DNA of 43,943 nucleotides. It comes from Clostridiales bacterium (GTDB lineage Bacteria; Bacillota; Clostridia; Christensenellales; Borkfalkiaceae). This document shows, in pieces, positions 1-43,943 of this stretch. Location: contig SVHP01000007.1 in NCBI GenBank assembly GCA_015055735.1, forward strand, positions 1-43,943, given 5' to 3'. The notes under the pieces were generated by a model that worked only from the letters and a program-made list of their open reading frames with translations, ran no database searches and was not told where the DNA came from. Position 1 is the first letter of the stretch; each line of letters starts with the position of its first letter. A program made the translations under genes and the position numbers.

Positions 1-3
1 TTT

Positions 4-95
4 TGGCGGAGAAAGAGGGATTTGAACCCTCGCTGCGCTTATCACACACTACTCCCTTAGCAGGGGAGCCCCTTCGGCCTCTTGGGTATTTCTCC
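4..95 (-). tRNA. tRNA-Ser (anticodon GCT), CCA encoded
   Basis: Minus strand reads GGAGAAA..CCCAAGAGGCCGAAGGGG..CTCCC-CTGCTAA-GGGAG..long variable arm..GAGGGTTCAAATCCCTC..TTTCTCC-G-CCA; the acceptor, anticodon and T stems pair. Confidence 0.95.
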
Positions 96-252
96 AAAGT
101 TTTTATAAATATTTTATTAAATTATCACTAACTTTATTTTGGGCGAACCTGCTAAGGGAACCGAAGCAGGGGGGCGACGCGTTAAGCAAACAGTCCTGTA
201 AACTGTTTGTAGCCAAAGCCCACGAGTGATTTTATCACGAGAGCGAGGCGCG

Positions 253-275
253 TTCGGCCTCTTGGGTATTTCTCC
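253..275 (-). pseudogene. Truncated 5' fragment of tRNA-Ser (acceptor 5' strand plus D-arm only)
   Basis: 253-283 is identical to 73-103 (the 5' end of the intact tRNA plus flank), but no matching 3' acceptor strand follows. Confidence 0.75.
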
Positions 276-339
276 AAAGTTTTAGAATTCATTATTAAAT
301 TAGTGCATTTCGTTCAAACAACGAATTGCTACTTTTGAT

Positions 340-368
340 ATGTTATCATAAAAAAGTTTATTTGTCAA
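340..368 (-). promoter_or_regulatory. Putative sigma-A promoter for the tRNA-Ser fragment/tRNA-Ser unit
   Basis: Minus strand TTGACA (368-363), 17-nt spacer, TAACAT (345-340). Confidence 0.55.
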
Positions 369-421
369 AGTTTTTTTTGCGTTTATAAAACTTTTCTAAA
401 AACTTTATGATATTTTTTTAT

Positions 422-1303
422 TTAATTTTCATTTTGCTCTATTTTTTGTTGCTCTAAAGGTTGTTTTTCGGCAGTTCCAAATAAAAGCACGCCACGAATT
501 GCATTATATTTATCATTTCTTATTTTTAGTTTAGTACTTTTCTTTCCGTCGTAACAAATCAAATACCCTTGACTTTTAAGCCCGTTTTTAGCGTTTCTTA
601 AAACGAGGCTTTGTCCTTGATAAAGTTCAGGGAATTCCCCCTTTTCGTCATATACTATTTTATAATCGGGTGCAAGTATAGTTTCAGTAACGACACTTTG
701 TCTAGCATATTTTTCTTTCATTTTTTCGCCGTAAATACTAATCGTTATCTTATTATTATCAGCCACAGCCTTGACTAAAATAGGATTATGGGTATTATTT
801 ACAAACCTTAAATCAGCCCAACCAGAATTAACCATAGCGTCAAAAGACGGTGGAACGTAACTAACTGCTAGGCTATGTGGATGATATTCGGTCACCATAA
901 GTCCCGACAAGAGCACGGCGTTATACAAAGTGGTTGAAACTTGACAAACTCCACCACCCACACCGTCAACGAACTCTCCGTCGACTATTATTTTTGCGTT
1001 CTTAAATCCCCTTGAAACAGTTCTTTCCCCCACTACATTATTAAACGAAAACTCTGCGCCAACGTCTATAAAAGTGTTATCTAAATATTTGCTTGCCACC
1101 TTTATATTGTTCTTTCTTTGTTCGGTCGATGAAATATAAGTCGTGCTAAAACTTGCCCTTAAAACTAATTCTTGTGCTTGCAAATCGTAATACGGCATAG
1201 CGTTAGCATTTTTAACGCTTAACGAAAAACAATTTAAACATACGCCAAGCGCTAATATAAATATAATAAGTATCCCACTTTTTTTGCAATAAAATCTTGC
1301 CAT
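422..1303 (-). CDS. VanW family protein, N-terminal membrane anchor
   Basis: ORF with VanW motifs (FSFNNVVGERT, DGVGGGVCQVSTTLYNAVL, PPSFDAMVNSGWADLRFVNNT). Confidence 0.85.
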   Translation of the reverse strand: MARFYCKKSGILIIFILALGVCLNCFSLSVKNANAMPYYDLQAQELVLRASFSTTYISSTEQRKNNIKVASKYLDNTFIDVGAEFSFNNVVGERTVSRGFKNAKIIVDGEFVDGVGGGVCQVSTTLYNAVLLSGLMVTEYHPHSLAVSYVPPSFDAMVNSGWADLRFVNNTHNPILVKAVADNNKITISIYGEKMKEKYARQSVVTETILAPDYKIVYDEKGEFPELYQGQSLVLRNAKNGLKSQGYLICYDGKKSTKLKIRNDKYNAIRGVLLFGTAEKQPLEQQKIEQNEN

Positions 1304-1343
1304 AATTCATATTTAGTATAAATATTTTGCTTAAAATAATGCA

Positions 1344-1376
1344 AAAAGCCACTAATTACTAAAAATAGTGGCTTTT
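1344..1376 (-). terminator. Rho-independent terminator downstream of nagB
   Basis: 11-bp stem AAAAGCCACTA/TAGTGGCTTTT just downstream of the nagB stop. Confidence 0.7.
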
Positions 1377-1399
1377 GATATATAGTATTTTAATCTAAA

Positions 1400-2185
1400 T
1401 TATTTTTCGTCTTTGCAAATTTCTTTGAAATACTTGTAAGTATCTACTTTTAATTCGCCACAAGCCGCTTCGTCACAAACGATAATACCGTCTTTATGCA
1501 ACTGCAACGCACTTATAGTCCAAGCGTGGTCAACACCACCTTCTACACAATGACGTAATGCGCGAGCCTTATTGTGTCCACTAATGAGTAACATTACTTG
1601 TTTAGAATCGCAAACCGTACCAACGCCAACCGAAAGAGCAGTCTTTGGAACTTTATTTGGGTCGTTATCAAAGAAACGAGAGTTAACGATCAAAGTATCT
1701 TCGGTAAGCGCACGAACGCCCGTGCGAGAAGTTAAAGAAGTGAAAGGTTCGTTGAATGCTATATGTCCGTCAACACCACTTCCACCCATGAATAAGTCAA
1801 TGCCACCGTAAGATGCGATTTTATCTTCGTAACGTTGACATTCTGCCTCTAAATCTTCAGCCATACCGTTTAGAATATTGATATTCTCTCTAGGAATATC
1901 GATATGGTTAAAGAAATTATCGTGCATAAAGTACCAATAACTTTGGTCGTGTTCTCTTGGCAAGCCAACGTATTCGTCCATATTGAAAGTAACGACGTTT
2001 TTGAAAGTCACTTTACCTTCTTTATTCATTTTAATTAGATTTTTATAAACGCCGAGTGGCGAAGAACCGGTAGGCAAGCCTAACACGAAAGGACGGTCTT
2101 CCTTATGATTATTGATAGCGTTTGCAATGTGATTTGCTGCCCACAAACTCATTTGTTCGTAATCTTGATTGATAATTAACTTCAT
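1400..2185 (-). CDS. nagB: Glucosamine-6-phosphate deaminase
   Basis: [48 protein letters not shown] motifs; RBS AAGGAG upstream of ATG. Confidence 0.96.
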
Positions 2186-2227
2186 AAAAATACTCCTTAT
2201 TTATAAATTTGAAAAACCTTTTTTAAA

Positions 2228-2256
2228 ATTATACATTTTATTATTTACTTTGTAAA
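2228..2256 (-). promoter_or_regulatory. Putative sigma-A promoter of nagB
   Basis: Minus strand TTTACA-N17-TATAAT. Confidence 0.6.
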
Positions 2257-2308
2257 GCGCTTTTTTATTCCTTTTTTGTAAAAAACTAACTCTATATTGT
2301 CAAAAAAC

Positions 2309-3100
2309 TTAATCTTCATTTTCATAATATAAATCAGTACCAATAAATGCTGCTTGCGCAAAATCTTTTTCGTTATGGCGAATTATATAATCTATATAAC
2401 TTTCGATCATTTTAGCCGACAAAACGTAGCCCGTAGGCGTCATATGCCCTAAGAAAAAGCGATCGCAAAAAGCCTTGTCATAAGCTGGCGCATAAGTAAA
2501 CAAATCGATAAGATAAGTTCTATCAAAAAACTTGGTCAAATCATCTAATCGGTCACGAAAATTTTTACTAATCGCATCATTTTCATCACCGTAACGAGGA
2601 AGAGTAATGAGAAAAAATTTTGCGCGTGGTTGTAATTGTTTTAAGCGTTGTATTATTTGCGCGTAGTACCCGATAAAAGTCGGTTTATTATTTTCATAAT
2701 TATCCTTATCTATATCAGAAATATCGCCGAGTTCTTGTTTTTGCCCTATTATATCGTTAACACCTAGCGCTATTATATAGGCTTGGCAAAGTTTATCTTT
2801 TTCCCAAAACCCGTTAGCAGATGCAAAACTTTGCATATATTCTTTTGCAGTCATACCACCACGAGAAAAATTGTAAACCTTTGAACCCGTATCACGCGCC
2901 ATAACTTGACCCCACGAGTAATCATAGAAATCGTGATATTGTTTTTCGCCCTTATCGTTTCTAGACTCAAATTCTCCCGATGCTAAACTATCGCCTATAC
3001 AACCGATAGTGCGAAAAATGGAACAATACCCACCGTTTGAAACCATTCTATCCAAAGGCTTTTCATTTGGATCTAAAGCAATAAATTGTTCAATATTCAT
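2309..3100 (-). CDS. SGNH/GDSL-type hydrolase
   Basis: GDSLASG block, ALGVNDIIG block, GHMTPTGY near the C-terminus. Confidence 0.75.
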   Translation of the reverse strand: MNIEQFIALDPNEKPLDRMVSNGGYCSIFRTIGCIGDSLASGEFESRNDKGEKQYHDFYDYSWGQVMARDTGSKVYNFSRGGMTAKEYMQSFASANGFWEKDKLCQAYIIALGVNDIIGQKQELGDISDIDKDNYENNKPTFIGYYAQIIQRLKQLQPRAKFFLITLPRYGDENDAISKNFRDRLDDLTKFFDRTYLIDLFTYAPAYDKAFCDRFFLGHMTPTGYVLSAKMIESYIDYIIRHNEKDFAQAAFIGTDLYYENED

Positions 3101-3137
3101 TTTTAATTCCCCTTATTCGTAATATATAAATATTATA

Positions 3138-4412
3138 TCAACCAAGTGCTTTTCCGTCAAGCATTGACTTTTTATTTTCTTTATTAAAATGTTTTTTCAT
3201 AATACCCAATACCACCAATCCTAGTATAGGGAAAATAGTGACTACTAATATCCCTACCTTAAAGCCCACTTGTTCGGGGGTAACTGCAAAAGTATTAGAC
3301 ATAGATATTGCCCAATCGGTTACTGCCACGTTATCGATAATAATTCCGAACAGTTGTGGTGCAAAAGACGCGCCAAAGTCCCCACCTGCCGCCATTAAGG
3401 CGTAAGCAGCAACGCCAACTCGTGGAATTTTTTCTTCCATAAGAATAAGCGTTCCTGGCCAAAGCATAGAAGTACAAATACCGAGCGCTACACAAGCGAT
3501 TAAGGAAACCACTGCGTTTGGCGAAACTGCCGCTAAAATATAGCAAAGCACAGAGCCAAACATACTCCAAGCGATAACTGAAAAAATATTTTTACCAAAC
3601 TTCGCATAAGCCGTTCTAGTTAGGGCGAGTAATACTGCGAAAAGCGCCATACCAAAGACGTCGCCGTACATTTTTGGAATATTTAACGCCTTTTCTGCAA
3701 ATGCCGAGATCCAATTTGACATGGTATTTTCAGCGCACGCACCAAGAAAAATACATATTACGCAAAGACTAAGCCCAACAGTTCTATGCTTTGACTTTTC
3801 CTTGCCTTTTTCCACCTGCCCTATACTCATTTCAGGAAGTTTGCTCTTCATTAGTAAAATCCAAGCGATTATAGGTAAGATTGCCCATAAAAGAGTAAGA
3901 TAATTCCAATAATTTTTCCCTACGAACTTAACAAACAACGTACTTATCACTACCACGCTAGTAAGCCCATAGCCATATATAGAGTGCAATGCACTCATAT
4001 CTTTGTCGGGTGTATCGGACGGAAGGGCTGCAATAAGTGGGCTTGTTAAAACTTCGTTAAGCCCAGCGGCAAGTGAAAATATGATTGTACCTATAACTAG
4101 CCCCACGTACGCTCGGTTTGGAAAAATAGTCGGTATTATCGCATAAACGCAAAGCCCAAAGGCAGTTATAAAAGGCATGATGCGTATAGTTTTATGTATA
4201 TTAAAACGTTTGCTAAAAAAACTAAAAATAAGGTCGACCCCTAGTTGCGTACAAAAATTTATTAAAACTAGAGTACCTAAAAGGGTATAACTGATATTAT
4301 ATGCGCTTTGAAAAACCGAAAACAAAATTGGTGGTAAACCAAATACCGAAGCCATAGCAAAAGAAGTAAAATAACAAGTATATTTGGTGCGCTTTGCTTG
4401 TGCCTTATTCAC
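3138..4412 (-). CDS. MFS transporter
   Basis: ~12 hydrophobic segments, MFS-like layout; upstream TTGAAT-N17-TATAAT promoter at 4445-4473. Confidence 0.8.
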   Translation of the reverse strand: MNKAQAKRTKYTCYFTSFAMASVFGLPPILFSVFQSAYNISYTLLGTLVLINFCTQLGVDLIFSFFSKRFNIHKTIRIMPFITAFGLCVYAIIPTIFPNRAYVGLVIGTIIFSLAAGLNEVLTSPLIAALPSDTPDKDMSALHSIYGYGLTSVVVISTLFVKFVGKNYWNYLTLLWAILPIIAWILLMKSKLPEMSIGQVEKGKEKSKHRTVGLSLCVICIFLGACAENTMSNWISAFAEKALNIPKMYGDVFGMALFAVLLALTRTAYAKFGKNIFSVIAWSMFGSVLCYILAAVSPNAVVSLIACVALGICTSMLWPGTLILMEEKIPRVGVAAYALMAAGGDFGASFAPQLFGIIIDNVAVTDWAISMSNTFAVTPEQVGFKVGILVVTIFPILGLVVLGIMKKHFNKENKKSMLDGKALG

Positions 4413-4444
4413 AATTTTTTCCTTCCTTTTTACAAACTAGAGTT

Positions 4445-4473
4445 ATTATAATACTTTTACAAACAAAATTCAA
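4445..4473 (-). promoter_or_regulatory. Putative sigma-A promoter of the MFS/SGNH pair
   Basis: Minus strand TTGAAT-N17-TATAAT. Confidence 0.55.
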
Positions 4474-4520
4474 CTAAAAGCCCTATTGAATTTAATATTG
4501 AAAGTATCGAAAACCCATTT

Positions 4521-4556
4521 ATCAATCAAAAAAACCATTAGTTGAACTAATGGTTT
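4521..4556 (-). terminator. Rho-independent terminator at the end of the polysaccharide operon
   Basis: Perfect 11-bp stem AAACCATTAGT/ACTAATGGTTT followed on the minus strand by a T-tract. Confidence 0.85.
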
Positions 4557-4595
4557 CTAATCTCCTTTCTTAAATGCTTTATTATCTATAATAGT

Positions 4596-5771
4596 TTATA
4601 AATGATTTATCCCTAAACCACTACGAATTTCTTTCATGTGAGCTAAATCGTTAGGTTCTACGTCGTTCATTTTCTTTAGTTGACCGATTGCTTTTGGTCG
4701 AGTAAATAATACCTGTGCCCAACGCACCACGTGGAAAATAGGCAATAGAATAATTGCTTTTTTCAGTATCGGAAACAAAAATTTCATTTGTTCGGTCGGC
4801 AAGAAAATCTTTTTCCAAATAGACTTTGACTTAGCCTTTTTATCGTTAGTTTGACTTGCGTTTGCAGCAACGTCTGACGCCGACTTTTTGCTTTGATTTG
4901 CAAGCAAAGAAGATTCCAAGATATGCTTTGCAAGTTTTAATGTAAATTCATCGGCCTTTTCATCTTCAAAGAAATAGTTAGCAACCTTTTCAAACTGTTC
5001 CTTAAATTGTCTTAAACCACACTTATCTAATTGTTCGTTTAAGTATTCTTCGTTTAGTTTATACGCCTTTCTATACAAATATATGTCTGTTAAATGGCGA
5101 ATACCAACACCTGCGCTTTCAGCAAAGTGGTAGGCTGAATGACCTAGTAATGAAATATAGAAAATCTCACGATCCAACTCGTAAAAGTATTTATAGCCGT
5201 CCCTTACTCTCGCCCTATCAAACCCCTTGTTTTCAACGCCAAAATATTGTTCTAAAGGCCCAACGAAAATGGTTTTATGAAGTTCAAAAATAGTTCTCGT
5301 AGTCGGATAATAAACTATATCGTGATGTTCGTCGTAACGCTTTGTGGCTAATCCTAGTTCATTTACCAACTCTCGTACTTCTTTTAACTCATTAACGTCG
5401 ATAAGCACGTCACAATCGGAAGCATAGCGCATGTCACTTGATGGGTACAATTTTTTTAGGTGGTAGCCCTTTAACGGCATATATTTTAAGCCACGTTTTT
5501 CAAATGCCGAAAGCACGGTTTCAATATCGTATGCACTTTGCACGTCTATCATTACGTGACGGTTAACCGAGCGTTGTATGGCAGTCAAAAACTGTGGAAG
5601 AATTTTTTCTTTCACGTTTTCAAGCGCTTTAAATACCACCGTACTCATAGAATGAGTTGCGCAAAGATTATAAAGTTGTTTATAGTCAAGCCCATCGGGA
5701 ACTATTTCTATCTTCTCGTTTTTAATCGCTTTTTTTACACACTCAACGAAAAACTTCTCGGTAATAGTCAC
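4596..5771 (-). CDS. Nucleotidyltransferase family protein (NTP_transf_5-like)
   Basis: KGYHLKKLYPSSDMRYASDCDVLID nucleotidyltransferase-like motif; size and layout. Confidence 0.75.
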   Translation of the reverse strand: MTITEKFFVECVKKAIKNEKIEIVPDGLDYKQLYNLCATHSMSTVVFKALENVKEKILPQFLTAIQRSVNRHVMIDVQSAYDIETVLSAFEKRGLKYMPLKGYHLKKLYPSSDMRYASDCDVLIDVNELKEVRELVNELGLATKRYDEHHDIVYYPTTRTIFELHKTIFVGPLEQYFGVENKGFDRARVRDGYKYFYELDREIFYISLLGHSAYHFAESAGVGIRHLTDIYLYRKAYKLNEEYLNEQLDKCGLRQFKEQFEKVANYFFEDEKADEFTLKLAKHILESSLLANQSKKSASDVAANASQTNDKKAKSKSIWKKIFLPTEQMKFLFPILKKAIILLPIFHVVRWAQVLFTRPKAIGQLKKMNDVEPNDLAHMKEIRSGLGINHL

Positions 5772-5800
5772 TTAAAATCCAGCCTCCGTAAATAATCTGC

Positions 5801-6991
5801 TTAAAACTTTCTCCACACCATTTTATCGACCACACCCGTGTAGCTTTGAATAATTTTCACTACCTTTGTCGATACGTTTTCTTCCACGTAATCAGGTACG
5901 GGTATGCCGTAATTATTATCGCTATTTAACTCCACAGCCGTATCTACAGCTTGTAAAAGGTGCTTTTCGTCAATCCCTGCTAGCACAAAGCAAGCTTTGT
6001 CGAGCGCTTCTGGACGCTCGGTACTAGTTCTTATGCATACGGCTGGAAAAGGTTTTCCTACACTTGTAAAGAACGAACTTTCTTCAGGAAGTGTTCCACT
6101 ATCCGATACTACTGCAAATGCGTTCATTTGCAAGTTGTTGTAATCGTGAAAACCCAAAGGTTGATTTTGAATAACACGCTTATCAAGCTTAAATCCGCTT
6201 GATTCCAAACGCTTTTTACTTCTTGGATGACAACTATATAATATAGGCATATCGTACTTTTCAGCAAGCTTATTGATTGCCGTAAACAACGAATTAAAAT
6301 TGTTTTCAGTATCGATATTTTCTTCTCTATGCGCTGAAAGCAAAATATACTTTTTAGGTTGTAAGTTTAAGCGTTTTAGCACGTCGCTATTTTCAATTTC
6401 AGTTAGGTTATTATGCAATACTTCAGCCATAGGCGAACCCGTCACGTAAGTGCGTTCTTTTGGCATACCACACTCTATTAAATAACGGCGAGCGTGTTCG
6501 GAATACGCCAAATTAACGTCCGAAATAATATCTACTATACGACGGTTTGTTTCTTCAGGAAGGCACTCGTCCTTACACCTATTACCTGCTTCCATATGGA
6601 AAATTGGAATATGCAAGCGCTTTGCTGAAATTGCCGACAAACAACTATTGGTGTCCCCCAAAATAAGAAGGGCATCGGGCTTACAAGCGAGCATAAGTTT
6701 ATACGAACAGTTTATAATATTTCCAACCGTTGCGCCTAAATCATCGCCCACAGCGTCCATATACACTTCGGGATCGGCAAGTTTTAAGTCCTTAAAAAAC
6801 ACGCCGTTAAGGTTATAATCGTAGTTTTGACCAGTGTGTGCCAAAATGCAGTCAAAGTATTGACGACACTTATTTATAACTGCCGATAAGCGTATAATTT
6901 CAGGGCGAGTACCAACGATAATTAGCAGTTTCAATTTGCCGTTATCCTTAAATTTCACGTCTGAATAATCTAATTTAATTTTGGTTTCCAT
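5801..6991 (-). CDS. wecB: UDP-N-acetylglucosamine 2-epimerase, non-hydrolysing (CapG/FnlC-like)
   Basis: GTRPEIIRLSAVI, HAEAGNRCKDECLPEETNRRIVD, SDSGTLPEE motifs; next to capF and capE homologues. Confidence 0.92.
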   Translation of the reverse strand: METKIKLDYSDVKFKDNGKLKLLIIVGTRPEIIRLSAVINKCRQYFDCILAHTGQNYDYNLNGVFFKDLKLADPEVYMDAVGDDLGATVGNIINCSYKLMLACKPDALLILGDTNSCLSAISAKRLHIPIFHMEAGNRCKDECLPEETNRRIVDIISDVNLAYSEHARRYLIECGMPKERTYVTGSPMAEVLHNNLTEIENSDVLKRLNLQPKKYILLSAHREENIDTENNFNSLFTAINKLAEKYDMPILYSCHPRSKKRLESSGFKLDKRVIQNQPLGFHDYNNLQMNAFAVVSDSGTLPEESSFFTSVGKPFPAVCIRTSTERPEALDKACFVLAGIDEKHLLQAVDTAVELNSDNNYGIPVPDYVEENVSTKVVKIIQSYTGVVDKMVWRKF

Positions 6992-7017
6992 AGTAATTTA
7001 CCTCGTATATGATGTGC

Positions 7018-8220
7018 TTACTCTACAATTTCAAAAAAAGTGTCGGGGTGGTTAGAATCAAACTGTTCGTTCGCCCACATAACCGTCACTAAATTTTCAG
7101 TTTTAGAAAGATTTATGATGTTGTGTGTATATCCAGGCAACATATGTACTGCTTGGATTTTATCGCCACTAACTTCAAAATTCAACACTTCGTCCGTACC
7201 GATTTTGCGTTGTTGAATTAAACCTTTACCTGCAACCACTATAAAAAATTCCCATTTAGTGTGGTGCCAGTGCTGACCTTTTGTAATGCCTGGTGTAGAA
7301 ATATTTATAGACACTTGTCCACATTTTTCGGTTTTTAATAGTTCGGTAAAACTACCCCTATCGTCTTTATTCATTTTTAAGTCGAACGCCACTTTTTCTT
7401 TAGGTAGATAACTTAAGTAAGTCGAATAAAGTTTTTTTGCAAAACTGCCGTTTGGTATTTCAGGAACAACTAGCGTTTTAGATTGCTCGTGGAATTTGTC
7501 TAGTAAATCGACTATTTCGCCAAGCGTAACTTTATGAGTGGTAGGTACAAAATAATATCTTCCGTTTTCTTTTTCAATAGGCGTCAACCCATCGTAATCA
7601 CAACGATGCCCTTTGCCTTCTAGAAGATCTAACATTTCTGCCACCAAATCGTCTATATATAAAAGTTCAAGTTCGGTCGCCCTATCGTTAACCGTAATCG
7701 GTAAATCGTTTGCAATATTGTTGCAAAAGGTAGCGACTGCGCTATTATAATTTGGTCTACACCACTTACCGAATAGATTAGGAAAACGATAAACGCAAAC
7801 TTTTCCACCACCGTTTTTTTCATAATCGAAAAAAAGTTCTTCGCCTGCTTTCTTACTCTTTCCATACTCGCCGACAGCATAACGACCGATTAAAGTCGCT
7901 TGTATAGAAGAAGAAAGCATGACAGGACATTTGTTGTTATATTTTTTTAACGTTTCAAGCAAGGTCGATGCAAAACCGAAATTGCCTTGCATAAATTCTT
8001 CTTGGCTTTGAGGACGGTTTACCCCTGCAAGATTGAACACGAAATCAGCTTTTTCACAATATGCATCTAAATCCGTAGGAATACTATCAATATCGTATTC
8101 AAAAATCTCTTCAATATTTAGAGTAGGACGAGTTTTGTCCTTTCCGTCTTTTAAGTTTTTCAAAACGGCGCAAAGGTTTTTGCCTACAAATCCTTTTGCC
8201 CCCGTAACTAGTATTTTCAT
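7018..8220 (-). CDS. capF: CapF-like bifunctional SDR reductase with C-terminal cupin
   Basis: N-terminal VTGAKGFVGKNL NAD-binding domain and C-terminal cupin (KGQHWHHTKWEFFIVVAGKGLIQQR). Confidence 0.9.
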   Translation of the reverse strand: MKILVTGAKGFVGKNLCAVLKNLKDGKDKTRPTLNIEEIFEYDIDSIPTDLDAYCEKADFVFNLAGVNRPQSQEEFMQGNFGFASTLLETLKKYNNKCPVMLSSSIQATLIGRYAVGEYGKSKKAGEELFFDYEKNGGGKVCVYRFPNLFGKWCRPNYNSAVATFCNNIANDLPITVNDRATELELLYIDDLVAEMLDLLEGKGHRCDYDGLTPIEKENGRYYFVPTTHKVTLGEIVDLLDKFHEQSKTLVVPEIPNGSFAKKLYSTYLSYLPKEKVAFDLKMNKDDRGSFTELLKTEKCGQVSINISTPGITKGQHWHHTKWEFFIVVAGKGLIQQRKIGTDEVLNFEVSGDKIQAVHMLPGYTHNIINLSKTENLVTVMWANEQFDSNHPDTFFEIVE

Positions 8221-8229
8221 AATTTATCC

Positions 8230-9306
8230 TTAATGCTTTATACCCATTTTGTCAAGTTCTTCACACACGTATGAAAGAGTTAAAAGTTTTTCTTTTACTT
8301 CTTCAACCGTTAAAAGAGCTGTATTATTAGAATCAAACTCAGTCAAAGTATTTCTTTCAACGTCGCCGTTGTTAAAATACTTATCGTAATTTAAGCCACG
8401 GTTATCGGCTGGAACACGATAAAAATCTCCCATATCAATAGCGTTAGCGCATTCTTCGTTGGTAAGTAGCGTTTCGTACATCTTCTCACCGTGACGAATA
8501 CCTATAACCTTTATATTTTCTTTGTTTCCACCAAATAGTTCACACACAGCTTCTGCTTGAGTTTGAATTGTACAAGCAGGTGCTTTTTGTACTAAAATGT
8601 CCCCACTAACTCCGTGTTCAAATGCAAATAACACAAGGTCAACTGCTTCGTCTAACGACATAATGAAACGAGTCATATTACCGTCAGTAATAGTGATAGG
8701 TTGTCCGTTTCTAATTTGGTCAATCCAAAGTGGAATAACGCTACCCCTTGAGCACATAACATTGCCGTAACGGGTACAACAAATTTTAGTCTTTTCTGGG
8801 CTTACGGTACGAGCTTTAGCAACGGCTACACGCTCTTCCAATGCTTTTGATATACCCATTGCATTTACAGGATATGCTGCTTTATCAGTTGATAAGCAAA
8901 CTATGTTTTTAACTCCAGCTTCAATTGCCGCAGTCAAAACGTTTTCCGTACCTAAAACGTTTGTTTTTACTGCTTCAATAGGAAAAAATTCACAAGACGG
9001 AACTTGTTTTAACGCCGCTGCGTGAAATATGTAATCGACGCCGTACATGGCATTTCTTACCGATTGAATATCCCTAACGTCACCAATAAAGAATTTTATT
9101 TTATCAGCAACTTCAGGCATTTTCGCTTGAAATTCGTGTCTCATATCGTCTTGTTTTTTCTCATCACGAGAAAAAATACGAATTTCCCCGATATCAGTTT
9201 TTAAAAATCTATTAAGAACGGCATTGCCAAAACTTCCCGTTCCCCCTGTAATCAAAAGTGTTTTTCCTTTAAATAATGACATACTTTTATTTCTCCTATT
9301 TTTCAT
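8230..9306 (-). CDS. capE: CapE-like UDP-GlcNAc 4,6-dehydratase/5-epimerase
   Basis: TGGTGSFGNAV, HAAALKQVPSCEFFPIEAVKTNVLGT; Met-x3-Lys (MGISK) in place of Tyr-x3-Lys, typical of CapE. Confidence 0.92.
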   Translation of the reverse strand: MKNRRNKSMSLFKGKTLLITGGTGSFGNAVLNRFLKTDIGEIRIFSRDEKKQDDMRHEFQAKMPEVADKIKFFIGDVRDIQSVRNAMYGVDYIFHAAALKQVPSCEFFPIEAVKTNVLGTENVLTAAIEAGVKNIVCLSTDKAAYPVNAMGISKALEERVAVAKARTVSPEKTKICCTRYGNVMCSRGSVIPLWIDQIRNGQPITITDGNMTRFIMSLDEAVDLVLFAFEHGVSGDILVQKAPACTIQTQAEAVCELFGGNKENIKVIGIRHGEKMYETLLTNEECANAIDMGDFYRVPADNRGLNYDKYFNNGDVERNTLTEFDSNNTALLTVEEVKEKLLTLSYVCEELDKMGIKH

Positions 9307-10415
9307 TAACGATTTCCACCCAAAACATAATAAATTGGTTTTAATTTTTTTATAAAGTAACTTATTCCTATCGAAATTAAAGAGACAAGAATATACGAGT
9401 AGACGTAAGATACAATTGTTGGTAGATTTATATAATTAAACACTAATTTCCCCAATAAGAGCCCTACCATTGGATGTACTCCATATATAATCATCGTTGA
9501 AATATTTATTTTTAAAAATTTCTTTTTTGTTTCATATATTTTTATCATCATAACCATAAAAGATATAAAAACAAACGGAACAATACATCTTTCATTAAAT
9601 GAAACAATTTTTCCTTCAAAAAAGAGAGATTGCAAAAATCCAAATATTACAAATAAACAAATCGGAATAAATAATGGTATTTTATTTATATAGTCCTTGC
9701 ACTTTCTTGTGACATTAGATAATTGCGATAGCCAACAACCACAAAAGTAATAAGCAAAAAAATTAAATTGAAATATTGATCTTTCTAGTCCAGCAACGGT
9801 AATATCAACACTAGAACAAATAAACATACCTATTAAGATAGTTGATAACAAGACAATACTTGATATAAATTTGTTTTTTAATATGTAAAATACAATCGGC
9901 GCAATTATAATAAACAAACAGAGTTGAAACATATACCACATTGGAAATACATATTCATAAAAAAAGATCCCTCTTAACACGCCTAAAAAACTAAAATCAA
10001 CGTCAGTATTTAATTGAGGAATAAAAAAATCACCCAATAAATAAAATAAATAATAAATTAGTGACCAAGCAACAAAAGGAAGTAAAACTGTAAAAACACG
10101 TTTTTTCATTTTCCTTATTACTACATGAATACTATCCGCATTAATATAAAATAGCCAACCAGAAACAAAAAAGAAAGTAGGGACAGCTGCCGTGCATAAC
10201 CCATGCAAAAAAAAACTAATAATAAATGCTCCTACGCTGTTTCTCTCACTTATATCAACGTTGTATGAGTGTATCAATACTACAAAAAGTGCACAAATTA
10301 AGGGAACTAAATTAAGAAAATTATTGTTTAATAATTTTACATTTTCGCCGTTGCAAGGATTTAATTCGAGCATTGTTCTCATATGTACTTCACTCGATTT
10401 TGATCTTTTCACCAT
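9306..10415 (-). CDS. Acyltransferase family 3 membrane protein
   Basis: Polytopic; N-terminal conserved His/Arg region and FFFVSGWLFY motif. Confidence 0.8.
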   Translation of the reverse strand: MVKRSKSSEVHMRTMLELNPCNGENVKLLNNNFLNLVPLICALFVVLIHSYNVDISERNSVGAFIISFFLHGLCTAAVPTFFFVSGWLFYINADSIHVVIRKMKKRVFTVLLPFVAWSLIYYLFYLLGDFFIPQLNTDVDFSFLGVLRGIFFYEYVFPMWYMFQLCLFIIIAPIVFYILKNKFISSIVLLSTILIGMFICSSVDITVAGLERSIFQFNFFAYYFCGCWLSQLSNVTRKCKDYINKIPLFIPICLFVIFGFLQSLFFEGKIVSFNERCIVPFVFISFMVMMIKIYETKKKFLKINISTMIIYGVHPMVGLLLGKLVFNYINLPTIVSYVYSYILVSLISIGISYFIKKLKPIYYVLGGNR

Positions 10416-11937
10416 TTGTTCTCCTTGTTAGTTTTTTCTTAAATGTAGCAAATATGTTCTTACGTTCTTGATGAGAAAATCCCATTAAGCCAATGATTAG
10501 TATATAAACAATTATACAAACTATAACTTTTACAACAAACCCTAACCAACCAATAATTTGTATAAAATAACAAGTCAAAAAACTTATAGCAATAGCCAAA
10601 GCAATTAGAGGTAAATACTTTAGATAAACTTTTTTATAAAAGTTTTTCAAATTAAGATTTATTTGCCATTTATAAACTATATTCAACAAAATAAAATTAA
10701 CAAAATATGCAATACCTATTGAAATAGCTGAACCTAATGCCCCTAATTTTGGTACTAATATAAATGATAATATTATATTTAGAATACCAATCGACAAAAA
10801 GCATATTGCTTGATATTTAATTTTATTTTTGATCGATATCAAAGTGTTAGCAATTTGCTGAGGATACATTAAAAGACATGGAAATATCAAAAGCATTACG
10901 CAAATTCCACTAATCTTATATTCTTCACCCATCCATAATTGCATAAAGTCGGTTCCAAGTACGGTCAACCCCACGAATAACAACCCCAACACACATATTT
11001 GGTAACGCCCTACTTTTTCTAACAAGGCATAAAAACTCTTTTCATCTTTTTGGTGGTCATACCTAGCGACTGTCGGCATAAATAATCCGTTAATAGCAAA
11101 AGCAAACGTGTAAAAATATCCTTCTAATTGCGAAGCTGGTGCAAATCTAGCAATTTCCATACTATTAGATACCATACCTAAAATACTAGATGCAAAGTTA
11201 AAAATCATCCTTTGCGCAAAAGCTAATATGGTAACCCAAATAGAAAACCCCAATAAACTTTTAAGCATTTCTTTGTTTTTTACGGCAAAATTAGGACGTC
11301 CAATTTTAGCAACTTTTAATATAATCAAACGCACCCCAATAGTAATTATGCCAGCTAACGCATTCATAGCTACTAACTCCACTACCCCGTAATCACACAA
11401 CAGTGCAACGACAACTAATAGTACGGTTAAAACTTTTTGCAACATATCGCATAGTTTTAATTGAATAAATTTTTCATATGCGTTTAATATGCCTGGCAAC
11501 GGCATAAATGGAAATGAAAAAACACTATATGCACCAAAAACAATATATATTTTCTTTAACGTTTCAATCTCTAATGGTGTTAAACCTTGATATATGTCAC
11601 CTAAGAAAAAATATACTACTACTAATATCAATGCAATTATAACATCTATAATAAAATATAACTTAAAAACACACCCTAAAATGTCTTTGATAGCAACGTC
11701 ATCATTTTCTGCTCTAAATTTAGAAACAAAACGTGTGACTGCTGTTGACAAACCGAAATCCATTAAAAAGATTGCAATTAAAGATCCTACAAGCGTATAC
11801 AAACCATAGTTTGCATCACCTATTTTATCTTTCATCCAAGGCGTATATAACAACGCTGATAACGTACTTACTATAATAGCGAGATAAGATATCACCGCCC
11901 CAATCTTTATTTGCTGTGTCTTACTAAAACTTTTCAT
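10390..11937 (-). CDS. wzx: Wzx-type oligosaccharide flippase
   Basis: 515-aa polytopic MATE/PST-like protein (YTPWMKDKIGDANYGLYTLVGSLI.. DFGLSTAVTRFVSKFRA). Confidence 0.88.
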   Translation of the reverse strand: MKSFSKTQQIKIGAVISYLAIIVSTLSALLYTPWMKDKIGDANYGLYTLVGSLIAIFLMDFGLSTAVTRFVSKFRAENDDVAIKDILGCVFKLYFIIDVIIALILVVVYFFLGDIYQGLTPLEIETLKKIYIVFGAYSVFSFPFMPLPGILNAYEKFIQLKLCDMLQKVLTVLLVVVALLCDYGVVELVAMNALAGIITIGVRLIILKVAKIGRPNFAVKNKEMLKSLLGFSIWVTILAFAQRMIFNFASSILGMVSNSMEIARFAPASQLEGYFYTFAFAINGLFMPTVARYDHQKDEKSFYALLEKVGRYQICVLGLLFVGLTVLGTDFMQLWMGEEYKISGICVMLLIFPCLLMYPQQIANTLISIKNKIKYQAICFLSIGILNIILSFILVPKLGALGSAISIGIAYFVNFILLNIVYKWQINLNLKNFYKKVYLKYLPLIALAIAISFLTCYFIQIIGWLGFVVKVIVCIIVYILIIGLMGFSHQERKNIFATFKKKLTRRTNGEKIKIE

Positions 11938-12860
11938 TTTTGACTGAGCTCCGAACGAATATTATCGTATGCGTGCGGATAAGCTTCTGATAAATCTTTA
12001 AAAGTCTTGACGTATCGACCCTGATATATAGCTTCTTTACCCAACTGCACCGTTTGTTCTTTTTCGCTCAATATAAACGTTCTATGATAACGATATGAAC
12101 GAATAATTTTTGTATCGTTTTGCGCAGCCATAAACATTATCCAAATATCCCCTGTCTTTAGCGCATATTTTCTTATCAAATCAGTATTAAAAGCATCTAA
12201 ACAAAGTGCGTGCGGTGGCATTAAACATCCTCCACCAGGTGAAGCGAGTATTCTAAAAGAAGGTTTTTTTACACCAATTGGACTAATAGATGACCAGCGA
12301 CCAGGATTTAACACTTCGCCACTTTCATTTAAGGTAAACACTTGCCCTCTATCACAAATGATACATTTAGGATTGTTTTTCCAAACTTCATACAGTCTAG
12401 AAACCACGTGTCTAGGAAATAATATATCGTCGTCAAACATAACTATACATTCATTATCTTTTTGTTCGGGAAGCAATTTATAATAACGTTTATGACCAAA
12501 CATATTATCGCAATAACGAACTTCTAAACCTATCTTTTGAAATTCCTTTATACTTTCGGGCAAGTCTACACCATCAAATTCTTCAGTCGCTAACCATAAC
12601 ACAACCCTGTCAGGTTTCATAGATTGCATAAATAAGGTGCGTAAAGTATATTGTACTGTATCAATCCTATCAGGAAAAGTAGTAAGGGTAAAAGTTAAGG
12701 TAGTATCTCTTGGCTCGCTATTTAACGATAGCGTTTTTATATCAACTTTCTTTACTTTTTTCCTAGCTCTATGTGATAAAGCCTTATATAACAATCCACC
12801 GATGATGGGAATTCTTACTCGCTCTGGAATCATTATTCTTTCAAAAAAATCCATTTTCAT
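11934..12860 (-). CDS. Glycosyltransferase, GT-A-like
   Basis: TFPDRIDTVQYTLRTLFMQSMKPDRVVLWL and CIVMFDDDILFPRHVV (DDD metal motif). Confidence 0.75.
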   Translation of the reverse strand: MKMDFFERIMIPERVRIPIIGGLLYKALSHRARKKVKKVDIKTLSLNSEPRDTTLTFTLTTFPDRIDTVQYTLRTLFMQSMKPDRVVLWLATEEFDGVDLPESIKEFQKIGLEVRYCDNMFGHKRYYKLLPEQKDNECIVMFDDDILFPRHVVSRLYEVWKNNPKCIICDRGQVFTLNESGEVLNPGRWSSISPIGVKKPSFRILASPGGGCLMPPHALCLDAFNTDLIRKYALKTGDIWIMFMAAQNDTKIIRSYRYHRTFILSEKEQTVQLGKEAIYQGRYVKTFKDLSEAYPHAYDNIRSELSQK

Positions 12861-12875
12861 ATTATTAGCCTCTCT

Positions 12876-13859
12876 TTATATCTTAAACCCAATTACTCTT
12901 TCATATAATTTTTCTATTTTTAATTTTCGTGCAATCTTTACTCCACAAAACAAAACTAAAAACAAAACCACCCCAATTGCTATAGCAATTATAGTGTAAA
13001 CTGCTATATTAATAGGAACTATCCCACAAGAAAACTGTAATGGCACAATGTGTAATAAATATATCGGTAAAGTATTCTTACCAATATTAATTATTAGTTT
13101 TGGTAAATTATCCAAAGTAGAAGCGATAGAAACAACTAATAATATCATACAAAGTTGCTTAAATACTGCAGTATATCCAAAATAACTAATTGATGAGTCT
13201 AGTATTATATCAACAGCAAGCAGTATTAATAATACTAACAAACTAATACCTGCACGCAATAAACAGCCTTTCTTGTTAAATAACCATACAACGTTTTTAG
13301 TTTCAATATATTTACCAATTGCAAAAAATCCTATCCAATTGAATATGTTTAAATATGCAACTGCACCTGAAATATTAAATATAGACATTGATACACGACA
13401 AATAATCATTAACAAAAATAAGAAAAGACATATCCTTTCTTTGCTTTTGTCCATTTTAAAATAACTCAAGCCTTCAAACAATAAAATCATTAATGAATAA
13501 ATTGTCATAAACCACAAATAAGAGTTCCAGCCTATAATCCATTTTAAATAGGATGCAAATTGAAAGCCGTTAGATAATGCGTTAACTAAATAGAATAAAC
13601 TACCAAACAGTATCCAAGGAATTAGTAATGAAGATAATTTAACCAATCTCTTTTTTAGTCCTACCGCCTTGAAATAATACCCTGCAGAAAAGAAAAATAA
13701 TGCAACTCCTAAGCAAGCGAACGTATCTACAAGTAATACTAAAACTATATTATCGCTTTTATGAAATGGCGTATGCGCCATCAAAACAGCAAAAATTGCA
13801 ATAATACGACTAAAATAAAATATATTGCTGATTTTCTTTTCTTGCTCTTTCGTTTTCAT
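12876..13859 (-). CDS. Acyltransferase family 3 membrane protein
   Basis: Polytopic; YFSRIIAIFAVLMAHTPFH and ALFFFSAGYYF motifs. Confidence 0.8.
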   Translation of the reverse strand: MKTKEQEKKISNIFYFSRIIAIFAVLMAHTPFHKSDNIVLVLLVDTFACLGVALFFFSAGYYFKAVGLKKRLVKLSSLLIPWILFGSLFYLVNALSNGFQFASYLKWIIGWNSYLWFMTIYSLMILLFEGLSYFKMDKSKERICLFLFLLMIICRVSMSIFNISGAVAYLNIFNWIGFFAIGKYIETKNVVWLFNKKGCLLRAGISLLVLLILLAVDIILDSSISYFGYTAVFKQLCMILLVVSIASTLDNLPKLIINIGKNTLPIYLLHIVPLQFSCGIVPINIAVYTIIAIAIGVVLFLVLFCGVKIARKLKIEKLYERVIGFKI

Positions 13860-13868
13860 TTTTCCCCT

Positions 13869-14849
13869 TTACTTTTTGAATAGAGTTTTGAACAATAACT
13901 TAAATTTTCCATATCTTATTAAATTCCATGCAAAAGAAACTTTTCTCCCAAATTTTTGAAATGCATTCGGGTCATTTTCTTTCGTGCGTAATTTATCATA
14001 TCGCTTATCTGGTAAAACCACCGTAGGATGTTTCAATGGGAATTCTATTTCTTGAGCAGTAAAGATAAACACGCCTTGACTTGATTTAGGTAAATATTTA
14101 GCATCTAACACTGTTGAATGCGTTGCATTTTCGCTCAAGCCAATATTTTGTACCAAATTCTTTTTAGGGATAATTACATATTGAGACTGTAAATGCGCCC
14201 CCATTCCAACAATAGATTCCCAATGCGCTATTCCACTCTTTTTATGTCTTTGAGAATATTGTATCCACATATCACTTCTCTTGCCATAATGCTCTTTTAA
14301 GTTATCTATATCCTTTTGATTATCTAAAAAAGAATATTGTTCATCCCAATTATCAGCTACTCGCTTCCAACTAGCCCAAGCGCCCGTCCCCGTATAAGCA
14401 AACAAATAATCTGAATCACACCAATCAGCTTCATTCAAAGTATTATGACCACAAATGTGACTTATACGTGTGTCGTTTTCGTATTTATCTAACAATTCTT
14501 TACAAAAATGAAAATAAGATTGACTTGGAACTTGATCATCTTCTAAAACAATGCACTTATCTACAATAGAAAATGCCCATTTATCTGCGTAAAAAGTTGA
14601 AGGATCACAACCTAAATTTTGTTCATTATAATGACGATATACTTGACAATCCCAATCAATATCCTCTGCAATTTCTCTACATTTTTGAATACCAATTTTA
14701 TCGTCTTCACGCCCTTGTCGTGGGCCATCTTGCCATAAAAGTAATCTTCTAGGTCTAGCTTTTTTTACACTTTCAAAAACTTTTTTGAAAGTATCATCTC
14801 TAACGAAAAATATTAATAATACCGAAACATCAATATTCCAACTCTTCAT
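13869..14849 (-). CDS. Glycosyltransferase (GNT-I/hemolytic protein HlpA-like)
   Basis: LLLWQDGPR, EQNLGCDPST, CIVLEDDQVPSQSYFHFCKELL motifs. Confidence 0.7.
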   Translation of the reverse strand: MKSWNIDVSVLLIFFVRDDTFKKVFESVKKARPRRLLLWQDGPRQGREDDKIGIQKCREIAEDIDWDCQVYRHYNEQNLGCDPSTFYADKWAFSIVDKCIVLEDDQVPSQSYFHFCKELLDKYENDTRISHICGHNTLNEADWCDSDYLFAYTGTGAWASWKRVADNWDEQYSFLDNQKDIDNLKEHYGKRSDMWIQYSQRHKKSGIAHWESIVGMGAHLQSQYVIIPKKNLVQNIGLSENATHSTVLDAKYLPKSSQGVFIFTAQEIEFPLKHPTVVLPDKRYDKLRTKENDPNAFQKFGRKVSFAWNLIRYGKFKLLFKTLFKK

Positions 14850-14867
14850 ATATCCTCTCCTATCTTT

Positions 14868-16100
14868 CTATTTTGAATATTTATCAATTAATACTATTCC
14901 TAGAGGAACGTATAAAAAGGTCATAATACAAAAGGTCGGAAATTGAATAATCGGATTAATTAAGCCTGTAATAACTAAACTTAAAAAAGCGATGTTAAAC
15001 CCTTTTTTTCCATCTTTGCTTAAATGTTTCTTTATTTTCTTTTGAGCAACTACTAACATATAAATGAAAGAAACTATACCCAACATACCTAGATCTGCTG
15101 CAAATTGAATAAATGATGAATGTGGATTGCTTTTTAAGGTATAATTACCCCAAAATGGACTTTGAAGAAATGCAACTATGCCATCTTTATACATTTGTAA
15201 TCGACTTGATAAATTATATCCCGACAAATCTCCTTCGGTTAAAAATGCAACTACTTCCAAAATACGTGCTTTCATATTTTCAGAATCAATTATCTTTGCG
15301 ACAGCAGTTAAAATATTTGGCAAACACAATAATAGTATAAAAACAAAAGTAAATATCAAAATTATTACATGTTTGTCTTTATTTAACCATAGTATTTCAA
15401 GCATAACACAAATCAACATAATAAAAAGTATGCTTGTAAATTGTGCAACGAAAATAAAACCAGTTATAAGCGCTAATCCTAAAATCGATAGGATCTTAAT
15501 TAGTTTATTTTTGCATTTTGAAAGTGCGTATACACATAATACGGAAACTGGTAAAACAGCATAACTTTGATCCATTGAAGCAACGTTTTTTACGTCGCTT
15601 AAGAAGTTAGCATAATTCATATTAGTCATTTCATGCACAATGTTCTCATTTACAGAAAATTCAATTATTGTCGTAATTAATACGTATATAAAAATAATCG
15701 TAAGAATCCAAAAAGTCATAGACAATTCAGAAACATTTCCTTTTTTAAGCAAAACAATTAGCATTACTACCGGCATAAACATTTTTGCAAAAATGATTAA
15801 ATAGCTTAATATCGGAAACGGTGTATTTATGTGCGCTGTCAAATATTGATAACCTACACCAATTAATAGCGATAGTAGTGAAAAGACTATAAAAATTTCC
15901 TGGTTAATTTTTTTTCTTAAAAAAGTATAATACGCCCCATACGCTAACAAAAACAATAAAATGACAAAAGAAGAAATTCCATCTATCGAAAATTGTATAT
16001 TTTGCACCATAGCATACAATGCATAAAATACAATAAACATTAAATTAATGGTAATTCCCTTTCTAATCGACGGTTTTGAGGGATTTATATAATTCTGCAT
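14868..16100 (-). CDS. wzy: O-antigen ligase/Wzy-like polymerase
   Basis: Polytopic protein with a C-terminal SNPHSSFIQFAADLGMLGI Wzy/WaaL signature. Confidence 0.8.
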   Translation of the reverse strand: MQNYINPSKPSIRKGITINLMFIVFYALYAMVQNIQFSIDGISSFVILLFLLAYGAYYTFLRKKINQEIFIVFSLLSLLIGVGYQYLTAHINTPFPILSYLIIFAKMFMPVVMLIVLLKKGNVSELSMTFWILTIIFIYVLITTIIEFSVNENIVHEMTNMNYANFLSDVKNVASMDQSYAVLPVSVLCVYALSKCKNKLIKILSILGLALITGFIFVAQFTSILFIMLICVMLEILWLNKDKHVIILIFTFVFILLLCLPNILTAVAKIIDSENMKARILEVVAFLTEGDLSGYNLSSRLQMYKDGIVAFLQSPFWGNYTLKSNPHSSFIQFAADLGMLGIVSFIYMLVVAQKKIKKHLSKDGKKGFNIAFLSLVITGLINPIIQFPTFCIMTFLYVPLGIVLIDKYSK

Positions 16101-17277
16101 ATTTTTTTACCTGTGTTATTTTATCAAAATTTTCTTTTACGTAAGAAATGCATCTTTCTTTATAATCTTCTAGATTTTCATCTAAAAAATGAGATACTGT
16201 TTGTATAAGTTCTTCTACGTTTCCATCTTCTACAAGTTTGCCACAACCTTGAACGACCAACTCTGCACTACCCGTATTATTATAAGCAACTACCGGTGTT
16301 CCACACGCCATCGCTTCTATTGTAACGAGTCCAAACGTTTCAAATCTAGATGGATTTACAAAAAGGTCGGCGCTAGAATATAAATCTATCAAATCTTGCT
16401 TATTGGCAGTATAACCTATACAGTGCAACCCTTTTTGTGGAACTATACCATTGTTGTGTCCTACTAAAACGATTTCAGCCCTATCGTTTAGCAAATTACT
16501 CATTTTGCAAAACGCCGAACCACCCTTTGAATCGTTCATACTCCAGCCTTGTGCTACGCCTAAAATTAACTTTTTAGAAGGATCAAGTCCATATTTTTTA
16601 TAAACGTAGGCTTTTGACGTTTGAGTTTGATAAGATTTTATATCCACCCAATTATAAATATGAGTTTTTATTTTAGCTTGTCCTAAAAACGTTTCGCTAG
16701 CATCATTTTTTGTCCAAACAGAAACACCGTTAAATGCTACTTTTTCTATTTTTGTTATCTCGGCTTTCTTTTTATATACTTTCTCTACCTTTCGTTTTGC
16801 AAACTTAGAAACAGCTGGACAATTTTTACAACCATTTTGCCATCCTTTGCAACTATATGCTTGTGGATAAGCACAATACCCTGTAAAAAACCAACAATCA
16901 TGTAAAGTTAGCACAGTAGGAATATTCTTTTCCTGCAAATACCTATATAACGTAGGCAAGTGAATATAATTACTATGTAAATTATGTAAATGCACCACGT
17001 CAGGTTGGATTATAGACAACTGCCTGCACAACTTTTTAGTGGCTAGTCGAGAATGAAAACCTTGACCAAAATCTAATCTTCTAAAAAGGGCGTGAAGTTT
17101 ATGATCTAAATAACAACCTATTTTTCTTATATTAGGATCATTTTGTGGATTTGAACATGCCGTAGCCCAAAAAACATAGGATTGGTGCCCCATATTCTTT
17201 AACTGTTCGTGAATATCTTTGGATAGAGTCCCCGTGCTCCCCTTTCCATAAGTTGCATTTATTTGTACAATTTTCAT
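16063..17277 (-). CDS. Glycosyltransferase family 4
   Basis: HLHNLHSNYIHLPTL, TLHDCWFFTGYCAYPQAY, NPSRFETFGLVTIEAMACGTPVVAYNNTGSAE. Confidence 0.9.
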   Translation of the reverse strand: MKIVQINATYGKGSTGTLSKDIHEQLKNMGHQSYVFWATACSNPQNDPNIRKIGCYLDHKLHALFRRLDFGQGFHSRLATKKLCRQLSIIQPDVVHLHNLHSNYIHLPTLYRYLQEKNIPTVLTLHDCWFFTGYCAYPQAYSCKGWQNGCKNCPAVSKFAKRKVEKVYKKKAEITKIEKVAFNGVSVWTKNDASETFLGQAKIKTHIYNWVDIKSYQTQTSKAYVYKKYGLDPSKKLILGVAQGWSMNDSKGGSAFCKMSNLLNDRAEIVLVGHNNGIVPQKGLHCIGYTANKQDLIDLYSSADLFVNPSRFETFGLVTIEAMACGTPVVAYNNTGSAELVVQGCGKLVEDGNVEELIQTVSHFLDENLEDYKERCISYVKENFDKITQVKKYAELYKSLKTVD

Positions 17278-17285
17278 CTATGCTC

Positions 17286-18335
17286 CTAATATAAACTTTT
17301 CAAACACTTTATTTTTTTTGATAATTGTATAATTCCTGCACTTAAAATAACAGTAGCACCACAAATTATTATTGCACCTAGATATACGTTAGAAAAGATC
17401 ACGTTATATACGCTTAATGGTAAAAAAGAAACTAGCACCGTTAAAAACAAACGTTGCGACATAAATATTAAAACGCTCATCTTTCTCATCCAAACTAAGC
17501 AAGGCGAACTTTTTACGTCAACACTAATTAAAAAGCATAAGATACATGCTACGGCTAAAGGCATTGACATAGTTAAATCAATTCCCGTACCACCAACGAA
17601 ATATCTTAAAAGTATACCTTCCAACAATATTAATCCCACAGTCAATACGGAAAATATAGCAAAAGGTAAAGGCTTTACTTTATCTTTACATCTTACGATA
17701 CATCTGCCGAGTGTAGTTAAAGGAAAAGCGAAAAACAACCAACCACGTGCCCCACCTAACCAAGTAGATGAGAAATTTATAAAATCATTCCAAAAAGGTA
17801 CTGATTCTAAAACGAAAGAATAAGTTAATTGTAACGCTCCTAAAATATAGCATATTATCGCTAAAATATAGGTCAATACTCTAGGTGCTTTTTCCAACAA
17901 CCAAAAACTTAATATAGTACCTATTGCCAAAGCAGGCATAAACCATATTGTATAAAAAGTCGAACTAAACACCCAACTTTGAATTTTCCAAAAAACAAAA
18001 CTTAAGTTAATATTTGCGAAATCCCATTTGCAAACCTGATAAATGATATATGGAACACTCCATAGCAAATATATTTTTAATATACGAACGACTTGTTTTT
18101 TTATAATCGTCCAACGCTCTTTAGTTCCTTCAACTAACTCTAATTTTCTATAAGTTAAAAAGCCACTTATGATCATAAATAGAGCAACGCCTATCGCATA
18201 CAACGAAAGCATTTCTTCAAACAACCAAAAAATTGGACCGTGTTCACTAAAATAATGATAAACCAAAATCAATAGTGCGCACAAAAATTTAGCAACATCG
18301 ATCATTCCATACTGTTTTTTCTTAATCGCTTCCAT
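17286..18335 (-). CDS. Acyltransferase family 3 membrane protein
   Basis: Polytopic; MIDVAKFLCALLILVYHY and ALFMIISGFLTYRKL motifs. Confidence 0.8.
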   Translation of the reverse strand: MEAIKKKQYGMIDVAKFLCALLILVYHYFSEHGPIFWLFEEMLSLYAIGVALFMIISGFLTYRKLELVEGTKERWTIIKKQVVRILKIYLLWSVPYIIYQVCKWDFANINLSFVFWKIQSWVFSSTFYTIWFMPALAIGTILSFWLLEKAPRVLTYILAIICYILGALQLTYSFVLESVPFWNDFINFSSTWLGGARGWLFFAFPLTTLGRCIVRCKDKVKPLPFAIFSVLTVGLILLEGILLRYFVGGTGIDLTMSMPLAVACILCFLISVDVKSSPCLVWMRKMSVLIFMSQRLFLTVLVSFLPLSVYNVIFSNVYLGAIIICGATVILSAGIIQLSKKIKCLKSLY

Positions 18336-19632
18336 TTGTCAACCTCATCATCGTTTTAATAAAACGTTGGTCAACAATCGTTTTATCGTGATTGCGTTTT
18401 GCTGAATCAAACGCCTTTCTTCCATATTCCTCTATCACGTGAGTGTTGCCAATAATATATTTTATTTGTTCTTCTAACTGCTTTTCATCGGTTGCAACAA
18501 TTGCACAATCATTTCTTCTAAAGTAATCGATAGGAGCAATGTCTTCTTTGCCAACCGCAAGCACACACTTTCCGTTAGCTAAATAGTCGGTAATTTTGGT
18601 TGAAAAAGACAATCTTGCAGCCTTGCAGTCTTTTCCTTCAATTGCTTCTGCAAAAATGACCACGTCGGCATTTTGTTGCACTTCTAAAACCTTTTCTCTT
18701 GGAATAAAACCACAATGCTTACTGCACCCGTTATTTAATCTCAACATAGTATCTTCATCCACAGTGTCTGGAGAATAAATTTCTAAAATAGCTTTTTCCT
18801 CGTTGCCGTTAAGGTTATTTAGAATATCGGCAATCGATGCAAGCGTTTTATCTCTACCAATAACAAGACTACCCGTATATACAAATTTAAGAGGATTACC
18901 AATCATATGTTTTTTATAGGTAATATTTGTAAAATCAATACCTTTTGTCAAAATGACGCTATCCGTTCCAAAAATTCTATCCGTTTCTTCTTTTTCCTTA
19001 TCTACAATAACAAACATTTCCTTGCAATGCGTTGCAAGATACTTTACTTGTTTGCGAAGCATAAAGCGATGCGCTCTAGACCAAAACCCTTTACATGCAT
19101 CATAAGAATAATTATCGTCTGCCAAATAACAAACGATTGGTTTTCCTGTAATTTTTTTAACGTATCTTTGAATTTTTCCCATGTATGCAGTAGGATAAAT
19201 AGGCACAAAAATAATATCTGGGTCAAATTCTTTAATAAATCTTTTCAATTCTTTACTTTTCCAATGTCCAAGTGACCAAACCATCTCTCGACAAATAGAC
19301 ATAAAATAAGAATGTTTTTTTCTAGCTTTTGCGTACCTTTTATGCTCTTCTTCCACACTTTTATCATTGACTGTCGGCGTATTGAACACTTCTCTTCCCG
19401 TTTGTTTCCACGGCTTAAATATGCTCTTTAAAACGTCGTTTTCACTTATTTGAAAAAAGCGAGAACAAACTTTAGTATTTGGTAAATCAGCCCTTGTATA
19501 TAAAAGTGCTAGACGAGATGGATCCCAACACGAAAATATATTCATAAGGGTATGAGAAGTCGCATCTTCTCGCCAAGCGTTTATTCCTATTGCTAGCACT
19601 TTAGGTAATTTGTTTTTTGATAAATTATCCAC
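18322..19632 (-). CDS. Glycosyltransferase (GT-B type)
   Basis: KFVYTGSLVIGRDKTL..LEIYSP..HCGFIPREKVLEVQQNADVVIFAEA..STKITDYLANGKCVLAVG. Confidence 0.8.
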   Translation of the reverse strand: MDNLSKNKLPKVLAIGINAWREDATSHTLMNIFSCWDPSRLALLYTRADLPNTKVCSRFFQISENDVLKSIFKPWKQTGREVFNTPTVNDKSVEEEHKRYAKARKKHSYFMSICREMVWSLGHWKSKELKRFIKEFDPDIIFVPIYPTAYMGKIQRYVKKITGKPIVCYLADDNYSYDACKGFWSRAHRFMLRKQVKYLATHCKEMFVIVDKEKEETDRIFGTDSVILTKGIDFTNITYKKHMIGNPLKFVYTGSLVIGRDKTLASIADILNNLNGNEEKAILEIYSPDTVDEDTMLRLNNGCSKHCGFIPREKVLEVQQNADVVIFAEAIEGKDCKAARLSFSTKITDYLANGKCVLAVGKEDIAPIDYFRRNDCAIVATDEKQLEEQIKYIIGNTHVIEEYGRKAFDSAKRNHDKTIVDQRFIKTMMRLTNGSD

Positions 19633-19647
19633 TTTATCCCTCTTAAA

Positions 19648-20619
19648 TCATTTCAATATCAACAATAGTTTTAATGCCACGAGTAATCCGTTAAAACCAA
19701 AAAGTTTTTTAAACTTTCTAATCTTTTCAACTTTTGGATTTAAGTTATATTGTAAAAAATACGAATAGCTTTTTAATTGTCGTTTTACAGTTTTCTTTTG
19801 CTTGTCTTTACAAATTAAATAAGCGATTAGTAAATTAAAATACAATTTAGCGGCGGCAAAACGTAAAGTTTGAGTTTTTTTATCTTGATCTTCTGCAAGT
19901 TTTTTGGACCATTTTTGAAAAAAGGCAAGATAGTCTTTCAAATTCTTTACCCCAAACGTACTAGTCACGGAATTTTCTCGACGGCGATAAGTAACGTATT
20001 CTTTATTGCATAAAAGCATAGTTTGGCTTTTTTCAACTACTGAAAAATACCAATCCATATCTTCGCATTTAGAATTTTCATCAAAGACGATATTGTTGTT
20101 TACTAATATTTCACGTTTTACCGTTTTTGACCAAGCAGAACAAAAAAATGCATCTTGCTTAATCAAATATTTAATTTTTTCATTTATATCCACAGTATCT
20201 TCAATTTTAGAATAGTCGTATGAAGAATGTGAAATCTTTTTAGTACTTTCAAAATATTCACTATACTTAAACGCCACGATATCCACGAAATTTTCTTTTA
20301 TTCTATTAAAAATGTCTTTGAAAAAATCAACGTCTGCTATAAAATCGTCACTATCTAAAAATACAACGTACTGTCCACTTGCTTTGCTAACTCCATAATT
20401 TCTAGCTGTCGATTGTCCTCCGTTTTCTTTATGAAAAACCAAAACTCGACTGTCCTTTTTAGCGTACTCATCACAAATCGCACCACTTGTGTCAGTAGCA
20501 CCGTCATCAACCAAAATCAATTCAAAATCGGTAAACGACTGTGACAAAACACTGTCTATACATTCATTCAAATATTTTTCCACGTTATAAACAGGAACTA
20601 CCACGCTAAAAGTGGCCAT
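19648..20619 (-). CDS. Glycosyltransferase family 2
   Basis: SVVVPVYNVEKYLNECIDSVLSQSFTDFELILVDDGATDTSG; FLDSDDF. Confidence 0.95.
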   Translation of the reverse strand: MATFSVVVPVYNVEKYLNECIDSVLSQSFTDFELILVDDGATDTSGAICDEYAKKDSRVLVFHKENGGQSTARNYGVSKASGQYVVFLDSDDFIADVDFFKDIFNRIKENFVDIVAFKYSEYFESTKKISHSSYDYSKIEDTVDINEKIKYLIKQDAFFCSAWSKTVKREILVNNNIVFDENSKCEDMDWYFSVVEKSQTMLLCNKEYVTYRRRENSVTSTFGVKNLKDYLAFFQKWSKKLAEDQDKKTQTLRFAAAKLYFNLLIAYLICKDKQKKTVKRQLKSYSYFLQYNLNPKVEKIRKFKKLFGFNGLLVALKLLLILK

Positions 20620-20639
20620 ACGTAATTCTCCTTTTATTA

Positions 20640-21593
20640 CTATAAATTATCTTGTTTATTTCCATTGATAAAAGATAAAATGTTTCCTTCTATTCTTACC
20701 TTTATTTTATTAAGACTTTCTTTACTCGAAGTTACAATTCCTGGTAACACAAGCGTGTTTTTTAATCTTCTAAACTTATTAAACAAAGCATACGGAATCA
20801 ATTCTACTTGGTCAAAAATAGCGCCACCTATCAACTTATTTTTCAATGCTAAATACAATGCTTTTTCATCGACAGTCGCCTCCCTTCCTACATTCATAAA
20901 CCATGCAGTTGATTTCATTTTAGAAAAAAAATTTTGATCGCAAAAATCCTTAGTTTCTTCAACAGCAGGAATTGTAGATATAATATAATCGTACTCACTC
21001 AATTTTTCTAACAACTGTTTTTTGGTATTAATTATGCCCTCATAAGGCTCTTTTAACTTGCAATATGCATCATATCCTTCTATTTTACATTCAAATGCCT
21101 TTAGCCGATTTGCAATTTCCGTTCCTATATTTCCAGTACCCATTATAAGCACTCTCTTTTGTGCCAACTCAGTAATTTCAGAGTACTTTCTAAACAATTT
21201 TGGCCTATAATTTTTAGGATTTTTTCTTATCCTTTTACAAACGGACAATATTGCGTAGATAACCGTTTCAGCAATTGATACTGAATAAACTCCTGACGAA
21301 TTACAAACCATAATCCCTTTTTTCTTAAATTCTTCAACGGGTACACCATCATATCCAGTACTTGTAAGTTGAATCATTTTTAAGTTTTTGCAATCCATAG
21401 AATTCAATATGATTGCAGTAGCTCTACAACATACGATAATGTCGACTTCTTCAGTCAAGAAACGTTCTAACGCACGTTTTTTTGGTTTATTAGAAAGATA
21501 ATTAAATAATCTATTGCCATATTTCAATGGACGAACTTCAAAATTCTCGTTATTTTCAAATAGTTCAATTTCTGATAAAATTATTTTTTTCAT
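20640..21593 (-). CDS. D-isomer-specific 2-hydroxyacid dehydrogenase family protein
   Basis: VLIMGTGNIGTEIANRLKAFECKIEGYD Rossmann motif; NVGREATVDEKALYLALK. Confidence 0.85.
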   Translation of the reverse strand: MKKIILSEIELFENNENFEVRPLKYGNRLFNYLSNKPKKRALERFLTEEVDIIVCCRATAIILNSMDCKNLKMIQLTSTGYDGVPVEEFKKKGIMVCNSSGVYSVSIAETVIYAILSVCKRIRKNPKNYRPKLFRKYSEITELAQKRVLIMGTGNIGTEIANRLKAFECKIEGYDAYCKLKEPYEGIINTKKQLLEKLSEYDYIISTIPAVEETKDFCDQNFFSKMKSTAWFMNVGREATVDEKALYLALKNKLIGGAIFDQVELIPYALFNKFRRLKNTLVLPGIVTSSKESLNKIKVRIEGNILSFINGNKQDNL

Positions 21594-21594
21594 A

Positions 21595-22755
21595 TTACTT
21601 GGTTTGTGTTTTTCCTATAAGTTCATTCACATCTTCAACAATGTTATTAACCATAACAGATCTCTCAAAATAAATTTCAACCCTTTTTCTACCCTCTTTT
21701 GCAAATCGAAGGCGAGTCTCTTCATCGTTCATTAGTTCAATCATCTTTTGTTGTAAAAGCTCCATATTTTGCGCTGGAACAAGCCAACCACATTTATTTT
21801 CTTCGATAACCTCAGAAGGTCCAGGCACGTCCGTTGTTATAATCGGAACGCCCATCGCAAGTCCTTCTTGCAACACCATACCGAAGCCTTCTCTATAAGT
21901 AGGATGTACCATTATATCGAAAGCAGAAAGATATTTACACACTTCGTTACCTTTTACAAGCCCCGTAAATACCACTTTGCCCGAAGTTTTTGCCCATTCA
22001 ATAAGTTCTAAAAGCTCCCCCTCGCAACCATCGTACATACCGACTAGTATCATCTTTACGTTTTCAGAAAAGTTACCTAACTTAAATGATTGCAACAACT
22101 CTTTACAGCCTTTATCCTTAGTAATTCTCCCAACAAAGCCAAATACAAAATCTTCATCAGCCATCCCATATTGAGAGCGAATCTCTTTTCTATATTCTTG
22201 CTTTTTTTCAATTTTATATATCGAAAGATTTACGCCTATTGTTCCACCTTTCCCCAACACTTTTATTTTTTTTGCTTCGCATAGTCGATCATCAAGTGCA
22301 ATTTGCATATTCTTATTACTAACTTCTCGAATATGCGTTGAATTTTTGCAGGTAATCTTTTCAAGAGTTTTCATAATAATGCGAGTAACTCCATTTGCCG
22401 CAACGTAATGAATTCCCCACTGAGCGTAAAGTCGTATAGGAATTTTAGCGAATTTACCTGCAAGACAAGAATAAAACGAAGCGTTATCGGTCGCATAATA
22501 AATGATATCAAATTTTTCTTTCTTAAAAATCTTTTTTAACCTTAACGTAAACTTAAATATATCAAAGAAATGAAATCCTCTACGCATAGGTAAATTGATA
22601 CATTTTGCGTAGGTAGTATTTTTCTTTTCAAACTCTTCGTTCATGTTACAAATATAGGTTACGTCATAACCGTTCTCAGAAAAAGCTTTTGCAAACGGAA
22701 GGATAAAAGTATCCATTGTTAATTGTAAAGTTGTAATAAAACAAATTTTTTTCAT
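21595..22755 (-). CDS. Glycosyltransferase family 4
   Basis: FGFVGRITKDKGCKELL; MVHPTYREGFGMVLQEGLAMGVPIITTDVPGPSEVIE. Confidence 0.93.
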   Translation of the reverse strand: MKKICFITTLQLTMDTFILPFAKAFSENGYDVTYICNMNEEFEKKNTTYAKCINLPMRRGFHFFDIFKFTLRLKKIFKKEKFDIIYYATDNASFYSCLAGKFAKIPIRLYAQWGIHYVAANGVTRIIMKTLEKITCKNSTHIREVSNKNMQIALDDRLCEAKKIKVLGKGGTIGVNLSIYKIEKKQEYRKEIRSQYGMADEDFVFGFVGRITKDKGCKELLQSFKLGNFSENVKMILVGMYDGCEGELLELIEWAKTSGKVVFTGLVKGNEVCKYLSAFDIMVHPTYREGFGMVLQEGLAMGVPIITTDVPGPSEVIEENKCGWLVPAQNMELLQQKMIELMNDEETRLRFAKEGRKRVEIYFERSVMVNNIVEDVNELIGKTQTK

Positions 22756-22774
22756 ATTTCTCTACTTATTGCAC

Positions 22775-23851
22775 TTAACCTATCGTAACAGGATTTCCCT
22801 GTTCATCACAAAATAATTCATGGTACCTACGTCTCAATTTAACTCCGTACTGGACGTCTAAATACGGCAATTTTTCGTGCAAAAGTTGTTTTACACGCAA
22901 GTATAATAGATTTACCCCTCCCGCAGCAATAACAGAAAGAGTCGCCGCCAACCTTGGATTAATTTCCATTAGTTGAGGTAAACCATTTTCATCAAACTTA
23001 AAATCTAAATCTATGTTACCATCTAATTTTAATGTTTCAACTATTTTGCGCGATATTTCGTATGCCTTTTCATTTGGGGTTAAAGTAGCCGTCTGCGGTA
23101 TACTTGCAACTATTACATTACTTTCTCTACCAACCATATACAACACTTTTCCATTATCAGCAAGTAGATCAACTGAATACTCCTTACCAGGCAAGTAATC
23201 CATTACCATAAGTTCAGGCATATTTTCGGTTTCTTTCAAAATAGACAACATATCTTCGTAGGTGGTAAAAAATGAATTTGGTTTTTCATTCATAAAAATA
23301 TCAAATCGTGATTTTTTAGGATCGATCAAGCGTATTCCTCTACTACCACTACCATCTCTCATTTTTACGCAAATAGGTTTATTTGGATAACCTATTTCTC
23401 TACAAGCGTTTATAAATTCATCAATATTTTTAGCCGTGCGAAAATTAGGAATTGAAAAACCATTTTCTTGCATAAATTGATATAGCTTGATTTTATCATT
23501 TGCAATTAGTAAACCTTCTCCTGACGATACCGATACCAATGTTCCTATTTGTTCAAATTCCGTACGTCGTGTTTGTAATTGAGGTAATTCTTGTGAAATG
23601 CCTGGTATTAGAATGTCAACTTTTTCCTTTTTGCAAATTTCTAATAGGGCATCTATATAATCATATGCCGATACTGCAGGAACGAGATATACTTCATCTA
23701 CCAATTGTTTAATTGTTGGATCGGTAGACATGTCAACCCCTATTATTCTAACATTTCTTTCTCCATTACATTTTAAGCATTGAACCAACCCTGGTGAAGA
23801 CGGCGACCCCGCAGCCGTCAACAATACAGTTATATCTCTCAATTTATTCAT
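22775..23851 (-). CDS. ATP-grasp family protein
   Basis: KPICVKMRDGSGSRGI; MDYLPGKEYSVDLLADNG; PQLMEINPRLAATLSV. Confidence 0.88.
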   Translation of the reverse strand: MNKLRDITVLLTAAGSPSSPGLVQCLKCNGERNVRIIGVDMSTDPTIKQLVDEVYLVPAVSAYDYIDALLEICKKEKVDILIPGISQELPQLQTRRTEFEQIGTLVSVSSGEGLLIANDKIKLYQFMQENGFSIPNFRTAKNIDEFINACREIGYPNKPICVKMRDGSGSRGIRLIDPKKSRFDIFMNEKPNSFFTTYEDMLSILKETENMPELMVMDYLPGKEYSVDLLADNGKVLYMVGRESNVIVASIPQTATLTPNEKAYEISRKIVETLKLDGNIDLDFKFDENGLPQLMEINPRLAATLSVIAAGGVNLLYLRVKQLLHEKLPYLDVQYGVKLRRRYHELFCDEQGNPVTIG

Positions 23852-25112
23852 TGTGGTCTCCCTTTGTTACGTATGTTAACATTACGTCTTCAACCTTCTC
23901 TTTTCTCTTAAATAATTCTATGCTTTGATCTTCATTTATCATAATTCCCGCACATTGTTCACTAATGAAAGCAGGTTTTGAGACAAGAGAATACCCCCCG
24001 ACATTTTTAAATAAGACGATATCCCCTTCACCAATCTCACCACTATACTCAGAAAAAGGCACGTCATATTCAAGACAGGTATATCCTACCAAATCGATAC
24101 TTTCAAAGTTTTCTCTTTTTTTATTTCCATTAGAATATATCTCAATAGGCAATTTCTTAATTCTACACATATCGCTCACGTTAAATATACAACTATCAAT
24201 ACATGCAAAGTTTTTGCCTCTTATTTTCTTTATACCATATACTTTTGACAATAAATACATGTATGCTGAAACAATAGTCGTTCCTGGCTCCGTATAAAGC
24301 CATGGTTGTTTATCTAAAGGCAAGTGTCCATAACGTTGTCTAAACACAGTAGCAACAGCTTGTGCATAATGGTCATACGTTGGAATGCTCCCACCAAACT
24401 GTTCAGCCAAAAACGGATCCATGACGCCAAACATACCACTACCTATATCAATAAATTCAGGAATAAAATCTAAATATTTATCGGCAAGTTCAATCATTTG
24501 CTTGGCTCTTTCTGCCCAATACTGAACCCCTCTCGAGTGTCCAATATGCATATGTAATCCCACTAAATGTATATTTTTATATTGTTCTATTTGAGATAAA
24601 ACTTCTTCTAGATCTCCATTGTCAGGATCCACTCCAAAACGAGAAACAAATCCTTGACCAATATCTAAATTTACACGTATTCCTACTCGCAACTCTTTAT
24701 CAAAATGCTCTTTTGCTAAATTTATAATTCGCCCTAGCTCTTTTAAATTGTCAATATTAACAACACACCCATCTAAAAGAAATTTTTCCATCATGGGTCC
24801 TTTTATCGGTCCATTATAAATAATGTCTTTATCAGAATACCCAACATTTTTAGCAATTTTATATTCCATATCTGAAACAACTTCTGCTAATCCACCGTAT
24901 TCCTTTACTAACGAACAAATTTTAGGAGTATAATTGGTTTTATACGATTGAGCAATATTATACTTAGGATAAATAGCACGAAAACTATCTAAAAGATGAA
25001 AATAATTGTCTTTAAATTCTTTTACATCAAAAACAAACAATGGACTTCCATATCTATCCAACCAATTCTGTAATTGATTAAATGTATATTTACGTTTTAC
25101 ATTACTTGCCAT
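23844..25112 (-). CDS. PLP-dependent decarboxylase, group III (diaminopimelate decarboxylase-like)
   Basis: PLFVFDVKEF..QSYKTNYTPKIC (PLP-Lys region); DIGSGMFG; YTEPGTTIV; overlaps the ATP-grasp ORF by 8 bp. Confidence 0.85.
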   Translation of the reverse strand: MASNVKRKYTFNQLQNWLDRYGSPLFVFDVKEFKDNYFHLLDSFRAIYPKYNIAQSYKTNYTPKICSLVKEYGGLAEVVSDMEYKIAKNVGYSDKDIIYNGPIKGPMMEKFLLDGCVVNIDNLKELGRIINLAKEHFDKELRVGIRVNLDIGQGFVSRFGVDPDNGDLEEVLSQIEQYKNIHLVGLHMHIGHSRGVQYWAERAKQMIELADKYLDFIPEFIDIGSGMFGVMDPFLAEQFGGSIPTYDHYAQAVATVFRQRYGHLPLDKQPWLYTEPGTTIVSAYMYLLSKVYGIKKIRGKNFACIDSCIFNVSDMCRIKKLPIEIYSNGNKKRENFESIDLVGYTCLEYDVPFSEYSGEIGEGDIVLFKNVGGYSLVSKPAFISEQCAGIMINEDQSIELFKRKEKVEDVMLTYVTKGDHNE

Positions 25113-25116
25113 TTAT

Positions 25117-25746
25117 TTACCTCCCCGTTTCATTCAGCCAATCTTTTCGCTCTTCACTTAATGGTTTTCTTACTTCGCTACCATAATCCTCTTTTATTCG
25201 CTTAAACAATATCCTAATCGTGTAAAATAAAATCTTTATATCTAGCCACAACGTTAAATTTTTTGCATAATCAACTTCGTAAGAAAATTGTTCTTCCCAC
25301 GTCGGAGTTACGTTATCGTGCAATACCTCTGGTACCGTTAATCCACCACGTACATCATGACGATGTCTTTCTTCTTGGGTGTAATACGGCAAATATTCTA
25401 CCAATAACGGACGAGGTCCAATTATAGATAAATCACCCTTTAAGATATTAAATAATTCTGGCAACTCGTCTAAAGACGTCGAACGTAAAAACCTGCCAAA
25501 CCTCGTCACCCTTTGGTTGTCTGGCAATAGTTTTCCATCTTTATCTTTTTTATTACTCATGGTGCGAAACTTGTACATTGTAAACACTTTCTCGTTCTTT
25601 CCCACCCGCTTTTGCTTAAAGAAAATAGGTGCTCCTACATTGCATAAAACTAAAAAACTTAAAATGATAAATATTGGTGAAAGAACGATTATCGCCACGA
25701 AAGATAAGATAAAATCAAAAAATCTCTTAAAAAAATGTTTGTACAT
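25117..25746 (-). CDS. Monotopic phosphoglycosyltransferase (PglC-like initiating sugar transferase)
   Basis: KRFFDFILSF; PIFFKQKRVGKNEKVFTMYKFRTM; STSLDELPELFNILKGDLSIIGPRPLL. Confidence 0.93.
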   Translation of the reverse strand: MYKHFFKRFFDFILSFVAIIVLSPIFIILSFLVLCNVGAPIFFKQKRVGKNEKVFTMYKFRTMSNKKDKDGKLLPDNQRVTRFGRFLRSTSLDELPELFNILKGDLSIIGPRPLLVEYLPYYTQEERHRHDVRGGLTVPEVLHDNVTPTWEEQFSYEVDYAKNLTLWLDIKILFYTIRILFKRIKEDYGSEVRKPLSEERKDWLNETGR

Positions 25747-25748
25747 TT

Positions 25749-26414
25749 TTACTTAATCTCCCTTACTACCGCAAATGCCTCCGCTGCTTTTACACCGACC
25801 GTTGCGCCACGATATTTAGCAAGAGTTTCAATCGCTTCTATTGAACGGGCATTAGGGAATTCGGCAATTTGCGATTTATAGCAAGTCATTAATTGCAATT
25901 TTTTATCAATTGTCTCCGATATGTCTACGTATCTTTGTGGAATAAACGCATTCGCTACATGAGGAACGTTCCACTCAGTTTCCGATAAGGTTTCATAAGC
26001 ATATACCCCCGTTACCTTATAATCGTATTTAGGGCGAATACAAACCATTGCCGACTCAGCAACCAACGCATGATCTTTCTGCATATCCCCAAAATGTGGA
26101 ATATAAACGATATTTGGCTTAACTTCATTAAAAACGTTCATCATTGACGCATTCAACTCATGTCGTGGAATGGATTCCAACATGACTGAAGGGAACTCTA
26201 AAAAGAAAGTTTTTTTAACTCCTAATATTTTATGACAATTTATAGTTTCTCCACGAAGTTGTTCAACAAAAGCCTTAGAAAAAAGAGGCTCAACACCTTT
26301 GGTTGCAATGCAAACGTAAACTTCGTCATCTTGTTCTACGTGTTTTAATAACGTACCACCCAATCCAATTATTTCATCATCAGCATGTGGCGCTATTGCT
26401 AATATTTTTTTCAT
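25749..26414 (-). CDS. PIG-L/LmbE family deacetylase
   Basis: APHADDEIIGLGGTLLKH; HFGDMQKDHALVAE. Confidence 0.92.
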   Translation of the reverse strand: MKKILAIAPHADDEIIGLGGTLLKHVEQDDEVYVCIATKGVEPLFSKAFVEQLRGETINCHKILGVKKTFFLEFPSVMLESIPRHELNASMMNVFNEVKPNIVYIPHFGDMQKDHALVAESAMVCIRPKYDYKVTGVYAYETLSETEWNVPHVANAFIPQRYVDISETIDKKLQLMTCYKSQIAEFPNARSIEAIETLAKYRGATVGVKAAEAFAVVREIK

Positions 26415-26429
26415 CGTTAATAATTCCTT

Positions 26430-27269
26430 TTAAGATTTTAACGCTACGATTTGATTTACTTTTTCAACAACCATAGCGTGATTATTTTTAAATTGTTCTT
26501 CAGTATATCCTAGAAATTCTATTTCTTTTAGCCTAATATTTTTTACGCCTTCCAAGAAAATATCTTCAATCGTCTTTGGATCTTCTACTAAATTAGCATC
26601 GCAAAATCCTCTCGATAGAATTGCAGCAGTTGAACCCAAACGATAATGCTCAGCCATAATATATTCGGCAGGTAGCATTCCATACCCCACACGAGCAATG
26701 CCACCAAAACCGTACTTGATTCCATTTTCCTTAATCGTTTTACACAATCTTTCCACCGTACCATCGGCAAGCAATTGAAACATAAATTTTTGTCCGTACG
26801 CAAGGTGCAAATCGTTTAACCCTATATGTATTTCATCTACACCTTGAACCTTACAAATTTCTTTAATTTTTGCCGCCGCCTCAGCAGTTTCAAGCAAGAG
26901 TTGCACTTTAGCCCTTCCGTCAACTATCTCTACAAATTTTTCAGCATCTGCCCTAGTCCTAAACATAGGCAACATAATCACTTCTGCGCCAGCCGTTAAC
27001 GTATTTTCGATCTCTTCTTTGGACGAACAGTAGTCTTTTGTCGCTTGATGCAAAGGATTTACTCTTACCATAAGTTTAGAAGTCTTTACTATCGGACGAA
27101 GTCGAACGATATCGTCTATCGTATGATGCGATTTTACGGTATTCATACCTGCTTGGCGCTCTTCCTTACCAATGTACTCCATATCGATCCAAATACGGTC
27201 AACCCCTGCTCTTTGTGCGATATCTGCAACTAATTCATTATTCGTTATATACATCAACGTCAATGCCAT
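26430..27269 (-). CDS. HpcH/HpaI aldolase/citrate lyase family protein
   Basis: DRIWIDMEYIGK; AEVIMLPMFRTRADAEKFV; LLLETAEAAAKI; IHIGLNDLHLAYG. Confidence 0.85.
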   Translation of the reverse strand: MALTLMYITNNELVADIAQRAGVDRIWIDMEYIGKEERQAGMNTVKSHHTIDDIVRLRPIVKTSKLMVRVNPLHQATKDYCSSKEEIENTLTAGAEVIMLPMFRTRADAEKFVEIVDGRAKVQLLLETAEAAAKIKEICKVQGVDEIHIGLNDLHLAYGQKFMFQLLADGTVERLCKTIKENGIKYGFGGIARVGYGMLPAEYIMAEHYRLGSTAAILSRGFCDANLVEDPKTIEDIFLEGVKNIRLKEIEFLGYTEEQFKNNHAMVVEKVNQIVALKS

Positions 27270-27281
27270 AATTTCTTTCCT

Positions 27282-27893
27282 TTATTTCCTTTTTGCAGGG
27301 ACACCGATATACGTCCCTTCCTCAATAATATTCTTAACCACAACAGCACCTGCACCGATAACGCAATTTGCACAAACTTCAACGTTGTTTTTAATAATAG
27401 CACCTGCGCCAACACAAACGTTTTCACCTAACTTTACGGTTCCTGCTACATGGCTTCCTACTGCAATATGACAATAATCACCAACAACACAATCGTGATC
27501 TATCGAACTACAAGTATTTAATATCACTCCCTTACCAAGTTTAGAACAAGGATTAACCACCGTTCCAGCCATGACAGCTGAACCCAGCCCAATTTCAACA
27601 CAAGCACCAATATTTGCGCTTGGATGGATAAGGGTTGGTATGTCAGCGCCTAATTTAAGTAACCGTTCGTTAAAATCACGGCGAACTTGATTGTTTCCAA
27701 TCGCAACGAATAGGTCTGCCTTATCTATAAATTTTTCGGCATCAAACGTTTTACCCACGACAGGCAAGCCCATAGTTTCTTTAATATCCCCGTCGTCTAA
27801 AAAGAAAATGTTTGCATAAACGCCTAATTTTTGTGCGATATCAGCAACTACACGGCCGTGTCCACCAGCGCCGATAATAACTAAATCTTTCAT
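27282..27893 (-). CDS. PglD/NeuD-like sugar O/N-acetyltransferase (left-handed beta-helix)
   Basis: VIIGAGGHGRVVADIA; hexapeptide repeats; HDCVVGDYCHIAVGSHVAG. Confidence 0.9.
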   Translation of the reverse strand: MKDLVIIGAGGHGRVVADIAQKLGVYANIFFLDDGDIKETMGLPVVGKTFDAEKFIDKADLFVAIGNNQVRRDFNERLLKLGADIPTLIHPSANIGACVEIGLGSAVMAGTVVNPCSKLGKGVILNTCSSIDHDCVVGDYCHIAVGSHVAGTVKLGENVCVGAGAIIKNNVEVCANCVIGAGAVVVKNIIEEGTYIGVPAKRK

Positions 27894-27963
27894 TTTACAT
27901 TTGTCCCCTTAAACTCATCCATTGTTTCAGAAACTAAAATTTCAAAAACTTCTTTCATAATCC

Positions 27964-29214
27964 TTACTCGAAACAACTTTTTATAATTTCAATAATTTTG
28001 TCTTGCTCGCTAGCCGTCATCTTGTTATCGCTCGGTAAACAAAGTCCCCTTTCAAAAATATCTGCGCCAACGTCAACGGCACCACCTGCTATATAAGCGT
28101 TAGTGCGAGCACGTCCGTTTCCTTCTATCGTAATAAACGGATTCATACGATAAAGCGGTTGCATATGCATAGGTTTCCAAATAGGTCTACCTTCGGCATT
28201 ATATTTTGCAAGGGTTTCTAAAATTTCGGTAGGACACGACTTGCCTTTTTCTTTTACGTAACAAGCTTGACTATCGCTACGAACTTGTTTGCACATAGCA
28301 TCTTCGTCTATAAGCAAACACGAAAGCCAAAAGTTTGGCTCCATAATACTCTCATCGTAAGGATTCATAGTGACAGGCAAATTCTTAAGACCTTCTTTAT
28401 ATCTCATGTAAATTGCTTTCTTTTGAGCAATATGTTCTTTCAAGTACGGATATTGTCCACGAACGACACCTGCGATCACGTTACTCATACGATAATTATA
28501 ACCGACCTCTTCGTGTTGATACCAAGGCGCATCTTCACGGCTTTGCGTAGACCATTTACGAGCCTTATTCGCTGCTTCAAGGCTATTTGTCAACAACATA
28601 CCCCCGGACGAGCCCGTGATGATTTTATTACCGTTAAAAGAAATGGCGTTATAAGTTCCGAAAGTCCCCGTTTGTTTTCCCTTATAGGTTGCGCCGAGCG
28701 ATTCTGCGGCGTCTTCTATGATAATTGCTCCGTGTTTTTTACAAATCGCAGCAATCTCATCCATTTTCCCAGGCGTACCGTAAAGATTTGCAATTACGAC
28801 CACTTTAACTTCGGGATAAATTTCAAACGCCTTTTCTAAAGCTCTAGGATCCATATTCCAAGTATCGTATTCGGTATCGATAAAAATAGGCGTTCCACCT
28901 TCGTACATAATAGGGTTTACGCTTGCATCAAAAGTAACGTCCGAACAAAAAACCTTATCGCCAGGTTTTACCCCTGCAAGTTTTGTCGCTAAATGCAACG
29001 TCGCCGTTCCACAAGAAAGAGCAACTGCATATTTACAACCTATAATCTCAGCTGTATACTTTTCTATTTGGTCTAAATTTTCACCGACGGTAGACATCCA
29101 ATTTGTTTGGTAAGCTTTTGTCATGTACTCAAGTTCTTCTCCGTGCATAGTTGGAGATGAAAGCCATATTTTTTTCTCAAAAGGTTTGATTTCCATAGCT
29201 TGTATCCTTTTCAC
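27964..29214 (-). CDS. DegT/DnrJ/EryC1 aminotransferase (PglE-like)
   Basis: ALSCGTATLHLATKLAGVKPGDKVF; EDAAESLGATYKGKQTGTFG; FNGNKIITGSSGGML. Confidence 0.92.
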   Translation of the reverse strand: MKRIQAMEIKPFEKKIWLSSPTMHGEELEYMTKAYQTNWMSTVGENLDQIEKYTAEIIGCKYAVALSCGTATLHLATKLAGVKPGDKVFCSDVTFDASVNPIMYEGGTPIFIDTEYDTWNMDPRALEKAFEIYPEVKVVVIANLYGTPGKMDEIAAICKKHGAIIIEDAAESLGATYKGKQTGTFGTYNAISFNGNKIITGSSGGMLLTNSLEAANKARKWSTQSREDAPWYQHEEVGYNYRMSNVIAGVVRGQYPYLKEHIAQKKAIYMRYKEGLKNLPVTMNPYDESIMEPNFWLSCLLIDEDAMCKQVRSDSQACYVKEKGKSCPTEILETLAKYNAEGRPIWKPMHMQPLYRMNPFITIEGNGRARTNAYIAGGAVDVGADIFERGLCLPSDNKMTASEQDKIIEIIKSCFE

Positions 29215-29267
29215 TTTCTCGCAACAGTTATTATATATATTATAAAATAATATAACACACTCAACTA

Positions 29268-29296
29268 ATTATAACATCATAATCGTATATTGTCAA
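29268..29296 (-). promoter_or_regulatory. Consensus sigma-A promoter for the polysaccharide operon
   Basis: Minus strand TTGACA (29296-29291), 17 nt, TATAAT (29273-29268), ~50 nt upstream of the aminotransferase. Confidence 0.75.
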
Positions 29297-29383
29297 TAGC
29301 TATTTGAAATTATAGTAGCAAAATGAAGGTATTTTTGACAAAAATACCCAAAAACAAAGCACGTTTACTCTACTTTAAACAAA

Positions 29384-29414
29384 AAAAGCAAACCACGTTT
29401 TGTAGTTTGCTTTT
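29384..29414 (-). terminator. Rho-independent terminator downstream of the SGNH gene
   Basis: 13-bp stem (one wobble) AAAAGCAAACCAC/GTAGTTTGCTTTT with T-run on the minus strand. Confidence 0.75.
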
Positions 29415-29469
29415 CATTTATACTTTTATAAAGCCTATTATCATCAACTGACTTTTATTAGATAAAACC

Positions 29470-30090
29470 CTAAATTAAAACTTTTTCTATTTGGTTAGCC
29501 ATTTGCTCCATACCTTTTTGGTTAGGGTGGCCACCTTCTTTTTCTATATTTTCTAATAGAACCGATTTTGCATCGTAATGTTTTGCTACTTTTTGTATGT
29601 AGTTTTGTATTTCTTCTTTTATATCCGAATTGATAATGAAAATAATTTGAGTATTTGGAAAATCGCTTTTTAAGATATGAGCAAAATAGCAAATTGCAGG
29701 AAGTACGTTATATAGGTCTTTTTCTTGCCAATCGTTCAGTTTATATTCGCCTAGTGGCGCATTAGACCAACTATCGTTAGTTCCACCGAATACAAAAATA
29801 GTGTCGATATCGTTCTTTTCAAAAAAACCTTCTTGCTTTAACAACCTATATCTGTAAATAAAAGACGAATCTTTTGAACAATCGGTATTTTCATAGCCTG
29901 TGTAACCTATGGTAGATCCCGACCAACTATTATTTTGAACTATATCAAGATTATATTTTTTAGCCAAAATTCCCCACCAAGTCTTCTCCACTTTATCAAC
30001 GCCTAAGCCTGGATAATATGGAGCATATCCATTGGGAATATAACCGTCGAAAGTAGAATAACTGTCCCCGAAAATAACTGCCTTTTTCAT
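29470..30090 (-). CDS. SGNH/GDSL hydrolase
   Basis: FGDSYSTFDGYIP; FVFGGTNDSW; GGHPNQKGMEQMA. Confidence 0.88.
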   Translation of the reverse strand: MKKAVIFGDSYSTFDGYIPNGYAPYYPGLGVDKVEKTWWGILAKKYNLDIVQNNSWSGSTIGYTGYENTDCSKDSSFIYRYRLLKQEGFFEKNDIDTIFVFGGTNDSWSNAPLGEYKLNDWQEKDLYNVLPAICYFAHILKSDFPNTQIIFIINSDIKEEIQNYIQKVAKHYDAKSVLLENIEKEGGHPNQKGMEQMANQIEKVLI

Positions 30091-30125
30091 TTTAACTTCT
30101 CCAACTGTAAATATTGTATAAGTTT

Positions 30126-30154
30126 ATTATACTGTCTAAAAAACACAATGTCAA
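30126..30154 (-). promoter_or_regulatory. Consensus sigma-A promoter of the SGNH hydrolase gene
   Basis: Minus strand TTGACA-N17-TATAAT, exact. Confidence 0.75.
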
Positions 30155-30347
30155 CACTATAGTATGATTTTTAGATAAAATATACGATTTATCGACCACT
30201 AGCGTAATTTACATTATGCCTTTACCCCTTATAACGAGCCACTACGTGGACTTAATTTACTTTATTTTCCTTATAACTTTAAGATATATATTTACCTATA
30301 TAATTTTTATTTAACCTAAAATTACGCTTATCTAAACTTATATTATG

Positions 30348-30376
30348 TTGCATATTTTTGACATTTATAGTATAAT
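30348..30376 (+). promoter_or_regulatory. Putative sigma-A promoter of the GHL10 gene
   Basis: TTGCAT (30348-30353)-N17-TATAAT (30371-30376). Confidence 0.6.
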
Positions 30377-30408
30377 TTTGATAATCAATTAACTAAAGGA
30401 GAAAAAGC

Positions 30409-32424
30409 GTGAAAAAGAAAATTGTTTATCCACTCGTTATTTTGCTTGTGGCTATCTTTGCTCTTGGAATTGCATTTATTATAAATAACCACAAAAAGCA
30501 AACTATCTCCATAGTTTTTGAAGGTACTATTACTGCTGAAAATACTAAAAGGAATGAAAATTTTCTAGTCCTTTATAGTCAAGATGTAGAACGCAATGAA
30601 TATGGCTATGAACTTCTTGTGGAAAAAGATACAGGATTTATTATAGATGCTGATATTATTGTAGAAATGATAGACGATACCTTCGTTCTCAGCGCTCACG
30701 GAACTAACGCAGATCTTTTACGTACTGCCAAAGTTGGCGATATAGTACGAATTGAAAAAGATACTTTAACCGTAGAAAGAAACATGATGACGTCAAATCT
30801 CAAGCAATTTGAGATTAAAAATAAAAAATTAGATGAAATAGTGCAAAATAGAAAAACAAGTCTTTATGACGTAGACTTTAACGCCATAAAAGAAATAGAT
30901 GACAAAATAAATCAAGCCACCAAAGCTTTTAAAAGGTGCTTTTATACCTTAAATATTGACGAAATTAAGGTCAAAAATAGTCTTACACAACTCGATGAAT
31001 TTTTAGACGAAAAATATTATTTAACTTTTGAAAGCTATGCAGTGGACGGTAGAGGAATTTGGCATAGACCTAATGATTCAGCGATAGACGAAAGGACGCT
31101 AGACGGCGTTAAGAATTTCGTTTCAACACTTAATAAACTTGGAATAAATAATCTTTACGTTGAAACTTATTGGCAAGGCTTAACCACACATTACAGCGAT
31201 TATCTTGGCTCTCAACATCCTAAAATGGCAAATAATGATTACGGAGAATACGGCAACGATTATCTTTTAGCACTAATTAGTGAATGTCATAAAGTTGGCA
31301 TTGAAGTTCACGCATGGTTTGAAGTGTTAAATGCAGGAATAACTGGATTAACTGCGCCTAGCCATATAAAAGACGAGTGGTTGTCGGCAAATCTTTTAGG
31401 AGATACTTCTGACCTATGTCTAGATCCTTCCAATCCTGAAGTGGTTGAATACGTTTGTTCGCTACTCTCGGAAATGCTCGAAAAGTATGACTTTGACGGA
31501 ATAAGTTACGATTATATTCGATATGCTGAAACGGGAACTTATAACGGCTACACCGATTGTGGTTTTACTAAGTATTCTATTGATCGTTTTTCTAAGGAAT
31601 ATAACTATACAGGCAACGATTTAATTTCAGACCTTCACACAAATGAAAATTTGAGAAAAAGTTGGCATGAATTTAAGAAAAATGCAGTTACTGCTCTAGT
31701 ACAAAAAATGAGCGCACTTATTAGACAACAAAAGCCAGAAACTATCATCTCAGCTAGCCCATACGGATATATAAGCGATGCAAAAGAAATATACATGCAA
31801 GATACGCTTACTTGGATAGAATATGGCTGTCTAGACGTCGTTCTTCCAATGATATATACTGAAAACGAAGAACTCCTAGTTCAAACAGCATCGTCTTACG
31901 TAGACTATTCTGACAAAGTTCTTCAATATACTGGTATGTCGCCATTATATAACGGTGCAACTTTAAGAAAAAATCAAGAACTAACTTTTGCAGTAAAATC
32001 GCTCGGTATTAGTGGTTTTTCGTACTTTGCCACAAAAAACTACATACCGAGAAACAAACATTATTCAGAAAAAATACTATTAGTTTTATCAAATTCAACA
32101 CATAAAAATAGAGCGATATCCCCGACCGATCACGAATCGATTGTTTTTTCGGCTTGGAAAAATCAACTTCTTGATAGATATGAAAGAATTTACTCTGATT
32201 ATTTAACGGAAAGCGATAAAAATAGAGTTGAGAGGTTCGACCTTGACACCAAAAACAACCTTGACGGCGCTAACGATATATCCCAAGTACTTGCAACACT
32301 TAGTGATTTTAAAAGGGATATCAACAACTTCTCTAACTATAACGTAAGGGATAGAATAACAGAGCAAATAGATTATATATATAAAATTTTGTCAGCCACT
32401 CTCACAAGATACAGTTATAGGTAA
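30409..32424 (+). CDS. GHL10-like (YddW/DUF187-type) glycosidase, N-terminal membrane anchor, GTG start
   Basis: AVDGRGIWHRP; LNKLGINNLYVETYW; VHAWFEVLNAG; DFDGISYDYIRYA; RBS AAAGGAG upstream of GTG. Confidence 0.85.
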   Translation: MKKKIVYPLVILLVAIFALGIAFIINNHKKQTISIVFEGTITAENTKRNENFLVLYSQDVERNEYGYELLVEKDTGFIIDADIIVEMIDDTFVLSAHGTNADLLRTAKVGDIVRIEKDTLTVERNMMTSNLKQFEIKNKKLDEIVQNRKTSLYDVDFNAIKEIDDKINQATKAFKRCFYTLNIDEIKVKNSLTQLDEFLDEKYYLTFESYAVDGRGIWHRPNDSAIDERTLDGVKNFVSTLNKLGINNLYVETYWQGLTTHYSDYLGSQHPKMANNDYGEYGNDYLLALISECHKVGIEVHAWFEVLNAGITGLTAPSHIKDEWLSANLLGDTSDLCLDPSNPEVVEYVCSLLSEMLEKYDFDGISYDYIRYAETGTYNGYTDCGFTKYSIDRFSKEYNYTGNDLISDLHTNENLRKSWHEFKKNAVTALVQKMSALIRQQKPETIISASPYGYISDAKEIYMQDTLTWIEYGCLDVVLPMIYTENEELLVQTASSYVDYSDKVLQYTGMSPLYNGATLRKNQELTFAVKSLGISGFSYFATKNYIPRNKHYSEKILLVLSNSTHKNRAISPTDHESIVFSAWKNQLLDRYERIYSDYLTESDKNRVERFDLDTKNNLDGANDISQVLATLSDFKRDINNFSNYNVRDRITEQIDYIYKILSATLTRYSYR

Positions 32425-32445
32425 TTGACAAAAATTTAATTGTTT

Positions 32446-32475
32446 AGGGTTGTTTCAAATTAACAACCCTTTTTG
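32446..32475 (+). terminator. Rho-independent terminator of the GHL10 gene
   Basis: 9-bp stem AGGGTTGTT/AACAACCCT followed by TTTTT. Confidence 0.8.
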
Positions 32476-32478
32476 TAT

Positions 32479-32518
32479 AAAAAAACTTTCCCCTTTTCGC
32501 ACAAGAAACGGAGAAAGT
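32479..32518 (-). terminator. Rho-independent terminator of the metallophosphoesterase gene
   Basis: Minus strand ACTTTCTCC..GGGGAAAGT stem plus T-run. Confidence 0.7.
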
Positions 32519-32576
32519 AAAGATCTTCTATTAAGTATTTTATCTTTTATTATAGTAATTTTGTATTCTAAAAGGT

Positions 32577-33548
32577 TTATTTCCACTTCTTCGACCAACT
32601 TTTTACCGATGGTGAAATTTTACTCTTCCAACCCACTATTTTAGGGCCAGGTTGAACGTATCTACCCGTCATTCCTTGAACGGAAACCCCTTCTTCGTCT
32701 AACGACACGATTGCGTACGTAGGTTTTTGAAACGGAATAACGTAGCGAAGATTAGGATATTTTTCTTCGGTTTTTTCACAATATCTTTTACCAGAAAATC
32801 TATCTACCCACATATTCGATGCGCTATTACAATTATAATACAAAACGCCGTCTATCTCGTCGAGATCGTCAACGTGAACGTGTCCGTTTATGCACATTCT
32901 AACCTTCTTACCACGTGCTTTCGCCCTTTTTATAATTTCAGCAACTTCATAGTGATTTTTAACGCAATAATCGTAATTAAAGAGTGGCGCATGCGAAAAA
33001 ATTACAGCAGGCTCGTCCGTTTTAGTAAGTTCATTTTCTAACCAAGCAAGTTGTTCTGGTGGAAGATAAGGCAAATCTTGATAAAAATAATGCGCATGGT
33101 CGTAGTGTTCGTATTGACCATCAGCCGTTTTGATATAGTTATTATCCAAAACTATAAAATGCCAGCCCTTCACGTGGAAAGAATAATATGCAGCAGGCAT
33201 ACCGTACACCTTTACAATGTCATCTACCGATGCAAAATCAAATTCGTGATTACCACTCACGTGATAAGTAGGCTTTTCAAACGAATTATAAGTTTGTAAT
33301 ATTTCACGGGCATCTTCAGCCTTTAATCGCTTGTGCGCATTGTGAACGTTAACAGGTCGTCTTTCTTCTGGGCAATTACAAACGTCTGCGCCTATCGGAT
33401 AGCAAAAATCCCCACAATGAATTACAAAATCCACGTCCGCATCTCTTGATGCTTGCAAAATCTTTTCCAATCTCTTTAATCCGTCGTGCATAATTTCGGC
33501 ATGTAAATCAGCAAAAACGGCAAACTTCACTTTTTTATCACTCATCAT
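32577..33548 (-). CDS. Calcineurin-like metallophosphoesterase
   Basis: FADLHAE; HCGDFCYP; VSGNHEFD; FSHAPLF; NGHVHVDD. Confidence 0.92.
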   Translation of the reverse strand: MMSDKKVKFAVFADLHAEIMHDGLKRLEKILQASRDADVDFVIHCGDFCYPIGADVCNCPEERRPVNVHNAHKRLKAEDAREILQTYNSFEKPTYHVSGNHEFDFASVDDIVKVYGMPAAYYSFHVKGWHFIVLDNNYIKTADGQYEHYDHAHYFYQDLPYLPPEQLAWLENELTKTDEPAVIFSHAPLFNYDYCVKNHYEVAEIIKRAKARGKKVRMCINGHVHVDDLDEIDGVLYYNCNSASNMWVDRFSGKRYCEKTEEKYPNLRYVIPFQKPTYAIVSLDEEGVSVQGMTGRYVQPGPKIVGWKSKISPSVKSWSKKWK

Positions 33549-33571
33549 AATTGCTCCTAGTGCTTTTGTTT

Positions 33572-33600
33572 ATTATAAAAAAATTTTATTATATTGTCAA
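33572..33600 (-). promoter_or_regulatory. Consensus sigma-A promoter of the metallophosphoesterase gene
   Basis: Minus strand TTGACA-N17-TATAAT, exact. Confidence 0.75.
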
Positions 33601-33703
33601 GTATTTTTTAATTTGCTATAAACTCATATATAAACGCCCTGTGTGGTGCGTAAAAGGCATCTAGACACCTATTTTATACAAACTAAAAAATTCTAAATTT
33701 CAT

Positions 33704-35800
33704 TTAATCCACTAATTTTATTCTAACACAATTATCAGCATTACTATCGCTACCAACGAAAAGGTCAAACTCTCCACAGTCTGCATAAAAACTACCGTCA
33801 GAGTGATAATATTTTAGTTTTTCTTGATCAATCAAAAAGTTCACCTTTACGCTTGAACGAGCCTTAACGAATACTCTCTTAAAATCTTTAAGTTCTCTAT
33901 TTGGTCGAACGACTTCACTAACTAGGTCGTTTATATATAATTGAACTATTTCTACGCCGTCAAAATCGCTTTCATTTTGAATTTCAATACTTAGTTCAAT
34001 ATTATCGCCCTTTTTAACATTATCGCTTTCAACTTTAAGATTTTGATACTTAAACTTGCTATACGACAAACCGTACCCGAACGGATACAAAGGCTGGTTA
34101 CAACCGTCGTCATATCGACATTGAAATCTCCACTCCGACCTATTCGGTTGATAAGGTCTACCGAGTTTCTTTTTGGCGTAATAAATAGGCAACTGCCCTT
34201 GGCTACTAGGCATAGTAACGGCAAGTTTAGCGCTAAAATTGCGTTCGCCCGAAAGTAATTTTACGATAGCGTCAGCCGTTTTATGCCCTAAATCCCAACA
34301 ATACACTAACGCCCCATAATTTATAGGACTAATAATTAAAGGTCTACCTGCAAAAACTAAACTTACGATTTTTTTATTTAAAGTCTTTAGATATTCAAAA
34401 CAATCAAGTTCTTCCTTTTTCAAACTTAAATCGTGTTTAGAACGGGCTTCGCCGTTTTCGTCACTATACTCCCCACAAGTAAAAACAACCACGTCAGCGT
34501 CTTTTACAGCGCTTTCGACTTCTTTTGCGTCGTAAGTATTACAAACGCCCACAAGGTCATAATTTGACTGCAAAAAGGCATCTTTTAGACAAAGCAAGTC
34601 GTTAACTTTGCTAGAATTTTGCCAACAACCAAGAAAATCTTTGCTTAACGCAAACTTGCCTATAATCGCTACTTTTTTATCTTTTGATAATGGTAGAACG
34701 TTATCGTTCTTCAATAGAACGGCGCTCTCTAACGCAAGTTCTTCCGATAATGAAAGATGCTCGCTTGAAAATACGCTTGATTTGTCCTTGTTGCTATATG
34801 GGTTTTCAAATAGCCCCAACTCGAATTTCTTTTCCAAAACCCTTAACACGGCTTGGTTAACGAGTTTTTCATCTACCTTACCGTCAAGAACGCTTTGTTC
34901 AAGCCCATTCGGATATGAAACTCCACCTAAATCTATATCCACACCTGCCGATATTGCCTTTTCACTGCACTCGGCAAGGTCTTTACATACCCCGTAAAAA
35001 ATCATTTCGTTTATAGAGCCTGCATCCGACACGACTATTCCGTCAAAGCCAAATTTATCACGCAAAATCTCTTTTAGATACCTTTTATTCCCCGATATAG
35101 GCATATTATTAAGGGCGTTAAAACCGGTCATAACCGAGTCAGCGCCTTCTTTTACACCTTCCCGAAAAGGTGGAAGATAGGTGTTTAACATTGTGTTTTC
35201 GTTAATTTCTACTATATCGTAATCCCTACCACCTTCAGATGCGCCGTAACCTGCGTAATGCTTTAGGGTAGCCATAACGTATTTTTCATCGTTTTGAAAC
35301 CCACGAACGAAGGCTTTTGCCATTTCACCTGTTAGATAAGGGTCTTCGCCTTGGCTTTCGGCAATTCTACCCCACCTTGGATCTCTAGATACGTCAAGCA
35401 TAGGTGCGTTCGTGTATCTAACACCACAGTCAAACGCTTCTTCAGCCGAAGCTTTGGCGCACTTTTCAACAAGTTCCGTGTCAAAACTGCAAGCGCTAGC
35501 AAGTGGTATAGGAAAAACCGTCTCAAAACCGTGAATCATGTCGCAATTTATAAATAAAGGAATATGAAGACGGGTTTGCTCAACTGCAATCTTTTGCATA
35601 TAATCAACTGCAGCGCTCATGTCTTGTGGCTGAACTATTACCGAACCACACTTACCTTCTCTAAGCATATTTATAAGGTCTAAACTGTCGGGAACACCTT
35701 TATCGTCCACGTTACAGCCAGCGCATAAAACGAGTTGCCCTATCTTTTCAGTTAACGTCATTTGAGTTAAAAGTTGTTGGGCTTTTTCTTTATTATTCAT
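33704..35800 (-). CDS. Glycoside hydrolase family 3 (beta-glucosidase-like)
   Basis: CDMIHGFETVFPIPLA; DPRWGRIAESQGEDPYL; FDGIVVSDAGSI; C-terminal fibronectin-III-like domain. Confidence 0.95.
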   Translation of the reverse strand: MNNKEKAQQLLTQMTLTEKIGQLVLCAGCNVDDKGVPDSLDLINMLREGKCGSVIVQPQDMSAAVDYMQKIAVEQTRLHIPLFINCDMIHGFETVFPIPLASACSFDTELVEKCAKASAEEAFDCGVRYTNAPMLDVSRDPRWGRIAESQGEDPYLTGEMAKAFVRGFQNDEKYVMATLKHYAGYGASEGGRDYDIVEINENTMLNTYLPPFREGVKEGADSVMTGFNALNNMPISGNKRYLKEILRDKFGFDGIVVSDAGSINEMIFYGVCKDLAECSEKAISAGVDIDLGGVSYPNGLEQSVLDGKVDEKLVNQAVLRVLEKKFELGLFENPYSNKDKSSVFSSEHLSLSEELALESAVLLKNDNVLPLSKDKKVAIIGKFALSKDFLGCWQNSSKVNDLLCLKDAFLQSNYDLVGVCNTYDAKEVESAVKDADVVVFTCGEYSDENGEARSKHDLSLKKEELDCFEYLKTLNKKIVSLVFAGRPLIISPINYGALVYCWDLGHKTADAIVKLLSGERNFSAKLAVTMPSSQGQLPIYYAKKKLGRPYQPNRSEWRFQCRYDDGCNQPLYPFGYGLSYSKFKYQNLKVESDNVKKGDNIELSIEIQNESDFDGVEIVQLYINDLVSEVVRPNRELKDFKRVFVKARSSVKVNFLIDQEKLKYYHSDGSFYADCGEFDLFVGSDSNADNCVRIKLVD

Positions 35801-35844
35801 ATAATTACCTAAATTTTACACCTATTTTGTTTTTGAATATTTTT

Positions 35845-35873
35845 ATTATAACACACAACTAACTTTTTTTCAA
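35845..35873 (-). promoter_or_regulatory. Putative sigma-A promoter of the GH3 gene
   Basis: Minus strand TTGAAA-N17-TATAAT. Confidence 0.6.
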
Positions 35874-35927
35874 TAAGTTTTAAAACATAAGATAACGATT
35901 TACTTTTTACACCCCCCTAAGCACATC

Positions 35928-35961
35928 AAAAAAGCGAAGCACTTTAAGTGTTTCGCTTTTT
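35928..35961 (-). terminator. Rho-independent terminator of the 235-aa/58-aa operon
   Basis: 15-bp stem AAAAAGCGAAGCACT/AGTGTTTCGCTTTTT with one wobble, T-run on the minus strand. Confidence 0.8.
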
Positions 35962-35988
35962 GTTTGTCTTTCCTTCATAAAATAGCTG

Positions 35989-36165
35989 TTATTTTTTTTC
36001 AATTACTTCATATCTTGATGGTTTAAGCATATCGCCAGGAGCGCTTCTCATTTCTTGCTCGAACATCTGCGCGCCTATTCTTTCAGCATAAGCTCTGTCT
36101 GTTGTATTGCCATATTCTCTTTTCATACCATTTTTAAACCATACAACTGCAACGTATCTAGTCAT
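35989..36165 (-). CDS. Small uncharacterised 58-aa protein (not in supplied ORF track)
   Basis: Hand translation MTRYVAVVWFKNGMKREYGNTTDRAYAERIGAQMFEQEMRSAPGDMLKPSRYEVIEKK; strong RBS AGGAGGTGTTAAT before ATG; terminator follows. Confidence 0.7.
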   Translation of the reverse strand: MTRYVAVVWFKNGMKREYGNTTDRAYAERIGAQMFEQEMRSAPGDMLKPSRYEVIEKK

Positions 36166-36186
36166 ATTAACACCTCCTTTTAATTT

Positions 36187-36894
36187 TTAATCATCACTAA
36201 AGCCACTTAAAAAAGCTTTGAGTTCATTTACATTATCATACTTGCTAATTAAAGTTTCCCATAAAGAGAAGATATCCTCTTCTCCTAAAACTTCTAATAT
36301 GCTTTGACCGTTTTTATTAACGTAAGTGTGTATAGGTGCAGTTTCTAAAAAAATTTTTAATTTAATCAAATATTCTCTGTCTTTATAATTTGTTTGCTCC
36401 CAAATCTTTGGATTATTTATCCATTCAGGTTCAAAAAATTCCTTGCGATAAATTTTCTTTTCACTGAGGAGTTTTTTTAATAGTAAAACAGTATCATAAT
36501 CAAGAATTTTTTCTTGCCTTGCTACCATCTTCGCCAACTCCAAAGATTCTATGCTTTCGTCTTCAACTTGCGATATATACGCCTGAGATATTTCTTCAAT
36601 TAAAATATCCTTAAAATTCTCTTCAAGGAACGAAAATGTATTTTCTCCCAACAATCGACACGTATAACTATCTTTTGAAGTGCTTAATTTATTGTATGCT
36701 CTTTTTTTAAAATAAAATGAATTAAGTTCAGTTTCATCTCTTTCGAACTTTTTCATCATTTCCCAAATAGCAGCCGCATCTTGTGTTGCGTCCATTTCAT
36801 CTAGAGCGTCTCGTTTTTCATTGCTTTTAATACAATTTTCCTCTGTTTTAGCAACTTGTTGTGTGTTTTTCTTAAAAAAATTAAATAACCCCAT
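36187..36894 (-). CDS. Uncharacterised 235-aa protein
   Basis: Intact ORF, RBS AAAGGAG, no recognised domain; charged, probably helical. Confidence 0.75.
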   Translation of the reverse strand: MGLFNFFKKNTQQVAKTEENCIKSNEKRDALDEMDATQDAAAIWEMMKKFERDETELNSFYFKKRAYNKLSTSKDSYTCRLLGENTFSFLEENFKDILIEEISQAYISQVEDESIESLELAKMVARQEKILDYDTVLLLKKLLSEKKIYRKEFFEPEWINNPKIWEQTNYKDREYLIKLKIFLETAPIHTYVNKNGQSILEVLGEEDIFSLWETLISKYDNVNELKAFLSGFSDD

Positions 36895-36933
36895 CTCATT
36901 ACTCCTTTTTTATTAATTTTTACTTTTTATTAT

Positions 36934-36962
36934 ATATTAACTCATTTGAGTTTATTTGTCAA
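36934..36962 (-). promoter_or_regulatory. Putative sigma-A promoter of the 235-aa/58-aa operon with a palindrome in its spacer
   Basis: Minus strand TTGACA-N17-TAATAT; spacer contains most of AACTCAAATGAGTT. Confidence 0.65.
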
Positions 36963-36996
36963 GCAATTTGGGTTATTAAATTAACTCTTTTTAGTT
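36939..36996. promoter_or_regulatory. Three operator-like sites at 22-bp period in the divergent XRE intergenic region
   Basis: 36939 AACTCATTTGAGTT, 36961 AAGCAATTTGGGTT, 36983 AACTCTTTTTAGTT. Confidence 0.6.
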
Positions 36997-37028
36997 ATAT
37001 AATAAAACAAAAGGGGTAAATTATAAAT

Positions 37029-37313
37029 ATGGAAGTTTTAGAAAAAATAGAATTACTGCGAAAAGAAAAAGGTTGGTCAATAAACTACCTTGCAATGGAA
37101 AGTGGTTTAACGCAATCAACTTTAAACAATTTATATTCAAGAAATACCGAACCTAAAATATCGACGTTAAGAGCGATTTGTGGAGCTTTTGGAATTACTC
37201 TATCCGATTTTTTTAAGGAAGAAGAAAATAATGATGAACTTACAAGAAGAGTAAAAAGTTTATCAGAAGACAATAAAAAAGCACTATTACAAATAGTAAA
37301 GAACTTAAAATAA
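37029..37313 (+). CDS. XRE-family helix-turn-helix transcriptional regulator
   Basis: LRKEKGWSINYLAMESGLTQSTLNNLYSRNTEPKISTLRAICGAFGITLSDFF. Confidence 0.93.
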   Translation: MEVLEKIELLRKEKGWSINYLAMESGLTQSTLNNLYSRNTEPKISTLRAICGAFGITLSDFFKEEENNDELTRRVKSLSEDNKKALLQIVKNLK

Positions 37314-37346
37314 CTAAACACTCATCATTAGATGAGTGTTTAGTTT
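37314..37346 (+). terminator. Rho-independent terminator of the XRE gene
   Basis: Perfect 13-bp stem CTAAACACTCATC/GATGAGTGTTTAG, ATTA loop, TTTT tail. Confidence 0.85.
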
Positions 37347-37366
37347 TGGATGCAGTACAACCATTC

Positions 37367-37609
37367 ATTGCCGTTAGGCAATATGTCGCAACAAGTTTGA
37401 TTTTGTTAACAACTATTCCCAAAAAGTGTTGCTAGTAGAAATTGTGTTGTTTCCGACTGCGACCTTTTCCCGTACCGTCGCCGTCAAATAAAGTGTGGAA
37501 AATTTTAATTTTACACAGAGCCGTTAGGCTTAAAAGTTTAGTTATAAACTTTTACTTTATTAAATATTGATTTATGGTTTATAGAGTTCACTCTAATAAA
37601 CTATAAATC
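37367..37609. other. Hairpin-rich non-coding block between the XRE and recombinase genes
   Basis: Hairpins at 37367-37382, 37455-37485, 37494-37517, 37519-37530, 37531-37554, 37569-37609; no credible ORF. Confidence 0.7.
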
Positions 37610-37710
37610 TAAAGGCAAATATTTTCTGCCCCTGACAGACGCATCTACGCTATCGCTACGATGGTTTCGCTTTCGCTCAACCGAACGCAAGTTCAAGTCT
37701 TTCGCCAAGA

Positions 37711-37749
37711 GCAAACAAAAAGAAAAGCACCCATTTTTATGGATGCTTT
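37711..37749 (-). terminator. Rho-independent terminator overlapping the recombinase stop codon
   Basis: Minus strand AAAGCATCCAT-AAAA-ATGGGTGCTTT followed by TCTTTTTG. Confidence 0.75.
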
Positions 37750-39203
37750 CTTTTTGGCTGAGCGTGTTGCTCAAAATTCGAACTTTCTAATTCTTCTAGC
37801 GCTATATTCTCTTCTTTTCCGTTTACGTTGTATATTATCTTTATTTTATCGTCATAAACGAATATCTTATTTATAAACGTATCAATTAGTTTTGCTTTAC
37901 CTTTTGTCGTTGAAACGTCTATTTCTTTAAAATGCAATAGTGCCATTTTGAACTCTTTAACCGATAAAATCGGCATCTTTATTTTCTCTTTTGCAAGCTC
38001 TTCTTCAAAAAGCCGTTTTTGCGCTTCTAGTTCATTTAACTTTTTCATTAGACTTTCGGAAACTGCACCTAACTGAATTGCCTTAACGATATTATCTATC
38101 TCTTTTTGTTTCTCTACTATCTGCTTTTCTAGTTTAGGAATAATAACGTTCTCTTCTTCTTGCAAGTTGTACAATAATTCAGCAAGGTAGTTTATAATCT
38201 TTTCGTCGTTGAGAAAAGCCATAGTCTTTTCTATAACGAAGTTTTCTATCTTTTCCTTACCTATCTTCTTTTTATCGCAAGCCTTTTTTCTTGCCCTGTT
38301 GCAAGCGTAATATTGATAAACTTTTTTAGTCCCACTCGTACCAGAATAAGCAGTCATCATCGCTTCGCACTTACCACAAAATAATTTGGTTGTTAATAAG
38401 TATGCGTTTTCTTCGCTTTTAGCGGCTGGCGTAAACGAATTCTTTTTTATCGTTTCTTGAGCTTTTTCAAACACGTCTTTCGAGACTATTGCAGGCATAC
38501 CATCTTCCACAAAGACACCAGAATGATTAAATTCGCCTATGTACGCTCTATTAGTAAGCATATGTCGCATACTGCTATATGCAATAGGTTTGCCGTTGCT
38601 TCTGCGTATTCCCTTTTCTTTTAAGTAATTGAATATGTGCTTTATAGTTTTACCTTCTGCACACATATTAAAAATCATTATAACAATAGGCTCTTCATCT
38701 TCGTTAATAGTATAATGCCCGTCAACTATCTTATAGCCAAAAGGAACGTTTCCACCATTCCATTTTAGTTTAAGTGCATTTTCTTTAAAACCACGCTTAA
38801 CGTTTTGAGAAAGATTAGCAGAATAATACTCCGCCATACCTTCTATCATAGACTCTAAAATTATACCTTCTGGTCCGTCCGAAATATTTTCTTTAACCGA
38901 TAAAACTCTAACATTATTCTTTTTAAGGGTGTGTTTATAAAAAGCGGCGTCGTATCTATTTCTTGCAAAACGGTCTAACTTCCAAACGAGCACGGCATCA
39001 AAAAATTTTTTATTGCTATCGGCAATGAGTCTTTGAAAATCTGGTCTATCGTCAGTCTTTGCAGAAAAAGCCCTATCAATATACTCACCGATAATTTCAA
39101 TATCATTATATTTTGCGTACTCATAACATTCACGAAGTTGCCCTTCGATACTTTCTTCACGCTGATTATCCGAACTATACCGTGCGTATATTACCGCTTT
39201 CAT
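37737..39203 (-). CDS. Site-specific serine recombinase (resolvase + recombinase + zinc ribbon)
   Basis: VIYARYSSDNQREESIEGQL; VLVWKLDRFARNRYD; zinc ribbon CGKCEAMMTAYSG..YYACNRARKKACDKK; coiled-coil C-terminus. Confidence 0.95.
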   Translation of the reverse strand: MKAVIYARYSSDNQREESIEGQLRECYEYAKYNDIEIIGEYIDRAFSAKTDDRPDFQRLIADSNKKFFDAVLVWKLDRFARNRYDAAFYKHTLKKNNVRVLSVKENISDGPEGIILESMIEGMAEYYSANLSQNVKRGFKENALKLKWNGGNVPFGYKIVDGHYTINEDEEPIVIMIFNMCAEGKTIKHIFNYLKEKGIRRSNGKPIAYSSMRHMLTNRAYIGEFNHSGVFVEDGMPAIVSKDVFEKAQETIKKNSFTPAAKSEENAYLLTTKLFCGKCEAMMTAYSGTSGTKKVYQYYACNRARKKACDKKKIGKEKIENFVIEKTMAFLNDEKIINYLAELLYNLQEEENVIIPKLEKQIVEKQKEIDNIVKAIQLGAVSESLMKKLNELEAQKRLFEEELAKEKIKMPILSVKEFKMALLHFKEIDVSTTKGKAKLIDTFINKIFVYDDKIKIIYNVNGKEENIALEELESSNFEQHAQPKRKHP

Positions 39204-39224
39204 TTTAATCCTCCTTTAATTTTC

Positions 39225-40442
39225 TTAAATTTCTTCTAAAATATTATCGTTTAATAAGAAATCAAACACGTTGACCTTTTTATAGCCGTTTTCTAAATTA
39301 ACAAACGGGTCGTCGTCCATAGTTACAACAATCTTTTTATATCCATCGTCAAGTTTATAAAAAGACGAAATCTCTTGCTCTCTCTTATCGGGGTCGGTCA
39401 TTGTATAAGCAACTTGAATATAATATAAATTCTTATCATCACGAACGACAAAATCAATTTCCTTAGTGTCGTTTTTACCTATATCTACAACGTAACCACG
39501 TCTTAAAAGGTCTAAATAAACTATATTTTCAAGCGAGTGAGTAACTTCAATTTGCCTATAATTAAGCTTGCTGTTTCTAATTCCCAAGTCTGAAATATAG
39601 TACTTGTTCAATGTTTTTAAGTACGCCTTGCCTTTTATATCGTAGCGTTGCGCTTTATAAAACAAATAAGCATCGCAAACGTAATCAAGATAATCACCGA
39701 TTTTTTCGGCATTAGCTTTTGGAAAACCATTACTGCGAAGCGTCGCTGCAATTTTGCTTGCGCTAACGTAACTTCCAATACTTGAACAAAGCAGTTCAAC
39801 AACAGCGTTAAACACGTTTTCGTTACGAATATCGTGTCTTTCTACGATATCTTTACCAACAACGGTATCGCAAATCATTTTTAAGTATTCTACTTTGTTT
39901 CGGTTCTCGCTTTCTGCAAGGAGATAAGGCAAGCCACCATACATTAAATAGTTATTAAAGCAAGCCCTTTTATCGCCACCATAATATTCATAAAATTCAG
40001 CAAAAGATAACGGATAAACCTTAATTTCAATACTACGCCCACGCATTTTAGTATTGATATCTTTAGATAAAAGTTTAGAGTTTGAACCAGTAATATAAAT
40101 GTCGGTGTTATAGTCAACCTTTAACCCGTTTACTACGTCTTCAAAATTATCAACAAGCTGAATTTCATCAATAAAAATATAATATTTATCGTCTGTTTTA
40201 ATTTGCTCTGCGATAGATTTATATAGGTTATCACTATTTCTCAAATTTTCATTAAGTTTTGTTTCAAGATTTACTTTAATTATATTATCCTTATTAACAC
40301 CGATAGAAAGTAAATAGTCATAATAAATATCGAAAAGTAAAACCGACTTTCCACATCTACGAATACCCGTAATAACTTTGATAATATCCTTATCTTTATA
40401 GCTAATTAACTTATCTAAATAACCTTGTCTTTTAATATACAT
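39225..40442 (-). CDS. AAA ATPase with DUF4143-type C-terminal domain
   Basis: VITGIRRCGKSVLLFDIY (Walker A), YYIFIDEIQLV (Walker B), TGSNSKLLS, EIKVYPLSFAEFYEY. Confidence 0.92.
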   Translation of the reverse strand: MYIKRQGYLDKLISYKDKDIIKVITGIRRCGKSVLLFDIYYDYLLSIGVNKDNIIKVNLETKLNENLRNSDNLYKSIAEQIKTDDKYYIFIDEIQLVDNFEDVVNGLKVDYNTDIYITGSNSKLLSKDINTKMRGRSIEIKVYPLSFAEFYEYYGGDKRACFNNYLMYGGLPYLLAESENRNKVEYLKMICDTVVGKDIVERHDIRNENVFNAVVELLCSSIGSYVSASKIAATLRSNGFPKANAEKIGDYLDYVCDAYLFYKAQRYDIKGKAYLKTLNKYYISDLGIRNSKLNYRQIEVTHSLENIVYLDLLRRGYVVDIGKNDTKEIDFVVRDDKNLYYIQVAYTMTDPDKREQEISSFYKLDDGYKKIVVTMDDDPFVNLENGYKKVNVFDFLLNDNILEEI

Positions 40443-40472
40443 AAAAATTACCTTCTTTTATACAAATGCATT

Positions 40473-40509
40473 ACTTGAAAAATTATTAAAATTAAGAAGT
40501 TTTTCAAGT
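40473..40509. repeat. Inverted repeat in the 5' UTR of the ATPase gene
   Basis: ACTTGAAAAA-N17-TTTTTCAAGT, perfect 10-bp arms. Confidence 0.75.
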
Positions 40510-40517
40510 GCAATATT

Positions 40518-40546
40518 ATTATATCTTTCTTTTATATATTTGTCAA
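40518..40546 (-). promoter_or_regulatory. Consensus sigma-A promoter of the ATPase/recombinase pair
   Basis: Minus strand TTGACA-N17-TATAAT, exact. Confidence 0.75.
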
Positions 40547-40665
40547 TACAGTATGACGTTTTAAATTAGAAAAAGATTGTCGAAACTGCAAAAATTTTCA
40601 ATAGAAACGCATTATAAATATATAATAACATAATAAACATGACAAATTCGGTCATATTTAAAAAG

Positions 40666-40696
40666 AAAAACGACGGATTTTTGTTCTGTCATTTTT
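40666..40696 (-). terminator. Putative terminator of the MBL-fold gene
   Basis: Minus strand AAAAATGAC..GTCGTTTTT stem with one wobble and T-rich tail. Confidence 0.6.
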
Positions 40697-40711
40697 CTTA
40701 ATCGATTTAGT

Positions 40712-41854
40712 TTAATAAATAAAGTATTCAAAACTACTAATTTGATTTACTTCTTGCAACTTTACCTTTCTTCCCAAAATATCGTTTACTATAATTGTGC
40801 TAGGATGTTTATATTTATTGCCAAGCCCAAACGATACCACGCAATTATCTGCTGTAATTTTAGTATTTATAAATCCTTCCCAATTTTTTTCTGCACCATG
40901 ATGTGGAACCTGCAACATACCATTTCTTTGATTTAATAAACCAATTTTTATCAACTTTTCCAATTCTTCTATAAATTTTTTTGGAAATTCAGCATCCCCA
41001 GTCAACAATGTTTCTCTGTGCCCAAATATAACATTACTCAAATCACAACTTCTGCCACATCTTCTTAAATAAGACATCCTTCTTAACCATTGATTTATTT
41101 CATATGCAGGATAATGATATAAAAGAGTTGACGTAATATTTTGATTGTCGCCAAAAGTGTTTTTATATGCGTTATCAATAGCTTCTATGCCACCATCAAG
41201 TTCAATGATTTTCTCAAGTGATTTATTTTCAAAATCGTTTATTTCTCTTTTTAAATTATCAAGAAGTTCATTTAATTTCTCATTAGAAATAGTTTTGTTT
41301 ACAAAAACAAATTTCCAATAATCCTTAGTCCCAATAGTAAGCTTATCTTCATGTTTAGAATAACAAAACCCTTTTTCATCAAAATTATTAGGCTCTACGC
41401 CCAAAAATTTAGGTTCTCCTATATTAGGGAAATAACGCTCTTCACTAACACCATACAATTGACAAGCAACCCTATAAGCTAAATCTTCAAACTCCTTAGA
41501 ATTTTTGCCCCCAACTTTAGCATCCATTACCAATTTTTTATATAATATAATTTTTATAATAAACTTGTTTTTGCCTAGGTATGGTAAATAAACTTTATCT
41601 ATCTTAATGTTTTTAGATAATAACCATAACCCATTAAAATGGTCTGAATGTAAATGCGAAATTATAACAAAATCAATAGTTGTTTTTACATCGTCAAAAC
41701 CCCTGATTTCTCTTACATATTCTTCTATTGCCCTTTGAATATATTGTTTTCCGCTTTCACTTCCACAATCATAGACGAAATTATATCTTCCATTCGCCAA
41801 ACTTCCGGTATAAAATAATCCTTGCCCCACGGAATGAAACTTAAATTGATTCAT
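40712..41854 (-). CDS. MBL-fold (ComEC/Rec2-like) metallohydrolase; start re-assigned to ATG at 41854
   Basis: VIISHLHSDHFNGL metal-binding motif, LLTGDAEF, LQVPHHGAEKNW; RBS AAAGGAG precedes MNQFKFHSVGQG. Confidence 0.82.
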   Translation of the reverse strand: MNQFKFHSVGQGLFYTGSLANGRYNFVYDCGSESGKQYIQRAIEEYVREIRGFDDVKTTIDFVIISHLHSDHFNGLWLLSKNIKIDKVYLPYLGKNKFIIKIILYKKLVMDAKVGGKNSKEFEDLAYRVACQLYGVSEERYFPNIGEPKFLGVEPNNFDEKGFCYSKHEDKLTIGTKDYWKFVFVNKTISNEKLNELLDNLKREINDFENKSLEKIIELDGGIEAIDNAYKNTFGDNQNITSTLLYHYPAYEINQWLRRMSYLRRCGRSCDLSNVIFGHRETLLTGDAEFPKKFIEELEKLIKIGLLNQRNGMLQVPHHGAEKNWEGFINTKITADNCVVSFGLGNKYKHPSTIIVNDILGRKVKLQEVNQISSFEYFIY

Positions 41855-41876
41855 ATGTACTCCTTTTCTTTTGTTT

Positions 41877-41913
41877 AATATAGCGAGATAAATGCACTTT
41901 ATCCCGCTATATT
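41877..41913. repeat. 16-bp stem inverted repeat between the BspA-like and MBL genes
   Basis: AATATAGCGAGATAAA-TGCAC-TTTATCCCGCTATATT, one wobble. Confidence 0.75.
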
Positions 41914-41917
41914 CCAT

Positions 41918-43943
41918 TTACCAAACGACGATATTGCCGTTTTCGTCGTAGTGCCAATAGTTGCCAGAGGTAGTAGGTTGATTCTCACTATACCAATAAA
42001 TATTATTCGTGCTTACCCCACTTCCAGCCCAATAACTATCCCAGCCGCTCGGTTTACTCGTAAATTCGCTATATATTTTTACGTTATAACACGCTCTAAA
42101 AACTCCGCTGCCCATTTTCGTAACAGCAGTAGGAATAATTATCTGGATCAACTTATCACAGCCACTAAAAGTTTCCGAATTTAACATAGTTACACCACTA
42201 CCAATATGAACTTCTGCCAAAGAATTACAATTGCTAAATGCACTATAGCCTATACTTTTTACGCTGTCGGGGATATCGATACCAATTAAAGCATCACAAT
42301 TGCAAAATGCATATCCATTTATTGTTTCTACTTTATTATTAAATTCTATTTTTGTCAATTTATCACACCTATAAAACGCATACGCCCCTATCGTCAATAT
42401 ATTTGTCCCAAAAACAACCTTAGTAATACTTACATTATAAAATGCATAATTAGATATTTCCGTCACAGAGTCAGGAATACGCAATATCCCTTGAACTAAA
42501 ACATCATTAAAGAATAAATCGGGTCCAATTGACATTAAAGAAACTAGCCCACGAATTACGCACCATTGTTCAAGTGCACCCCTATAATTGACTTTCGTCA
42601 CACTCTTAAAAATTCCTTCCGGTCCATAACCAAATGCTTTTGAATCAATCGTCTTTATACTTTTTCCTAATGTTACACTTGTCAAACTCTCACAATCATA
42701 AAACGAATAATAGCCAATTGACTCTACATTTTCTCCTACAATAATACTCGTTAAATCTGTTCGGTTATAGAACGCATAAGAAGTAATCGAAGTTACATTA
42801 TCTGGAATAATTAATTCTCCTTTAATTATTTTACCGTTGATATATAAATTTGCGTCATGCGACATTAAAGTTGACAACCCTGTAATAGAACACCATTCAT
42901 CAACACCACCCTCATAATAGATATTTTGAAGTTGATTACATTTTTTAAAAGCGTATGCTCCTATTGTTGTTATAGTGTTTGGAATTGTTATATTGCACAT
43001 AGTTTCATTGGAATCAAAAGCATTTGCCCCAATCGCATTAATCTCTATTCCATCTATCATTGAAAGAACAACTATCTCTTCAAGCGTCTGACCATATTCC
43101 GTAAGCCCAGTAATAGCTCCGTCTGCATAAATAAAAATGCTTTGCCATTTCGCATAAAGTGTTATATCTCCCCAACTGCCATTTTTAATTTTTTCAATCT
43201 CATTAATATAAGCGCTCTCGGTATACCACCCAATAAACTCATACGATATTTTAGTTGGTGCTTTTGGTATAATCGTAAAAGACTCCACCGTATACGCATT
43301 GACTATAATATTATCAGGATGATTCTCGCCACCATTTAATTCATATGTAATCGTGTAAACCGTAGGTGTCCATACTGCAACAAGCGTTTTATCGCCATAG
43401 CCACCCTTTGCAATTTCCGTTACTCTTTCTCCATTCAATTGCCATTCGACAAAGTCGTAGTGTTCTTTTGTCGGATTTGACAATATAATACTTTCACTTT
43501 CAATGGTATATTCCGTATTATTGGTAGTAGTTCCACCGTCTAATTCATAAGTAATCGTATAAGTAATTATTTCCCAATTCGCAGTGTACTCTCTATTGCC
43601 CGTGCTTCCGCTAGGTATAACCACGTTCGTGCTCATACCGTCAATTTCCGTCCCACTCCAGCCAAGGAATGTGTATCCTGTTTTTGTCGGATTATTTAAA
43701 ATGATATCTTCGCTTTCTATGGTATACGTTGCTTCATTTATAGTACTACCACCATCCAACTCGTATGTAATAGAATAAACAGTAGGCGTCCATACTGCTA
43801 CAATCGTTTTATCCCCATAACTACCACTTGCAATCTCAGTTACCTTTTTACCATCTAATTGCCATTCTACAAAATCATAGTGGTCTTTCGTTGGATTAGA
43901 CAATACTATTGTTTCACTTTCTATCGTGTATTCGGTTACGTTA
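41918..43943 (-). CDS. BspA-like LRR_5 surface protein with InlB B/Listeria-Bacteroides repeats (5' end outside window)
   Basis: Repeated ITYELDGG..TIES..NPTK..YDFVEW units, then IPDSVTxIxxYAFYxC LRR_5 repeats; frame stays open to the window edge. Confidence 0.9.
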   Translation of the reverse strand, partial: NVTEYTIESETIVLSNPTKDHYDFVEWQLDGKKVTEIASGSYGDKTIVAVWTPTVYSITYELDGGSTINEATYTIESEDIILNNPTKTGYTFLGWSGTEIDGMSTNVVIPSGSTGNREYTANWEIITYTITYELDGGTTTNNTEYTIESESIILSNPTKEHYDFVEWQLNGERVTEIAKGGYGDKTLVAVWTPTVYTITYELNGGENHPDNIIVNAYTVESFTIIPKAPTKISYEFIGWYTESAYINEIEKIKNGSWGDITLYAKWQSIFIYADGAITGLTEYGQTLEEIVVLSMIDGIEINAIGANAFDSNETMCNITIPNTITTIGAYAFKKCNQLQNIYYEGGVDEWCSITGLSTLMSHDANLYINGKIIKGELIIPDNVTSITSYAFYNRTDLTSIIVGENVESIGYYSFYDCESLTSVTLGKSIKTIDSKAFGYGPEGIFKSVTKVNYRGALEQWCVIRGLVSLMSIGPDLFFNDVLVQGILRIPDSVTEISNYAFYNVSITKVVFGTNILTIGAYAFYRCDKLTKIEFNNKVETINGYAFCNCDALIGIDIPDSVKSIGYSAFSNCNSLAEVHIGSGVTMLNSETFSGCDKLIQIIIPTAVTKMGSGVFRACYNVKIYSEFTSKPSGWDSYWAGSGVSTNNIYWYSENQPTTSGNYWHYDENGNIVVW

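Follow-up and report, generated by a model that had tools for sequence, protein, structure and literature searches.

What is the gene-less block of hairpins that lies beside a large serine recombinase gene in this Clostridiales genome? In the window, i.e. the whole 43,943-nt stretch of DNA analysed, an earlier note had recorded a series of dyads between the terminator of an XRE-family gene and that of the recombinase, and had proposed either a structured small RNA or recombinase attachment or binding DNA with paired half-sites. Rechecking on the window sequence placed the dyads exactly where they had been reported, and the block indeed holds no credible ORF. The hairpins first concerned, with no strand given for any of them, are:

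37367-37382, the first hairpin reported, helix P4 of the 5S-type element described below: perfect 6-bp stem, cGTTAg loop on the plus strand
37494-37517, further hairpin, no homologue found
37519-37530, further hairpin, perfect 4-bp stem with GTTA loop, no homologue found
37531-37554, further hairpin, perfect 10-bp stem with GTTA loop, no homologue found
37569-37609, further hairpin, an imperfect long stem, no homologue found

The number of hairpins in 37344-37736 is by itself only mildly above that of shuffled sequence (7 stems of at least 5 bp versus 3.2 in dinucleotide shuffles, with 68 of 1000 shuffles reaching 7). The three GTTA loops, which the earlier note had singled out, are far above chance (0.011 expected; 0 of 1000 dinucleotide shuffles), and the 393-nt single strand of the same region folds with z = -6.4 on the minus and -5.2 on the plus strand, no shuffle being equally stable. 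No Rfam family matched the block at the gathering threshold, tRNA being the only Rfam match in the window, and permissive E-values returned chance matches only on the block; Rfam matches in the related loci were 5S, tRNA, LSU and tmRNA.

Comparison with relatives showed that what had been described as a single back-to-back block is instead two separate elements with other hairpins between them, the hairpins at 37494-37609 finding no homologue in the relatives' DNA by DNA search. The block holds two partly decayed and apparently displaced members of a class of elements that, read in the direction of the host gene, share one layout: an intact host gene, a terminator, X′, hairpins with conserved linkers, X, and another terminator. 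Here X repeats the host 3′ end in direct orientation (in tRNA hosts some 18 nt that start at T-loop position 58/59 and run through CCA), and X′ is a short inverted copy of the host 3′ part (the T-arm for tRNA, a helix I strand for 5S) that can pair with X and so close the fold.

The first element was found through a DNA search of 100 relatives, in which 37344-37476 was matched in loci adjoining 5S rRNA genes. Its parts in the window are:

37348-37479, minus strand, 5S-type trailer element, an orphan copy without an adjacent 5S gene (covariance model R1, 128 bits)
37348-37362, minus strand, X, copy of the 5S rRNA 3′ end, GGTTGTACTGCATCC (5S has GGTTGTTGCTGCATCC)
37385-37390, minus strand, 3′ strand of helix P3, TGCGAC, pairing with 37458-37463
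37458-37463, minus strand, 5′ strand of helix P3, GTCGCA
37467-37487, minus strand, a stretch like the 3′ part of 5S rRNA, TTGACGGCGACGGTACGGGAA versus TTGACTGGAGACGGTCCGGGAAGA, a suggestive likeness only
37312-37345, no strand given, terminator hairpin common to the XRE gene and the 5S-type element, 15-bp perfect arms

This copy is the sole strong covariance-model match in its own genome and has no 5S gene adjoining; a similar terminator follows a 5S gene on contig C43 of that genome. Among the relatives, a recurring order was observed, i.e. a 5S gene (verified with Rfam), a terminator, a unit of ~150-250 bp ending in a copy of the 5S 3′ end (GGTNGTTGCTGCATCC), and another terminator, with the units single or in tandem (two in G003, G005 and G027; three in G113) and partial extra copies in G007, G018 and G022. 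About 16 genus genomes carry the unit (the covariance model matched 18 of 44, weak or partial matches included), and units also stand behind 5S in G056 and G113 of other genera of the family; a third family match outside the genus (G172) is weak, with no 5S shown, and the order-level sample outside the genus yielded no 5S-type unit. Some assembled 5S ends are followed by no unit, by an inverted copy of that end alone or by a decayed unit (G000, G012, G043, G011, G037, G031, G041 and G036); as many drafts break at rRNA operons, absence of the unit is often uninformative. No Rfam family matched the 5S-type unit.

Some other arrangements were seen near these loci. A tRNA-like sequence, TGCCCCTTAGCTCAGTAGGTAGGGTGAGCGTAACAGTTCACACC..., with an intact 5′ half and T-arm and an odd middle, lies between 5S and tRNA-Asn in L119 (G000:C25, about 560-655) and L006 (G036:C7, about 160-400); it is conserved in the two species and repeated in G036. 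In L113 (G028:C16, 350-1420), an opposite-strand gene separates the first 5S unit from a decayed second one, as if inserted in the array. Downstream of 5S in L073, L075 and L140, from three species with different genes beyond, a common motif CCCACAAAAATTNTCGAAGA sits at the outer border of the array.

In the 5S-type fold, helix P3 surrounds a variable inner hairpin, and P4 comes next. The dyad reported at 37455-37485 is present, but the pairing proposed for it is not the conserved one, which in relatives joins GTCGCA (37458-37463 here) with TGCGAC (37385-37390) around the variable inner hairpin. Elsewhere P3 reads GCCGC/GCGGC or others, P4 differs among relatives in both stem and loop while its pairing is retained, and 13 of the 16 pairs of the structure have changes on both sides. 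The covariation score was 0.379 versus 0.124 ± 0.017 in shuffles and at most 0.078 for slid structures, on an alignment fitted to the covariance model and hence biased towards that structure; a MAFFT/RNAalifold alignment recovered P3 only, owing to misaligned P4 loops, and the model-based one recovered P4. Conservation and compensatory changes among the relatives of 37348-37479 support the structured-element half of the earlier proposal.

The outer ends of the 5S-type unit can pair as well, and many units carry the 5S end in inverted form at their 5′ end (GCAACNACC), where N tracks the genome's own 5S. GNA or GNNA loops cap 28 of 61 hairpins on the strand opposite 5S versus 1 of 61 on the 5S strand (background about 5% per strand), and folding z-scores are lower on the opposite strand in 18 of 21 units. 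Only 3 of 19 GNNA loops are GNRA, so the preference does not follow the usual RNA rule; in DNA, both GNA and GNNA loops are known to be stable. Together, the loop and folding biases suggest folded DNA, or an RNA of the opposite strand.

The second element adjoins the recombinase gene and is of a tRNA type (family T1). Its features and its neighbours are:

37626-37755, minus strand, tRNA-type (T1) trailer element with a terminator, hairpins in its interior and a tRNA-Asn 3′-end copy
37626-37640, minus strand, X, copy of the tRNA-Asn 3′ end, GTCTGTCAGGGGCAG
37642-37663, minus strand, T1 core hairpin CATCGTAGCG-ATA-GCGTAGATG, the same core as behind tRNA-Glu, -Gln and -Gly elsewhere
37716-37755, no strand given, terminator as behind tRNA-Asn and 5S in relatives, matches 91-98% identical
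37755-37760, minus strand, CAGCCA, the last bases of a tRNA-Asn gene, at the recombinase 3′ end
37737-39203, minus strand, large serine recombinase (Pfam Resolvase, Recombinase, Zn ribbon)
37029-37313, plus strand, XRE-family repressor, with an 87% identical protein behind the 5S element in G010

The T1 pattern TCGTAGCGNNAGCGTAGA occurs six times in 5 of 44 genomes, the reversed control giving none. Five of the six sites lie behind a tRNA gene (tRNA-Glu in three cases, tRNA-Gln and tRNA-Gly in one each), and after each comes a copy of that tRNA's 3′ end; the sixth is that of the window. The terminator at 37716-37755 is found behind tRNA-Asn in G036 and G016 too.

Relatives of the window's recombinase are located at tRNA 3′ ends. 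Cut tRNA 3′ ends were found in L310, L312 and L324 and, adjoining a recombinase, in L318, and in L049 a recombinase ORF runs into a tRNA; serine-recombinase elements of this group thus seem to use tRNA genes as integration sites. As an observation of its own, serine recombinase ORFs or element ends reach tRNA genes or their CCA ends in L049, L310, L312, L318 and the window (37737-37760), an arrangement that suggests tRNA-targeting serine recombinases. The recombinase probably displaced the tRNA-Asn host of the second element.

Such adjacency, with a similar arrangement at L046 and L318, is what would speak for the block being binding or attachment DNA of the neighbouring recombinase. This half of the earlier proposal is not supported: the 5S-type unit sits nearly always behind 5S rRNA and is not linked to this recombinase, being present in genomes (G010, G007) with no detected relative of the enzyme, and the closest recombinase homologues outside the genus have no such flank. 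We therefore consider it most improbable.

The XRE gene and its promoter region are common to the window and G010, where they stand behind the 5S element. Short XRE genes with a divergent partner were likewise seen behind 5S elements in the window (36187-37313), L073 (12307-13860), L074 (482-1499) and L077 (1119-2127); the partners are unrelated while the XRE proteins of the window and G010 are 87% identical, a cassette-like arrangement. The idea that the divergent genes form one family was rejected, as they are mutually unrelated.

To avoid selection bias in judging how common such elements are, 623 kb of the own genome with 22 tRNA genes was sampled, counting copies of a tRNA's own 3′ end within 170 nt and outside any other tRNA. 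Seven of the 22 genes are followed by such a copy (reversed control, 0 of 22), and with three more genus genomes added the count was 10 of 44 versus 0 of 44, 44 tRNAs being a small sample. The copies start at T-loop position 58/59, i.e. between GTTCRA and NTC, and usually extend through CCA.

A T-loop start recalls the tRNA attB of mycobacteriophage Ms6, which lies in the T-loop (PMC1762012). As with tRNA-targeted integrative elements of that kind (PMC1762012), the part of the tRNA that begins at the T-loop and reaches its 3′ end is found again downstream as a direct repeat, and the host gene stays intact. The elements could then be scars of conventional elements integrated at tRNA genes: an integrase would have crossed over in the T-loop, X would be the 3′ end that it displaced, and the bulk of the inserted element would have been lost later. 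Serine-recombinase elements do sit at tRNA 3′ ends here. Unlike integrative elements, however, members of the class are about 110-260 bp long and gene-less, carry an inverted, host-matched X′ that scars leave unexplained, share a hairpin interior among many tRNAs, form tandem arrays and stand behind 5S too. Neither integrase gene nor cargo was found between the repeats, the roughly 110-230 nt there leaving no room for a gene, and at the sensitivities used neither the window block nor the family cores matched phages, plasmids or viral contigs. The uniform small sizes and the conserved interiors common to many tRNAs are likewise left unexplained by scars, and such an origin seems improbable to us.

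The largest tRNA family is T2/T3. Its covariance model (for which, as for the others, E-values are rough) has matches in 34 of 44 genus genomes, with as many as 12 in one genome and 9 in that of the window. Thirty loci were fetched. In 23 of them a tRNA (Pro, Ser, Met, Gln, Leu, Lys or Glu) stands on the same strand shortly before the element, and 19 of these 23 elements close with the 3′ end of that tRNA. Among the seven others, most have a split or cut tRNA end ahead of the element. A 520-kb sample including four non-genus genomes gave the model no match, so T2/T3 outside the genus is unproven. A third host class, tmRNA, was also considered, but the sole match was weak (G035, E = 0.004) and lacked a copy of the tmRNA end, and was treated as chance.

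Host matching was scored on 26 elements within 80 nt of a tRNA, with X compared over 15 positions. X showed 1.15 mismatches in 15 with its own host and 6.47 with shuffled ones (the lowest shuffle giving 5.23). For X′ the mismatches numbered 0.15 and 1.20 (lowest 0.73). X′ and the pairing part of X are intact even where the remaining X has decayed.

Shared interior cores recur both behind many different tRNAs and across dozens of species, and the linkers between hairpins are conserved in sequence. These two findings bear on an origin by replication template switching in highly transcribed genes, in which X - X′ - X would be a by-product (a small inverted triplication, its stems perfected by switches) with neither function nor mobility. 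Small inverted triplications are described (PMC13334657), switching can give rise to hairpins and preserve them, with paired changes (PMC8794818), and quasi-palindrome mutations arise in highly transcribed DNA (PMC3820800); the elements resemble the products of the first two in the order X - X′ - X and in matched stem changes. They differ from them in that unrelated host genes, and different species, have interiors in common; separate local events could not produce this, and the linker conservation argues the same way. As the whole story template switching has a slim chance only, though it could help shape the stems.

The leading rival is that the element is a functional RNA part of the host transcription unit, i.e. 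a trailer backing up termination or 3′-end processing, or a read-through small RNA, spread by duplication and kept by selection. The strong covariation of T2/T3 (0.486 versus 0.179 ± 0.013) and of the 5S type fits it, as do the conserved linkers, the preservation of X′ and its partner bases while other X bases decay, and the wobble pairs of T2/T3, which favour the tRNA strand (about 19 GU versus 2 AC once two columns misregistered in the T3 rows are set aside). The terminator that separates host gene from element speaks against it, and so do the opposite strand favoured by the 5S type and the variable presence of elements between species (compared as drafts, one per species, so that differences are at species level) and between the tRNAs of one genome. 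As the two types favour different strands relative to their hosts, the acting molecule may be RNA or single-stranded DNA. We regard this rival as possible, though rather doubtful.

Short imperfect palindromes with structure kept over sequence, arrays and a folded single strand are known from integron attC sites, which have core boxes (RYYYAAC ... GTTRRRY) at their ends and one gene cassette per site. The present elements share the palindromes, the structural conservation, the arrays and possibly the folded strand; unlike attC they have no cassette per site and their ends follow the host RNA gene. No attC core boxes were found at the site ends, GTTAGGC at 37373-37379 lying inside P4 as a mere loop-and-stem variant that varies among members. 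REP/BIME sequences and IS200-IS605 ends are non-coding palindromic repeats with single-stranded DNA hairpins and guide-like end pairing, and the likeness extends to non-coding palindromes, possible ssDNA hairpins and guide-like pairing at the ends. The present class differs in being tied to stable-RNA 3′ ends, host-matched and low in copy number, with Y1 usually absent. A Y1 transposase as mobiliser was rejected since it does not co-occur, being found in 6 of 44 genomes and absent from the unit-bearing G010, G007, G009, G022, G005 and others.

From the architecture, the host matching, the covariation, the tandem copies, the species differences in presence and the one core behind many tRNAs, the reading that we favour is that of host-matched, mobile mini-elements at stable-RNA 3′ ends, with the window copies as displaced relics; we give it about an even chance of being right. 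A common interior, fairly uniform sizes, tandems, terminators that usually differ before and after the copy, and different element families at one tRNA in different species are as expected from insertion of small elements. Counted against it are the rarity of the Y1 transposase, no other mobilising enzyme having come to light, the lack of matches in phages, plasmids and viral contigs, and the disagreement of the 5S type and T2/T3 on the folding strand; with one genome per species compared, no insertion or excision was seen inside a species. As a class of roughly 110-260 bp non-coding elements directly behind tRNA and 5S rRNA genes, they look undescribed, no description having been found in the one literature collection searched.

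On this mobile-element reading, the elements would enter stable-RNA genes at their 3′ ends, keep the host gene intact by regenerating its end, and act via a folded single strand that pairs with the target through its X′. As X′ can pair with X, it should on the same grounds pair with the host gene too, which makes a choice of host by pairing an attractive idea. In a more specific form, which is distinctly unlikely as it stands, a programmable, gene-less folded strand (RNA or ssDNA) would use X′ as a guide that pairs with the T-arm (tRNA) or helix I strand (5S) of its target, direct its own insertion at the 3′ end of the target gene via an enzyme encoded elsewhere, and adopt the 3′ sequence of that target, the gene thereby staying functional and the element becoming host-matched. 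The window copies may then have lost their hosts, the tRNA-Asn by being cut at its CCA end by the serine-recombinase element and the 5S-type copy by some event that separated it from its rRNA operon.

If the mobile-element reading is true, roughly one in three of this bacterium's sampled tRNA genes would carry an undescribed, host-tailored structured element, the host matching of X and X′ would give a clear and testable prediction on target choice, and the puzzling hairpin blocks beside recombinases in such genomes would be accounted for. Even if the elements are cis-acting RNA, a trailer that is conserved and covaries throughout a genus, behind both its tRNA and its 5S genes, would be a new feature of stable-RNA biology.
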